The notes under the pieces were generated by a model, which did not search any database, was not told the origin of the DNA, and saw only the letters and a list, made by a program, of their open reading frames with translations. The position numbers and the translations under genes are program-made. 64,000 bases of DNA, from contig JAUIIX010000001.1 of assembly GCA_030431515.1 (NCBI GenBank), positions 1 through 64,000 on the forward strand. Reading direction: 5' to 3'. Positions 1 through 64,000 of this stretch are shown here, in pieces; position 1 is the first letter of the stretch; every line of letters starts with the position of its first letter. Source of the stretch: a bacterium. GTDB taxonomy: Bacteria > Bacteroidota > Ignavibacteria > Kapaibacteriales > UBA2268.

Positions 1-318
1 AAGTTGCTTTCTACAATCTTCACACCCAACATAAGGGATACCAGTTTCATAGCAATATTGTTCAAATATTTCAGTAGCATTTACACTTGATGTTTCCTCT
101 GTTACAACAGCAACTCTATTACCCATTCCGTCATAATAATAATGTTTGCGAGGGAATATTACTTCTGGCACAAAGGAAGACCCAGGATAAGTCATATTAG
201 TTCCATCAGTAATGAAGTTAATTTTACCATCAGCAGTAATATTTTTATTAATAATCTGGATAATTTTATATTTTGAATTTGTAATTATGTAAATTAAAAA
301 ATAAATGGAATAACACAA
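1..318 (-). CDS. Partial ORF running off the window start; unknown protein with an Rhs/YD-like phrase
   Basis: Minus-strand reading frame open from a stop at 328-330 to position 1: ...NITADGKINFITDGTNMTYPGSSFVPEVIFPRKHYYYDGMGNRVAVVTEETSSVNATEIFEQYCYETGIPYVGCEDCRKQL. No ATG near the 5' end, so the start is uncertain. Confidence 0.4.
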   Translation of the reverse strand, partial: MCYSIYFLIYIITNSKYKIIQIINKNITADGKINFITDGTNMTYPGSSFVPEVIFPRKHYYYDGMGNRVAVVTEETSSVNATEIFEQYCYETGIPYVGCEDCRKQL

Positions 319-476
319 AAATTTAATTCAAATCTTAGACTTGTGGGTGTTGGGGCGATTTGGTTGTTTACAAATATTTTGCACCTAAAGGCACAAGGTT
401 CGATTAATTCAGAAGTACCTTTTTTATTTCTGGGAGATTCTTCGACTTCGCCTCAGAATGACGTAGAGAATTTTTA

Positions 477-970
477 TGGATTCTTCGCTTCGCTCTGAAT
501 GACGGGGAATTCAGAATCACAGATTTTATGGATTACACAGATTGCACGGATTTAAGATGTTGGTAATTTAAACGAGATATTTCGCTTCGCTCAATATGAC
601 AGGCTAGTTTTTAAGAAATACGAAATACAATCACCCCGTCGGCAAGCCGACACCCCTTTTTTACATTTCGACTACGCTCTATGACCGAGGGGAAATTTGA
701 GAGAAAATGGATTCCACGTTTCGTTCTGAATGACAGGGAATTCAGAATCACAGATTTTAATTGATTACGCAGATTGCACGGATTTAAGATGTTGGTAATT
801 TAAACGAGATATTTCGCTTCTCTCAATATGACAGGCTAGTTTTTAAGAAATACGAAATACAATCACCCCGTCGGCAAGCCGACACCCCTTTTTTACATTT
901 CGACTACGCTCTATGACCGAGGGGAAATTTGAGAGAAAATGGATTCTTCGCTTCGTACTGAATGACAGGT
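477..970. repeat. Tandem duplication, about 231-232 bp unit (two copies plus the start of a third)
   Basis: Near-identical units start at 477 and 708, with a partial third at 940. Shared segments include gaattcagaatcacagatttta...gattgcacggatttaagatgttggtaatttaaacgagatatttcgctt...tcaccccgtcggcaagccgacacccctttttt. Confidence 0.9.
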
Positions 971-1195
971 GCGAAATTATGATTATAAAATTATTTATAA
1001 AGATTATTATTTTAAAATATTCGTAATTTATTTTTAAAAATACGTGGTTTGTATGAAGAAGTGATGAAAAGCACCCCATAACTGTGTAACTCCATTTTTA
1101 GAAAGAAGAATTTAGAGTGTTAGTGCTTTTAGATTTTCATTTAGAATTATGTCATTTTTAGTGGTGAGTCTGTTTATTATTAAGCTTATCCAATC

Positions 1196-1852
1196 TCAAT
1201 ACTTCAATTCGATTGCTTTTCTAATATACTTAAATTCACCTATTCGGATTTCACCAATATAATCACCTCTAGGAAGTAATTTACCATTGTCGTCACGACC
1301 GTTCCAAGTGCGTTGATAGTTACCGGCTGTTTGCATACCTTTGAATATTGTAGCGACTACTTTAGCATTAACGGAGTAAATCACAATTTCAACTTCAGAG
1401 GTAAAATCCAAAGTGTATTTCATAGTCGGGCTTGTATCTTCTACAATACCAATCAATTTACCAATATCAACTAAATCCATTACAAAAGCATTACGAGGGA
1501 TAGTCTGTACAAAAGGAACAAATTGAGCATCTTGAATCATTGTTTGTCTTTGTACAATTTCAACAGGGTCAGCTTCAAAATACTCTCTCGGAATACTTGC
1601 CAAATTTCTACGAGCAATCATCCAAGGAGAATCTTGTATAATTCTATTCATTTGCATGTTATATTCAATAATATCAAGAGATTCTTTAATAAGGAACTCA
1701 GTAGGCAAATTCGACTTCATAGCTTTTTTAAAAGCACTATCTTGTTCAGCAGTAAATTTTTCAACTTCAATTGTACTGGAGGGCAATTCATTATCATTCG
1801 ATTGTGATAATAAACTTAAAGTGAATATTGAAATTAAAAAAAGTATTTTCAT
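1196..1852 (-). CDS. Secreted protein with C-terminal FlgD-like Ig fold
   Basis: N-terminal signal peptide (MKILFLISIFTLSLLSQS); C-terminal GNYQRTWNGRDDNGKLLPRGDYIGEIRIG typical of FlgD-Ig/secreted-protein tails. Confidence 0.7.
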   Translation of the reverse strand: MKILFLISIFTLSLLSQSNDNELPSSTIEVEKFTAEQDSAFKKAMKSNLPTEFLIKESLDIIEYNMQMNRIIQDSPWMIARRNLASIPREYFEADPVEIVQRQTMIQDAQFVPFVQTIPRNAFVMDLVDIGKLIGIVEDTSPTMKYTLDFTSEVEIVIYSVNAKVVATIFKGMQTAGNYQRTWNGRDDNGKLLPRGDYIGEIRIGEFKYIRKAIELKY

Positions 1853-1861
1853 AATATAATA

Positions 1862-2806
1862 TTATTTAATTGAATATAAAGCATTTAAAGCTTTCATTAC
1901 TATGTCTTTATCTACCAAACTTGATTTAGTTACTTCATCGCTTTGATATAAGTTCTTAGCTTCTATATATTTTTGACTATCTAAATAAGCCGCAGCCAAA
2001 ACAAATTTCCGTAATCCTTCCAAATCAATATCAGTACTGTTAAAATCAGTAAACTTTAAAACGTCTTGAATGCGATTTTGTTTTAAAGAAATTTGAGCAA
2101 GTCTAATTTTAACTTTCTCTTTTTGATCATTACTTAATAAATTTGAATCTTTTATTTCATCATATAATAAAAAAGCTTTATATATATTTTCTAAAGAAAA
2201 CTCAGTATCAGCCAAATTCATCTTGTTAAAATCATCATTAAGATCACTATTCTCAAGTAATTCTTTATTTCTTAATTTCTTATCAGTGCTAGTATCAACA
2301 TACCCGAAATGTCTAAAAATAACATTACTTTCTTCAATCTTCAAATTTTGTGCTAATATCGAATCCTTAATCTGCTCGTGAATATTCCCTGAAAATCTAA
2401 TTTGAGGATGATTCCTAAACAAGCGAGTGTAAGTATGTTTAGAGTGTAATTCATTATCATCATTAAGATTATTCAAAATAGTACAAGCAAATCCACCTAT
2501 ACTTTTATCATTTAACTTATTTTCATCAATTCCAAAATTCTCTATCACTTCATCAGCATCAATCACTAATATCCACTCATTTCTTGCATATTTCAAACTA
2601 TTATTACGTGCTTCAGAAAAATCTTTATTCCACTTATGGAAAAATAAATCAACATTATTTTGACTTGCTATCAAAGGGGTAATATCAACTGAACCCGTAT
2701 CAACTACTACTATTTGAGATACATATTCCCTAATCGAATCTAAACATCTCTCCAAATTCTCTTCTTCATTTTTAACAATAATACACGCAGTAATCTTTTC
2801 TCTCAT
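1862..2806 (-). CDS. Glycosyltransferase family 2 (GT-A) protein with C-terminal helical/TPR-like region
   Basis: ITACIIVKNEEENLERCLDSI...VVVDTGSVD...ILVIDADEV. Confidence 0.85.
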   Translation of the reverse strand: MREKITACIIVKNEEENLERCLDSIREYVSQIVVVDTGSVDITPLIASQNNVDLFFHKWNKDFSEARNNSLKYARNEWILVIDADEVIENFGIDENKLNDKSIGGFACTILNNLNDDNELHSKHTYTRLFRNHPQIRFSGNIHEQIKDSILAQNLKIEESNVIFRHFGYVDTSTDKKLRNKELLENSDLNDDFNKMNLADTEFSLENIYKAFLLYDEIKDSNLLSNDQKEKVKIRLAQISLKQNRIQDVLKFTDFNSTDIDLEGLRKFVLAAAYLDSQKYIEAKNLYQSDEVTKSSLVDKDIVMKALNALYSIK

Positions 2807-3339
2807 GACCTAACTGTAAATAATAATAATACTGTTACCAATACAGAACCAATAATAACAAATGGCTCTAACACTTTTTCCCAAATTGAAAGTTCCTTTT
2901 TAGGAACAATCCCTTTTAGTTCGCTGTAAGGAGTGTTTTCAATTATAGAAATATCATTCCTGTTTATATAGTCTATCTTAATATCTTCAAATGATTTATT
3001 TCGAACAAAAGATTTTATTGTCATAGTTCTAATCAAAGAATCATTTTGATAATTATGATATTCAACTCCATATTTAATCAATTCAACTTTAAGCGAATCG
3101 GCACCTTGAACATTCAATAACTTATTATCATCAAACACTTGATTCAAATTTGCTTTGAAAATAATTGGATTATATGGACTTGTTATAAATAGCTCAAACT
3201 CATTAACATTATTAGACTTCAGAAAGTTTGATATATTTAAAGACTGAGATTTAGAAAGCGAATCAATAATAAAATAATTATCTCTTAATTCAGATTTTAG
3301 AGTTACAAAAAAAGATAAAAAGATAATCAAGTAAATCAT
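2803..3339 (-). CDS. Hypothetical membrane-associated protein
   Basis: ORF with N-terminal signal/TM and C-terminal TM (VIIGSVLVTVLLLFTV); 4-bp overlaps with both neighbours. Confidence 0.65.
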   Translation of the reverse strand: MIYLIIFLSFFVTLKSELRDNYFIIDSLSKSQSLNISNFLKSNNVNEFELFITSPYNPIIFKANLNQVFDDNKLLNVQGADSLKVELIKYGVEYHNYQNDSLIRTMTIKSFVRNKSFEDIKIDYINRNDISIIENTPYSELKGIVPKKELSIWEKVLEPFVIIGSVLVTVLLLFTVRS

Positions 3340-3794
3340 TTTTTAAAATTTATTAATGTTTCATATAATTCAATATCTTCTAAATACCTTGCTGGCTTTA
3401 CAGTGATAGAACGTCGTCTGTGCTTAACTTTAATTTTAATAACTCTCAATTTCTCTTTAAATTGAAATAATCTTTCTCGCCCAAACTTAATGGCTTCTAT
3501 ATCTTCTTTATCAAAAGCCATTTCACCAAATCTATTTTTGAATATAATTTTATCAGAATTAATAATAATAGTCTTATTCTTAAAAATATTATACAAAAAT
3601 GAAATCCCAGAAAAAATAATAAAAAACAAAAGCAATAAAACTACTGGGTCATTAAAAAATTCAAAGACATTACTATCAAAAGTAGCCCTCATACTTATCC
3701 AAAGGACTAAAATAACTGCACAAACAGTCATAAACTTCCAGTAAAATTCTAAATACGGCTTAAAAACCATTTCCATATTATTATTATTGCTCAT
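3336..3794 (-). CDS. Two-TM membrane protein, PH-like C-terminal domain possible
   Basis: Two hydrophobic segments, then IIINSDKIIFKNRFGEMAFDKEDIEAIKFG; overlaps neighbours by 4 bp. Confidence 0.6.
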   Translation of the reverse strand: MSNNNNMEMVFKPYLEFYWKFMTVCAVILVLWISMRATFDSNVFEFFNDPVVLLLLFFIIFSGISFLYNIFKNKTIIINSDKIIFKNRFGEMAFDKEDIEAIKFGRERLFQFKEKLRVIKIKVKHRRRSITVKPARYLEDIELYETLINFKK

Positions 3795-4384
3795 TCTAAT
3801 TCTTTTACTATGTTATTTTCAAATATATAACTTTTATTAGATTTTTCACAAAAATCTTTATTCCCTTTGCTAAAATCTAATTTCTTACCAGCTTCGCTAA
3901 CCCAGCCAACTATCTTACCAGGTACACCTACTATCATTGCATAATCAGGAACATCTTTAGTAACAACAGTTCCAGCCGCAATAAAAGCATGTTTTCCTAT
4001 AGTATTACCACATACTATTGTAGAATTAGCACCAATTGAAGCACCTTCTTTTACGAGTGTTTTACCATAATGTTCGCTACCTCTTTGTGGGTATTTACAT
4101 CTCGGATTCAATACATTAGTAAACACCATCGAAGGTCCACAAAAGACATAATCTTCTAATTCAACTCCTTCATAAATAGAGACGTTATTTTGAACTTTGC
4201 AATTGTTTCCAATACTAACATTATTGCCAACATTTACATTCTGCCCAAAAGAACAATTTTCGCCAATTTTAGTCCCAGATTGAATATGCGAAAAATGCCA
4301 AATTTTAGTATTATTACCAATTTCACAATTATCATCTACAAAAGAAGTCGGATGTACAAAAAATTCCATATTTTTCCAGTTCAA
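3791..4384 (-). CDS. Left-handed beta-helix acyltransferase (WbpD/WlbB-like N-acetyltransferase)
   Basis: Hexapeptide repeats (CEIGNNTKIWHFSHIQSGTKIGENCSFGQNVNVGNNVSIGNNCKVQNNVSIYEGV...ASIGANSTIVCGNTIGKHAFIAAGTVVTKDVPDYAMIVGVPGKIVGWV). Confidence 0.85.
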   Translation of the reverse strand: MNWKNMEFFVHPTSFVDDNCEIGNNTKIWHFSHIQSGTKIGENCSFGQNVNVGNNVSIGNNCKVQNNVSIYEGVELEDYVFCGPSMVFTNVLNPRCKYPQRGSEHYGKTLVKEGASIGANSTIVCGNTIGKHAFIAAGTVVTKDVPDYAMIVGVPGKIVGWVSEAGKKLDFSKGNKDFCEKSNKSYIFENNIVKELE

Positions 4385-4398
4385 AGTATTTTAATACA

Positions 4399-4406
4399 CA
4401 AAATTA
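4399..4406 (-). promoter_or_regulatory. Putative Bacteroidetes-type -7 element (TAATTTTG on minus strand) upstream of the acyltransferase
   Basis: caaaatta on plus strand, 15 nt upstream of the minus-strand start at 4384; matches TAnnTTTG. Confidence 0.4.
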
Positions 4407-4536
4407 TAAAAAAATAAATTAAAAATCGGCACTTCAAAAAATATTAATTCTAAGCTAAAAACAATTTTTTAATATTTTAAATACATATAAATCTATATTT
4501 TTTTGAGAATAAATTTTTATTGAGTTAAATATTTTG

Positions 4537-4544
4537 TAATTTTG
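4537..4544 (+). promoter_or_regulatory. Putative -7 element TAATTTTG upstream of nusA
   Basis: taattttg within the AT-rich leader upstream of the nusA start. Confidence 0.4.
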
Positions 4545-4556
4545 TAAAATTGTAAT

Positions 4557-4575
4557 GGGCGAATAGCCCTTTTTT
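4557..4575 (+). terminator. Short terminator-like hairpin in the nusA leader
   Basis: GGGC-gaata-GCCC followed by T6; stem of only 4 bp. Confidence 0.4.
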
Positions 4576-4605
4576 AATGTTAAAGTTATTTCGGTTTAAT
4601 TGGAA

Positions 4606-5928
4606 ATGGCAAAAAGAAGAAAACAAAAACATCAAATAGATAAAAAAGTCATAATTGAAGCTTTTGCTGATATGGCTAAGAATAAGAATATTGATAAAGA
4701 CTTATTGCAAGGTGTCTTAGAAGAAACATTGTCTATGATTATTAGAAAGAAATTTGGCTTAGATGCTAGTTTCGAGATAATTGTAAACATGGATAAAGGG
4801 GACATTGAGATATATTTGATGCGTGAGATAGTTGAAGAAGTATTTGATCCAAATACAGAAATTAGTTTAGAAGAAGCAAATAAACACGCAGAAGAAGACG
4901 AAGAGTTTGAAATGGGTGATGAGTTTATTGAAGAGATTACTCTTGATAATATTGCTGACAACTTCGGAAGAAGATTAGTTTCTTTGGCTTCTCAAAATCT
5001 GAATCAACGTATAAAAGAAATTGAAAAAGATCAAATTTTTAATGAGTATAATGCTAAAGTTGGGGAAATTATCGTTGGGGAAATCTACCAAATCAGAAGA
5101 CATGACATTCTTGTAATGCATGAAAAAACTGAATTGAGATTACCCCGTGATCAACAAATTCCTAACGAGCAATATAAATTCAAAAAAGCTCAATCTATAA
5201 AAGCAATTGTAAATGAAGTTAAACGTTCTGGTACTTCAGGGCAACCTGATATTATCATTTCTAGAACTTCAGAAAAATTCTTAGAAAGATTATTTGAAAT
5301 TGAAATTCCTGAAATTTATGACGGTATTATTCAAATAAAAGGTATTGCTCGTGACCCTGGTGAAAGATCCAAAGTTGCTGTAGTGTCTTTTGACGAAAGA
5401 GTTGATCCAGTTGGGGCTTGTGTTGGTATGAAAGGTATCAGAATTCACTCTATTGTTAGAGAGTTGAATAATGAAAATATCGACTTAGTAGAATATACAG
5501 ACCAAGCTGCAGTATTTATAATGAGAGCTATTGCTCCTGCTAAAATCAAAGATATTCAAGTTAACGAAGAACTAAAAACTGCTGTTGTTACTTTACCAGA
5601 AGACCAAGTTTCTTTGGCAATTGGTAGAAATGGACAAAACGTAAGATTAGCTTCTAGATTAACAGGTTACAATATCTCACTTATTAAAGAAGGTAGTGAA
5701 GATATTGATATTAAAGAGTTTGATGCAGAGTTAGGCGAAACATTGCTTAATGAGTTAATCGAATTAGGTGTTAATACTGCTAAAGAATTCTTAAATGAAG
5801 ACCCTATTGATTTACTGAATTTAGAAAGTATGACCAAAGAACTTTTATTAGAGTTAAGAGGTATTATGCTTGCTGAATTTGAAGAAAAAGAAGATGATGA
5901 GATTGTAGAAAAGATTAATTCTATTTAA
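4606..5928 (+). CDS. nusA: Transcription termination/antitermination factor NusA
   Basis: Recognisable NusA N-domain, S1 and KH modules (VGACVGMKGIRIHSIVRELNNENIDLVEY; LAIGRNGQNVRLASRLTGYNI). Track ORF starts with TTG at 4600; ATG at 4606 gives MAKRRKQKH. Confidence 0.95.
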   Translation: MAKRRKQKHQIDKKVIIEAFADMAKNKNIDKDLLQGVLEETLSMIIRKKFGLDASFEIIVNMDKGDIEIYLMREIVEEVFDPNTEISLEEANKHAEEDEEFEMGDEFIEEITLDNIADNFGRRLVSLASQNLNQRIKEIEKDQIFNEYNAKVGEIIVGEIYQIRRHDILVMHEKTELRLPRDQQIPNEQYKFKKAQSIKAIVNEVKRSGTSGQPDIIISRTSEKFLERLFEIEIPEIYDGIIQIKGIARDPGERSKVAVVSFDERVDPVGACVGMKGIRIHSIVRELNNENIDLVEYTDQAAVFIMRAIAPAKIKDIQVNEELKTAVVTLPEDQVSLAIGRNGQNVRLASRLTGYNISLIKEGSEDIDIKEFDAELGETLLNELIELGVNTAKEFLNEDPIDLLNLESMTKELLLELRGIMLAEFEEKEDDEIVEKINSI

Positions 5929-5957
5929 ATTTAGAAAAAACAAGTAATAAATTATTT

Positions 5958-8900
5958 ATGGCATCAAAAGTTAGATTATTCAAAATTGCTTCCGAAATTA
6001 ATATCGGTAAAGAAACTATTGTAGAATTCCTACAAGGTAAGGGTTATGACGTACATAACAAGCCTACTACTGTCCTTACTGATGTTATGGCTGAAGCAGT
6101 TTATGATAAGTTTAGGAAAGAAAAAAGAGCTGCAGAAGTACAACGTGAAAAAGTAATGAAGCAGAAAGAAACTCGTAAACCTGCAGAAAAACCTGTTGAA
6201 GAACAAGAGGTCAAAAGACCTATTTCTGAAAGAATTAATGAGTTACTTGAAGCTGTTGCTCCTAAAAAAGTTGAAGAGAAAGAAGCTCCTAAAGAAGAAG
6301 CTGTAAATAAAGAAACTGTTAAAGCTAAATCTGAAAAAGAAGAAGTAAAATCCGAAGTTAAAGCTAAATCTGAGACTAAAGAAACTCCTGAAAAAGAAAC
6401 TAAGAAGAAAGTCAATAAAGGAAGAAATGAAGTTGAGTTTACTCAAGATCTTCCTGGTGATACTCCTAAGTTAAAAGGTCTAAATGTTCTTGGTAAAATC
6501 GAGTTTAAAAAAGAAACTCCTAAAGATAATCGCCCAGATAATAAGTTTAAAAGAAAAAGAAGAGATAGTAAACCTCGTGAAAATACTATCGGTTCGATTA
6601 AGCAAATTGAAAGTAAAGGTGGGCAAGATCAAAAAACAGGTGGATTCAAAAAAGAAAAAACTTGGAATAAAGATAATAAGATTAGCAGAGGACATAAAGA
6701 CAATAAAGATGGTGGAAGAGGAGATAATAGAGAGAATAAACCTCGTAGAGATTTCAAACCATCAGATTCGGCTCCAAGAGATGAAAACAGAAGAGAGCCT
6801 GTTTTAATACTAAAAGCTGATATGGGGGCTGCTGGTGGACCTCAAAGCCCAGAAGATAAAGCTGCTTACCTTAAAAAACGTAAGAAAAATACTTCTTATG
6901 TTAATATTGATGAAGAAGTTAACAAAAGAACAGATTCACCTTTAGATAGAGGTAAAGGAAAAAGAAAAAAATCTATTCGTGCTCAACTTAAAGACGAAGA
7001 TATTAATAAAGCAATTAAAGCTACTTTAGCAGGAATGGAAGATTCTGGTGGGTCTTCACGTCAAAAAGCTAAGCAAAGAAAGAAAATTGAAAGAGAAATT
7101 AAACAACAAATAATTGAAGAAGAGAAAGAAAAAACTTCTAAAGTACTTCAATTAACAGAATTTGTTACTACTTCAGACATAGCAAATATGCTTGGTGTTT
7201 CTGCTTCTGATATTATCAAAAAATGTCTATTACTTGGATTGATGGTAAGTATTAACCAAAGATTAGACAAAGATACTATCTTCTTAATTGCCGATGATTA
7301 CGGATTTGAAGTAGAATTCCAAGATCAAAAAGAATTTACAAAATTAGAAGATATAGAAGATCCTGAAGAAAGTTTATTACCAAGAGCTCCTATTGTTACT
7401 ATAATGGGACACGTAGATCATGGTAAAACTTCCTTATTAGATTATATTAGAAATACTAAAGTCGTAGCAGGTGAGTCTGGTGGTATTACTCAGCATATTG
7501 GTGCCTACCACGTTGAAATGAAAGATGATAAATTCATTACTTTCTTAGATACTCCAGGTCACGAAGCATTCACAGCAATGAGAGCCAGAGGAGCTCAAAT
7601 TACTGATATAGTTGTGCTTGTTGTTGCTGCTGATGATAGTGTGATGCCTCAAACTAAAGAAGCTATTAGCCACGCTCAAGCGGCTGGTGTACCAATTATT
7701 ATTGCTATTAATAAAATTGATAGACCAGAAGCTAACCCAGATAGAATTAAACAACAGTTATCTGAAATGAATGTATTAGTTGAAGATTGGGGTGGTAAAC
7801 ACCAATGTATAGAGATTTCAGCTAAACATGGTACTAACATTGATGAATTATTAGATAAAATTACTTTAGAATCTGAATTATTAGACCTAAAAGCAAATCC
7901 TGATAGAAATGCTCGCGGTACTGTAATCGAATCTAATTTAGATAAAGGATTAGGAACAGTAACAACTGTAATTGTTAGCAAAGGAACTCTAAAAATAGGA
8001 GATATCTTTGTAGCAGGAGTTGCATCTGGTAAAGTAAGAGCATTACTTGATGAAAGAGGCAATAGAATAGATAGCATTATTCCATCTATGCCTGTTAGAA
8101 TAGTTGGTTTCGACGGAATGCCTTCGGCTGGTGATAATTTTGTAGTTTTAGATAGCGAATCACAAGCTAAAAAAGTTGCAAATGAGAGAGCTCAACTTAA
8201 ACGTGAGCAAGAATTAAAACAAATGAGAAGAATTACTCTAACAGAATTCTCAGAAGGTGTAGCTGGTGGTGAAGTTCAAACATTGAATATAATCCTAAAA
8301 GCTGATGTGAATGGTTCTGTAGAGGCACTTAGTGATGAATTAATGAAACTAAGCAATAGCGAAGTTGCAGTTAATATCCTAATGAAAGGTGTTGGTCAAA
8401 TTAATGAATCTGATGTTACCTTAGCAGTTGCTTCTGATGCTATTATTATGACTTTCCAAACAGGTGTTATGGCTAAAGCTCGATTAATGGCTGACAAAGA
8501 AGGCGTAGAAATTAGAGATTACGAAATTATATACGAAGCAATTGATGATGTTCGTGATGCTTTAGAGGGTATGTTAAAACCAGAAGTAAGTGAGCAAGTA
8601 TCAGGTGAAGCTGAAATTAGAGCAATATTTAAACTTGGTAGAACTACTAAAATCGCTGGATGTAAAATCGTATCAGGTAAAATTATTAGAAGTTCTAAAG
8701 CAAGACTTTTACGTGATGGCCTACCAATTTACGAAGGTAAAATTGCTTCATTAAAACGTGAAAAAGACGATGTTAAGGAAGTTAATGAAGGTTACGAATG
8801 TGGTATTATGCTTGAAAACTTCAATGACTATATGGAAGATGATATTATTCAAGCATTTAATTTTGTAGAAACTAAACGAACTTTCAAAAATGTCAATTAG
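5958..8900 (+). CDS. infB: Translation initiation factor IF-2
   Basis: IF2_N at the N-terminus, long charged linker, GTPase motifs RAPIVTIMGHVDHGKTSLLDYIR, FLDTPGHEAF, AINKIDRP. Confidence 0.97.
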   Translation: MASKVRLFKIASEINIGKETIVEFLQGKGYDVHNKPTTVLTDVMAEAVYDKFRKEKRAAEVQREKVMKQKETRKPAEKPVEEQEVKRPISERINELLEAVAPKKVEEKEAPKEEAVNKETVKAKSEKEEVKSEVKAKSETKETPEKETKKKVNKGRNEVEFTQDLPGDTPKLKGLNVLGKIEFKKETPKDNRPDNKFKRKRRDSKPRENTIGSIKQIESKGGQDQKTGGFKKEKTWNKDNKISRGHKDNKDGGRGDNRENKPRRDFKPSDSAPRDENRREPVLILKADMGAAGGPQSPEDKAAYLKKRKKNTSYVNIDEEVNKRTDSPLDRGKGKRKKSIRAQLKDEDINKAIKATLAGMEDSGGSSRQKAKQRKKIEREIKQQIIEEEKEKTSKVLQLTEFVTTSDIANMLGVSASDIIKKCLLLGLMVSINQRLDKDTIFLIADDYGFEVEFQDQKEFTKLEDIEDPEESLLPRAPIVTIMGHVDHGKTSLLDYIRNTKVVAGESGGITQHIGAYHVEMKDDKFITFLDTPGHEAFTAMRARGAQITDIVVLVVAADDSVMPQTKEAISHAQAAGVPIIIAINKIDRPEANPDRIKQQLSEMNVLVEDWGGKHQCIEISAKHGTNIDELLDKITLESELLDLKANPDRNARGTVIESNLDKGLGTVTTVIVSKGTLKIGDIFVAGVASGKVRALLDERGNRIDSIIPSMPVRIVGFDGMPSAGDNFVVLDSESQAKKVANERAQLKREQELKQMRRITLTEFSEGVAGGEVQTLNIILKADVNGSVEALSDELMKLSNSEVAVNILMKGVGQINESDVTLAVASDAIIMTFQTGVMAKARLMADKEGVEIRDYEIIYEAIDDVRDALEGMLKPEVSEQVSGEAEIRAIFKLGRTTKIAGCKIVSGKIIRSSKARLLRDGLPIYEGKIASLKREKDDVKEVNEGYECGIMLENFNDYMEDDIIQAFNFVETKRTFKNVN

Positions 8901-9246
8901 AATAGAAAAAGTTGCTAATGAAATTAAAAAAGTACTTGCGAAACCTATTAATGATATTGCATTAGAAAAGTTTCGTGGTAAATTAATTACTATTACTACT
9001 GTTGTTGTTAGTAAAGATTTATCTATTGCTAAAGTTTATCTTAGTGTGTATGGAGGTAAATCTTCTCCTTTAGAAGTCATAGAATATATGGAAGATCACA
9101 AAGGACAAGTAAGAGGATACTTAGGAAGAAATATCAGACTAAGAATTACTCCTGAACTTAGATTTTACTTAGATGACACTCTTGACCAAATCGAACAATT
9201 CCAAGAGATAATAGATAAGGCAAATTCACCAAATGATAGTAATTGA
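8890..9246 (+). CDS. rbfA: Ribosome-binding factor A
   Basis: MSIRIEKVANEIKKVLAKPIND...KDLSIAKVYLSVYG...GYLGRNIRLRITPELRFYLDDTLDQ; position between infB and truB. Confidence 0.93.
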   Translation: MSIRIEKVANEIKKVLAKPINDIALEKFRGKLITITTVVVSKDLSIAKVYLSVYGGKSSPLEVIEYMEDHKGQVRGYLGRNIRLRITPELRFYLDDTLDQIEQFQEIIDKANSPNDSN

Positions 9247-9958
9247 TAGTAATTTTGAAGACATTGACAAATTAAATGAAATTGCTTTAGATGAAGGTGC
9301 TTTATTATTAATTAATAAACCACTTTCTTGGACATCGTTTGATGTAGTTAATAAAGTTAGATATGTTACGAAAGTTAAAAAAGTAGGTCACGCAGGAACA
9401 TTAGACCCACTTGCTACTGGCTTAATATTACTTGGCTTAGGTAAAGGAACTAAAAAAATAGATCAATTAATCCTACTAAACAAAGTTTACAAAGCAATAT
9501 TTAGACTTGGAGCTACAACTCAATCTTACGATTCAGAATTTCCCGAAGAAAACATAAAGCAAATAAGAAACATTGATTTGAATAAAATCCAAAATCTAAT
9601 AAACGAAAAATTTACTGGAGAAATTAGCCAAATTCCACCTCAGTTCTCTGCAAAAAAAGTAAAAGGCAAAAGAGCTTATCTATCTGCAAGAGAAGGTAAA
9701 GAAGTTGAATTAGCACCTGTAAACCTAACAATAAATAAATTTGAAGTAATAAGTTACCAAGAACCATTTTTAGAATCAATAATAGATTGCTCAAAAGGTA
9801 CATATATACGTGCAATAGCAAGAGATCTCGGAGAAGAATTAGGATGTGGTGGATATATGTGTAATTTAGTAAGAGAATCAATTGGTGAATATAAATTAGA
9901 AGATGCTTTCGAATTAACTGAATTTATAGACAGAGTAAGCAATGATAAAAGTATTTAA
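9233..9958 (+). CDS. truB: tRNA pseudouridine(55) synthase TruB
   Basis: LLINKPLSWTSFDVVNKVR...VGHAGTLDPLATGLILLGLGKGTK. Confidence 0.95.
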   Translation: MIVIDSNFEDIDKLNEIALDEGALLLINKPLSWTSFDVVNKVRYVTKVKKVGHAGTLDPLATGLILLGLGKGTKKIDQLILLNKVYKAIFRLGATTQSYDSEFPEENIKQIRNIDLNKIQNLINEKFTGEISQIPPQFSAKKVKGKRAYLSAREGKEVELAPVNLTINKFEVISYQEPFLESIIDCSKGTYIRAIARDLGEELGCGGYMCNLVRESIGEYKLEDAFELTEFIDRVSNDKSI

Positions 9959-10892
9959 TAATATAGAAGAAGTAGAATATAATTCAGATACAATAGTAAC
10001 AGTAGGTACTTTTGATGGAGTACATCTTGGACATAAAGAGATATTAAATACCTTAATCGAAAGATCGAAAAAAGAAAATAAACGTTCTTGTATAGTTACA
10101 TTTCATCCTCATCCGCAACATGTAATCAACAATCACACAAAAAAAGAATTAAAATTAATAACAAGTATAGAAGAAAGAATATATCTTTTTGATAAACTTG
10201 GAATAGACTCTACTTTAGTAATACCTTTTAATAGAGAATTTTCAGAATATTCAGCAGAATATTTTATTATGGACTTATTATATAAAAAATTAGGATTCTC
10301 AGATTTTTTAATAGGATATGATCACTCATTTGGCAGAAACAGAGAAGGAAATTATAATTTATTAAAAGAATTATCATTAGCAAATAACTTCATTATAGAA
10401 AGAATAGAAGCAAAAAGCACAAGTGAAGATGAAATAATATCAAGTACAAAAATCCGTGAAGCAATAGGATTAAGAGATATACAATTAGCAAATAAAATGT
10501 TAGGTTGGAACTATTTTGTAACAGGAATAGTAAAAGAAGGGCATAAAAGAGGTAGAAAGCTCGGCTACCCAACAGCAAACGTAATACCAAACGAAGTGCA
10601 TAAACTAATTCCAAGTAATGGAGTATATGTAGTTAAGTCTCAAATAGACGGTGAAGAGTACTTTGGAATGGCAAACATTGGTACAAGACCTACTTTTTTA
10701 GAAAACGCACAAGCCCAACTTGAAGTAAACTTCTTTGATTTAGAAAAAGACTTATATGGAAAAGAACTAAGAATAGAATTTTTAGCTTATGTAAGAGAAG
10801 AAAAGAAATTTGAAGTAATAGATTTACTACTTACCCAACTAAATAACGACAAAGAATTTTCATTAAAATTCTTAAAAAACTATAATAAATAA
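9942..10892 (+). CDS. ribF: Bifunctional riboflavin kinase/FAD synthetase
   Basis: VTVGTFDGVHLGHKEIL...GHKRGRKLGYPTANV...GVYVVKSQIDGEEYFGMANIGTRPTF. Confidence 0.95.
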   Translation: MIKVFNNIEEVEYNSDTIVTVGTFDGVHLGHKEILNTLIERSKKENKRSCIVTFHPHPQHVINNHTKKELKLITSIEERIYLFDKLGIDSTLVIPFNREFSEYSAEYFIMDLLYKKLGFSDFLIGYDHSFGRNREGNYNLLKELSLANNFIIERIEAKSTSEDEIISSTKIREAIGLRDIQLANKMLGWNYFVTGIVKEGHKRGRKLGYPTANVIPNEVHKLIPSNGVYVVKSQIDGEEYFGMANIGTRPTFLENAQAQLEVNFFDLEKDLYGKELRIEFLAYVREEKKFEVIDLLLTQLNNDKEFSLKFLKNYNK

Positions 10893-11100
10893 AAATAATA
10901 ATTTAGATTTTGTTAATTTAACTTAACAATCGAAAAAAAACTATAAAAATGATGTTGTAACTTTATAAAAATATAATATGTACTTCATCTTAAAAAAAAA
11001 TATAAATAATTTTAAAATTAACATTCAACTTATAACTGCTTAACACTAAAACCCGAATTTTGTAAATATTAATTAAGCAATATTTCAAATAGGGCATTTA

Positions 11101-14100
11101 GTGAAAAATACAATTCAAATAATAATTATGAGCTTCATTCTGCTCATATCAACAATGGAATTATCATCACAACAAACTGGTTCTTTAAAAGGGACAGTTT
11201 TAGATAAAGAGAATGGTGATGCTTTAATCTCAGCAACTGTTTTTGTTCGTGGTACTCAAAAAGGAGCGAATACTAAATTTGATGGAACTTTTTTGATTAA
11301 AGATATACCCGTAGGTACCTACGATATTGAAATTAGTTATGTAGGTTATAAAAAATACGAAATCAAAGGTGTTACTATTAGTAGTAACAAGATGAATTCA
11401 ATTGAAGTTCAAATGCTTTCGGATGTTGCTTTAACTGATGAAGTAGTTGTAACTGCAAAAGCTGTAAAGGAAACAGGAGCCGCATTATTAAAAGATAGAC
11501 AAAAAGCTGCTGCATTTTCTGATGCAATCGGTGCAAGTGAAATTGCTAAATCTGGTGGAAGTGATGCTGGAGATGCAATTAAGAAAATAACTGGTGCAAC
11601 GGTAGTTGGTGGAAAGCATTTAATGGTTAGAGGTTTAGGCAATAGATATTCTAAAACTCAATTAAACGGTGCAGCAATGCCATCTGCAGACCCTGACCAG
11701 AGATCAGTTCACCTTGATATGTTTGGAAGTAATATGATTGAAAATATTACAACAGTTAAAACTGCTACTCCTGATAGACCTGGTGATTTTACAGGTGGTG
11801 CAGTTGATATTAAGACTAAATCTTACCCTGATAAATATTTCACATCAGTTTCTTTAACTTCTGGTTATAATGCTCAGGTTACTGGTAATGATATGGTAAT
11901 TGGTAAAAGAGGAAGTACTGATTGGTTAGGTATGGATGATGGAAATAGAGCTGTTCCTCAAGCAATTACAAATGCTATAAATTCTGAAAGCGGAATTCCT
12001 AATGGTAAGTCTTTATTTAGAGTCAAAGATCATTTAGCACAAGCAAATCAACTAATTGATTTAACTAATTCTTTTGATAAATCAATGGCTCCTACTTCAT
12101 ATTCTGCTCCAAGTAATCAAAGTTTTTCTTTATCAACTGGTAATCAATATGAAATATTTGATAGTCCTTTTGGGTTTTTAGCGAGTTTGTCTTATGACCA
12201 AAGTTATTCAAGTTATACAAATGGTGAGTTTGGTAGATATAGATTAACAGGAATGGGTAATGATAGTTTGTTTCCAGACTATATAGCTCGAGATTCTAAA
12301 GGTACTCAAAGTGTACACTGGGGAGGTTTATTTAATTTGGCTTATACAATGTTTAAATATCATGAAATTGGTTTTAACTTTATGTATAATCAAGCAGCAG
12401 ATAACTTTGGTAGAAGTCAAACTGGATATTATAATGGTTCTGCTATTCCTGATAGAGGTTTCCAATCTTACACTTCTAAATTTACAGAAAGAAATTTATT
12501 TACATACCAGTTACACGGAAAACATGCAATACCTGCATTTCTAAATGCTAAGTTAGATTGGCAAGTATCAATATCTGACAATCAAATGTTGGAGCCAGAT
12601 GCAAGATTTTTTGCTTATGACTATAATCCAAATAGCGAAAGTGATGTTATGAGATTGGCACCAGATGCTACTAACCCAGAATATACTGTAAATCGTTCAG
12701 CATATACTGAGCCTTCAAGAATATTTAGAAGAATGAATGAAAATGCTTATAATTATACTGCAAATTTAGAAATTCCTTTAAAATCAGTTGTTGATTTTGA
12801 TTTAACTGTTAAGACTGGAACATCTATATTAAGAACTGAAAGAGATTTTAACGAAAGATGGTTTGTTTATCAAACAACTTCTAATCAAATTCAATCGACT
12901 GATGCAGCTGGATATCCTTATCAATTTGACCCTGAAACATTATTTGATAAAATGATTGGTGTTAGAACAAATGGAAACTTCATTGACATGCCAATGTTTA
13001 TTTCATATACGGATCCAAATGCTTTTTCTTATAAAGCAACTATGGATGTAAATGCATTCTATGCAATGGCAGATTTTAAAGTGTTTGATTTTATTAGATT
13101 AATTGGTGGAGTTAGATTAGAATCATCTAAATTAAATGCAGTGCCTTATGATAAATCTGACCAAAAATTAAGCACTTATAAGTCAGAATATAAAGCAATT
13201 AATAATATTGATGATTCCGTAAATGTTGATATTACTTTTGCAGACTTTGGTATTGATAAGAATGATTTGTTACCTTCATTAAACTCTGTAATTGAACTAT
13301 CTAAAAGTTCAAATATTAGATTAGCTTATTCAAAAACTATTGCAAGACCAAACCTAAGAGAAATAGCACCTTATAGCTCATTTGATTTTGTTGGTGGATT
13401 TATTTATTTAGGTAATCCATTTTTGAAAAGATCTTTAATTGATAATTATGATTTTAGATTAGAATGGTTCCCAAATGTTGGCGAAATTTTAGCAGCTTCA
13501 ATTTTCTATAAAGATATAGAGAATCCGATTGAATTAAATCAACCAACTGTTAATGATCAAGTAAGGTATCAAAATTCAAAAAGAGGAACAATCTTAGGTG
13601 CTGAATTTGAATTTAGAAAAAATTTATTAAAAACAATTTCTATGTTTGGTTTAGAAGCTCCTGATTGGACTGAAAGATTTACTTACTCTTTTAACCTAAC
13701 TTTGACACATTCTGAAGTTGAAATCCCAGATGGAAGAGAGAAGACTAATTTTATAGAAACTGACCCGGATGCAAAATTAACAAGAGAGTTTTTAGGGCAA
13801 TCACCTTATGTTGTTAATTTTGATATTGCTTACTCTAATCAAGAGATTGGAACAGACTTAAGTATGAATTTTAATGTATTTGGTAGAAGGTTAACTACTG
13901 TAATGTTTGGAATTACACCAGATGTTTATGAAAATCCTCGTCCTGACTTAAATTTAATTTACTCACAAAGAATTTACAAAAATTGGTCAATGAAAATTGC
14001 TGCTAAAAATATCTTAGATTCTTATACTTTATTTACTCAGAACTATAATGGTACTGATTATAATAGTCAAAGATATCAATTAGGAAGACAATTTTCTTTG

Positions 14101-14124
14101 AACTTGAATTATCGATTTGAATAA
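11101..14124 (+). CDS. TonB-dependent receptor with N-terminal carboxypeptidase-regulatory-like (CarboxypepD_reg) domain
   Basis: GSLKGTVLDKENGDALISATVFVRGTQKGANTKFDGTFLIKDIPVGTYDIEISYVGYK; plug region; C-terminal FSLNLNYRFE. GTG start. Confidence 0.92.
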   Translation: MKNTIQIIIMSFILLISTMELSSQQTGSLKGTVLDKENGDALISATVFVRGTQKGANTKFDGTFLIKDIPVGTYDIEISYVGYKKYEIKGVTISSNKMNSIEVQMLSDVALTDEVVVTAKAVKETGAALLKDRQKAAAFSDAIGASEIAKSGGSDAGDAIKKITGATVVGGKHLMVRGLGNRYSKTQLNGAAMPSADPDQRSVHLDMFGSNMIENITTVKTATPDRPGDFTGGAVDIKTKSYPDKYFTSVSLTSGYNAQVTGNDMVIGKRGSTDWLGMDDGNRAVPQAITNAINSESGIPNGKSLFRVKDHLAQANQLIDLTNSFDKSMAPTSYSAPSNQSFSLSTGNQYEIFDSPFGFLASLSYDQSYSSYTNGEFGRYRLTGMGNDSLFPDYIARDSKGTQSVHWGGLFNLAYTMFKYHEIGFNFMYNQAADNFGRSQTGYYNGSAIPDRGFQSYTSKFTERNLFTYQLHGKHAIPAFLNAKLDWQVSISDNQMLEPDARFFAYDYNPNSESDVMRLAPDATNPEYTVNRSAYTEPSRIFRRMNENAYNYTANLEIPLKSVVDFDLTVKTGTSILRTERDFNERWFVYQTTSNQIQSTDAAGYPYQFDPETLFDKMIGVRTNGNFIDMPMFISYTDPNAFSYKATMDVNAFYAMADFKVFDFIRLIGGVRLESSKLNAVPYDKSDQKLSTYKSEYKAINNIDDSVNVDITFADFGIDKNDLLPSLNSVIELSKSSNIRLAYSKTIARPNLREIAPYSSFDFVGGFIYLGNPFLKRSLIDNYDFRLEWFPNVGEILAASIFYKDIENPIELNQPTVNDQVRYQNSKRGTILGAEFEFRKNLLKTISMFGLEAPDWTERFTYSFNLTLTHSEVEIPDGREKTNFIETDPDAKLTREFLGQSPYVVNFDIAYSNQEIGTDLSMNFNVFGRRLTTVMFGITPDVYENPRPDLNLIYSQRIYKNWSMKIAAKNILDSYTLFTQNYNGTDYNSQRYQLGRQFSLNLNYRFE

Positions 14125-14154
14125 TATTTATTTTAAATTATATCGGAGTTTTCT

Positions 14155-15813
14155 ATGTTGAAAAAGGTATTTATACCAATTGCTTTAACAATCTTAGCTT
14201 TTAGCAGTATAAAAGCAGAAGAAGTAACTGTAACTGATGCAACAATCAATGCAGGTCAGACATATAACATGACATCAAACAATACTTACATACTTGACGG
14301 ATTTGTATTCGTAGAAGATGGTGCAGTATTAAATATTGAAGCAGGAACAGTAATCAAAGCAAAACAAGGTGAAGGCGAATCAGCATCTGCTTTAGTAATT
14401 GCAAAAGGTGGAAAGATAAATGCAAACGGAACAAAAGCAAAACCAATAATTTTCACTTCTGAACTTGACGATGTAACAGAAGCAGAAGATTTACCAATTG
14501 GTAGAGCAGGACTTTGGGGTGGTTTAATTATCTTAGGAAAATCAACAATAAATACTCCAGGTGGAACAGAGCAAATAGAAGGAATCCCATCAAATGAGCC
14601 AAGAGGATCTTATGGTGGAAATATCGAAGATGATAACTCAGGAACATTAAAATATGTATCTATCAGACACGGCGGAACAAATATCGGTGCAAATAATGAA
14701 ATCAATGGTTTAACATTAGGTGGAGTTGGTAGCAAAACAACAATCGATTATGTAGAAGTATATGCAAATTCAGATGATGGAGTAGAGTTCTTTGGTGGAA
14801 CAGTAAATACAAAACACATGGCAATCGTAATGTGTGAAGATGATTCATTTGACTGGGATGAAGGATATAGAGGAAATGGACAATTCTGGTTCTCAATCCA
14901 ATCTCCAACAACAGGAAATAATATGGGCGAAAATGATGGAGCAACAGACCCAGAAGATTCACAACCTTATGCAATGCCAATGGTATATAATGCAACATAT
15001 ATCGGAAGTGGATTATCAACAGCAAGAACATCATCAAGAGGATTCCACATTAGAGATAATTCAGGTGCTTACTACAAAAACTGTATAATTACAGACTTAG
15101 GTGGAGCAGGATTAGAAATCGAAGATTTGACAGATGAAGCAGCAGAAGATTCAAGAAAAAGATTAGAAACTAATGAGATTCAAATCACAAATAACTTATG
15201 GTGGAATGTAGGAGATAATACATTAAATGGAATAGCTCCAGATGTAGAAGGTTCAAAACCATATAGCCAAGACTTTGTAAGAACATATTTAGGTGCAAAC
15301 AAAAATATGATTCAAGATCCAATGCTTGCAGGAATCTCAAGAACAACAGATGGTGGATTAGACCCAAGACCAAATGATGGTATAGCATGGACAGCAGAAA
15401 GAGCAGCAATCCCATCAGGAAGTACTTTCTTCACAGATGTTAACTATATCGGTGCATTTGGAGAAGAAAACTGGTTAGACGGTTGGACATTTTTAAGTCA
15501 AGCTGGTTTCTTAGGTGATTTAGTACAATTATCTGTTGAAAGAAACGAAACAGTTTCTAATAATAATCTTTATGCTTATCCTAATCCAGTTGAATCAAAT
15601 GTAACTATCGAATTGAACATTACAAATAATAGTTTAGTTAATTTAGAATTATATAACTCTATTGGGAATAAAGTAGTTAACTTAGACAACACTTATTTAT
15701 CTACAGGAAAATACTCAATGGATTATAATGTAGAGAGTTTATCTGCTGGTGCATACTTTATAGTATTAACTACAGATTACGGAACATTCACTTATCAAGT
15801 TATCGTTAAATAA
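14155..15813 (+). CDS. Secreted beta-helix-like protein with C-terminal T9SS sorting domain
   Basis: Signal peptide; GTVIKAKQGEG...KPIIFTSE...AGLWGGLIILGKS; tail NNLYAYPNPVESNVTIELNITNNSLVNLELYNSIGNKV...LSAGAYFIVLTTDYGTFTYQVIVK. Confidence 0.85.
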   Translation: MLKKVFIPIALTILAFSSIKAEEVTVTDATINAGQTYNMTSNNTYILDGFVFVEDGAVLNIEAGTVIKAKQGEGESASALVIAKGGKINANGTKAKPIIFTSELDDVTEAEDLPIGRAGLWGGLIILGKSTINTPGGTEQIEGIPSNEPRGSYGGNIEDDNSGTLKYVSIRHGGTNIGANNEINGLTLGGVGSKTTIDYVEVYANSDDGVEFFGGTVNTKHMAIVMCEDDSFDWDEGYRGNGQFWFSIQSPTTGNNMGENDGATDPEDSQPYAMPMVYNATYIGSGLSTARTSSRGFHIRDNSGAYYKNCIITDLGGAGLEIEDLTDEAAEDSRKRLETNEIQITNNLWWNVGDNTLNGIAPDVEGSKPYSQDFVRTYLGANKNMIQDPMLAGISRTTDGGLDPRPNDGIAWTAERAAIPSGSTFFTDVNYIGAFGEENWLDGWTFLSQAGFLGDLVQLSVERNETVSNNNLYAYPNPVESNVTIELNITNNSLVNLELYNSIGNKVVNLDNTYLSTGKYSMDYNVESLSAGAYFIVLTTDYGTFTYQVIVK

Positions 15814-15841
15814 TACCCCTATTTTATTTATCGATTTGACT

Positions 15842-15876
15842 AAGAGTTGCCTCGACGGAGGCGACTCTTTTTTTTT
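15842..15876 (+). terminator. Strong intrinsic terminator after the T9SS protein
   Basis: aagagttgcctc-gacg-gaggcgactctt, 12-bp stem with one G.T pair, followed by a long T tract. Confidence 0.9.
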
Positions 15877-15925
15877 ATTATTTATATTTTAAATTGTTGA
15901 AATAAACAAAAAATCCAGATAAAAA

Positions 15926-16080
15926 ACTCTACGTCATTCTGAGGCGTAGCCGAAGAATCTCCCAGAAATTGACATCGTAATACTGAACTCAGTTCAAAAA
16001 CTGCAAATACTGCAACTTTTTTCATCCGAAGGATAACATAAAATATTCAGCGTAGATAAGATACTGCAAATTTTCTCGGT
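15926..16080. repeat. Dispersed copy of the intergenic repeat found at 30.6-31.4 kb
   Basis: Shares ctctacgtcattctgaggcgtagccgaagaatctcccagaaattgac, gaactcagttc, aaaactgcaaatactgcaa and catccgaaggataaca with the 30.6-31.4 kb units. Confidence 0.75.
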
Positions 16081-16216
16081 CATTAAACAATTTCAAAATG
16101 AAGATATTAAATATAAATACTCAAAATTAACAAGTATTTAATATTATTTGTAACCATTATCTAATATATGGTATGTTATCTATGTATTTATTTTTAATTA
16201 TTACAAGAGGTATAAT

Positions 16217-17233
16217 ATGTTGAAAATATCAACTATATTCAAAAACAAAACGCTTTTCATAATTGCTATATTTATGGCATTAAGTTCAAGCAAAATGTAT
16301 GCAGATACTCCTTCTGCTCCGATTTGGCTCAATTACACAGGTGTTACACATGACACAACTAAAAATGTTTTCTCCGTTGATTTAGAATGGAGGCATGGTG
16401 AAGTAACAAACGAAAACCCACTCCCAGACTCGTATAATATATATAGAGTACTATTCGGACATAGCGAGGACAAATTTAAACTTGTTGGTACACTTACACA
16501 TAATGCTAATGAGCTAATGCAATTACATACTGACGAAAATATTACAGACGGAGCTATTTATTTATATTATGTAACTGCTGTAAAAGATGGAAAAGAAAGT
16601 GATGAATCTAAAAGAATGACTGCTTTAGTTCCTGGCTCATACTGTGTAAATACAAATGCAGAAATTATTGACTTCAAATCTAACCCTTCGACCATAGGTG
16701 TACCAGGAGAATCTTATGAATATAATGCATTTGCTAAACATAGAAGTTTACGAGTTCAAGGTTTAGTTCGTTATGCATTGGAAGAAGGTCCTGAAGGTAT
16801 GAAAATGGACAACGAAACTGGATTATTAACTTGGGATATTCCTGTAAATTCTGAGAATGAATATTATGTTAAAATTAAAGCCACATCTGAAGATGATAAA
16901 AACGCACTTTCTGAACAAGAATGGTATATCAGAATTGCCTCACAAACTGAAATTATGATTATGTCTTCTGTAGAAAATGCAGTTAAAGATTTGTCAATAT
17001 ATCCAATTCCAGCTCAGTCTAATATAAAAGTTGAGTTTGATTCAGATTTTTATTCTAATAATATTGAGATATTTGATAATTTAGGAAACGTAGTTTATTC
17101 TACTAATTTGAAAAGTAATTTAGGATTTAATACTTATGACCTAAATATTAGTAATTTTGCAAATGGTCTATATACTTTAAGAATTAGTAATGTATATGGA
17201 GTTTCAACTAAGAAATTAATTATCAACAAGTAA
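16217..17233 (+). CDS. Secreted FnIII/Ig-like protein with T9SS C-terminal sorting domain
   Basis: Signal peptide; FnIII-like APIWLNYTGV...YNIYRVLFG...YLYYVTAVKDG; tail LSIYPIPAQSNIKVEFDSDFYSNNIEIFDNLGNVVYSTNLK...FANGLYTLRISNVYGVSTKKLIINK. Confidence 0.8.
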   Translation: MLKISTIFKNKTLFIIAIFMALSSSKMYADTPSAPIWLNYTGVTHDTTKNVFSVDLEWRHGEVTNENPLPDSYNIYRVLFGHSEDKFKLVGTLTHNANELMQLHTDENITDGAIYLYYVTAVKDGKESDESKRMTALVPGSYCVNTNAEIIDFKSNPSTIGVPGESYEYNAFAKHRSLRVQGLVRYALEEGPEGMKMDNETGLLTWDIPVNSENEYYVKIKATSEDDKNALSEQEWYIRIASQTEIMIMSSVENAVKDLSIYPIPAQSNIKVEFDSDFYSNNIEIFDNLGNVVYSTNLKSNLGFNTYDLNISNFANGLYTLRISNVYGVSTKKLIINK

Positions 17234-17243
17234 GATACAAAAA

Positions 17244-17280
17244 TAGGTAAGGCAAGTTGACCTTGCTTTACCTACTTTTT
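17244..17280 (+). terminator. Strong intrinsic terminator immediately preceding the ECF sigma gene
   Basis: taggtaaggcaag-ttgac-cttgctttaccta (13-bp stem with one G.T pair), then cttttt. Confidence 0.85.
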
Positions 17281-17287
17281 AGATTAT

Positions 17288-17869
17288 ATGAACAAAGATT
17301 TTACAAAATTTTCAAATAATGAATTATTAAAATTTATCATAAAAAAGGATAAAAGGGCGAATCTTGCTTTTTCTGAATTTTATGATAGACATCAAAAAGA
17401 TGTAAGGACTTATTGTAAATACTTATTAGAATCTAACTCTTTTCTTGAAGATATTTTCCAAGAAACTTTTTTTGATTTTTATAAAAATATTGTAAATAAT
17501 AATGAAGTTCCAGAAAATGCTGTTGGATATTTACTAAGAATCGCCAGATATAAATGCTTAAAGTATAATAGAGATAAAAAAGTTAATGTGTCTTTTGATG
17601 ACATTAGTTTTGATAAAGAATCTAATGATGGTTTAAAATACGAAGATGAAGAATTATTAGAATTAATTAAAAAATCTTTAGTGCTGATAGACGAACAATA
17701 TAGAGAAGTTTTTATTTTAAAAGAGTTTAATGGTTATACTCACGAAAAAATAGCCGAAATAATTGGAATAACAGTGGCTAATTCAAAAATTAGATTATTT
17801 CGAGCAAATAAAGAATTAAATAAAATTCTTGAACCTTATATAAAAGATATAAAGAAAAATTATGAGTAA
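17288..17869 (+). CDS. ECF-type sigma-70 family RNA polymerase sigma factor
   Basis: Region 2 ANLAFSEFYDRHQKDVRTYCKYLLES..FLEDIFQETFFDFYKNI; region 4 LIDEQYREVFILKEFNGYTHEKIAEIIGITVANSKIRLFRANKEL. Confidence 0.9.
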   Translation: MNKDFTKFSNNELLKFIIKKDKRANLAFSEFYDRHQKDVRTYCKYLLESNSFLEDIFQETFFDFYKNIVNNNEVPENAVGYLLRIARYKCLKYNRDKKVNVSFDDISFDKESNDGLKYEDEELLELIKKSLVLIDEQYREVFILKEFNGYTHEKIAEIIGITVANSKIRLFRANKELNKILEPYIKDIKKNYE

Positions 17870-19079
17870 GTTTGAAAAAATATATGATTTCTTTTCAGGT
17901 GAAATGTCAGAGATTGAAGAAAAGATTTTATTTGAAGAATTGAGTAAAAATGATGAATTAAGAACAGAATTTAATAATCATAAGAAAATTAATGATGTAA
18001 TAAGAAGAAATAATACTCTGGAGTCTGCTCCAAATTCTTCAAAGGAAAAATTATTTGCTAATCTCGGAATAGATTTACCTCATTCAAGTACTTCAATAAG
18101 TACAATGACAAAAGGCAATAATAAGTTGCTAAGTGGGATTTCTTACTTTTCCGTAGCTATTATAAGTGCAGTAATTGTTTATTTTTTAATAAATAAAGGG
18201 TATGAAGAAAATTATTTTACATTGAACAATAAAATACAGAATTTAAATACAGAATATAAAAATTCAAATGAGAAATTAAATAAATTAATTGCTGAAAAAG
18301 ATCATTTAATCAGTGAATTAAAACAAAGTAATAATGATTTTGAAAACAAATTAAATGAAGGTCAAGAAAATATTAAATACATTGAAAAAATAGTTTATAT
18401 AGAAAAAGCAAATAGTAATAATGATTTAATAACTGAATTTAATAAAGCCCAAGAAGACCCTAATTTTAATAATCTAAAAACATTAGATTATTCAAAAAAT
18501 AATAACAAATATTATTTCAAGTTAAACAATAGAAATAATCTTTCTAATAAATATGATTTAGAAAAAATTAAATTTGAAGAAATTGAAGCAAAATCTAAGC
18601 TATATAATTTTACTATTGAATTTTCAAATAACTTTGATTTTTTCAATATTGCACCAAGAACATCACCGGACAATTTTAATTCATTTAATAATAATTCCAT
18701 TTCTTTTTTATATAATATTAAAAATAATTTTGATATAGGAATAAATGTAATTGGAGAAAATTATTCTTTGAAGTATATTAATACAGAAGAAGATGGGGAA
18801 TATTGGTATTATCAAACCCCTAATTTTTTAACAACATCATTAGTTGGAAAATACAGATACGAACTTACAGATAAATTCAAACTATCTCCATTTATAAGTG
18901 CTGGTTTTAATCAAACTGGTGGAGTAATCAGAGGTGGGATTGGATTACAATATATGATTTCTGATATTGTAGGAATTTTATTAAATTCGCAATATTCTAA
19001 TATGGTTTTTCAAAATAGTAATACAGTTTATAACTCTGGAAAAACAAGTATTCAAATAGGTTTAATATGGAAAAATTAA
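17862..19079 (+). CDS. Anti-sigma-factor-like protein: cytoplasmic N-domain, single TM, coiled coil, C-terminal beta-barrel-like domain
   Basis: 8-bp overlap with the sigma gene; MSKFEKIYDFFSGEMSEIEEKILFEELSKNDELRTEFNNHKKIND; TM SYFSVAIISAVIVYFLI; coiled coil; amphipathic beta-strand-rich C-terminus (GGVIRGGIGLQYMI...TSIQIGLIWKN). Confidence 0.7.
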   Translation: MSKFEKIYDFFSGEMSEIEEKILFEELSKNDELRTEFNNHKKINDVIRRNNTLESAPNSSKEKLFANLGIDLPHSSTSISTMTKGNNKLLSGISYFSVAIISAVIVYFLINKGYEENYFTLNNKIQNLNTEYKNSNEKLNKLIAEKDHLISELKQSNNDFENKLNEGQENIKYIEKIVYIEKANSNNDLITEFNKAQEDPNFNNLKTLDYSKNNNKYYFKLNNRNNLSNKYDLEKIKFEEIEAKSKLYNFTIEFSNNFDFFNIAPRTSPDNFNSFNNNSISFLYNIKNNFDIGINVIGENYSLKYINTEEDGEYWYYQTPNFLTTSLVGKYRYELTDKFKLSPFISAGFNQTGGVIRGGIGLQYMISDIVGILLNSQYSNMVFQNSNTVYNSGKTSIQIGLIWKN

Positions 19080-19714
19080 TATATGTATTAGTTTTATTTT
19101 ATTTAATTTCTTGCGGTAATCCTGTAGATTCCGACAAGAATATAGTAAAAGATAAAATTAAAAGTAAAGATGTATTTGCTCGTCCAACTGCTATAAATTC
19201 CTTATGGACATATAGAATTGATGCCGTATATACTGAAAACGGATTAAACAAATTACCAGTTAATTACCCCGTCAATATTCAAGAAAATGTTTTATCAAAG
19301 AATGATGTTAAGGGAGAAAATTGGTTCATTTCAACGATAAACGGAAATGATGTGAATGTTCAGGTTGGAGAAGATTTTATATATTACGAAGTAGATGAAT
19401 TTGAAAAATTAATATTACCAATAAGTACATATACAGATTTATATATTAAAGTTAATTCTGAAGAAGACTGGACATATAATGGGATAGATTACACTTATTT
19501 AGGAAATAGTAACATAGATATAAACGGTACAATTTATAATGTGAAAAGTGTAAAATTTGAGAACAAAGCAGTAAATCAAACAGGTGCGACATATACCAAA
19601 ACAGTTTATTATAATTCAGACTTAGGTATAGTAAAAATTGAATATTTATATAACTTTACAACTCGACTTACAATATTTAATTTAAAATTAGATTTACTTT
19701 CATTTAAGCAATAA
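19067..19714 (+). CDS. Putative lipoprotein, third gene of the sigma operon
   Basis: Lipobox-like MEKLIYVLVLFYLISCGNPVD; 13-bp overlap with the preceding gene. Confidence 0.65.
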   Translation: MEKLIYVLVLFYLISCGNPVDSDKNIVKDKIKSKDVFARPTAINSLWTYRIDAVYTENGLNKLPVNYPVNIQENVLSKNDVKGENWFISTINGNDVNVQVGEDFIYYEVDEFEKLILPISTYTDLYIKVNSEEDWTYNGIDYTYLGNSNIDINGTIYNVKSVKFENKAVNQTGATYTKTVYYNSDLGIVKIEYLYNFTTRLTIFNLKLDLLSFKQ

Positions 19715-19925
19715 ATTAAACATTATAAAATTACTTTTATCAATTAGAATTTATATTAGAATCTTTTTACTTTCTCATTCAGAGCGGAACGATGACTTTT
19801 CCAGAAATTTGAATGCTAAGTTTGATAGAATTAAATTTCTGTCTTGAAATGCGTAATTATAAAGAAAATGACCTACCAAAACAGGTAAGCCATTTAATTA
19901 TAGATAAATATTAAAAGAGATATTA

Positions 19926-21266
19926 TTATTTACCTACTACTCTTCTTCCGATAGAATAATATTCAAATTCTAATTCTTCCATTTCTTTTAATTCATATAA
20001 ATTTCTACCATCAAAGATTAGATGATTGTTTAGCAATTCTTTTATTTTATCAAAGTTAGGTGTTCTAAATACACTCCATTCTGTACAAATTACTAATGCA
20101 TCTACTCCTTCGATACAATCATACATATCATCTGCATAATAGATTTTATCACCAAATTTATCTTTTGTATTGTCCATTGCCTCTTGGTCAAATACTCTAA
20201 CTTTAGCACCTCTATCTAATAGATTTTGGATAACTTTATATGCAGGAGCATCTCTAACATCATCAGTATTAGGTTTGAATGCTAATCCCCAAATTCCAAA
20301 AGATTTTCCTTCAACATCGCCTTCAAATCTATTTATTATTTTATCTATAAATCTTAAAGTTTGTTTACGGTTTATTTCTTCTGTTGCTTGAACAATTAGT
20401 AAATCAGTTCCCTCTTGCATTGAAGAAAAATTAAGAGCTTGAACATCTTTTGGAAAGCATGATCCACCATATCCAAGTCCTGCAAATAAGAATCTTTTAC
20501 CAATTCGAGAATCAGAACCTATCCCTAAACGAATAGAATCGATGTCTGCGCCTACTTTTTCACAATAAGCCGACAAATCATTCATGAATGAAATTTTTGT
20601 AGCTAAGAATGAGTTTGCAGCATATTTTGTTACTTCAGCAGATTTTTCATCCATTATATATATTGGATTTCCACTTCTTAAAAATGGCTTATAAAGATCC
20701 TTCATTTTTTCACCAACCCAATCCGAAGAAGTTCCTATAACTACTCTTTCTGGTTTCATAGCATCTTCAACAGCGTAACCTTCTCTTAAAAACTCTGGAT
20801 TACTACATACAAAAACATTATTTTCATTACCTAATACTTCAGCAAAAATATTAGTTACTTTTTCTGATGTTCCAACAGGAACAGTAGATTTATCAACTAT
20901 TATTTTCTTCTCAGTAATATTTTCATTTTTAATAATATTAGCGATATCACGAGATACATTAAGCACAAATTTTAAATCTGCAGAGCCATCAGCGTCAGGT
21001 GGGGTTGGTAAGCAAAGAAAAATAATTTGACATTTTTCTACTGCTTCTTGAAGATTGTTAGTAAACTTGAGACGATTTTCTTCGATATTATGCACCATCA
21101 ATCTTTCTAAACCTGGTTCATAAATTGGGCTTATACCCTTTTTCATTTTTTCAATTTTTGCTTCATCAATATCAACACAAGTTACATCATTCCCGGTTTC
21201 TGCAAATGTAGTTCCTGATACTATTCCTACATAACCTGTACCAATAATTCCTATTTTAAAAGCCAT
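19926..21266 (-). CDS. UDP-glucose 6-dehydrogenase
   Basis: MAFKIGIIGTGYVGIVSGTTFAETGNDVTCVDID; GLGYGGSCFPKDVQAL (active-site Cys). Confidence 0.95.
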   Translation of the reverse strand: MAFKIGIIGTGYVGIVSGTTFAETGNDVTCVDIDEAKIEKMKKGISPIYEPGLERLMVHNIEENRLKFTNNLQEAVEKCQIIFLCLPTPPDADGSADLKFVLNVSRDIANIIKNENITEKKIIVDKSTVPVGTSEKVTNIFAEVLGNENNVFVCSNPEFLREGYAVEDAMKPERVVIGTSSDWVGEKMKDLYKPFLRSGNPIYIMDEKSAEVTKYAANSFLATKISFMNDLSAYCEKVGADIDSIRLGIGSDSRIGKRFLFAGLGYGGSCFPKDVQALNFSSMQEGTDLLIVQATEEINRKQTLRFIDKIINRFEGDVEGKSFGIWGLAFKPNTDDVRDAPAYKVIQNLLDRGAKVRVFDQEAMDNTKDKFGDKIYYADDMYDCIEGVDALVICTEWSVFRTPNFDKIKELLNNHLIFDGRNLYELKEMEELEFEYYSIGRRVVGK

Positions 21267-21277
21267 TAAACACCTTT

Positions 21278-21460
21278 TTATTGCAAATTAAAATTATATA
21301 AGTTCAAAATTACTAAAATTAATATTAATAATACTGCTATAGATAGCAGAAATTTGATTGCATTTTTAAACAATTTCCAGCAAATAAGAAATAAAATCGC
21401 AGCAACTATTACTTGAATATAAATAGGTTGACTTGCAATATATTGAATTATTCCGTCCAT
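21278..21460 (-). CDS. Small membrane protein
   Basis: 60-aa two-TM ORF tightly placed between the TonB-like gene and the UDP-glucose dehydrogenase gene. Confidence 0.5.
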   Translation of the reverse strand: MDGIIQYIASQPIYIQVIVAAILFLICWKLFKNAIKFLLSIAVLLILILVILNLYNFNLQ

Positions 21461-22252
21461 CTATCTCAAAATAAAAGTTAGAGGAATTCTACCAACCATA
21501 ATAGTATTATTACCTTCTGGTAATGGATTAAATCTCCATTTCTTTAATGCTTTTATAGCAGCTTCTTCGAGTTCTGGGTCAGCTTTCTGAATAGGTAAAA
21601 CACTAACAACAGTTCCATCGGCAAGTACTTTGAATTGCAAAATAATTTGAGATGAAGATTTTACACTATTTGGAAAATTAGGAAGTACTTTATTTAAAAC
21701 GGTTCTTCCTCCTCCACCACCCCAATCTATTTCACCAAAGCCATCGCCTTTCCCTTTGCCACGACCTCTCACTCCAAGACCAGAAGCTAAGGGGTCACTT
21801 GCTTTCATATCGCTTCCAACATTATCAGCATCATCACCAGTTACAGTTTTATCATTAGTTTTTGAAGACAATTTTTCAACTGGTTTATATGTATCTGCTT
21901 CAGCTATGTTGTCAGTTGTTTTTTTACTGATATTATTGCCAGAAGATTTCTGTGCATCTTCTAAATTCATTTTTGGTTTACTACCCTTCGATTTAGCTCC
22001 TTCTTCTGTCAGATTACCAGATTTTAAACCTGTATTATCACCTGAGCCGAGATTTAGCAAAGTAAGTGGAACAGTATTAACTTCAAATGGTTTTACTTCA
22101 CGTGGGGTAATATTAGCAATGTCAAATAAATAAATAGCCAAAGCTGTGATACCTATTCCAATCAACCAACCCTTGAATGTATTAGCATCCCATGGCAGTT
22201 TAATAGCTATCTGCTTATTTTCTTGACTTTCATAAGTTTTATATAAATCCAT
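21461..22252 (-). CDS. TonB-family energy transducer
   Basis: N-terminal TM; C-terminal LQFKVLADGTVVSVLPIQKADPELEEAAIKALKKWRFNPLPEGNNTIMVGRIPLTFILR. Confidence 0.85.
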   Translation of the reverse strand: MDLYKTYESQENKQIAIKLPWDANTFKGWLIGIGITALAIYLFDIANITPREVKPFEVNTVPLTLLNLGSGDNTGLKSGNLTEEGAKSKGSKPKMNLEDAQKSSGNNISKKTTDNIAEADTYKPVEKLSSKTNDKTVTGDDADNVGSDMKASDPLASGLGVRGRGKGKGDGFGEIDWGGGGGRTVLNKVLPNFPNSVKSSSQIILQFKVLADGTVVSVLPIQKADPELEEAAIKALKKWRFNPLPEGNNTIMVGRIPLTFILR

Positions 22253-22261
22253 AATTGCCTT

Positions 22262-23941
22262 TTATTTAACCCTATCAACCCAAGTCTGTGCATACCCTAA
22301 TTTAGAAGCTGTTTCCATTGCTTCAGACTTAGTATTAAATGAACCAAATCTAACTCTATACCAAATTTCATCTCTCACAACTTGTTCACTAATAAAAGCA
22401 TCATTAATATTCTGATTTCTCAATTTATTTAACCAATAATTAGCATCTTCCTTTGATTGAGAAGCGTAAATTTGAACTATAAATAATCCTTCATCGCTTT
22501 TCTCTTTTTTCGGATAAGCTAATTTATTATTTACTTCTGATGATTTACTAATTGTCGCTTTTTCAGTATTATTTTTAGCAATATCATTATTTTCAGTAAT
22601 TTTCTTATCACTACTTTTACGTTTATTTTCTGTATTAGTTATTACTTTTTCATTTACTTTCGTGTTTTCTTTTACATCTAACTTTTTAGATTGTATTTTT
22701 TTGTTTTCACTTTTAAGTTTAGGACTTAGAGAACTTATACTCTTTGATTTAGTTTTTTCTTCAACTTCATCAATTTTAGGAAGATTTATCTTCTGAACTT
22801 TCTTATTCTCTTCATTTGATTTAACATCTTTTTTATCATTATTCTCTGCCAAATCTTCAACATTTTCTAAATTCTTTTCAGTTATTTTATCATCTTTTTT
22901 GGAAATCTCATTAGATTTATCTTTTTCAATTTCATTATTATTATCTTTATTTTCATTTCTTGAAATAGAATTACTGCTATTTCCGTCAACATTGTCAACA
23001 AGAGTAGAGTCATTGCCTATATTTTCGCTATTGAAAAGAGTATCTTTATTTAGAATAGCAATAGTTAACATTGTAAGAAGTAAAACTGCAGCAATGCTTG
23101 AATAAACATAAAGCATTTTTTTGTTAGATTTCTTTTTATCATCTTTTTTAACTTCTTCTTTTACTTCTTCCTTTTTTTTCTCTTCTTCATCAGTTAATTT
23201 ATCAATACCAAAATTAGATGGCTTATCTGCGTCAATATCATTAAAATTCATAACACTGGCAGACATATCTTCATCTATAGGGAAATCATCTCTCGGAACA
23301 GATTCTTGATATTCATCAAAACTAAATTCATTAGCTTTTCTTTCACTTCCTCTTTGTAACTCAGATTCAACTAATCCTTTTAATGTGTCGTCTAATTGAA
23401 GTCCTTGTTCTTCATCAGGGTTATTACCTTCTAATGCGGCAATTTCTTCTTCACTTAATTCTTCAATACCAGAATCAACATCATTTTCCTTATCAACATC
23501 ATTTTCATCTTCGTCAAAAATAGAGTTATCAAACTCACTTTCATCTTCGTCAGAGTACTCAGAAAAGGCATCAAAATCTCCATCTGAATCTTCAAATGCT
23601 CCTGAAATACTTTCAGAAGTATCACTTTCGTCTAATGATTCTTCACTTGCACTTTCTTCATCGACCTCATCACCAAAATCAAAATTAGCTTCATCATCTA
23701 CATCTTCTAATTCATCAGATAAATCACCAAAATCTTCTTCACTATCAAATTCATCAGCACTGTCATCATCTTGGAAAAGAGATTCACCAGGAATTAATGG
23801 CTCTTCGATATAAGTAAAATCGGGTAATACTCCAGGATATGATTCTAAGTTTTCAAGTGCAAAAGTCTCATCACCTGTTTCGTTAGGAGTATATCCGGCT
23901 ATTTTTTCTTCTTCTGTTATATTTTTTTCTCTAATACTCAT
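22262..23941 (-). CDS. SPOR-domain protein with long acidic N-terminal region and one TM
   Basis: TM MLYVYSSIAAVLLLTMLTIAIL; C-terminal FIVQIYASQSKEDANYWLNKLRNQNINDAFISEQVVRDEIWYRVRFGSFNTKSEAMETASKLG. Confidence 0.8.
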   Translation of the reverse strand: MSIREKNITEEEKIAGYTPNETGDETFALENLESYPGVLPDFTYIEEPLIPGESLFQDDDSADEFDSEEDFGDLSDELEDVDDEANFDFGDEVDEESASEESLDESDTSESISGAFEDSDGDFDAFSEYSDEDESEFDNSIFDEDENDVDKENDVDSGIEELSEEEIAALEGNNPDEEQGLQLDDTLKGLVESELQRGSERKANEFSFDEYQESVPRDDFPIDEDMSASVMNFNDIDADKPSNFGIDKLTDEEEKKKEEVKEEVKKDDKKKSNKKMLYVYSSIAAVLLLTMLTIAILNKDTLFNSENIGNDSTLVDNVDGNSSNSISRNENKDNNNEIEKDKSNEISKKDDKITEKNLENVEDLAENNDKKDVKSNEENKKVQKINLPKIDEVEEKTKSKSISSLSPKLKSENKKIQSKKLDVKENTKVNEKVITNTENKRKSSDKKITENNDIAKNNTEKATISKSSEVNNKLAYPKKEKSDEGLFIVQIYASQSKEDANYWLNKLRNQNINDAFISEQVVRDEIWYRVRFGSFNTKSEAMETASKLGYAQTWVDRVK

Positions 23942-23950
23942 TTTACTTTG

Positions 23951-25534
23951 TTAAAACTTCCAATGAAATCCCATTGAAGCAAATAAAGATCTTTCCCGAT
24001 AATAGTTATAAATAAAAATATCTTGGTTAAATAGATTTTCTACTTTTGCAAAAATACTTAAATTTTTATTAATTAAATAATTAATGTCAAAATTCATGTT
24101 AAAGTAAGGGTCTAATTCATCAATATTCAGCAAGTCAACATACCTTGTTCCGACAAATTCAAAGCCAACTTTAGCACTTAAACCATTATTTAATTTTATT
24201 CGGTAATTCAATTCATTTTCAAAATCTGGGACATAAGTTAATTTCTTCTTTATACTATCGGTAGAAGTAATATTATACTTAAGTACTAAATCAATTGAAT
24301 GTACATCATCAAAGTTATAAAATCCATCAAAATACAAATTTAATATACTTGCATCAATATAATTAGGTGAGAAATATGATGAATCCATATTCACAAAATT
24401 TAAAACTCTATCCGCTAATTTATAATTTACTCCCATAGAAAAATTATAATCAATATCAGGGTGAAATAATATATTAGCAGCAATGTTTAACTTATTATAT
24501 TGATGATCAATATCAAAATCATAGTTTAAAAATCTATTCATATTAAATAGTTTATCAACAGTTTGCCTTTCTAAGCCAGATAAGAATGATCCTCTCATAG
24601 TCAAACTTTGCGATAATTTAGCGTTTATTCTTGCTTCTAATTTAAGAGCATTTCTAACACCATCATAGTAACTCGCTATTTGATAACCACCACGTAATTT
24701 TAAATCAAACCCCTCTGAAATGTAAGAAGCAATACCTTCTGCTAAAGCATAATTATTTGAATTTCCAAAGCTACTTCTTAAATCTGCTTCTACGTTAAAT
24801 CCAATTCTATATTTATTATAAGGATTTATTAATTGAAAATATCCATTCAAAGTTTGTTCTGAAAAATCAAGAGAATCACCTGTTGTTTTCATTACATTAA
24901 ATGCAGCACCTGTTTCAAAATTAAATCCTTCATAATGACCATCAACATCTAATCCCATTCCTAAATCAAGATTATTTCTTGTTTCAAAATCTTGAACAAC
25001 ATAATTATTATATCTATAATTTTGAAATTTTAAATTAGTTCTAGTTTTGCTTCCACCAAAAATAAAGAATTTTTCATCTGCAATATAATCTGAGAATAAT
25101 TGTGCATTTATTTTAGAATATTCTGCATTATCAATAAATCCACGACTTTGGTCATAAGTACCTTTTAGATATAAATCAAAATCATTAAAATCAGTTACAT
25201 ATCCTGCATCAACATTCGTAGAAATAAATCTACCGATTGAAGCTTCCACATATCCTTTTTCCTCAACTGGAACAACAGATTGGTATGGCAATCTTGAAAC
25301 TGGCAATACCGAAGGTCTAATTTTTTCTAACGAATTTAAGCTATCTAACTCACTTGCAGATAATTTAGGTACATTAGATGGATTTCGTTTAAAGCCAGAT
25401 TTTACATTAAGAAAATCGTTACCATAAATAATTGCTTCAGGTAAATCCACAGGTTTTTGTTCTTCTTTAGTCTCTTTTTCTTGACTAAATAAAGAAGTAA
25501 AACTAAAAATTAATATTATAAAAATAGCTTTCAT
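23951..25534 (-). CDS. Outer-membrane beta-barrel protein (TonB-receptor-like barrel, no obvious plug)
   Basis: Signal peptide MKAIFIILIFSFTSLFSQ at an internal Met, giving a 4-bp ATGA overlap with the upstream gene; many amphipathic strands; ends SLFASMGFHWKF. Confidence 0.75.
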   Translation of the reverse strand: MKAIFIILIFSFTSLFSQEKETKEEQKPVDLPEAIIYGNDFLNVKSGFKRNPSNVPKLSASELDSLNSLEKIRPSVLPVSRLPYQSVVPVEEKGYVEASIGRFISTNVDAGYVTDFNDFDLYLKGTYDQSRGFIDNAEYSKINAQLFSDYIADEKFFIFGGSKTRTNLKFQNYRYNNYVVQDFETRNNLDLGMGLDVDGHYEGFNFETGAAFNVMKTTGDSLDFSEQTLNGYFQLINPYNKYRIGFNVEADLRSSFGNSNNYALAEGIASYISEGFDLKLRGGYQIASYYDGVRNALKLEARINAKLSQSLTMRGSFLSGLERQTVDKLFNMNRFLNYDFDIDHQYNKLNIAANILFHPDIDYNFSMGVNYKLADRVLNFVNMDSSYFSPNYIDASILNLYFDGFYNFDDVHSIDLVLKYNITSTDSIKKKLTYVPDFENELNYRIKLNNGLSAKVGFEFVGTRYVDLLNIDELDPYFNMNFDINYLINKNLSIFAKVENLFNQDIFIYNYYRERSLFASMGFHWKF

Positions 25535-26868
25535 ATTCTTGCCAATGAACCCATAGGGTCCCAAATAGGTAAAACAATTGCTTCTTTTTTAAAATTCTCT
25601 CTATCTTCTTCACTCAATAAATCTTTATGAATAACTACTTGAAAAACATTATCAATGAACCATTGATTATTCATTACGAAAATTCCTTCAAATCCAACTT
25701 CACTTCCCCACGAGTTCTCTACTTTCCATTTTTCTACTTCGTCATTTTTGATATTAGCCCCAATAAAGACCATAGCGTGTGTCATTTTACTATGACAGTA
25801 TGTTAAGCGTTTTCCTTTATCTAAGTCAAGACAAGTAGCTAATGCCTCATTATAATCAAATAATTCGCTATGCATCAGTCCTTTTTGTCTATCTAAATGC
25901 TTACCCATATCACAACCGAACCAAACTGCTTCTCCTCGCTCCAGTTGTTTGCGAGAGTAGTCAACTAATTTTTCAATTTCTAAGTTAAGATATTTAATTT
26001 CTTTACCACCAACTACATTACCAAGATATTCAATAGTATAAGTTTTATTAAATGCTTTATCTTCTGTAGGAGCATTTATCAAACTAATATAATTAGACAA
26101 CTCACACTTTAAAAAATCCTTATAAAAAGATTTAGGAGTTAAATCTTTATATATTTTATAATTCTTATCTTTATCAGTAAACTCTAAATCAAAAGTATTA
26201 ATTGGCTCACCAACAGAATAAACTAACATATTATAAATGTCATTCATACATTTAGTTTTCTTCTTGTAAATTTGCTCTTCAGTCATTTTCGATTTAATCA
26301 ATCTACGTAATAGAGCTGTACTTTGTCTTAGTTTTACTGCTAAAGCAAAATTCAAACTTTTAGTACTACTACTATTGAAGGACTCTGGAAATACCGACTT
26401 AGGAACAATACCATATTTCTCAATTAAGGAGACATACATATCCCATTGCCCACCATCAGGTATAGGGTCGCTCATCAAATTATATAAAGTTCTGTCATCT
26501 AAATCTCTATCACTAAGATTAATAATTGCTTCAAGATAATAATTACATTTTTCAAGTTTATCCCAAAACATTAACCAACTTTGAGAAAATTCAAAATCTT
26601 CTAAATTATGTTCAACAATAAATTTCTGTCTAACAGTATTCAAAGCTGCAAACAACCAACATCTACCACTCTTCTGCTGATGTGTTATTTTTGAAAAAGG
26701 TAATTCTAAAGAAAAAGTTGTGCTAAGTTCATCAGCAGCTTTTTTATTAAAAGCAACTTGTTCAATTCCAATATGCTTTAGTGCATTAGATATTAGATTC
26801 CTATGAGCAGATTTATCTCTGTTTGCTTCTAATTTTTCTATTACATCAAAATTTAATTCTTTAAACAT
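25531..26868 (-). CDS. C1-family cysteine aminopeptidase (bleomycin hydrolase/PepC-like)
   Basis: ITHQQKSGRCWLFAALNTVR (Gln/Cys), MTHAMVFIGA (His), KVENSWG (Asn). Confidence 0.93.
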   Translation of the reverse strand: MFKELNFDVIEKLEANRDKSAHRNLISNALKHIGIEQVAFNKKAADELSTTFSLELPFSKITHQQKSGRCWLFAALNTVRQKFIVEHNLEDFEFSQSWLMFWDKLEKCNYYLEAIINLSDRDLDDRTLYNLMSDPIPDGGQWDMYVSLIEKYGIVPKSVFPESFNSSSTKSLNFALAVKLRQSTALLRRLIKSKMTEEQIYKKKTKCMNDIYNMLVYSVGEPINTFDLEFTDKDKNYKIYKDLTPKSFYKDFLKCELSNYISLINAPTEDKAFNKTYTIEYLGNVVGGKEIKYLNLEIEKLVDYSRKQLERGEAVWFGCDMGKHLDRQKGLMHSELFDYNEALATCLDLDKGKRLTYCHSKMTHAMVFIGANIKNDEVEKWKVENSWGSEVGFEGIFVMNNQWFIDNVFQVVIHKDLLSEEDRENFKKEAIVLPIWDPMGSLARI

Positions 26869-26878
26869 TTTCTCTAAG

Positions 26879-29800
26879 TTATTTTTTCAAAAATTTATCA
26901 ATTCGTTTCAATCTACTTGCTGCAGTTTTACCGAAGTCATCTTCACTTCTTAATTCAACTAATATTCGATAATTTTCACTTGCATTCTTCCAGTCTTCAA
27001 GTTGTTCGTATATTTCACCCAAAGCCAATACAGATAAACTATACCAATCTTCATAACTTGTAAATTTATCTTTAACTTTATCATAAGATAAAATTGCAAG
27101 TTCATAATTCTTATCTTTTTTCCAGATTTCGCCAATTCTATAATTTGCCTCAGCAGCAAAATCTAAGTTAAAATCTTGATTACTTAAATAACCAAAATGA
27201 TATAAAGCCGAATCATTTTCACTTCTATTTTTATAGAACATTGCGACTCTATATCTCGCCTCAACTGTATAATCATTTAATCCATAGTTATTAGAAATAT
27301 CTTTATAAGTATCTATAGATTTTACGGTATCACCCAATGTATAATAGATTATAGCACGTTCAAAACCAGATTGAGCTGCCACATTACTCTCAGGATATAA
27401 TTTTTCTAAACTAAGAAAAATAGAATCAGCTTTATTAGGATTACTTAAATTCTTTTGCATCAATCCATTTTGCAACATTCCAAGTGGAGCATATTCAGAT
27501 TTAGGAAAAGTCTTTTGTAATTTAATAAATGCTTTTTCAGCTTGAGCAGTTTCTTCCATATTAATATACGATCGAGCTATCCAATATATTGCTTCTGCAT
27601 TCTCTTCTTTTTCAGGATATTTATCTACTATTTTATTAAATTCTTCAATTGCTTCTCCATATCTTCTGCTATCAAATTGTAATCTTGCTTTTCTTGACAT
27701 AAAGTCATAAGCGAAAGGAGATTTATCATTCTTACCAGTATATGCATCAATTATTTGAATTGCTTCATCTTCTCTACCTAGTAATACCAAACAATTCTGA
27801 ATTCCTTTCATAGACTCTGGAGCAAGTGATGATGCCGGATAAGAATCAATTACTTTTCTATAAGCTTCCATTGCTTTTTCATAGTTACCCTTATTATAAT
27901 TTGCATCACCAATAGTATAATATGATCTCGCTAAAAAATCACTATTAGGAAATGCTTCAATAAGATATTCTAAATTTGATATAGTTTCATCATATCTTTT
28001 TTGTTGAAGTCTAATCCAAGCAATCAAATACATTGCATTTGCAGCAAGTTGAGATTCATCATATCTTCTAACAAAATCAAATAAACTATTTACAGAATTA
28101 TCATATTTACCCATTCTATAATATGCATGACAAAGTTGATAAGCACAATACTCACCTTCTTCAGAATTAGGGTAGTTTTTAGCTACTCTTGCATAAGTAT
28201 CAGCCGCTTTATTGTAGTCTTTTATTATATAATATCCATCTGCCTGACGAGCTAATACTTCAATAGCATAATCTGATTTCGGATATTCTTTTACTAATTG
28301 GTCAAATACTTTTGATGATTTAGAAAAATCTTTTTGTCTAAAATGTGACCATCCTAATCCATAAATAGCATCCTCTCTTCTAATGTGAGCAGGAAACTTA
28401 TCTAAAAGTGCTTTATATGTTTGAGCTGCGTTAGTCAATAAATCAGATGCAAAATATGCCTCTGCCAACCAAAAATACGCCTCAGCTTTTCTTTCGTCAT
28501 TAGAACTTGAACTTAAAAAAGCCGATAATGGCTTGATTGCAAGCGCAGTTCTTCCATTTTGAACATAAGCAACACCTTGCTTAAATCTAGCTTCATTCAA
28601 ATACCATTCCTTGTAAGGAACAAATTTTTCATCTGCATTTTTAGCAATATCCTCTGCTTTAGAGTAAGTTTGAATTGCATTTTCCCATAAGCCCATATTA
28701 ACATAAACAGCTCCAAGAAGCAAATGTAATCTAATATCTGTTCGTGTGTCAAATGACTCCTTGATACCTCTTTCCAAAAATCTACGTGATACTTCCATAT
28801 CACCTTTCTCATAGTGAAGTTGTCCTAATTCCATAAGAATAATTCCAACATAAGGATATGAAGAATTCATAGATAATGCACTCATTTCTCTTTCTGCTAC
28901 CTCCAAATCACCTTTTCTTTTAAGTGCGATAACCTTGTATAACCTTGCTAAAGAAAGAGTATTATATTCATCATTTTTTAATTCAGAAATAATCTTATTA
29001 TAAGCAACTAAAGCTTCATCATTTTTACCAAGATTCAATAAGGCATAACCTTTACCTAACAAAACTTGGTATTTTAAATCAGAAGTAGAAAAAGTTTCTA
29101 AAAAAGAATTATAATAAACTAAAGCATTTTCATAATTACCAGATAAAGCTGCTATTTCACCACGTAAGTATAATATTTCTTCTAAAGCATGCTCTAAACC
29201 AACTTGTTCTTCTAACATTAAACCAATTGAATCTTTGTCATTAATATGCGACCAAGTAGTATTTGCTTTTTCAATAGTTGAAGCTGCACTCGTAACATCT
29301 CTTAAAGTCAAGTGATTAGCAGACTCTCTAATCAAAGATCTCAAATAATTATCAGAACTTGGATATTCTAATCTAACTTCTCTATAATTTTTAATCGCAT
29401 CATCATAATCTTTAAACAATTCAGAAATTTGACCTAAAGAGTAAACAGCATCATCAGCATAAATACCTTCAGGTTTAATTTCAATAGTTTCACGGAAAAT
29501 ATCTTTAGATTCTTTATATGAATTTTGGTGAGCAACAGCTATAGCTTGCCAGTAACAAGATAAGTGTGCTAAGTCTAAATATTTAGGATTTCCATTCTCT
29601 TTAGAATTATACTTTTCTAAAGATTCATTTTTTGCAGATTCAAAATAATTACTGGCATAATCCCATTTTCGATTTTGGAAATTTACCCTTGCCAAAGAAT
29701 AATAGGCGAAAGGAATTAGAGGAGAATTTGCTCTTTCTTTCACAAATTCTTTTAGTTTTTGTTCAGCAATAACATAATTGCCTTCTTTAAGAAAAATTTC

Positions 29801-30028
29801 AGATTCTAAAAGTAAAGCTCTATCATAAAAACTCGAAAAAGAAGTATCGCTTAAAAGCTTTTTAACTTCAATATCGGCTAAAAAGAGCTGATCTCTTTCA
29901 TAGAACTTATCAGTTTGAAAATAGAATTCATTCTGGTAACTAACATAATTACCAGGAGTTTGCCCCATTAAAAGACAAGGCAAAATAAACAAAAATCCTA
30001 TTATAAGAATAGACATTAGGATTCCCAA
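26879..30028 (-). CDS. Large tetratricopeptide-repeat protein, exported
   Basis: Signal peptide then more than ten TPR-like units (e.g. YPNSEEGEYCAYQLCHAYYRMGKYDNSVNSL; FPNSDFLARSYYTIGDANYNKGNYEKAMEAYRKVIDSYP). Confidence 0.88.
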   Translation of the reverse strand: MGILMSILIIGFLFILPCLLMGQTPGNYVSYQNEFYFQTDKFYERDQLFLADIEVKKLLSDTSFSSFYDRALLLESEIFLKEGNYVIAEQKLKEFVKERANSPLIPFAYYSLARVNFQNRKWDYASNYFESAKNESLEKYNSKENGNPKYLDLAHLSCYWQAIAVAHQNSYKESKDIFRETIEIKPEGIYADDAVYSLGQISELFKDYDDAIKNYREVRLEYPSSDNYLRSLIRESANHLTLRDVTSAASTIEKANTTWSHINDKDSIGLMLEEQVGLEHALEEILYLRGEIAALSGNYENALVYYNSFLETFSTSDLKYQVLLGKGYALLNLGKNDEALVAYNKIISELKNDEYNTLSLARLYKVIALKRKGDLEVAEREMSALSMNSSYPYVGIILMELGQLHYEKGDMEVSRRFLERGIKESFDTRTDIRLHLLLGAVYVNMGLWENAIQTYSKAEDIAKNADEKFVPYKEWYLNEARFKQGVAYVQNGRTALAIKPLSAFLSSSSNDERKAEAYFWLAEAYFASDLLTNAAQTYKALLDKFPAHIRREDAIYGLGWSHFRQKDFSKSSKVFDQLVKEYPKSDYAIEVLARQADGYYIIKDYNKAADTYARVAKNYPNSEEGEYCAYQLCHAYYRMGKYDNSVNSLFDFVRRYDESQLAANAMYLIAWIRLQQKRYDETISNLEYLIEAFPNSDFLARSYYTIGDANYNKGNYEKAMEAYRKVIDSYPASSLAPESMKGIQNCLVLLGREDEAIQIIDAYTGKNDKSPFAYDFMSRKARLQFDSRRYGEAIEEFNKIVDKYPEKEENAEAIYWIARSYINMEETAQAEKAFIKLQKTFPKSEYAPLGMLQNGLMQKNLSNPNKADSIFLSLEKLYPESNVAAQSGFERAIIYYTLGDTVKSIDTYKDISNNYGLNDYTVEARYRVAMFYKNRSENDSALYHFGYLSNQDFNLDFAAEANYRIGEIWKKDKNYELAILSYDKVKDKFTSYEDWYSLSVLALGEIYEQLEDWKNASENYRILVELRSEDDFGKTAASRLKRIDKFLKK

Positions 30029-30788
30029 TTGATATAAAATTCGTAGATTTACGATGCTGCAATTACAAAATAACTAAATTTATACGAGAAAAAGAAATTT
30101 TTTTTTTATTTTTCAATTATTGTTGATAATTTAGTAGAGATATTCAAGTGATAACATCTGAAATCTTACTTTCTAAAAAACTAGCACATTATATAGAGTA
30201 ACTTGTATTGAGCGAAGCTAAAATAAGAGATGGATGTTCGAGAAATTAACCAAGTATCTTTAAAAATAAATTACAAATATTTTAAAATAAAAATCTTTAT
30301 AAAAACTATTTAACTATTAATTTCGCATTGTCATTCAGAGCGTAGCGATGAATCCATGTATTTGTAGGGAATGGTTAGAAAACAACAAAACTTAAATTCA
30401 CAACCATTTTAAGATTAAATAAAAAGATATAAACTGCCTTACTGCTCAAAACCATTCCTAAATTGTCTATTATTAAAACGCAGTTCTTTGAAAAAACGAA
30501 AAAACACCATTTTTACTGCAAATACTGTAGAAACGGTATAAAACTCTGAATACTAATGATTTACAAACGGCACAAATATTAATAATGACTAAAAGCATAA
30601 AATTATCACTGCAAAAAACTGCAAATACTGCGAAAATAGGTCATTCAGAGCGTAGCGATGAATCCATAAAAATTCTCTATGTCATTATGAGGCGAAGTCG
30701 AAGAATCTTTAAAAAATGACAAACGTAATTCTGAACTCAGTTCTTTCAAAAACTGCAAATACTGTAAATAAAAAAATTGTAATCGTAA

Positions 30789-30808
30789 GGGAAATTCATG
30801 AATTTCCC
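30789..30808. repeat. Perfect 20-bp palindrome GGGAAATTCATGAATTTCCC
   Basis: Self-reverse-complementary; second copy at 31164-31183 and a degenerate copy at 53387-53408. Confidence 0.85.
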
Positions 30809-30924
30809 CTACAAAAAACAAAAAAACACAGATTTTACTGCAACTTTTTTCATCCGAAGGATAACACAAAAAATTCAGCGGAGCTAAATACTGCAGAAAT
30901 GACATAACTCTTTGTATTTCAAGT

Positions 30925-30940
30925 CTTCCCCTTGGGGAAG
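30925..30940. repeat. Hairpin CTTCCCC-TT-GGGGAAG
   Basis: 7-bp GC-rich stem; second copy at 31301-31316. Confidence 0.8.
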
Positions 30941-31453
30941 ATTTAGATGGGGTTTCTCAGAATTTGCAAAAGTCACTGCAAAAAACTGCAAATACTGCAG
31001 TTTTCTGCAAAAATAGGTCATTCAGAGTGAAGCATAGAATCCATAAAAAACTCTACGTCATTCTGAGGCGAAGCCGAAGAATCTCCCAGAAATTGACTTC
31101 GTAATTCAGAACCCAGTTCTTTGAAAAACTGCAAATGCTGTAAATAAAAAATTGTAACCGTAAGGGAAATTCATGAATTTCCCCCTACAAAAAACAAAAA
31201 AACACCGATTTTATTGCAATTTTTTTCATCCGAAGGATAACACAAAAAATTCAGCGGAGCTAAATACTGCAGAAATGACATAACTCTTTGTATTTCAAGT
31301 CTTCCCCTTGGGGAAGATTTAGATGGGGTTTCTCAGAATTTGCAAAAGTCACTGCAAAAATAGGTCATTCAGAACGAAGCATGGAATCCATTCCCTTGTC
31401 ATAATGAACTTGTTTCAGAATGGCAAGAGAATTAAATATCCTCTTCTCCCCTA

Positions 31454-32395
31454 TTAGAAGATACTTCCAGTTAATGATATTTGTGATTGGAAGAAACGGA
31501 GCAAACCGTCATTTTGATTTGTTCGAGTGATGACTGGAACTCCTATTGAAAATGACAAAGTGTTAGTCGATGAGAATTTATAGTTGACATCTGCTAATAG
31601 ATTTAATGTTAATCCACCACTTTTTTCAATTTCTAAGATTTTATCTATTCCATTTTCTTGGAACGATACTTTATTATTTCCTGTTCTGAATATTGGATTT
31701 ATCCCTGCTGAGAATGTAATATCTTTAGTTTGATATAATTCACGAATTACTCGTAACATCAAATCACTTGTTCGTTCTAATCCTGCAGATGTTAAGTATT
31801 CGTCAAAAATTAAAGGAGTTGTTTTGACTTCTAAATCTGAGTTTGCTACAAATTTATTATTATTGGGTTGAGAGAGTGGAATTAATGCACCTGCTGATAT
31901 TGTATATTTTTGATATTGATAATCTACTACTACTATGAAGTTATCATTTCCAAGTGAAGGATGATAAACCATTGGAAGTGGATCTGCAATTCCTGATGGA
32001 AATACTAAGTGCTTTGCTTCCCTATCTATTGATGTTTTTAAAGACATTGAATATTTTAACGAATTATCTTCATCAATTATTAGTGAATATTGCAAACCAA
32101 AATCAATATCGCCAACTCCATTAGTATTTGTAATGCCACCACTTATTACACTGAATGGTAATGAAGTAAATATTGTTACATTGTCTATTGGCGAATAGAA
32201 AAGTGACATTTTATAAGTATTAATTAATGTGCTTTGCTCTCCAAGTCCTAAGCCAACAGAATAGTTATAGTTTAAACTGGATTTTGTGTCGCTGTGATTC
32301 ATGTCTATTGTGCAAAGACCTGCATCTGAACAACCTTGTGAATATGAAATCTTGAATGAAAAAAATATCAATAAAACTAAAATGCAAATTCTCAT
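31454..32395 (-). CDS. Secreted/outer-membrane hypothetical protein
   Basis: Signal peptide MRICILVLLIFFSFKISYSQG; strand-rich body. Confidence 0.65.
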   Translation of the reverse strand: MRICILVLLIFFSFKISYSQGCSDAGLCTIDMNHSDTKSSLNYNYSVGLGLGEQSTLINTYKMSLFYSPIDNVTIFTSLPFSVISGGITNTNGVGDIDFGLQYSLIIDEDNSLKYSMSLKTSIDREAKHLVFPSGIADPLPMVYHPSLGNDNFIVVVDYQYQKYTISAGALIPLSQPNNNKFVANSDLEVKTTPLIFDEYLTSAGLERTSDLMLRVIRELYQTKDITFSAGINPIFRTGNNKVSFQENGIDKILEIEKSGGLTLNLLADVNYKFSSTNTLSFSIGVPVITRTNQNDGLLRFFQSQISLTGSIF

Positions 32396-33079
32396 TTATT
32401 TCCTTTTGTATTCTATTAATTTTACTTGAGCTTTATAGTCATTAAAATCATAAATAAAGTTAGTGAAACCCATATATTCAGAGAAATGGTATGTCGCTTT
32501 AAGTTCGCCAAATTCATCAGATTTTGAACTTGACTCAAGCACCCAGACACTATCAGCATGATATTCGTCAAAGATTTTGTCAACTACCTTTATGTAACCC
32601 GTAAATTCTAATTCTGGTAAATCTGAATAAGTTGATAAAACTCCTTTCCTATCATCAGTTATATTAGAATCTGGGTGAAAATAATATGATTCGTATCTAT
32701 AAGTTTTTATTTTTGTAAATGGTCCATTATTCTTATCTCCAATATTTATTGGAAATCTTACTTGAGGGTAAGGCATTACAACAGTTCTTGCTAATAAATC
32801 TAAAGACAGAGGGCGAATTAAAACAATATTAGCAAATTCGTCGAAGTCGGCAGTTGCTTTAAATTCTTTCTTTAACTGACCGAGACTATCTAATGACTTT
32901 AGCTCCCAGTTCATTTTATTGTTAAGCCAGCCAGTTTTTACATTCATTACGATAGTATCAGCATCACTATTCAATGTTGAAGTAATGACATAAGTCCACT
33001 GCCTATTATTATCATAGATAGTGTTTTCTTTACAAGATATTATAAAGAATAGTAGAAATAAATATATTAAAATTTTCAT
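32396..33079 (-). CDS. Putative lipoprotein
   Basis: MKILIYLFLLFFIISCKENT lipobox. Confidence 0.65.
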   Translation of the reverse strand: MKILIYLFLLFFIISCKENTIYDNNRQWTYVITSTLNSDADTIVMNVKTGWLNNKMNWELKSLDSLGQLKKEFKATADFDEFANIVLIRPLSLDLLARTVVMPYPQVRFPINIGDKNNGPFTKIKTYRYESYYFHPDSNITDDRKGVLSTYSDLPELEFTGYIKVVDKIFDEYHADSVWVLESSSKSDEFGELKATYHFSEYMGFTNFIYDFNDYKAQVKLIEYKRK

Positions 33080-33080
33080 A

Positions 33081-33689
33081 TTAGGTCTCGTAAGAAATAA
33101 ACTTAGTCAACCTAAGTTCTAAAGAAAGTTGATTTTTCTCAATTTTAACATATTCGTAATCTCTCTTATCATTATATGTATAAATATCAGTAAAGTCATT
33201 GCTTTGAGATTGCAAAGTCACTACATATTCATCATCTTCTTTGTTAAACTTCCAGTCTAAAGTTTCCAAATCATAAGATGAATAAATGTCAATAGATTTA
33301 TCATCAAAAAATATTTTCTTAGTATTAAAAGTAAAATAATCATATTTCTGAAATATTGTTTGACTCATATCAGCAGTAATGACAGTTTTAAGATGATTAT
33401 AATATTCTTCTAATTCCTTGTTATTATTTTTAACTTTATCAAACTTAGGTTTTAGTATTGTACGAGAGATATTACCAATCAAATCTTTTTCTTCTTTGAA
33501 GACAAATTGAATTTTATCTCTTTGATTATCTATAGAGTTAGTTATTTCGTATTCCCACTTAATAAACTTAGTAGAAACAATTTCATTTTTAAAAATATAT
33601 AAAGATACAGATAAGATAAGTACAATAGATGCAATTAGTATAAAAAACTTTTTCATAATACTCCTTAAATTTTCTCTCAAATTAATCAA
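33081..33689 (-). CDS. Hypothetical membrane-anchored/secreted protein
   Basis: N-terminal TM (MKKFFILIASIVLILSVSLYIF, likely internal start); clustered with two secreted hypotheticals. Confidence 0.55.
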   Translation of the reverse strand: MINLRENLRSIMKKFFILIASIVLILSVSLYIFKNEIVSTKFIKWEYEITNSIDNQRDKIQFVFKEEKDLIGNISRTILKPKFDKVKNNNKELEEYYNHLKTVITADMSQTIFQKYDYFTFNTKKIFFDDKSIDIYSSYDLETLDWKFNKEDDEYVVTLQSQSNDFTDIYTYNDKRDYEYVKIEKNQLSLELRLTKFISYET

Positions 33690-33754
33690 TAATATTTAAT
33701 TATGCAAATAAAAAATTATGAATTTTTTTTAATATTATTGAAAAATAAAATTCT

Positions 33755-33762
33755 TAATTTTG
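33755..33762 (+). promoter_or_regulatory. Putative -7 element TAATTTTG
   Basis: 32 nt upstream of the TTG start of the prenyltransferase-like gene. Confidence 0.4.
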
Positions 33763-33793
33763 TAGATTATATAATACAAGTAAATACGAAATC

Positions 33794-34633
33794 TTGAAGA
33801 TAATTGATACTATAATAAATTCTAATATATTTATTGCTTTAGCAGCAGTATTGTTAACGCTGTCAACTCAAGTTCAGTTAGGATTGGAAGTTCATTCGCA
33901 CAAATATTTGTATTTAATTTTCTTTGCCACTCTACTTGAATACAATTTTCACAAGTTAGTAGTTATCTGGAAAAATGATGAAGAGTATAAAAATAAAAAA
34001 TATGACTGGGTAAAAGCAAACCTTAAGTTCTTTTATACCTTGATATTTATATCTTTAGGAGCATTCTTGTTCTTTGTATTTACTTCTAAAGTTGAAGTTG
34101 TAATTGCATTTTTGATATTTGGTAGTGTTACATTTTTCTATTCTCAGCCATTTTTGAACTTGTTTAATATTCGTTCCATACCTTATATGAAAGTCTTTAT
34201 TATTGCAATTATTTGGTCACTTACTACGAGTATTTTACCATTGATTTATTCGCATAATCATATAAATGAGAATGTTATTTTAATTTTAATTGAGAGAATA
34301 TTCTTTTTACTTGCGATTACAATTCCTTTTGATATTAGAGATATAGAACAAGATAATTTAGCAGGAATTAGAACATTTGGAACAAAATTTGGTAAAGAAA
34401 AAGCATATAAATTAGCATATATATCGATTATTATTTTTCTTGGAATAAGTATATATCACTATCACAGTCAATTTTATATTTTGATATCTATGTTGATTTC
34501 TGGTTTAAGCACAATGTTTTTCTTACATAACAAGTCAATTCGAGAAACACAATATTATTATTATGGCGTATTAGATGGCACAATGTTATTGCAAGGATTA
34601 TTAGTTTTAGGTGCTTATTATTTAATGATATGA
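33794..34633 (+). CDS. UbiA-like prenyltransferase family membrane protein
   Basis: Multi-TM; LAITIPFDIRDIEQDNLAGIRTFGTKFGKEKAYKLAYISII resembles the second Asp-rich motif of the UbiA family. Confidence 0.6.
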   Translation: MKIIDTIINSNIFIALAAVLLTLSTQVQLGLEVHSHKYLYLIFFATLLEYNFHKLVVIWKNDEEYKNKKYDWVKANLKFFYTLIFISLGAFLFFVFTSKVEVVIAFLIFGSVTFFYSQPFLNLFNIRSIPYMKVFIIAIIWSLTTSILPLIYSHNHINENVILILIERIFFLLAITIPFDIRDIEQDNLAGIRTFGTKFGKEKAYKLAYISIIIFLGISIYHYHSQFYILISMLISGLSTMFFLHNKSIRETQYYYYGVLDGTMLLQGLLVLGAYYLMI

Positions 34634-34675
34634 AGGAAATCTAAGAAGAAATCAAATAAGGTAGATTAGTAATGT

Positions 34676-34693
34676 AGCCCTTGATTGAGGGCT
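34676..34693. terminator. Hairpin between convergent genes
   Basis: AGCCCT-tgattg-AGGGCT; no clear T tract. Confidence 0.4.
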
Positions 34694-34708
34694 GTATATA
34701 AAGCTATT

Positions 34709-35692
34709 TTATTCTGAATATATTTTATTATTTTTTACTTTAATATGATATGGAATACCCTTTATATTAAAGTGACTTCTAAAAGAACCTGAATATTCAG
34801 CTTGGTCAATATAATTTTCAAACTTATCAAAATTAAATTTCTTTATAGCATTTAACCAGTTATCTTTATCACTATCAATCGAAATTAATATATAATTTTT
34901 GTAGTTTGGATTACTATTTACTAGAGACTTAATTTGTTTTAAGCATGGCTGACACCATGAAGCCCAAAATATTAATTCTTTTTCTTCGTTTAGTTTTTCA
35001 TTAATTTTAACTTTGTTTTGAATAATATTATAAACATAATATTCTGATATTTCATTTAAAGTTGACTTATCAAAATCTTTCACTTTGTCATTAAGTAACT
35101 GATAATATTGTAATTCTTTTGCTATTGAATTATACTTAACTAAAACATCTTTAATTTTTGCCATCTTTATTTTTAAGGATTCATATTCTTTATTCAAAAA
35201 GAAATAACCAAAATATTTATCTGGATTGGAGATAATAAATGTAGAGAATACTTCATACATTTTATCTAATGCTAATTGAGGATTGTTACTATTTTCTACA
35301 AAAACATTAAACAAATCTTTATAAAATTTATTTAACTCATTAAAATAAATGCTTGAATATACATTATCAAATGATAATGCCCCAGTATTTTCATCTTTTA
35401 AAATAGAGAAGCTATTATCCGTTGTATCTATCTCAAAATAAATACTTTGAAATAAAGTGTATTCTTGATTATAAAAGAATATTAATTCAAACAAATTGCT
35501 ACTATTAGTTTGATAAATTTTATTTATATTTTTGGGATTGAGAGTTATATCGACTGTGTCAATCGAATTTGGGTTAGTAACATCTAACAATATAGACTTA
35601 GTAGCAGCAACATTTACAACATCAATATTCAAGTTTATTTCGGTTGAATAAAGATTACAAGATACAAGTATCATTAATATTATTTGTAGCAT
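34709..35692 (-). CDS. Thioredoxin-fold (TlpA/ResA-like) secreted protein
   Basis: ELIFWASWCQPCLKQIKSLV (WCxxC) and a cis-Pro region KGIPYHIKV. Confidence 0.8.
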   Translation of the reverse strand: MLQIILMILVSCNLYSTEINLNIDVVNVAATKSILLDVTNPNSIDTVDITLNPKNINKIYQTNSSNLFELIFFYNQEYTLFQSIYFEIDTTDNSFSILKDENTGALSFDNVYSSIYFNELNKFYKDLFNVFVENSNNPQLALDKMYEVFSTFIISNPDKYFGYFFLNKEYESLKIKMAKIKDVLVKYNSIAKELQYYQLLNDKVKDFDKSTLNEISEYYVYNIIQNKVKINEKLNEEKELIFWASWCQPCLKQIKSLVNSNPNYKNYILISIDSDKDNWLNAIKKFNFDKFENYIDQAEYSGSFRSHFNIKGIPYHIKVKNNKIYSE

Positions 35693-35747
35693 TTTAACAA
35701 CTCCTTTTAAAAAATTTATTTCTTTACTTAATTACTAAACTTTATCC

Positions 35748-36518
35748 TCACTCCTCTATATCAACTTTTGTAATTTTGTTGATTTTTATATTCAAATGTT
35801 TTTCAGCGACTGAAATGAAATCATTAGGAGAATCTGTTACGTAATATTCTATTGTTCTATCGTTGCTTTTATTGCTTTCAATTAATTCTTTAGAAGCATA
35901 AAATCCAGTATCTATTATACTTATATCGCTCCCCATATATTTACTTATTCCTTTATGCAAAAAAGGATAATGAGTACAAGCAAGTATTAAGGTATCGATT
36001 TTTCCTTTAAATTCTGCAAGATATTCTTCAATTATTAGCTCAATTGCTTTATGTTCAATCATCCCAGCTTCTACAAAAGGCACAAACAGAGGTGTTGCTT
36101 TTGTAAGCACATTATATTTGCCATAAGTAGCAATTTCTTTTAAATAAGACTTACTATTTATAGTTGCTTGAGTTCCTATAACTCCGATATTCTTGTTTTT
36201 AGTCTTAGAAATTGCCCCTTTCACAGCGGGCTTTATCATTCCTATGAACTGAATATCTTGGAATTTATTTTTCAAATATTCTAAAGCAATTGCAGATGAT
36301 GTATTACACGCAATTACAATAGTTTGCACTCCTTTGCTTATCAAAAACTCAACTGCTTGTTCGGAGTATTTAATTATAGTTGAATCAGACTTATTTCCAT
36401 AAGGAACTCTTGCATTATCACCCAAATATATAAAATCCGTGTTCTGATGTTGCTCAAGTAAATGTCTGAGAACTGTAAGTCCACCAAGACCAGAATCAAA
36501 TACTCCAATTTTACCCAT
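35748..36518 (-). CDS. murI: Glutamate racemase
   Basis: IGVFDSGLGGLTVLRHL; IVIACNTSSAIAL; LILACTHYPFL. Confidence 0.96.
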   Translation of the reverse strand: MGKIGVFDSGLGGLTVLRHLLEQHQNTDFIYLGDNARVPYGNKSDSTIIKYSEQAVEFLISKGVQTIVIACNTSSAIALEYLKNKFQDIQFIGMIKPAVKGAISKTKNKNIGVIGTQATINSKSYLKEIATYGKYNVLTKATPLFVPFVEAGMIEHKAIELIIEEYLAEFKGKIDTLILACTHYPFLHKGISKYMGSDISIIDTGFYASKELIESNKSNDRTIEYYVTDSPNDFISVAEKHLNIKINKITKVDIEE

Positions 36519-36521
36519 AAA

Positions 36522-38225
36522 TTATGGCATCTCCGGCATAGTATAGAACATCGGAGAATCTGGACCTAAAGGAACTTGGAATATAAACCATACCAAAAAG
36601 AATACTGTCCAAACTATGAAGAAGAAGAAGGTATAAGGCAACATAGTTGCTATAAGTGTACCAATTCCTGCTTTTTTATCATAACGCTGTAAGAAGGCGA
36701 TTATCAATGCAAAATAAGACATCATCGGAGAAATAATATTTGTAACCGAATCCCCAACTCTATAAGCACCTTGTGTTAATTCTGGTGAGAATCCAACTAA
36801 CATAAACATAGGGATAAACACTGGAGCCATAATTGCCCATTTTGCAGATGCAGAGCCCATTACTAAGTTGATTATTGCAGCTAAGATTATAAATGTAATC
36901 AATAGAGGTATTGAGTCAAATCCAGCTGTTGATAGAAATTCTGCACCATTAATTGCAAATATAAGCCCTAAGTTTGTCCAATTAAAGTATGCTACGAATT
37001 GAGCTGCAAAGAAAACAAGTACAATATATATACCAAGCGTTTCCATTGATTTACCCATTCCGTTCATTACATCACTATCACTTTTAAATGTTTTTGCACC
37101 AATTCCATAAGCAATTCCCATAAGCCCAGCACCTATAAAGATGAAAGCAACTATACTTTTAAGTGCAGGTTGTATTTTTTTAATAAAAAGAGCATCATCA
37201 GCAATGTTAATTTGTCTTAAGTAACCCCATTCTGGTGCAACACCAATCACAACAAATGTAATAAATACAATCAAAGCACCAATTGCATAGTAAATACCTT
37301 TTTTCTCAAGTTTTGTTAAGTCTTTTACTTTATCTTGGTCTTCTTTAGATAAAACTGTATCGCCTTCATATTCACCTAATCGTGGTTCAACTAATTTTTG
37401 AGTTACCCAAGTACCAGTAATTGCAATAAACAAAGTAGATGCAGCCATGAAGTAATAATTAGCAGCAGGTGAAACTGTATAAGTAGGGTCAATAATACGA
37501 GCCGCTTCTTGTGATAATCCTGCTAAAAGTGGGTCAATGGTTCCAAGTAATAGATTTGCACTATATCCGCCAGACACACCAGCAAATGCAGCAGCCATAC
37601 CAGCAATTGGATGTCTTCCTGCTCCGATGAACATTATCGCACCTAATGGAACTAAAAGTACATAACCTACTTCAGAAGCAGTATTTGATATTATTCCAGA
37701 AAATACTATAATAAATGTTAATATTGTATCAGGGTTGTTTTTATTCATCCATAAAATAAAGAAGGTTAGTCCAACTCCAAGTACTACAGCAATTAGAGCA
37801 ACCATCAAACTACCAGACGCAAAACTTCCAATTGCAACTATTAATACTAATAAACCAATCAAAATTTTATGAGAACTTTGTACAATTCCTCTGATAGTTG
37901 CAGCGATTAAGCCCGAACCTTCGGCAATACCAATACCAAGTAATGATACAAGCACTGTACCAAGTGGAGCAAAACCAGTGAAGTTGTCAACCATCTTCAT
38001 TAAAATCATTTGAATACCTTCGGTTGAAAGTAAATTGAATGGAGTTACTGTTTCATTAGTGGCTGGGTGGGTAACAGATAAATCTGTCATTGAGAAAATC
38101 CATGATAATAGGATAGTTAAACCAGCAAAAATAGCAAACAGAGTTGCCGGGTGTGGTAATAAATTCCCTATCTTTTCTACGATATTTAAAAACTTAGTAA
38201 TCAAACTTACTTTTTGCTTTGTCAT
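36522..38225 (-). CDS. AbgT-family transporter
   Basis: Multi-TM; NLLPHPATLFAIFAGLTILLSWI; GSASAKWAIMAPVFIPMFMLVGFSPELTQGAYRVGDSVTNIISPMMSYF. Confidence 0.92.
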   Translation of the reverse strand: MTKQKVSLITKFLNIVEKIGNLLPHPATLFAIFAGLTILLSWIFSMTDLSVTHPATNETVTPFNLLSTEGIQMILMKMVDNFTGFAPLGTVLVSLLGIGIAEGSGLIAATIRGIVQSSHKILIGLLVLIVAIGSFASGSLMVALIAVVLGVGLTFFILWMNKNNPDTILTFIIVFSGIISNTASEVGYVLLVPLGAIMFIGAGRHPIAGMAAAFAGVSGGYSANLLLGTIDPLLAGLSQEAARIIDPTYTVSPAANYYFMAASTLFIAITGTWVTQKLVEPRLGEYEGDTVLSKEDQDKVKDLTKLEKKGIYYAIGALIVFITFVVIGVAPEWGYLRQINIADDALFIKKIQPALKSIVAFIFIGAGLMGIAYGIGAKTFKSDSDVMNGMGKSMETLGIYIVLVFFAAQFVAYFNWTNLGLIFAINGAEFLSTAGFDSIPLLITFIILAAIINLVMGSASAKWAIMAPVFIPMFMLVGFSPELTQGAYRVGDSVTNIISPMMSYFALIIAFLQRYDKKAGIGTLIATMLPYTFFFFIVWTVFFLVWFIFQVPLGPDSPMFYTMPEMP

Positions 38226-39073
38226 ATTTTTTTAATTCACAATTATAAAAAAAACTAATTTAAGAAAATAATTATTGTTATCAATATTTTTTTGATGTTA
38301 AGCTAATTTTATTAGTAGAAAAAGTGATTGTTTTGAAGTAAATATAATAGAGGGTTGATTAAATTATGGATTGAGGGTTGTCATTTCTACTTTAATCAAA
38401 GACTGAAAAGAAGAAGATTCATTAATAATAAATTAAGAAAATTTTAAAACAAAAGAACTATATTCATAAACATTTAAGACTAAATGAAATAATATTAAAT
38501 GCCTCAAAGTTAAAAATCTATCCAAACATATCAGTAAATAAACCCACTACTTAAACAAAATAAAATAAAAAAACTGCATAAATCAGTCAAGATATTGAAA
38601 TATATAAAATCACAATAATATTCGCTACAAAAAGCTACAAATTTCTATAAAAATTAGTTCATTTGATCAAAGTCGAAATGAGATTAAATAATGGATATCA
38701 AAAAATTCAAGTCAGTTAAAAATTTCAGAGGAAAGAAAATTAATTGATTTCCCTCAATCAAATTCTATCTAAAAATAGTTATGATGATTGTATCAAGATA
38801 CACAATATTAAACGTTTATGAAATTGTTAGTTTTAATAAAAACTAAATGGTATAAAAAGAAATATGGGAGAGATTAATTATTATACTGAAAAATAAAAAT
38901 TTCTAATATAATTAGTAATAAAACTTGAACATTATCGTCCAATTGTTTCACTAAAAACAACAAAATGGTAAAAATACTTTATCATTCTTTTAAAATTTAT
39001 TTGTATTTTCGCATATAGGAAAAACAAATATTTTTATTTTACCTTAAATAAAATATATAGTATAGGAGATTAT

Positions 39074-40015
39074 ATGGCAGAACATAGAAAAGTTATTATT
39101 ATTGGGTCAGGACCTGCAGGTTATACGGCTGGATTGTACTCTTCAAGAGCTGGTTTGGATACTTTGATTTTCGAAGGTCAAGAGCCAGGTGGACAACTAA
39201 TGACTACAACTGATGTAGAAAATTACCCTGGCTATCCTGATGGAATTATGGGGCCTGAAATGATGGAAGAATTTAAAAAACAAGCTACTCGTTTTGGAGC
39301 TGAAACTAGATTTGAAACTGTAACTAAGGTTGATTTTTCAAATAAACCTTTTAAAATGACAACTGATAAGAAAGATTATACTGCAGATGCTGTAATTATT
39401 GCTACTGGTGCAACTGCTAAAAAACTTCATATTGAGAGTGAAGATACTTACTGGGGTGCAGGTATTTCTGCTTGTGCTACTTGTGATGGTTTCTTCTTTA
39501 AAGGTGAAAAGAATATTATTATCATTGGTGGTGGAGATACTGCTATGGAAGAAGCAATTTACCTTACTAATTTTGGTGAAAAAGTTACTTTGATTAATAG
39601 ATCTAGTAATTTTAGGGCTTCTACTATTATGCTTGAAAGAGCTAGAAAACATCCAAAAATCGAGATAATGGAAAATTATGTAATAGATGAATTTGTCGGG
39701 ACTAATGACAAAGGTATTAAAAAACTAACAGGTGCTAAAGTTAAGAATACTGTAACTGGTGAAATTTCTATGGTTGAAGCTGGTGGTGCTTTTATCGCAA
39801 TTGGTCATAAACCTAATACAGATATTTTTAATGGAATAATTGATATGAATGAAGTTGGATATATTCATACAAAAGGGAAAAGTACTTACACTAATGTAGA
39901 AGGTGTATTTGCTTGCGGTGATGCGATGGACTGGACTTACAGACAAGCAGTAACTGCCGCTGGTACGGGCTGTTCGGCTGCTATTGATGCAGAAAGATGG
40001 TTATCTGAAAATTAA
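39074..40015 (+). CDS. trxB: Thioredoxin-disulfide reductase
   Basis: VIIIGSGPAGYTAGLYSSRAGL; SACATCDGFFF; GVFACGDAMDWTYRQAVTAAGTGCSAAIDAERWL. Confidence 0.96.
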   Translation: MAEHRKVIIIGSGPAGYTAGLYSSRAGLDTLIFEGQEPGGQLMTTTDVENYPGYPDGIMGPEMMEEFKKQATRFGAETRFETVTKVDFSNKPFKMTTDKKDYTADAVIIATGATAKKLHIESEDTYWGAGISACATCDGFFFKGEKNIIIIGGGDTAMEEAIYLTNFGEKVTLINRSSNFRASTIMLERARKHPKIEIMENYVIDEFVGTNDKGIKKLTGAKVKNTVTGEISMVEAGGAFIAIGHKPNTDIFNGIIDMNEVGYIHTKGKSTYTNVEGVFACGDAMDWTYRQAVTAAGTGCSAAIDAERWLSEN

Positions 40016-40026
40016 ATATTATAAAA

Positions 40027-40500
40027 ATGAAAAAACAAATAGTTAAAAGTTCTAATCAAAAGGAAACTTTTGAAATAGGTAGAAATTTTGCTGAGGGCTT
40101 AGAATTAGGCGATACAGTTGCTTTTTTTGGCGATTTAGGAATGGGCAAAACTGAGTTTATTAAAGGGATTTGCGATTATTTTAGAGTAGAAGATCTTGTT
40201 ACAAGTCCTACTTATACTATTATGAATAGATATAATGGAAGTGGCAAGATTAGCAATCATGATATTCCTATTTATCATATAGATTTGTATAGAATTGAAA
40301 ATGAAGACGAATTAGATGAAGTTGGATTTTTAGATTGTGTTTATGAAAATAATTCTATTAAATTGGTTGAATGGGCTGAAAATGCGAATAATAATTTTCC
40401 AAAAAACAAGTATATGGTGAAAATTATGCAAGATTCAAGTGAGCCAGATAAAAGAATTATTGAAATATATAGTCAAGAACTAATTAGTGAAATAGTATGA
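40027..40500 (+). CDS. tsaE: tRNA threonylcarbamoyladenosine biosynthesis ATPase TsaE
   Basis: FFGDLGMGKTEFIKGIC (P-loop); TSPTYTIMNRY; HIDLYRIENEDELDEVGF; VEWAEN. Confidence 0.94.
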   Translation: MKKQIVKSSNQKETFEIGRNFAEGLELGDTVAFFGDLGMGKTEFIKGICDYFRVEDLVTSPTYTIMNRYNGSGKISNHDIPIYHIDLYRIENEDELDEVGFLDCVYENNSIKLVEWAENANNNFPKNKYMVKIMQDSSEPDKRIIEIYSQELISEIV

Positions 40501-41603
40501 AAAAAATCTTAGTTATTGATGACGCTGAATTTATATTAGATAGTACATCAACTTTGTTGTCCTTTGAAGGTTATGAAGTTTATACTGCTTCTGATGGAGT
40601 GGAAGGTGTGGCTGCTGCCAAAGAGCATGCCCCAGACCTTATTCTATGCGACATTTCTATGCCAAATCTTGATGGTTATGGTGTTATTCAACAACTAAGA
40701 GCAAATAAAGAAACGGTTTCGACTCCATTTATATTCTTAACTGCTTTTACAGAAAAGCAGAATATGAGAATGGGAATGGAGTTGGGGGCTGATGATTTTC
40801 TTGTTAAGCCATATACTCGAGATGAGTTGCTTGCGGCTATTGAATCTCAATGGAAAAAGAATAAAATTGTTCAGGATAAAATTCAATCAAAAGTTGATGA
40901 AGTTGGTAAAAACTTAAATTATGCTTTACCTCACGAATTTAGAACTGTTATCAATCAAGTAAAGGGCTCGGCTAAATTACTTGAGAATAGTGGTGAAGAT
41001 ATTGCTAAAGAAGAAGTTAAGGAATTAACTCAAGATATTATGAGTTCGTGCGACAGACTTCTAAAGATTACTGAAAATTTCTTACTTTATGTTAGAATAG
41101 AATCTTTAGCAAGTAACCCTGAATTGAAAAGAAAATTAAGATTGATGGAAACTCATGAACCAGGTGCATTGTTTTATGATTTATTAAATAATGTTGCAAT
41201 GCGTTTTGATAGATTTGATGATATTGTTATCGGCGAAATTCCAGATACTATTTTAATTGAAATGTCTTCTGAGAGTTTTCATAAAATCACAGATGAATTG
41301 CTTGATAATGCATTCAAATTTTCTGATAAAGGCACACCAATCACTTTAAATTTATGGATGGAACACAAAAAAATGTGTATTAGCATCGAAGATAAAGGTA
41401 GAGGAATGTCGCAGGACATGATTAATAATATTGGTGCTTATATTCAGTTTGAAAGAAATATGTATGAGCAACAAGGTGTTGGACTTGGGCTGGTTATTGC
41501 AAAAAGAATGATAGAGCTTCATGACGGTGAATTTAAGATTAACTCTATAGAAAATGAAGGAACTAAAGTTACTTTTTCAATTCCTTCAAGAGTTTATTTA
41601 TAA
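40497..41603 (+). CDS. Soluble response regulator-histidine kinase hybrid (receiver-HisKA-HATPase)
   Basis: Receiver ILVIDDAEFILDSTSTLL...LILCDISMPNLDGYGV; H-box LPHEFRTVINQVKGSAKLL; DELLDNAFKFSDKGTPI; GVGLGLVIAKRMIELHDGEF. Confidence 0.9.
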   Translation: MKKILVIDDAEFILDSTSTLLSFEGYEVYTASDGVEGVAAAKEHAPDLILCDISMPNLDGYGVIQQLRANKETVSTPFIFLTAFTEKQNMRMGMELGADDFLVKPYTRDELLAAIESQWKKNKIVQDKIQSKVDEVGKNLNYALPHEFRTVINQVKGSAKLLENSGEDIAKEEVKELTQDIMSSCDRLLKITENFLLYVRIESLASNPELKRKLRLMETHEPGALFYDLLNNVAMRFDRFDDIVIGEIPDTILIEMSSESFHKITDELLDNAFKFSDKGTPITLNLWMEHKKMCISIEDKGRGMSQDMINNIGAYIQFERNMYEQQGVGLGLVIAKRMIELHDGEFKINSIENEGTKVTFSIPSRVYL

Positions 41604-41604
41604 T

Positions 41605-44600
41605 TTAATACCTTATCATTAAATTTACATCTTCGTCATATTTATTTTTATTCCCATTAAATTCGAAATTCTTTTCTAATATTCTATTATAAGTTTCTGA
41701 TAATAGTTTTTCTTGAAAATTCAAAGAATCTTTAATAATAATACTTTTTTCGGGCTCTTTTTCGTTAATTTTCTGTAAAGCATAGAATTTCATACAATCA
41801 GTAGCTTTTTCAAAGCTCTTTAAATTGTAGTAATAAGCGTATTTAAAATCAACATTATCGTCATTTAAAGTAATTCCTTTATCATTTAAAATTAATTCAT
41901 AATTATTTTTAATTATTTCTTTAATTGCTTTTAAATATATTAGCATTTGGAAACTATGCTCACCTTTAGTGTTATCATCTGTAACCTTCATTTTTTTATC
42001 AGAAGATTTGTAGTCAACTATTCCAATTTGTAGCACATCATTTTGGTAATTCAAATCAACTCTATCTATTGTCCCAGTGAAAATAACTTCTTTTGAATTT
42101 AAAGTCATAGCATATTGAAATTGCTCAATTGAAAATTCATGCATAGAAGGATATAGTCCGTTTAAAACGAATAACTCTTTTTCATTATCTATAAAATCAA
42201 ATACTTTTTTGTGTACTAAGTTCTTCTGGAATTTAAAGAATTCATTGTCTGGGAAATCGCTAAAAACATTATTTATTTGTTCATTAATTATGTCGTCATA
42301 ATTACTAAATAGATTTATATCTACTGGATACACGTCATCTAATTCTGTATTTTTAGATTTTAAATAAAATGGGTAATTTTCACTTTTCATTAAATCAGCA
42401 AATGAAGCATAAATCCCTCTAATTACAGCATGATAAATCAAACCAATTTCATTTAACATTGGCGTTTCTTCATAAGAATCTTTACCGTATAAATTCATTA
42501 CATTTTTAACGAAAAAACTATAAGGAAAGTTCTTTAATGAATCAATTTTTGTTGCTGAAAACTTTGAATTAGATACTTTAAGAATTTGTCTATTCGAATC
42601 TATTGATAAATTATTTAATACACCATTTCTACTTGATTCTCTGATATCATTATCTAAATCAATTATATCATAATTATCATAATCATGTTTCACAAGTTCG
42701 TAAGTATCATTAAATAATTTTACTTCTTCTTTATTAATTAATTGAATATTACTTATTAATCTAATTAAATCAGATATATAATGCGATCTAATTTTTTCAC
42801 TTGAACCATCATATCGTGGATGAGTAAAGTAAACTTTTTCACTTAAATTATCATTAGCAAAAAGTAAATCATTTAGTAATTCTTCCTCATTTCGTTTGTG
42901 ACGAGATTCGCTATTTTTTAATTCACGACCAATTACTTCATCAGTTTTATAAAACATTGGGAACTGACCTTCTATGGCACCACAAAGTATAGTTACTTTT
43001 CTATCAATTCCACGACCTTGTTCGATAGAAGTTAAAGTAACGGAAGTGTCATATAATTCACGTATTTGGTATCTTTTTCTGTCAAGTACAAAATATAATG
43101 TTTCTAATAAATCGGCAAGTTTGAATTTTTTATCTTTAAACTTATGATTAATATAAAGAGTATTATCTAAAATATCCATAAAGGATTTTATTGCACTAAA
43201 TATTCTTTCTTTTTCTCGAGTATGATAAAAATACTTAAATTCTATGTTATTTTCATCTATATCTTCGATTCTCTCTAAATTAAAAACATTTTTAAAATCA
43301 ATTAATTTAATAAAAGTATTAACTAATTCATTTAAACTTTTTCTTTTAAAATTATTCTTTAATTTATCAATATTATAAAATTTAAATATATAATTCAAGT
43401 AAGATTTGTAAGTATGTAAGGCATTTATATCTTTTTCTGATTTAATTTTAGAAATTAATGAATCAACTTTTTTTAATCTATAATCTAAATTATTATAATT
43501 AAATCTATATTTCTCGGTGATTTTGATAAATTCAGATTTATTAAAATGATCGTCAAAATTAAACCAAGGAGATTTAATAATTTTGAATAAATATTTATTA
43601 TTAAATCCACTATTAATAAATTCTAAATAAGTTAAAATTAAATCCACTATAGGTGAGTATTTAACGCTATATCTATCACTAATATTAAATGGAATACTTG
43701 CATTATCAAACTTGAATTTAAGTGCTTTGCTATAGTCTGCTGGATTACGAGCAAAAATCATAATGTCTTTTGCTTCGTAATTATCTTCAACTATTAATTT
43801 TTTTACTAATTTACTTATAAATTCGATTTCATTTTTTTTATCTTCACATTCAAATACTTTTATTTCATTTTTGGTGTCAATTTTTTTACTTATTTTATTA
43901 TCATATTTAAATAAGTTTTCAGTAATAAAAGTATTTATATCATTATTATTATTTATTATTTCTAATTCAGAATTTAATGTTATCAAGTCATTCAATCCAT
44001 TATAACCAGGTATTTGGGGATTATTTTTAGCTAAAAAATCAAATTTAATGACTATTTTACTTCCTTTATCAATTAGTACTTTTAATAAATCAATTTCTCT
44101 TTTTTTAAATTCTTTAAAATATTGGAAATAATAAACATATCCATTATCAAAGTTCCAATTTCCTGACTCAATTTGATGAATTAATAGTTCTATTAAATCA
44201 GATTCAGTATAATAATCAGTAATTAATTTATTTAATTCTTTATAAATAGAAATAACGTCATGTAATTTATCTTTATTTGAAAATTTAGTTTCATTATCTT
44301 TTAAATCATTTTCTAAGTCTTCTACTTTTATTCCTTTTTTAATTAAACCCCATATAATATCTGTAAGTAAATTAGACATTTTTTTTGTAGGAATATTAGT
44401 ATGATTAGAATAATAAATAAAATTAGCTTTAGGATAAGCAATTTCTATAAATGAAATAAAAATATCTTCTGTAAGAAGCTTCTTATGTAATTTATAATCT
44501 ATATTATAGGTGATTAATTTTAAAAAGTCACTAAAATTATAATAAAGTTCCCCAGAATAGGGTAATTCACTTTTTTTCCATAGATTATCAATAAATTCTT

Positions 44601-44757
44601 TTTCACGGTAAAGACAGAGTTTGTTGGTTGGAAATATAATTTTAGTTTTAAAAGATTTACTTTTAGAATAATCTTCTATACATTGATTCTCAATATTTTC
44701 TAAGTTGTAAAAATCTTCAATATTTGTAATTGATTTACTATATATTAAGTAGTTCAT
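41605..44757 (-). CDS. AddB-like protein with C-terminal PD-(D/E)XK nuclease domain
   Basis: VTLTSIEQGRGIDRKVTILCGAIEGQFPM; FTGTIDRVDLNYQNDVLQIGIVDYKSSDKK...FQMLIYLKAI; no P-loop seen in the N-terminus. Confidence 0.8.
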   Translation of the reverse strand: MNYLIYSKSITNIEDFYNLENIENQCIEDYSKSKSFKTKIIFPTNKLCLYREKEFIDNLWKKSELPYSGELYYNFSDFLKLITYNIDYKLHKKLLTEDIFISFIEIAYPKANFIYYSNHTNIPTKKMSNLLTDIIWGLIKKGIKVEDLENDLKDNETKFSNKDKLHDVISIYKELNKLITDYYTESDLIELLIHQIESGNWNFDNGYVYYFQYFKEFKKREIDLLKVLIDKGSKIVIKFDFLAKNNPQIPGYNGLNDLITLNSELEIINNNNDINTFITENLFKYDNKISKKIDTKNEIKVFECEDKKNEIEFISKLVKKLIVEDNYEAKDIMIFARNPADYSKALKFKFDNASIPFNISDRYSVKYSPIVDLILTYLEFINSGFNNKYLFKIIKSPWFNFDDHFNKSEFIKITEKYRFNYNNLDYRLKKVDSLISKIKSEKDINALHTYKSYLNYIFKFYNIDKLKNNFKRKSLNELVNTFIKLIDFKNVFNLERIEDIDENNIEFKYFYHTREKERIFSAIKSFMDILDNTLYINHKFKDKKFKLADLLETLYFVLDRKRYQIRELYDTSVTLTSIEQGRGIDRKVTILCGAIEGQFPMFYKTDEVIGRELKNSESRHKRNEEELLNDLLFANDNLSEKVYFTHPRYDGSSEKIRSHYISDLIRLISNIQLINKEEVKLFNDTYELVKHDYDNYDIIDLDNDIRESSRNGVLNNLSIDSNRQILKVSNSKFSATKIDSLKNFPYSFFVKNVMNLYGKDSYEETPMLNEIGLIYHAVIRGIYASFADLMKSENYPFYLKSKNTELDDVYPVDINLFSNYDDIINEQINNVFSDFPDNEFFKFQKNLVHKKVFDFIDNEKELFVLNGLYPSMHEFSIEQFQYAMTLNSKEVIFTGTIDRVDLNYQNDVLQIGIVDYKSSDKKMKVTDDNTKGEHSFQMLIYLKAIKEIIKNNYELILNDKGITLNDDNVDFKYAYYYNLKSFEKATDCMKFYALQKINEKEPEKSIIIKDSLNFQEKLLSETYNRILEKNFEFNGNKNKYDEDVNLMIRY

Positions 44758-45068
44758 TATTGATTATGGTATTTATTAATTAAAGAATTTAATAATTTAA
44801 TATAAATTAGTAAATCATGATTAACAACTTCTTCAGGTGATTTATTTTGTTTTGCATAAACTTCACAAATCTCTAAATTAATGAGTTTTACCAACCTAAT
44901 ACAATTATAATGGTGGTAATTATCATTAAAATCATTAAATTTAATTTTAACAATTTCTTTTGCTATTTCATGTGTAGTTTTCTCTCTGAAATCAGATTTA
45001 ATTAATTTAATTGCATATTTTTTAACTAATTCTTCATCATGAACAACTACGTCTCCACCTTTTAACAT
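44757..45068 (-). CDS. Small hypothetical protein next to the AddB-like gene
   Basis: 103-aa ORF abutting the nuclease gene. Confidence 0.55.
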   Translation of the reverse strand: MLKGGDVVVHDEELVKKYAIKLIKSDFREKTTHEIAKEIVKIKFNDFNDNYHHYNCIRLVKLINLEICEVYAKQNKSPEEVVNHDLLIYIKLLNSLINKYHNQ

Positions 45069-45122
45069 AAAATTATAAATCCTCTTTGAAATTTAGCAAA
45101 TATAATAAAATATAAAATAAAA

Positions 45123-45902
45123 TTACAATTTTTCTTTCAAAATTTCGCTTAAATGTTTTTTTACAATATCGTCAATTTTTTCATTTTTAATATCAATCAT
45201 AGACTTATTTAGTTCAGAGAAAGTATTTTTAAATTCAATTAACTCATTGTTTGTTTGTTTCATATACTCAATCATTTCTGGATTCGGTTGAATTATTTGA
45301 GTATTAATTTTATTAGCTTCATTCAAACTTTCTACTAAATTGCCTTGAATACCGACCAAATCTTTGAATGATTCGTGCATATTTTCTAACTGGACTGCTA
45401 TAGAAGCTAAGTCTCTACCTATCTCACCAATCTCAAGCAATAATTCATCTTGAGTATCATGTCCGCTTTTTTCTTCTATAAAATATGAGTCATCTTTAGG
45501 AGAAAATAGCATAGTAAAAAACATCAAAATTAGCATTGTGGCTTCGAACATTACAGAAAATATCATTATTTCTAATGGGACGTAATCTGTAAATCTATTC
45601 ATACCTATAACTAATATTAAAAACGCTGCACCAAAATATACTAAGGAAAGTACAGAAGAGAAGAAAAATCTGTTAATTATTTCTTCCATCCATATTGCAG
45701 TTCCACGAAAAAAACCTATTTTATGAAGTATTGTAACGTCTTGATTAGTGTAATTACCAACGTTTAGTTCACTTGTACAAATTTTCCATGTTATATAAAG
45801 TATCTTAAAGGGACTTAATTGCCTTTCAAAACGCAACTCCCTAAACAGCGAATGTAATAATTTTCGTCCTTCTATACTTGCTATTGTTTCAATACTAAGC
45901 AT
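45123..45902 (-). CDS. Hypothetical membrane protein with C-terminal coiled coil
   Basis: Two TM segments (FFFSSVLSLVYFGAAFLILVIGM; IMIFSVMFEATMLILMFFTMLF) then a helical tail. Confidence 0.6.
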   Translation of the reverse strand: MLSIETIASIEGRKLLHSLFRELRFERQLSPFKILYITWKICTSELNVGNYTNQDVTILHKIGFFRGTAIWMEEIINRFFFSSVLSLVYFGAAFLILVIGMNRFTDYVPLEIMIFSVMFEATMLILMFFTMLFSPKDDSYFIEEKSGHDTQDELLLEIGEIGRDLASIAVQLENMHESFKDLVGIQGNLVESLNEANKINTQIIQPNPEMIEYMKQTNNELIEFKNTFSELNKSMIDIKNEKIDDIVKKHLSEILKEKL

Positions 45903-45904
45903 AT

Positions 45905-46990
45905 CTAAGTCCTTGTTTTGAATATAACTATTAAACTTAAAAACAAGAATACACCATTAGCTAACCAACCTGTTATTATTGGGTCTAATCCAATCGCATA
46001 GCCGACTTGCTTACCAACCTGTGTGAATATCAAATACATAAATGACACCACCAAGGCAGCAGCTATCTGCACAGCCATTCCACCTTTCCGCTTTATACTT
46101 GCGAAAGGAATACCAAATAAAATGATAATAATATTCGCAAATGGAAAAGCTAACTCAGAGTGATAATTTATAAGTTGTAATGAAACATCTTTACCACCAA
46201 GTTTAATAAATTCAATGTATTCCTTTAATTCATCAAATGTCATCTCGTCATAATCCTTATTCAGTTTCACCAACTGTGTGTGATTAATATTCAATTTTAC
46301 TATTGACGAATCAAACCTTTCTACATCAATAACCTTGCCATCTCTATACTTGCGAGTTATCCCATTTTTTATAATCCATACTTTTGTACTATCATTCCAA
46401 AAGAAATTCGATGCTTCGGTTGTGCTTATGATTTTTGAAGATTCTCTGGATTCAAATTCATTTAACATCACCCGTCTGCCAAACATTCCTGAAGAACTAT
46501 AAAATTGAAAAGAAAAATTTGTTGTTGGACTATCACGGAAGTTTTTGTCATAAAGAGAATTGCTTTTTCTATTCTTTTTTAAATATTCTCTTTCTATCTC
46601 TTTTTTTCTTTCATTTGATTTAGGAACAATATTTCCATTAAAATAAAATTGTCCGATGCTTAAAAAAACAGAGAATATAAGAAGTGGTAACATCAATCTA
46701 TACAAAGACATACCACCACCTTTCATTGCAGTAACTTCATTTTGTTGAGATAGCTTGCCAATAGAAAAAAGTGATGCTAATAACAAAGATACTGGAGTTA
46801 GAAGTTTAACTATTTCTGGAAAATAACTCAAATAATATTCAATAATTATTTCAGCTTTAACGGAGTTATCTAAAAATTCATCTAAATTTTCCATTAATGT
46901 AACTACTATAAATATTACATATAGAGCTAACATTGAAAAAATTAATGTAAAAATAAAATCTTTTAATATATACCTATCTAAAATTTTCAT
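45905..46990 (-). CDS. LptF/LptG family permease (YjgP/YjgQ)
   Basis: MKILDRYILKDFIFTLIFSMLALYVIFIVVTLMENLDEFL...LLTPVSLLLASLFSIGKLSQQNEVTAMKGGGMSLYRLMLPLL. Confidence 0.9.
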   Translation of the reverse strand: MKILDRYILKDFIFTLIFSMLALYVIFIVVTLMENLDEFLDNSVKAEIIIEYYLSYFPEIVKLLTPVSLLLASLFSIGKLSQQNEVTAMKGGGMSLYRLMLPLLIFSVFLSIGQFYFNGNIVPKSNERKKEIEREYLKKNRKSNSLYDKNFRDSPTTNFSFQFYSSSGMFGRRVMLNEFESRESSKIISTTEASNFFWNDSTKVWIIKNGITRKYRDGKVIDVERFDSSIVKLNINHTQLVKLNKDYDEMTFDELKEYIEFIKLGGKDVSLQLINYHSELAFPFANIIIILFGIPFASIKRKGGMAVQIAAALVVSFMYLIFTQVGKQVGYAIGLDPIITGWLANGVFLFLSLIVIFKTRT

Positions 46991-46999
46991 TGATGTTTT

Positions 47000-48283
47000 T
47001 TACTTTTTAATAAAATTCTTAATATCACTAATTGACCTAAACAAGATTGAAATAGGGAAATCTATTTCTTTTCTCAAATAAATGAAACTCAAAATTCCCA
47101 GTACCATATTATATGAAATCAATCCAAATGCCATATATTCTAAACTGAAATTCATTCCAATAAATATAAATATAACTAATGAAATTATTACAGAAATAAA
47201 TACAAATTTTAATACTACTTTATGTTTTTCCATTGCGTTTAATACTGGTGTAATTAATACGAATGGTAAAAATATACCTGATAATATTAACAGATTAAAT
47301 ATATTAATTGCTCCCAAATATTTTGTTAAAGCAAAAGCATTAATTATATAATCAGTTAAGCCCAAATTTAAAATTATTATCAAAAATACAAAAAGTAGTA
47401 GCATCATAGAAATCGCTTTTGATAACATTGAGACTAACTGCGTTTTATCTTTAAATGCTATAAGTTTCACTGCAGCAGGATAAATTAATCCGTGAGCTGC
47501 CGAAGAAGCTTCATCAAATGTACGATATAAAGTCTTAGCAGATTGATAAACACCTGCACCACTTGGTCCAAAGAAATGTGAAACTATAAATAAATCATAA
47601 ACTTTTGGAATACTATGCAATATTGATTGCTGCGATACAGTCAGTCCAAAACTTAAATATTTCTTTATCGACAATTCTTTTAAAGAACTAAATTTTAAAT
47701 ATTTGTATGACATTAATACAGCTGCAATTGCACTAATTCCCGAACCAAATATATATATATCAAGCATATATTCAAAATTAAGTGCATTAAAATTAATAAT
47801 ATAGTATATAGTTGCTAGCACCTGACTACCAAAGAAAACTAAATTAAGATAAAACACAGAATCAAATTTTAATTCCCTATAAAATATCTTAGTAACATAA
47901 TTCTTAGGAATAGTAAGTAATACAGACAAAGGCAAATATGCTAAAGATAATTTGTAAGATTCACTATCAGCCATTTCAGCCAAAATATCTCTAAATAAAA
48001 AGAAAACTATTGCTAAAACTAAGCTAAAAATCAAAGATGTTCCTAAAGCAAGTTTATTAACCTCTTCCTTGTTTTTGTGACCATACTGTATCAATCCTTG
48101 TAAAGCAAAGCCATCAGTCGCCATCAATATCCAATTATTGATATTTAGTAATGCCGCATAAAAAGCATACTCACTTGGGTCTAAATACTTTAATTGAAAT
48201 AAAGTAAATAGTCCAAATAGCACCATCATTACTTTATCTGAAAATGACCAAGTTATCTTACCAATATGATCTTTAATCTTCAA
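47000..48283 (-). CDS. Polysaccharide flippase (Wzx/MATE-like oligosaccharide transporter)
   Basis: About 12 TM; GPSGAGVYQSAKTLYRTFDEASSAAHGLIYPAAVKLIAFKDKTQL. Confidence 0.85.
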   Translation of the reverse strand: MKIKDHIGKITWSFSDKVMMVLFGLFTLFQLKYLDPSEYAFYAALLNINNWILMATDGFALQGLIQYGHKNKEEVNKLALGTSLIFSLVLAIVFFLFRDILAEMADSESYKLSLAYLPLSVLLTIPKNYVTKIFYRELKFDSVFYLNLVFFGSQVLATIYYIINFNALNFEYMLDIYIFGSGISAIAAVLMSYKYLKFSSLKELSIKKYLSFGLTVSQQSILHSIPKVYDLFIVSHFFGPSGAGVYQSAKTLYRTFDEASSAAHGLIYPAAVKLIAFKDKTQLVSMLSKAISMMLLLFVFLIIILNLGLTDYIINAFALTKYLGAINIFNLLILSGIFLPFVLITPVLNAMEKHKVVLKFVFISVIISLVIFIFIGMNFSLEYMAFGLISYNMVLGILSFIYLRKEIDFPISILFRSISDIKNFIKK

Positions 48284-50246
48284 TTAAACTTATTTCCCAA
48301 TTTATTTCTCTGCTTTTACTTTTTAATTCTATTTTCATTGATTCTTTTTCAATTCCATATTCAGGCGAATAATAACATTTTTTTAATTTAATATCTCCTT
48401 CACCTTTGAATATAAATTTTCTATCTAAAAATTCTATTTCAATATTATTTGAATTATTAAAAATTTTTACTTCATTATGAAAATGAAAAGAAATTATTTT
48501 TTCTTTAGCCAAATCAAGTTTTTCATTCCCTTTTAAACTATTTTCATCTAAGTTCAAATTCCTTTCATATTCCTTTTTATATGCTTGATGAGTTAATTTC
48601 ATTTTCTCATCATTAGCAAATACTATTTCTGGCTTACTTTTGTTTCCATAAAGCCAAAATAAATCATCTCTTTCATTTGCTAAAATCAACTCTTGCTCTC
48701 TTCCTATATGTAACACATTGTGTTGATTTACCGAACGATAATAATTTCTTTTCATCCAATTTGAAGTATAAAAAGCACTTCCCAAATCAACAATAAATGG
48801 CTTGCCTTCAAAATATAATTCAAAACTACACTTATCATTATGCGAATGCCCACCTTTTCCATTTTGACCTTTTCCACCAGCAAAGGCAATTAAATCAAAG
48901 TGTTTATTAGAAGCACGAGCAATCCCAAACCAATCTCCAAGAAAGTAACTCTGATTTTGAAATAGGAGTCTATTAATTACATTCTGTAACTTTTCAAATT
49001 TTATTTCTTCTTTACCTTCAATATTATGTGATAATAACCAAATTAGACCTGCTCTTTTATTTTCATAAGGTATAAAATCAAGAACAAATCCAGAATCATT
49101 ATCTCCAATATTTGGAATATTCCCATTTATGATAAAATTTGTACAGAAATCAATTACATTCTTAATCCGATTTCTCACATCATCACTAAAAAGTAACTCA
49201 TTATCAATTTTCTTAATCTTTTCACCAGAAAAATCTTCAATTCTTTCAAGAAAATAAATACAAATTAACAACATTTCACTCGCAAAGAAATGATAAGGCA
49301 CAGATGCTTCAAAATTTCCACCATCATTCAAAAATTGATATAAAACTTCTTCACTAAAGCTATTTAAAGCAAATTCAAAAATCTGCTTTATTTTATCAGA
49401 TTCATTTAGACCAATTTGACTTAAATCCATATACGAATAAACTACAATCAGCCCCATCAAATTAGCGAAATAATGATTGCCTCGCATTCCATCGCTATAC
49501 TCAAGATTATCAAATATATAATAATAATGACTAATCATAAGTTGAGTAAAGTGTTGTTCAAATTCCTCATCAAATACTGCACCATTACTTTTCAAAATAT
49601 CATAAGAAATCAAATAATTCACAACTCTGATAGCAATATCCATTGAAGTCTGCCATTGAACTCCAAATCCTATTGGATTATTCTCCGAAAAATCATAAAT
49701 TCTGTTTTTGTAGAAGTCAATTATTTCATTTTTCTTACTTTCTTCACTACAAATTGTAAAAAATATCGCCACATTTAACAAATCTTGTTGTCTTCCAAGC
49801 TCCCAAGGATATTTTATTTCAGCACCAATATACTTTCTGAAGTTAACATTTTTTTCATTTTCGCCTATCCCAAAATTAATATTTTTAGACTTACTATTTA
49901 TATCCCATTCAAATCCAGACAACTGGTCTTTCTGCCAATTAATTTTATTATATGGCTTGTTATTATAGTTAGAAACACAGATATAATCTTCAGTAAATAT
50001 TTTAAACTCATTAGATAAGCTCTTGTCAACGCAGTTTTCTATTTCAATAATATGCTCATTAAAAAACTCTTTATCAATCTTTAATAATCCACTTTTTAAC
50101 ACAAAACTATCCAATGATAAATATATATCATCAGTTTTTTTCTCAACCTTATTCAACTTCTTTTTCAGTTTTTTCAAAAGAATTTGATTAGGAGTATTCA
50201 GTGCTTTATGTAATGTTGATAATACTTTCAAAATTTTAGCAAACAA
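48273..50246 (-). CDS. Heparinase II/III-like family protein
   Basis: NPIGFGVQWQTSMDIAIRVVNYL; GNHYFANLMGL; FAGGKGQNGKGGHSHNDKCSFELYFEGKPFIVDLGSAFYTSNWMKRNYYRSVNQHNVLHI. Confidence 0.92.
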   Translation of the reverse strand: MFAKILKVLSTLHKALNTPNQILLKKLKKKLNKVEKKTDDIYLSLDSFVLKSGLLKIDKEFFNEHIIEIENCVDKSLSNEFKIFTEDYICVSNYNNKPYNKINWQKDQLSGFEWDINSKSKNINFGIGENEKNVNFRKYIGAEIKYPWELGRQQDLLNVAIFFTICSEESKKNEIIDFYKNRIYDFSENNPIGFGVQWQTSMDIAIRVVNYLISYDILKSNGAVFDEEFEQHFTQLMISHYYYIFDNLEYSDGMRGNHYFANLMGLIVVYSYMDLSQIGLNESDKIKQIFEFALNSFSEEVLYQFLNDGGNFEASVPYHFFASEMLLICIYFLERIEDFSGEKIKKIDNELLFSDDVRNRIKNVIDFCTNFIINGNIPNIGDNDSGFVLDFIPYENKRAGLIWLLSHNIEGKEEIKFEKLQNVINRLLFQNQSYFLGDWFGIARASNKHFDLIAFAGGKGQNGKGGHSHNDKCSFELYFEGKPFIVDLGSAFYTSNWMKRNYYRSVNQHNVLHIGREQELILANERDDLFWLYGNKSKPEIVFANDEKMKLTHQAYKKEYERNLNLDENSLKGNEKLDLAKEKIISFHFHNEVKIFNNSNNIEIEFLDRKFIFKGEGDIKLKKCYYSPEYGIEKESMKIELKSKSREINWEISLIED

Positions 50247-50271
50247 TTATGAATTAAATTCGTCATATACC

Positions 50272-50279
50272 CAAAATTA
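50272..50279 (-). promoter_or_regulatory. Putative -7 element (TAATTTTG on minus strand) upstream of the heparinase-like gene
   Basis: caaaatta, 26 nt upstream of the minus-strand start at 50246. Confidence 0.4.
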
Positions 50280-50305
50280 CAAATTATATTTTGAAAGGAA
50301 AACAA

Positions 50306-50491
50306 ATGGAAGTAAAAATTTCTCAAAGCAAAAATCTAAATGACTATGAAGTACTTATTAGAAAGCATGGTCAAAACAATTATGCATCGTATTGTCCGCA
50401 AATTAACTTGATGTTAACAGGTACTGCACACGTTGAAGTTCAAGATGCTATGGACAAAAAAATACAAGAGCATATTGCTAAATTAGATTAA
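50306..50491 (+). CDS. Small HicB-like-fold protein (tentative)
   Basis: MEVKISQSKNLNDYEVLIRKHGQNNYASYCPQINLMLTGTAHVEVQDAMDKKIQEHIAKLD; preceded by gaaagga. Track ORF uses a TTG start at 50291. Confidence 0.5.
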   Translation: MEVKISQSKNLNDYEVLIRKHGQNNYASYCPQINLMLTGTAHVEVQDAMDKKIQEHIAKLD

Positions 50492-50492
50492 T

Positions 50493-51302
50493 ATGAAACT
50501 CATAGAGAGAAATATTATTAAATTGCCGGCATTCGTTTTACTTAACATTGCCGGTTATTTATTTTTAGAGGAGTTTCTTTACTCAATTATTAATAATGTT
50601 TTTATCTCATACTTACTACTTTACATTTATTTATTTACTATCTCACTTTTTTTTCATTCTTACACTTTAAAAAATTCACTTTCTCAAATTGGGCTTAAAA
50701 TAAATAGAAATAATATTTTAAATTCACTCTATTACGGAAGTCTCGCTTTAATTTTTATGATTGTAATAACAATTAGCAATGAACAACTACACGGCACACT
50801 TACTTACAATACAATATTTATCAATTTGTTAGAATTCAATTTCTTTATCATTATCTTTCAATCTACTATTGAAGAGGTCGTTTTCCGTGGCACAATCCTC
50901 CAATCAATGCTAAAAACTAATAAAAACTTCTACGGAATAATAATTTCATCACTTCTCTTCGCTTTAGTTCATATATTTAACCCAAATATAGATGCTATTA
51001 GTTTGTTAAATATATTTCTTGCAGGTGTATTACTTGCAGTTATTTATATTAAAACAGAATCTCTATTGCCCGCAATTTCATTCCATATTGTTTGGAATTT
51101 TACTCAATCTTACGTACTTGGAGTTCCCGTTAGTGGGCATGTTAATACAAATTCAATGTACACAACAGTTATAGCAGATATAAAATACGTGCATTTATTA
51201 ATTGGCGATGAATTTGGATTTGAATCTGGTATTATTTGCACTTACCTACTCTTTTTTGGTATATCATACATTATATTACGATATACTAACAAATTTGTAT
51301 AA
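50493..51302 (+). CDS. CPBP-family intramembrane metalloprotease (CAAX protease-like)
   Basis: QSTIEEVVFRGTILQSML; SSLLFALVHIFNP; AISFHIVWNFTQS. Confidence 0.9.
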   Translation: MKLIERNIIKLPAFVLLNIAGYLFLEEFLYSIINNVFISYLLLYIYLFTISLFFHSYTLKNSLSQIGLKINRNNILNSLYYGSLALIFMIVITISNEQLHGTLTYNTIFINLLEFNFFIIIFQSTIEEVVFRGTILQSMLKTNKNFYGIIISSLLFALVHIFNPNIDAISLLNIFLAGVLLAVIYIKTESLLPAISFHIVWNFTQSYVLGVPVSGHVNTNSMYTTVIADIKYVHLLIGDEFGFESGIICTYLLFFGISYIILRYTNKFV

Positions 51303-51348
51303 TAATTTTCAATAAGTTTCGTTTCCTTATTAAAATTTAAGGAAAATT

Positions 51349-51984
51349 ATGAAAACTTTATACTGCATTATCTTACTAATCTCTGTAAATTTATATTCTC
51401 AAGATATAATGAGAATACACACTGAATCATCAATGGAAGAGTTTAATATTAATAATATTGAATCAATCACATTCCAAACTGCTAACATTCAAGTACAATC
51501 TTTTGAAATTTTAGATTCTGAAATAGATTTAAAAGAGCAAGAAACTCACCAAATTTCAATTGAAATATTACCTACTAATGCTTCTAATAAAAAAGTTATT
51601 TGGGCATCTGCTAATAATGAGATAGTAAGTATTACTGGAAATGGTTTTATTACAGCAATTTCCGAAGGTAGTACAAATATATATGGACATACAGAAGATC
51701 AAAACTTTGTTGACTCTGCTCTTGTTAATGTAACAAAAGCAACATCTGTTAAAATTAACGATGATACTTTTAAGTTATATCCTAACCCAACTGAAAAAAC
51801 ACTTAACATTCAATTAAAAAATGATTTACCTTTTGAAATAATTATAATTGATAATCAAGGGAATCAAATTTATTCTGAATATGACGCAAAATCAATTGAT
51901 ATTAGTAAGTTCGCAACTGGGTCTTATATAGTTTATATCAATCAAAATAATAATTTCTATTCTTATAAACTTATCAAAAACTAA
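51349..51984 (+). CDS. Secreted protein with BIG2-like Ig domain and T9SS sorting domain
   Basis: Signal peptide; IEILPTNASNKKVIWASANNEIVSITGNGFITAISEGSTNIYGHTEDQ; FKLYPNPTEKTLNIQL...FATGSYIVYINQNNNFYSYKLIKN. Confidence 0.85.
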   Translation: MKTLYCIILLISVNLYSQDIMRIHTESSMEEFNINNIESITFQTANIQVQSFEILDSEIDLKEQETHQISIEILPTNASNKKVIWASANNEIVSITGNGFITAISEGSTNIYGHTEDQNFVDSALVNVTKATSVKINDDTFKLYPNPTEKTLNIQLKNDLPFEIIIIDNQGNQIYSEYDAKSIDISKFATGSYIVYINQNNNFYSYKLIKN

Positions 51985-52005
51985 TTAAAAAAAAGGGCAA
52001 ACAAA

Positions 52006-53355
52006 ATGAAAATTCTAATACTAATATTTTTAAGTGTATCTATACTATTCTCTCAGGAATTCCAAATCAAAGTTGTAGATAAAGACAACAATGAAAAAGT
52101 ATATAACTTAAGTGAAGTTGATAAAATTGATTTTAAATTATCAAAGAACACAAAAATAAAATTAATAGAGTCTAATCAAGATTTTACAGATTATACAATT
52201 ACTGAAAATGATGAAATAAGTTTCTCAGAAACTGAAATAATATTAAAAATAGATGGCAATACTAATACGATTGCACTTTCAAATTTGTCTGAAATGCAGA
52301 TAATTCAAAGTAATAATTCAAAAATACCTTTTGGGGAACTTGAAGTAGATGAAATATTAGTTAATAATTTATCAAATCCATGGGGATTAGATTTTATTGA
52401 CGAAAATCAAATTATATTTACAGAAATTAGTGGTAAACTTTATCATTATAATATTCCAACAGGAAAACAAACTGAAATATCTGGCTTACCACAAATTACT
52501 GTTGCAGGGCAAGGTGGTTTACTTGATATTACACTACATCCAGATTTCAAAACTAATAAATATATATATTTATCTTATGTAGTTAGCGAAAGTGGTAAAT
52601 CAACCACAGCTATTGGTAGAGGGAAATATGAAAATTTTCAACTAATTAATTTCGAAGAGATATTTCGTGGCTCACCTTTAATTAATTCAAGCAAGCACTT
52701 TGGTAGTCGAATTGTATTTGATAATGATAAGTTCCTTTACTTTTCAATAGGTGAACGTGGAATAATGGCTAATGCTCAAGATAGCACAAACCATTATGGA
52801 AGTGTTATGAAAATATATGATGATGGAAGAGTTCCTGATGACAACCCATGGTTAGGTAAACCAAACGCCAAAGCAGAATTATATACTATGGGTAATAGAA
52901 ATATTCAAGGAATGTTTTATCTAGCAGAAAAAGATGAAATATGGGCGAATGAGCACGGAGCAAAAGGTGGCGATGAACTTAACATAATCAAAAAAGGTGC
53001 AAACTACGCTTGGCCACTTGCTACTTATGGAGTGAATTATGATGGATCGCCAATCTCAGACAAAACTACAATACCAGGTTATGAAGACCCTATTACATAT
53101 TGGGTACCATCAATAGCACCTTGTGGTATGGATTTAATCTCTTACGATGCAGAAACAAACGAAATAGACATCATAATAGGCGCATTAGCAGGTCAGCATC
53201 TACATAGACTACTAATCAAAGATGATAAAGTAATAAACTCTGTAAAAAGTCTTCAAAATTATGCAAGATTCCGTGATGTTCAACTTTCACCTGACGGCAA
53301 ACTATATGCAGTAACTCAAAGTCCAGGCAGATTAATTAGATTGAAATTGAAGTGA
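52006..53355 (+). CDS. Secreted PQQ-dependent sugar (aldose/glucose-sorbosone-type) dehydrogenase-like protein
   Basis: NNLSNPWGLDFI...GQGGLLDITLHPDF...KHFGSRIVFDNDKFLYFSIGERG...YTMGNRNIQGMFY...NEHGAKGGDELNIIKKGANYAWPLATYGVNY. Confidence 0.9.
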   Translation: MKILILIFLSVSILFSQEFQIKVVDKDNNEKVYNLSEVDKIDFKLSKNTKIKLIESNQDFTDYTITENDEISFSETEIILKIDGNTNTIALSNLSEMQIIQSNNSKIPFGELEVDEILVNNLSNPWGLDFIDENQIIFTEISGKLYHYNIPTGKQTEISGLPQITVAGQGGLLDITLHPDFKTNKYIYLSYVVSESGKSTTAIGRGKYENFQLINFEEIFRGSPLINSSKHFGSRIVFDNDKFLYFSIGERGIMANAQDSTNHYGSVMKIYDDGRVPDDNPWLGKPNAKAELYTMGNRNIQGMFYLAEKDEIWANEHGAKGGDELNIIKKGANYAWPLATYGVNYDGSPISDKTTIPGYEDPITYWVPSIAPCGMDLISYDAETNEIDIIIGALAGQHLHRLLIKDDKVINSVKSLQNYARFRDVQLSPDGKLYAVTQSPGRLIRLKLK

Positions 53356-53386
53356 TGGTGAAAAAATAAAGTGATAAACACAAAGT

Positions 53387-53408
53387 AGGGGAATTCATGA
53401 ATTTCCTC
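53387..53408. repeat. Degenerate copy of the GGGAAATTCATGAATTTCCC palindrome
   Basis: aggggaattcatgaatttcctc, compared with copies at 30789 and 31164. Confidence 0.6.
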
Positions 53409-53493
53409 TATGCAAGTTTTAATAAAATATGGAAGAAATCTATCAAAATTAAATAATCAAAAAGCAATTAAGAAAATTTGTGGTGGAGTAAAA

Positions 53494-54849
53494 ATGATAT
53501 TATTGATTTTATTAAATATTTTACTTTCAAATGAAGAGTATAAGTCTTATAAAAATGAAGATAGTCTTTATATATCTGAAATTGTTTTGGATTATGAAAA
53601 CATAAATGCTATGAGTGTAGGAACTATCGGTACTAAATTTCAAATATGCTATTCTTCTGATGGTGGTAGAAATTTTAATCAAACAATAGAATTAGACGTT
53701 AATACACCCAACATTATTAATTATAATAGTGTTGGGTTTAATAATAATTATTTTGTTTTTTTAATGGATAATGGATTTGTATATAGATCATTAGAAAATG
53801 GAGAATTTTTAGATACACTCAAAATACCTGTATCAAATATTCATACATACTCAAGGATGTCTGTTTATAATGAAGAATATATTTTGGCTACTTATTCTCC
53901 TGCATACCAGTACGATAATAAAGGAGATACAACACTGTATGAAATGTTTTTGTCAAATAATGCTTTTGAAGATTATCAAACTATTAATATAGATGAAATT
54001 AAAAATGGTAATAATTTGATTCAATCTATAAAAATAAAAAATAAAAAAATATTTATTTTAATGGATGAATATGATGAAATATCTGAGAAGGATTCGATTA
54101 TTGAGGACTATAAAGAAACAATATATTCCTATAATATAGACACTAAAGAAGTTCAAAAAGTATTTAGTCTTAATTATTCTAAAACAAAAGATCATATTAG
54201 GCAATTTTTTGTTACCGATGAAGAAAAAGTTTATGTAATAAATTCAAAAACAGATTCTTTAAAAAATGATACATATTATCTTAGTTTTGTTGATAATACA
54301 AATTTAATACCAATCGATATCGTTTATGAAGGTAAATATACAAGCATTCTTTTGAAAGAATATGTCGAAAATGATATTATTTATTTAACTAATGCAAATA
54401 AATTTTGGAAAATTAACACTAAAAACAACTCATATTCAACTATTACTTTGGATTATAATAGATTTAGTGAGAATGGAGTATTTGGAAATTTATTTAAATA
54501 TCACTTATGGAAGGATAAAATTTCAAAAAATTTTCTAATGAACTCAAATTCTGATGTAATATATGAATTTGACTTAGATTTTCTTTTTTCAATAAATTCG
54601 GTTGAAATATTATCTAATGACAATAAAATCTACCCAAACCCAGCAAGCAAAGGTAATATAGTAAATTTAGAATTAGAAGAATTAGCAAATAAGATAGAAG
54701 TCTATGATTTGCTTGGCAATAAATAGCAAACAATAAGTGAAAACAACTTTAATTATCAAATAAGTACAGAAGGACTTACGCCTGGTATGTATTTAGTAAT
54801 TATTGAATTCGAAAATAAAAAGCAAATAACTAAATTTGTGGTGGAGTAG
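53494..54849 (+). pseudogene. Secreted protein with T9SS sorting domain interrupted by an in-frame TAG at 54724-54726
   Basis: Signal peptide begins at internal Met MILLILLNILLSNEE. NKIYPNPASKGNIVNLELEELANKIEVYDLLGNK then TAG, then in the same frame QTISENNFNYQISTEGLTPGMYLVIIEFENKKQITKFVVE and TAG at 54847-54849. Confidence 0.8.
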
Positions 54850-54879
54850 ATAAGTCATTCAGTGCGAATAAGGTATCCG

Positions 54880-54918
54880 AAAAAAAAAGCCCTTCTTATT
54901 GATCGAAGTCGAAATATC
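54880..54918 (+). repeat. 39-bp direct repeat, left copy flanking the PIN TA module
   Basis: aaaaaaaaagcccttcttattgatcgaagtcgaaatatc; 3 mismatches to 55988-56026. Confidence 0.85.
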
Positions 54919-55339
54919 AAAAAAAAGTATCGAACGCAAATTTGCGTTTATTATTTTTAAAAATTAATGTAGTTAATAAAAATGTGATTACAAGAGCCAA
55001 TGAAATAATCAAAAATCAATTATCAAAATATTTTTTTGAGAAGTCCAATTAACAAAATCAATACCATGATAGAAAGAACAGTTGAAGAATTAGCTAACGC
55101 TTTACTTAAAAGTATTGGTGGCATTTCGTAGAAGAAAGTATAAGTCGTTAAACCTAAAAAAACAAAAAACTCGTCAAGCCCAAAAAAATATGGTCAAAAT
55201 TTATATAAAAAGAAGTGAGTTCAAGAAATTAAGATAATCGTTTTAATTTAGTTTAAGAGTGAGAGAATTTTAATGTTGGACTTATCATTTATAAATAAAA
55301 TAAATCCATATTCGTCGATGTATTCAAAGAGGTGAAAAA

Positions 55340-55549
55340 ATGAAAGTTGAAGTCTTAAATAATGAATTAGTAGTTCGAATACCAATGAACGATAATTTAA
55401 AAAAAACACAAAATTTACTTGATTATTTACGTTATTTGGAATTAAGTTCAAAATCAACTGCAAATAGAGAAGAAATTAGTAACCTATTACAAGAAATCAA
55501 AAAAGGAACTTGGGAAAGTTTCAATGATAAAAGAAATATAAATGCTTAG
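55340..55549 (+). CDS. Putative antitoxin of the PIN-domain toxin
   Basis: 69-aa ORF MKVEVLNNELVVRIPMNDNLKKTQNLLDYLRYLELSSKSTANREEISNLLQEIKKGTWESFNDKRNINA, overlapping the PIN gene by 8 bp. Confidence 0.75.
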   Translation: MKVEVLNNELVVRIPMNDNLKKTQNLLDYLRYLELSSKSTANREEISNLLQEIKKGTWESFNDKRNINA

Positions 55550-55982
55550 TCTTGTTGTAGATACAAACTTATTATTTAGTGCAATATTAAAGTTAGAAAG
55601 TATTATAAGTAAAATAATAATACACAATGAAAATCGTTTCACACTTTATACACCTGACTATACTTTATTTGAAATCCAAAAGCACAAATCTAAACTAATT
55701 AAATTATCTAACTATTCCGAAGAAGAATACGATGAAATATATAATTTAATTTTTCATAGAGTTATTGTATTAAATAACAATATAATTCCGAACAAATATT
55801 TTAAATTAGCCGAAGAATACTGCGTTGATATTGACATCAATGATTCTATTTATGTTGCTTATGCTTTATATTTTAATTCTAAGCTATGGACTGGTGACAA
55901 AAAACTTATAAATGGTCTGAAGGATAAAGGATTAGATATTACAATAGATACGACAAAGTTGCATGAACAATTTTACTTATAA
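55542..55982 (+). CDS. PIN-domain (VapC-like) ribonuclease toxin
   Basis: SLVVDTNLLFSAIL; YTLFEIQKHK; DIDINDSIYVAYALYFNSKLWTGDKKLINGLKDKGL, with the acidic residues expected for a PIN fold. Confidence 0.88.
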   Translation: MLSLVVDTNLLFSAILKLESIISKIIIHNENRFTLYTPDYTLFEIQKHKSKLIKLSNYSEEEYDEIYNLIFHRVIVLNNNIIPNKYFKLAEEYCVDIDINDSIYVAYALYFNSKLWTGDKKLINGLKDKGLDITIDTTKLHEQFYL

Positions 55983-55987
55983 TCCAT

Positions 55988-56026
55988 AAAAAAAAAGCCC
56001 CTCTTATTGAACCAAGTCGAAATATC
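55988..56026 (+). repeat. 39-bp direct repeat, right copy flanking the PIN TA module
   Basis: aaaaaaaaagcccctcttattgaaccaagtcgaaatatc. Confidence 0.85.
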
Positions 56027-56515
56027 CAGTAAAAAAAATATTCTTTATTTTTGCATTTAAAGATGCAATTTTCGATTAAAGTAGAAGTTCGTTTGGTATT
56101 TCTGGGAGATTCTTCGCCTTCGCTCAGAATGATGTTATATTTTTTTCGTCTTTGAAAAGAACTTTTTTTCATTTTCAAATATGTTAGGAACGGTTTTGAG
56201 CTATAAGGCAACTTATAGAATCTCATTTATTCTTTATAATAGTTGCGAATTTTATATTTGAGGTTTTCTAACCGTTCCCTACTATAGAATATTTTTTATA
56301 CTATGGATTCATCGCTTCGCTCTGAATGACAAATTTCTCGACTACGCTTGAAATGACAAATGATGATGAAACTAGTTCAGAATGAAAGGAATTGAATATA
56401 TTTAATACTTTTTATTTTATTTGTTATGTTGCTTTGAAGAGTATATATTTTAGGATTTAACTTGAAAATATTCTATTATTGTGTAGATAAATACACAAGT
56501 GTCTTTTTAAATTCG

Positions 56516-56523
56516 TAATTTTG
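56516..56523 (+). promoter_or_regulatory. Putative -7 element TAATTTTG upstream of gltX
   Basis: gtaattttgtg, 89 nt upstream of the gltX ATG. Confidence 0.4.
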
Positions 56524-56611
56524 TGAAAATAGTGTATAAATTCGCAAAAAACACTATTTCTTTTGAAAAATTCTTTATAATTTGTGAAAAATTTAAAAAC
56601 AAAGGTAAAAA

Positions 56612-58072
56612 ATGTCTGTTAGAGTTCGATTTGCTCCTTCACCTACTGGTTATCTTCACGTTGGTGGTTTAAGAACAGCTCTTTATAATTATTTATTTGC
56701 TCGTAATAAAGGCGGTAAAATGATTATCCGTATTGAAGATACGGATAGAACAAGATTTGTGGAAAATGCTCAAGAAAATTTGATTAGTGCTTTGCAATGG
56801 GCTGGTATTACTTTTGACGAAGGTCCTGGCTTTGGTGGTGATTATGGCCCGTATATTCAGAGTGAAAGGTTTGATTTGTATAGCAAATATGCTCAAGATC
56901 TAATTGAAAGTGGAAGTGCTTATTATGCTTTTGATACTGCCGAAGAAATTGAGGCGATGAGAGAAAGACAGAAAAAAGCTGGAATTGCTCCTAAATATGA
57001 TAGGGCTACTATGAAAAATCAATTTACTTTGGGTGAACAAGAAACTCAACGACTTATTGATGAAGGGATAGAAAAAGTAGTTAGATTAAAAGTTCCTTTT
57101 AACGAAGAGATTAAGTTTAAAGATATTATCCGTGGTGATGTTTCTGTGAAAACTAAAGATGTTGATGATCAAATTTTATTAAAATCTGATGGTTTTCCTA
57201 CTTATCATTTAGCTAATGTGGTTGATGACCATTTGATGAAAATATCTCATGTAATTAGAGGCGAGGAATGGCTTCCTTCTACTCCGAAGCATGTGCTATT
57301 GTATAAATCTTTTGGTTGGGAAATGCCTGAGTTTGCTCATTTACCTTTATTATTGAATAATAATAAAACTAAATTATCTAAAAGACATGGCGATGTGGCT
57401 GTTGAAGATTTCAGACAAAAAGGATATATTAAAGAAGCTTTTGTAAATTTTGTTTCTTTGTTAGGTTGGAATCCTTCTGGTGATAATGAAATTCACTCTT
57501 TGGATTATTTGATTGAACATTTTAATTTAGAAAAGGTTAATAAAGGTGGAGCTATTTTCGATAGACCTAAATTACTTTGGATGAATTCTATGTATTTAAG
57601 GAAACAATCTTCTGAAGAAATTTATGAAATGTTAATTGAGGATTTGAAATCTGCTGGTATTGATAAACCCAAAGATTATGTTCTTGAAGTAATTACTTTG
57701 TTGAAAGAACGTATTAATTTTGCTAATGATTTGGTCGAATTTGCTGATTATATGTGGGGTAAACCAAGTTCTTTTGATGAGAAGTTTAAAGCTAAACAAT
57801 GGAAGGAAGGAACTGAGGAATTGGTAAGACCTGCTATTGAATTATTAAAAACTGCTGATAAATGGGAAGTTGATACACTACATAAATTAATCGAAGATTA
57901 TCTGAATGAAAAAGGTGTTGGTTTTGGTAAGCTAATGAATCCTTTGCGATTAATGATTACAGGTAAATCCGTAGGTGCTGGGATGTTCGAGACTATGGTT
58001 ATTCTTGGAAGAGAAGAATGTTTAGAAAGATTTGATGAATTTTTTATTAAGATGGAAAATGGTGAGATTTAG
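56612..58072 (+). CDS. gltX: Glutamyl-tRNA synthetase
   Basis: VRVRFAPSPTGYLHVGGLRTALYNYLFAR (HIGH-like); KLSKRHGDVAV (KMSKS-like). Confidence 0.97.
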   Translation: MSVRVRFAPSPTGYLHVGGLRTALYNYLFARNKGGKMIIRIEDTDRTRFVENAQENLISALQWAGITFDEGPGFGGDYGPYIQSERFDLYSKYAQDLIESGSAYYAFDTAEEIEAMRERQKKAGIAPKYDRATMKNQFTLGEQETQRLIDEGIEKVVRLKVPFNEEIKFKDIIRGDVSVKTKDVDDQILLKSDGFPTYHLANVVDDHLMKISHVIRGEEWLPSTPKHVLLYKSFGWEMPEFAHLPLLLNNNKTKLSKRHGDVAVEDFRQKGYIKEAFVNFVSLLGWNPSGDNEIHSLDYLIEHFNLEKVNKGGAIFDRPKLLWMNSMYLRKQSSEEIYEMLIEDLKSAGIDKPKDYVLEVITLLKERINFANDLVEFADYMWGKPSSFDEKFKAKQWKEGTEELVRPAIELLKTADKWEVDTLHKLIEDYLNEKGVGFGKLMNPLRLMITGKSVGAGMFETMVILGREECLERFDEFFIKMENGEI

Positions 58073-58550
58073 TATTTTAATTTTAATAGTTGTTCTTAGT
58101 TCTTGTAGTTTATTCGAAAAGGATATTTATGAGGATCATCCTTGTGTGAAGGAAGCAAATAAAGAGCTAACTATTGAATGGGGATATTATCTAAGAAAAA
58201 GTAATGACTTTTATGCTTTTAGATTAAATACTTTAGGTGAAATAAGTATGGTATCTAAAACTAAAAGTGAGAACTTGATGAAAATTGATTATGATAAGTT
58301 TTGTAGTTTGTATTCTGATATTAATAAAGAGATATTAAAAACACAAACTCTTAATGTACCAAGAGATACAAATGTATATGTACTTATTAAAAATGAAACT
58401 TTGAACTATCAATTTAGAGCATTATGGGATCCAAAATATGAAACAGTTGGGTCAGAAGGATTTAGGGCTATATGGAAGAGTTTGAATTCAAATTTACCAA
58501 TTGACCCTAATGGTAAAAGGACTTATTTTAATTTTGAATTTAACGACTAA
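58059..58550 (+). CDS. Putative lipoprotein
   Basis: MVRFSILILIVVLSSCSLFEKD lipobox at an internal Met; 14-bp overlap with gltX. Confidence 0.65.
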   Translation: MVRFSILILIVVLSSCSLFEKDIYEDHPCVKEANKELTIEWGYYLRKSNDFYAFRLNTLGEISMVSKTKSENLMKIDYDKFCSLYSDINKEILKTQTLNVPRDTNVYVLIKNETLNYQFRALWDPKYETVGSEGFRAIWKSLNSNLPIDPNGKRTYFNFEFND

Positions 58551-58555
58551 AAATT

Positions 58556-59950
58556 ATGAAAATATTAATAGCAGACGATAATAAAGATTTTTGCTCTACT
58601 ATGGCTGAAATAGTTTCTTCATTAAATTATGAAACAGAAACATTTAATACGCCAGATTCGGCTATTAATTATATTGGAATTAATCATTCTAAAATATCAT
58701 TAATGTTGCTTGATATTGAGTTTGGTCCAGGAGAATCTAAAAACGGATTAGATATCTTGGATTTTAGCCGAAAGAATTTCCCTCAAATTCCTGTAGTAAT
58801 GATTTCAGGTAAGGGAACTATTGAAACTGCTGTAAAAGCTACTAAACTTGGAGCTTCTAATTTTATTGAAAAATCAATTATATCTAAAGAAAAAATAATT
58901 GAAGTTATTAATTCTATAATTAGTTTGAACAACCCTGAGAATGTAGAATCTCAAGAGATTAAAAAATTCTTAGAAGTGAATGGAATTATAGGTAATAGTA
59001 AAGAGTTAATTGCTTTAGGAGATAATATAATTCGATTTGGAAGAACTGAACTGAATGTACTTGTAACTGGCGAAACAGGCACTGGTAAGAAGTTAGTTGC
59101 TAAAGCACTACACAATATTAGCAGAAGAAATAGACAAGCATTTGTTACTGTAGATATTCCAAATATACCAGGTGATTTATTTCAAAGTGAATTATTTGGT
59201 CATGTTAAGGGATCTTTCTCTGGTGCTGTAGATAATAAAAAAGGTTTATTTCATCAAGCACATAAAGGCACATTGTTTTTAGATGAAATTGGTGATTTGC
59301 CAATTGAATTACAATCTAATTTATTACTTCCTGTTGAAGAAAAAAGCATTAGAAGAGTTGGATCAGTGCAAAATGAAGAGGTAGATATTCGCTTTATTTC
59401 TGCAACTGATAAAGATTTAGTTGATGCAATAAAAAATAATAAATATAGAGAGCAGTTATATCATAGACTTAGAGAATGTGAAATTCATTTGCCACCTCTT
59501 AGAGATAGAAGAGAAGATATTCCAGAGATTTGTGATTATTATTTGAAATCTCATAACGAGCATTTTTCTGAGCAGAAAGTGTTTTCACCTTCTTCGATGG
59601 AATTTTTGTGTGAGCAAAATTGGTCAGGAAATATTAGGGAATTAATTTCTTCTTTAAAACTTTCTCTACAGACTATTCAAAAAGAAGTTATAGAAGTATC
59701 TGATTTACATAAAGTATTATCGATTGAAAGTAAAAATAAAGAAAACAGATTAAATTCTTTTTCTGAGATTAGGACTTTGAAAGAAGATATAGAGGAAGTA
59801 GATAAAACTAAAATCGAGACTACACTATTACTTACTAATGGTAATGTGTCTAAATCTGCTGCTAAATTAGGCGTATCGAGAGAAACACTTCATAGCAAGA
59901 TTAGAAAATATGAAATTGATGTTCAGCAGTATAGAAAAAAGAAAAGTTAA
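58556..59950 (+). CDS. NtrC-family sigma-54-dependent response regulator
   Basis: Receiver ILIADDNKDFCSTM...LMLLDIEFGPG; Walker A VTGETGTGKKLVAKALH; HVKGSFSGAVDNKKGLFHQAHKGTLFLDEIGDLP; C-terminal HTH SKSAAKLGVSRETLHSKIRKYEI. Confidence 0.92.
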   Translation: MKILIADDNKDFCSTMAEIVSSLNYETETFNTPDSAINYIGINHSKISLMLLDIEFGPGESKNGLDILDFSRKNFPQIPVVMISGKGTIETAVKATKLGASNFIEKSIISKEKIIEVINSIISLNNPENVESQEIKKFLEVNGIIGNSKELIALGDNIIRFGRTELNVLVTGETGTGKKLVAKALHNISRRNRQAFVTVDIPNIPGDLFQSELFGHVKGSFSGAVDNKKGLFHQAHKGTLFLDEIGDLPIELQSNLLLPVEEKSIRRVGSVQNEEVDIRFISATDKDLVDAIKNNKYREQLYHRLRECEIHLPPLRDRREDIPEICDYYLKSHNEHFSEQKVFSPSSMEFLCEQNWSGNIRELISSLKLSLQTIQKEVIEVSDLHKVLSIESKNKENRLNSFSEIRTLKEDIEEVDKTKIETTLLLTNGNVSKSAAKLGVSRETLHSKIRKYEIDVQQYRKKKS

Positions 59951-59963
59951 TTATTAAATAAAA

Positions 59964-59995
59964 TAGAAATTGAAGTCATAAGACTTCAATTTCTA
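59964..59995. terminator. Bidirectional intrinsic terminator between convergent genes
   Basis: TAGAAATTGAAGTC-ataa-GACTTCAATTTCTA, 14-bp perfect stem, then atattttttatt. Confidence 0.9.
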
Positions 59996-60009
59996 ATATT
60001 TTTTATTAT

Positions 60010-60366
60010 TCATTTTGATAACATTTCTGGGTCATATTCCGAAAGAGCATCTTGTAAATTATCATAGAAATCAAATAACTCATCAATTTGAGTCATAGAC
60101 ATTAAAGATTTTATGTAATCATTTACATTACACAAAACAACTGGTGTACCACTTTCTTTTAGTTGTCTATAAGCAAGTAATAAAGCACCAAATCCAGCCG
60201 AATCTATTGTCTCAACTTCTGATAAATCAATCATAAAAGCATCTAAGTCAGGTTGACAGAAAATAAGGAATTCTGCTTTGTAATGAGCTGAAATAACCCC
60301 TTCAATTTTAGGGTTTCTTATTTTAAAAATCACTAAATTTTTTCTTCTTTCTAAAATATAGTTCAT
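60010..60366 (-). CDS. STAS-domain anti-anti-sigma-factor-like protein
   Basis: DAFMIDLSEVETIDSAGFGALLLAYRQLKESGTPVVLCNVNDYIKSLMSMTQIDELFDFYDN. Confidence 0.9.
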   Translation of the reverse strand: MNYILERRKNLVIFKIRNPKIEGVISAHYKAEFLIFCQPDLDAFMIDLSEVETIDSAGFGALLLAYRQLKESGTPVVLCNVNDYIKSLMSMTQIDELFDFYDNLQDALSEYDPEMLSK

Positions 60367-60390
60367 TTTTTCCTTTTTTTTATTTAATTT

Positions 60391-61431
60391 GTGTTTATGT
60401 TATTACAAGAAAACGAAAATATAAAGAAAATATTGATTATTAGATTAAGTTCTATTGGAGATATTATTCTAACAACAGAATTGATTAGGTTAATTCGTAA
60501 AAGATTTCCTGATGCTACAATTGATTTTTTAATCCAAAAAGAGTATAAAGAGTTATTAAGATTTAATTCTCGGATAAATAATATTATTGAATATGATAAA
60601 AAATTATCCCTGTATGAAATTAATGACGCAAGAAATGAATATTTAAAAGGTGAGAAGTATGATTTAGTTGTGGACTTACATAATAATGTAAGAACTCGCC
60701 ATTGGAGAAGAGGAATTTATAAAAACTTAGTAAAGGTAAGAAAATATAGATTAGAAAAACTTGCCTTAGTTCATATAAATAATTCATTTAACTCTATGCC
60801 TCACGTTACAGATAGATATTATAATGTAGTTTCACATTTGGGTATAGAAAAAGATAATAGAGGACTTGAAGTTTGGTTAGAAGATGAAAATGCTTACAAA
60901 GCTGTTGAAAATAGTACTGCAAATAAAGTAATTGGAATAGCCCCTGGAGCTAAACATTTTACAAAAATGTACCCAAAAGAAAAAATAATTTTGTTATTTG
61001 AAAAATTAATGGTAATTTATCCAAATTATAAGTTCAAAATTTTTGGAATAGATGAGGATAAGCCCTTAGCAGAGAAATTTATTAAATTAAATAAAACTGC
61101 AGTTAGTGATTTCTGTGGTGAATTAACACTTTTAGAAACTGCTAAGGAATTAGATTCGTGTGATGTATTAATCTCAAATGATAGTGGATTAATGCACTTA
61201 GCGGCTGCAAGAAAAGTTCCTTCATTAGCAATTTTTGGTTCGACTGTACCTCAATTTGGTTTTACACCTTATGGGAATAGATCAGAAATTGTGGAAATTG
61301 ACTTAGACTGCAGACCTTGTACACATATAGGTAGGGATAAATGCCCGAAAGGTCATTTTAATTGTATGAACTTAATTGAAAATGATATAATACTTGAAAA
61401 ATTAGAAAGGTTATTAAATGGATATGGATAA
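60391..61431 (+). CDS. Glycosyltransferase family 9 (heptosyltransferase-like)
   Basis: KKILIIRLSSIGDIILTTELIRLIRKRFPDATIDFLI; IGIAPGAKHFTKMYPKEKI; LISNDSGLMHLAAARKVPSLAIFGSTVPQFGFTPY. Confidence 0.94.
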   Translation: MFMLLQENENIKKILIIRLSSIGDIILTTELIRLIRKRFPDATIDFLIQKEYKELLRFNSRINNIIEYDKKLSLYEINDARNEYLKGEKYDLVVDLHNNVRTRHWRRGIYKNLVKVRKYRLEKLALVHINNSFNSMPHVTDRYYNVVSHLGIEKDNRGLEVWLEDENAYKAVENSTANKVIGIAPGAKHFTKMYPKEKIILLFEKLMVIYPNYKFKIFGIDEDKPLAEKFIKLNKTAVSDFCGELTLLETAKELDSCDVLISNDSGLMHLAAARKVPSLAIFGSTVPQFGFTPYGNRSEIVEIDLDCRPCTHIGRDKCPKGHFNCMNLIENDIILEKLERLLNGYG

Positions 61432-61651
61432 AAGATTATTTGATAGAAAATGGTATAATGGAGAAAGAATTTTAGGTCTTAGATTTAAAAAAGATGATTC
61501 CGTTATAATTGTTGATGGAGAACATGAGGATAAAACTGGAAGAATTCATGAATTAGGCAAGTGGGATGATGATCCTGTATATATAGTAGAGCTTACTCAA
61601 GAGCCCTATGGAGAACACTCCATAGAGCAGAGTAATATTGCTTTATTATAA
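61418..61651 (+). CDS. Small hypothetical protein, co-transcribed with GT9
   Basis: 77-aa ORF overlapping the GT9 gene by 14 bp. Confidence 0.6.
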   Translation: MDMDKRLFDRKWYNGERILGLRFKKDDSVIIVDGEHEDKTGRIHELGKWDDDPVYIVELTQEPYGEHSIEQSNIALL

Positions 61652-61653
61652 TC

Positions 61654-62685
61654 TTAGTTCCAATCTACAATATCAAATATTTTAACAGCTTCGATATTGT
61701 TTTTTCCTAATTCTGAAAGTGGTAAAGTATCTTCTTTGAAGATGCCCCATTCTTTTAATATACCTAAAGTATTTATACCTTCTTTAACAGGATACTCGTA
61801 GTTAGCATTTGCAAATTCTTGTTGTGCTTTTTCACTTGATAAAAATTCTAATAACTTAATTGCATTATCTTTGTTAGGTGCATTTTTTAGTATCATACCG
61901 CCGCTAATATTGATATGTGTTCCTCTGTCTTCTTGATTCGGGAAGAATACTCCAATCTTATGAGCCACATTTCTTTCAAGTTCATCATCAGAATTTAACA
62001 TCTTAGCAATATAGTAACTGTTCACGATTGCTAAATCACCTTCTCCAGCTGCTACAGCTTTTACTTGGTCTCTATCGCTACCAGCTGGTTTTCTTGCAAA
62101 GTTTTTAACAAATGCTTCTGTGAATGTTTTTGTGTTTTCAATTCCATTATGTGCAATCATTGATGCAATTAAAGATTGATTATAAATATTTGAAGATGGT
62201 CTTATTAAAATCTTGCCTTTCCACTTTGGATTTGCTAAATCTTCATAAGTAGATAATTCTTCTTTTTTAACTCTGTCAAGTGAGTAAACAATGAACCTTG
62301 CTCTTTTTGTTAAGCCATACCAATGACCTTCATCATCTCTTAAATGACTGGGAATATTTGAATTTAATTCTTCTGAACTAATAGACTGAGTAATTCCTTT
62401 TTCTTTGGCTTTCCACAAGTTTCCAGCATCAACAGTTAATAATAAATCAGCAGGTGAGTTGTCACCTTCTTGCTCTATTCTTGCTATTAATTGATCGCCA
62501 TCAGCTTTGATAACATTTATTTTAATTCCAGTTTCAGTTTCAAATTCTTTGAATAATTTTTTATCACTTTCGTAATGCCTATGAGTATATACATTTACTT
62601 CTTTAGACTCTGTTTGGACTTCTTCTTTTTTATTGCAACTAATTAAAACTGATAATGTAATTAGAATAAGAAGGAAATTTTTCAT
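61654..62685 (-). CDS. Extracellular substrate-binding lipoprotein, probably Fe(3+) ABC transporter (FutA/FbpA-like)
   Basis: Lipobox MKNFLLILITLSVLISCNKKEE at an internal Met of the track ORF; EVNVYTHRHYESDKKLFKEFETETGIKINVIKADGDQLIARIEQEGDNSPADLLLTVDAGNLWKAKEKGI. Confidence 0.88.
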   Translation of the reverse strand: MKNFLLILITLSVLISCNKKEEVQTESKEVNVYTHRHYESDKKLFKEFETETGIKINVIKADGDQLIARIEQEGDNSPADLLLTVDAGNLWKAKEKGITQSISSEELNSNIPSHLRDDEGHWYGLTKRARFIVYSLDRVKKEELSTYEDLANPKWKGKILIRPSSNIYNQSLIASMIAHNGIENTKTFTEAFVKNFARKPAGSDRDQVKAVAAGEGDLAIVNSYYIAKMLNSDDELERNVAHKIGVFFPNQEDRGTHINISGGMILKNAPNKDNAIKLLEFLSSEKAQQEFANANYEYPVKEGINTLGILKEWGIFKEDTLPLSELGKNNIEAVKIFDIVDWN

Positions 62686-62714
62686 AATTTTATACTTTAT
62701 AATTGTTAAAAAAA

Positions 62715-62722
62715 CAAAATTA
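62715..62722 (-). promoter_or_regulatory. Putative -7 element (TAATTTTG on minus strand)
   Basis: caaaatta, 30 nt upstream of the SBP ATG. Confidence 0.4.
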
Positions 62723-62779
62723 TGATAATTTGGAAATAGAACCAAATCAATCGTATTTATGTTAAAGGAGTGTTGTTTT

Positions 62780-63046
62780 ATGGAAAATATCAAATGGGAA
62801 CTTGCATATACTTGCAATACGGATATCGAAGCTCATCATATAAAGGCAAATCTTTCAGGTGCTGGGATAGCTTGTGAAATATTATCACAAGTAGATACTA
62901 CTCGTATGTTCACTATGGGTGAATTAGCAATTGTAAAGTTATTTGTACCTGCTGATAAATTAGAAACTGCGAAAGAAATAATTGAAGCAATTATTAATAG
63001 TGAAGATTTAGATGATGATGATTTAAAAGATGATGAAGAAGAATAA
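62780..63046 (+). CDS. DUF2007-like small protein (putative signal-transducing protein)
   Basis: WELAYTCNTDIEAHHIKANLSGAGIACEILSQVDTTRMFTMGELAIVKLFVPADKLETAKEIIEAI; aaggag at 62765-62770 favours the ATG at 62780. Confidence 0.75.
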   Translation: MENIKWELAYTCNTDIEAHHIKANLSGAGIACEILSQVDTTRMFTMGELAIVKLFVPADKLETAKEIIEAIINSEDLDDDDLKDDEEE

Positions 63047-63070
63047 TTTTTATTCATATAATTAAATATC

Positions 63071-63132
63071 TATGCACAAAGCTTGTGCATATAAAAAATC
63101 TATGCACAAAATATCCAATTATTTGTGCAGAT
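63071..63132. repeat. Two adjacent hairpins sharing TATGCACAAA arms
   Basis: tatgcacaa-agc-ttgtgcata and tctatgcacaaa-...-tttgtgcaga. Confidence 0.7.
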
Positions 63133-63200
63133 GAAAAATTCTAAAATAGAATCAAAAATTTTGATTTAAATCTTTTTTTTGAGCTAACTATACTGATTTA

Positions 63201-63245
63201 TAAAAAAAACACCTAATAGTTGTAATGCTATTAGATGTTCTTTAA
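63201..63245 (-). terminator. Intrinsic terminator for the minus-strand M48 peptidase gene
   Basis: Minus strand: gaacatctaatag-cattacaa-ctattaggtgtttttttt. Confidence 0.8.
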
Positions 63246-63265
63246 TTATAAAATATATCAAAATA

Positions 63266-64000
63266 TTATTTCTTATAATACTTCATTGCTTCAGACATAT
63301 ACTTTTTCAAGTCATTTATTCTTGTTTTATCAGAAGGGTGAGTTGACAAAAATTCTGGTGGCTTGGCTGATGATATTTTAGACATTCTTTCCCAAAAAGC
63401 AACTGCTTCATTAGGATTGTATCCAGCAATAGCCATAAAAATCAATCCAAGTTTATCAGCTTCAGTTTCGTGCATTCTACTAAAAGGCAACATAACCCCT
63501 ACTTGAGAACCAGCTCCATAAGCTGTCATCCATAATGCTTTCGTTTGTTCAGATTTTTCTTGTAGTGCTACATTTAATGCTACTCCACCTAATTGTTGTA
63601 TCATTGATTGACTCATTCTTTCGCCACCATGTTCTGCAATAGCGTGAGCTATTTCATGACCCATTACAACAGCAAGACCAGCTTCAGTTTGAGTAATCGG
63701 CAATATACCAGTATAAACAGCAACTTTACCGCCTGGCATACACCATGCGTTAGCAGTAGGGTCTTCTACTAAGTTGAACTCCCATTTGTAATCCGATAGT
63801 CTATCGGAAAGTTTTTTTTCTTTTAAGTAAGTTTCAACAGCATTTTTTATATTATTCCCAACTTTTTTAACAAGTTGCGATTGAGTAGAATTTGTTGATA
63901 GCTTAGCAGTTTTCATAAAATCGCTATACTGCCCAAAACTTGCTGGGTACAGCTGTCCATCAGGTATAATAATTAGTTGCTTTCTACCTGTGATAGGGAC
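63266..64000 (-). CDS. M48-family metallopeptidase (LoiP/YcaL-like), 5' end beyond the window
   Basis: VVMGHEIAHAIAEHGGERMS (HExxH), SRMHETEADKLGLIFMAIAGYNP. The frame is open to the window end, adding VPITGRKQLIIIPDGQLYPASFGQYSDF upstream of the track ORF start. Confidence 0.93.
   Translation of the reverse strand, partial: VPITGRKQLIIIPDGQLYPASFGQYSDFMKTAKLSTNSTQSQLVKKVGNNIKNAVETYLKEKKLSDRLSDYKWEFNLVEDPTANAWCMPGGKVAVYTGILPITQTEAGLAVVMGHEIAHAIAEHGGERMSQSMIQQLGGVALNVALQEKSEQTKALWMTAYGAGSQVGVMLPFSRMHETEADKLGLIFMAIAGYNPNEAVAFWERMSKISSAKPPEFLSTHPSDKTRINDLKKYMSEAMKYYKK

Follow-up and report, generated by a model that had tools for sequence, protein, structure and literature searches.

A conserved three-gene cassette of Kapaibacterium-type Bacteroidota encodes an ECF sigma factor, a predicted barrel-ended anti-sigma protein and a lipoprotein with a barrel-following tail

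We identified a three-gene cassette that probably encodes a transenvelope sigma/anti-sigma switch with a lipoprotein as its dedicated partner. The cassette lies in a 64,000-nucleotide stretch of bacterial DNA (hereafter, the window), and its assignment draws on computed gene order, predicted architecture, conservation among relatives, and two separate covariations: that of the N-terminal domain (N-domain) of the anti-sigma protein with the sigma factor, and that of its C-terminal barrel with the lipoprotein tail. The usual view of Gram-negative cells is that a series of several proteins is required to pass the state of the outer membrane to cytoplasmic transcription. The Dma and Reo anti-sigma factors of gut Bacteroides showed that one chain suffices (PMC13088901, PMC9308784, PMC13114119). 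The cassette suggests that the same one-chain solution exists in a deep, largely uncultured and little-studied lineage, on a different sigma background and in many copies per genome.

The three genes overlap head to tail, by 8 bp between the sigma gene and the gene for the 405-aa protein and by 13 bp between the latter and the lipoprotein gene; coordinates, frames and overlaps are as the first-pass annotation of this DNA had described them. The features of the cassette and of the region directly upstream are:

16217–17233, + strand: upstream secreted protein with an Ig-like region and a T9SS C-terminal signal (Por_Secre_tail, E 2e-12)
17244–17274, + strand: intrinsic terminator separating the upstream gene from the sigma gene (13-bp stem and T run)
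17288–17869, + strand: ECF sigma factor, 193 aa, first cassette gene (Pfam Sigma70_r2, E 4e-10, and Sigma70_r4_2, E 7e-12; TIGR02937 above its cut-off)
17862–19079, + strand: putative Dma-like, dual membrane-spanning anti-sigma protein, 405 aa, second gene (ORF, family, AF2 model)
17862–18077, + strand: predicted N-terminal cytoplasmic domain, residues 1–72, with helices 5–12, 17–29, 31–52 and 58–67; proposed to bind sigma (AF2, covariation, weak family matches)
18135–18191, + strand: single TM helix, residues 92–110 (KD19 2.25)
18207–18602, + strand: predicted periplasmic tether, residues 116–247, coiled coil to about residue 164 and then disordered (AF2)
18603–19076, + strand: predicted C-terminal 8-strand outer-membrane beta-barrel, residues 248–405 (AF2, Foldseek)
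19067–19714, + strand: lipoprotein, 215 aa, third gene (ORF with a lipobox ending ...YLISC16)
19112–19147, + strand: conserved tail that follows the lipidated cysteine, C16-GNPVDSDKNIV, and is proposed to bind the barrel (tail profile; covariation with the barrel)

Sequence searches place the 405-aa protein in a large family in Kapaibacterium-type Bacteroidota, the phylum to which NCBI assigns Kapaibacterium. The genome of the window contains six full-length members, five of which (including the one in the window) were found by a single-protein search and the sixth by a profile. Matches occur in 79 of 100 related genomes, with a maximum of 15 in one genome. In a sample drawn from the whole phylum, full-length members occur across the entire order. 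Beyond it, most matches fall on the N-domain of anti-sigma-like proteins that are short (about 160 aa), and two other families contain a few long forms. An ECF sigma gene is located directly upstream of 111 of the 112 non-redundant full-length members, at a median gap of about 14 nt, so that the gene pair suspected from the window is kept nearly throughout the family; the sole exception lies near the start of its contig. A lipoprotein gene follows directly downstream in 95 of the 112 (93 recognised by rule and 2 more by eye); in about 17 members none was recognised. A TM helix of this kind occurs in 105 members, the tether has a median length of 131 residues, and 99 of the 112 end in F, L or Y, unlike the protein in the window, which ends in N. 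The cassette is in all likelihood real, conserved and functional. Chance overlap of open reading frames was considered and rejected, given the paralogues in the same genome and the relatives in other genomes, nearly all behind an ECF sigma gene.

Two records of the family are irregular. In genome G035 (L034:1486–2635), two ORFs take the place of the anti-sigma gene, one of 204 aa for the N-terminal part and one of 172 aa for the barrel, which may reflect a true split, a frameshift or an assembly error. The cassette of L044, a record titled Desulfobulbaceae bacterium, looks identical to that of L006 (G046, from the family of the window), and the record is probably a misnamed bin. No natural sigma/anti-sigma fusion was found among the long open frames inspected.

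The product of the first gene contains regions 2 and 4 only, as in ECF sigma factors. For the 405-aa protein, neither Pfam nor NCBIfam yielded a family above cut-off. Its AF2 model, built with 30 aligned sequences, comprises a helical N-domain (residues 5–67; pLDDT 85–94 over residues 1–40), a helix spanning residues 91–164, a tether with pLDDT below 50 from residue ~164 to about 247, and eight antiparallel strands between residues 250 and 404 with pLDDT mostly >90. The first-pass annotation had read one TM helix, a following coiled coil and a possible C-terminal barrel from the sequence, and the prediction agrees on all three: a single strong TM helix runs on, within helix 91–164, into a coiled coil, and the C-terminal strands form a closed 8-strand barrel. 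Consistent with this, all 50 matches listed in a Foldseek search of the PDB are outer-membrane beta-barrels, the best of which include the 8-strand NspA (E 1.2e-5), OmpA and Ail, and also a designed TMB; PF13505 is matched by 3 of 30 members of the family. A soluble periplasmic C-terminal domain was rejected on the basis of the model and the fold matches. The N-domain gave no above-threshold match to an anti-sigma family, and a few family members give weak zf-HC2 or RseA_N matches at this position. As modelled, the 405-aa protein appears to run as a single chain from the cell interior to the outer membrane. The central idea of the earlier annotation, an ECF sigma factor paired with an anti-sigma-like protein that reaches in one chain from the cytoplasm to the outer membrane, is thus supported by the predicted barrel and the conserved gene pair.

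The third gene product carries a signal peptide with a lipobox cysteine, a trait it shares with the family. No Pfam match was found for the lipoprotein in the window, and its AF2 model (mean pLDDT 52) is beta-rich and not interpretable. The cassette lipoproteins have in common an 11-residue tail of roughly the form C-x-[DSE]-[PSI]-[LVIT]-[GD]-[IVLTS]-[DE]-x-[NP]-[VRI]. On a profile of this tail, the 81 distinct cassette tails, scored leave-one-out, reach a median of +9.0, compared with −8.9 for 37 other lipoproteins from three genomes of the group, scored with the profile built from all tails (p 1e-16). In contrast to the tails, the bodies of 85 lipoproteins fall into 23 clusters without detectable homology, and where any domain is known the domains differ (PrcB_C and META, DUF4397, DUF3108-like). 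Since the tail is shared across unrelated bodies, we regard it as the constant element of the lipoprotein and the body as the variable one. Behind one cassette (L094:7292–9104), two consecutive lipoprotein genes are found, both with the conserved tail (CEDIVNSEKNI and CDDIVNSDSNI), and L086 likewise has two lipoprotein genes.

Covariation among the parts of the cassette was assessed as the correlation of pairwise distances over 86 cassettes. The sigma factor covaries with the N-domain (r 0.634; 0.614 given the barrel, p 5e-4), while its correlation with the barrel is −0.03 when the N-domain is held. The tail covaries with the barrel (r 0.386; 0.377 given sigma, p 5e-4), and its correlation with sigma is 0.014 when the barrel is held. 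Within the 405-aa protein, it is the N-domain that follows sigma and most of the barrel strands that follow the tail, with the TM helix and tether following neither partner well; along the lipoprotein, strong tracking of the barrel is restricted to residues +1 to +11 after the cysteine. The tail–barrel correlation is 0.441 when a single family is considered, lies above the null from within-genome permutation (mean 0.228, p 5e-4) and is stable after thinning to <35% identity. At the level of single residues, tail–barrel coupling (MI with APC) gave no convincing contact pattern. As N-domain and sigma on the one hand, and tail and barrel on the other, covary separately, we propose a chain that leads from the lipoprotein tail through barrel, tether and N-domain to sigma. 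The lipoprotein probably pairs with the barrel of the anti-sigma protein, and its suggested role as a co-sensor gains support from the tail–barrel covariation.

The two covariations could also arise from linkage, if sigma were inherited or recombined as a block with the 5′ half of the anti-sigma gene, and the lipoprotein with its 3′ half. The covarying parts are adjacent on the DNA, adjacent genes can share a history, and the difference between sigma and barrel distances would fit recombination in the tether. Two results make linkage an improbable cause. The signal peptide, whose coding sequence separates those of barrel and tail, and residues +12 to +22, just after the tail, follow the barrel far less than the tail does (0.15 and 0.10, respectively), a weakness that may be partly saturation in these fast-evolving flanking segments. 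Moreover, pairs of lipoproteins whose bodies are unrelated still show the effect (0.31, p 0.001).

In surface lipoproteins of Bacteroidota, the cysteine is followed by an acidic export signal. The tail might likewise be a mere sorting or surface-export signal, the lipoprotein then being an ordinary regulon product, like NigD in Bacteroides, with no barrel partner and no sensory role. NigD tails are indeed of the acidic type (e.g. CLGDDDN, CSDDDDE) next to the Bacteroidia pairs that we used for comparison, seven proteins of the Dma/Reo type beside NigD and ECF genes, and NigD genes belong to the EcfO regulon (PMC13114119). We nevertheless consider a pure sorting signal unlikely: only 1 of the 37 control lipoproteins from the three sampled genomes has a tail-profile score clearly above zero, and a signal read by common machinery should not vary with the barrel among the paralogous cassettes of one genome, yet the tail does. 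The one control above zero (CKENTIYDNNR) is encoded elsewhere in the window, at 32396–33079 on the minus strand. Membership of the cassette lipoprotein in NigD was rejected, as it has no match to NigD_N (PF12667); this domain was likewise not found in the genome of the window or in the 19 family and order relatives listed.

The earlier annotation had hinted at related porin-family proteins of Bacteroidetes, and at the level of architecture this was right, the counterparts being the Dma/Reo anti-sigma factors of Bacteroides (PMC13088901, PMC9308784, PMC13114119). In Bacteroidia, a Dma/Reo-type protein inhibits its sigma factor, and the pair responds to envelope damage (same sources). Loss of Dma2 in B. 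thetaiotaomicron leads to sigma-dependent hypervesiculation (PMC13088901), and the EcfO regulon is switched on when Reo, known from P. vulgatus and B. fragilis, is lost (PMC9308784, PMC13114119). The predicted cassette protein resembles Dma1/Dma2, which act with Das1/Das2 in Bacteroides thetaiotaomicron (PMC13088901, citing Pardue 2024 PNAS), in having a single TM helix, a long tether, a C-terminal barrel and an adjoining ECF sigma gene, along with a proposed anti-sigma domain at the N-terminus, and Dma2 is also encoded in a three-gene operon (PMC13088901). It differs from Dma/Das in that its sigma factor falls outside the das/ECF21 clade, its N-domain has no detectable similarity, its third gene encodes a lipoprotein with a conserved tail, and many cassettes occur per genome. 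The EcfO/Reo pair of Phocaeicola vulgatus and B. fragilis (PMC9308784, PMC13114119) is alike in that the anti-sigma factor reaches from the cytoplasm to the surface and that a nigD surface-lipoprotein gene (M0N98_03762) is numbered next to the pair. However, the tail of NigD is acidic and NigD forms a Pfam family of its own, whereas in the cassette lipoproteins the bodies are unrelated and the tail is of another kind.

In a quick tree, from which three very long rows were left out, the sigma factor in the window falls in a well-supported clade with other cassette sigmas, and the cassette sigmas group with those of two neighbouring families. A single clade uniting them with eight Bacteroidia sigmas (seven das and one from a sigma–barrel fusion) was rejected (p-AU 3e-8), and other Bacteroidia ECFs match the window sigma better than most das sigmas do. 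One Bacteroidia genome (G380, L205) encodes a 550-aa sigma–TM–barrel fusion like the described Dma3. In hhalign comparisons of cassette and Bacteroidia profiles, the barrels align over their whole length at 73–75% probability, which could be generic barrel likeness, and the N-domains at 0.05%. When five cassette-bearing genomes were searched with the Bacteroidia profile, no cassette was recovered.

Given the mismatches in sigma and N-domain, the cassette would work like a Dma system while standing apart from it in two tests of descent. An origin independent of Dma is plausible from these comparisons, and no firmer than that, because a replacement of sigma and N-domain is conceivable and 8-strand barrels are similar to one another. 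Our tentative reading, in which our confidence stops a little short of even, is that Kapaibacterium-type Bacteroidota evolved a cytoplasm-to-outer-membrane anti-sigma protein independently, through the fusion of an ordinary anti-sigma domain with an 8-strand barrel, and that the barrel serves as receptor for the matched lipoprotein tail. The cassette could instead be a true Dma by descent, from one ancestral Dma in Bacteroidota whose sigma and N-domain were later replaced or diverged beyond recognition; the shared architecture and gene order and the full-length alignment of the barrels speak for this. We rate it as somewhat doubtful in view of the rejected sigma clade, the N-domain probability and the failure of the Bacteroidia profile to find the cassettes, and 8-strand barrels of any origin look alike. 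If independent origin and the receptor role hold, each genome would have several insulated channels, each with its own tail–barrel and N-domain–sigma pairing and an exchangeable sensor body. Systems of this kind have been known since the work on Dma and Reo; new against the papers searched are the sigma lineage, the multi-copy expansion and the proposed tail–barrel partnership.

In the switch that we infer, from binding and topology to stimulus and release, the helical N-domain would hold sigma at the inner face of the cytoplasmic membrane. The anti-sigma protein would cross the inner membrane once and then the periplasm via its coiled-coil and disordered tether, and its own 8-strand barrel would anchor it in the outer membrane. 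The 11-residue tail of the lipoprotein would dock on or in this barrel, leaving the variable body to sense or recognise cargo. Sigma would then be released, through proteolysis or through tension on the tether, when something changes at the outer membrane: the barrel or the lipoprotein is lost, or a ligand sits on the lipoprotein body. FecA/FecR/FecI-type and other TonB-linked ECF systems also place an outer-membrane barrel, an anti-sigma factor and an ECF sigma factor in one pathway, as three separate proteins. In the cassette, by contrast, barrel and anti-sigma domain would form one chain, and the barrel has 8 predicted strands, compared with 22 in a TonB-dependent receptor. By arithmetic, 11 residues in extended form reach about 37 Å, long enough to traverse an outer-membrane barrel; an RcsF-like threading of the tail through the barrel is therefore possible, as a matter of speculation. 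The cassette is similar to RcsF/OmpA (PMC4942254, PMC7553776) in the proposed use of a barrel-held lipoprotein to carry an outer-membrane signal inward, whereas Rcs is a phosphorelay of separate proteins and the cassette barrel is joined to the proposed anti-sigma domain. The barrel-following tail may represent a missing outer-membrane end of the chain, a prediction that is also relevant to Bacteroides.

The assembly state of the outer membrane may be the stimulus, as the first-pass annotation had suggested. DegS/RseA provides a known logic for the release of envelope stress sigma factors, and by the same logic the barrel might be sensed in assembly only: an unassembled C-terminus would be degraded and sigma set free, with no standing bridge and no role for the lipoprotein. 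EcfO-Reo does respond to outer-membrane-damaging agents, including Bd-A, a bacteroidetocin that inhibits BamA (PMC9308784, PMC13114119), which fits such a probe. We regard this reading as quite unlikely, as a mere assembly probe gives no reason for the tail to follow the barrel sequence.

The region upstream of the cassette contains a strong terminator (17244–17274) whose end lies just 13 nt ahead of the start codon of sigma. A promoter-like pattern, TGT(AAC/TCC/..)-N14-17-TGTNA, which was picked after enriched hexamers had been seen in the same sequences, occurs upstream of 17 of 108 cassette sigma genes (1 antisense) and of 3 of 519 control genes. Autoregulation of the cassette is only suggested by these counts, because the pattern is absent at the cassette in the window. 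The T9SS-type protein encoded at 16217–17233 is a possible candidate member of the regulon, since its homologues adjoin 24 of the 112 cassettes, either divergent from sigma or downstream of the lipoprotein, compared with one weak match outside the window in 744 kb of control DNA.
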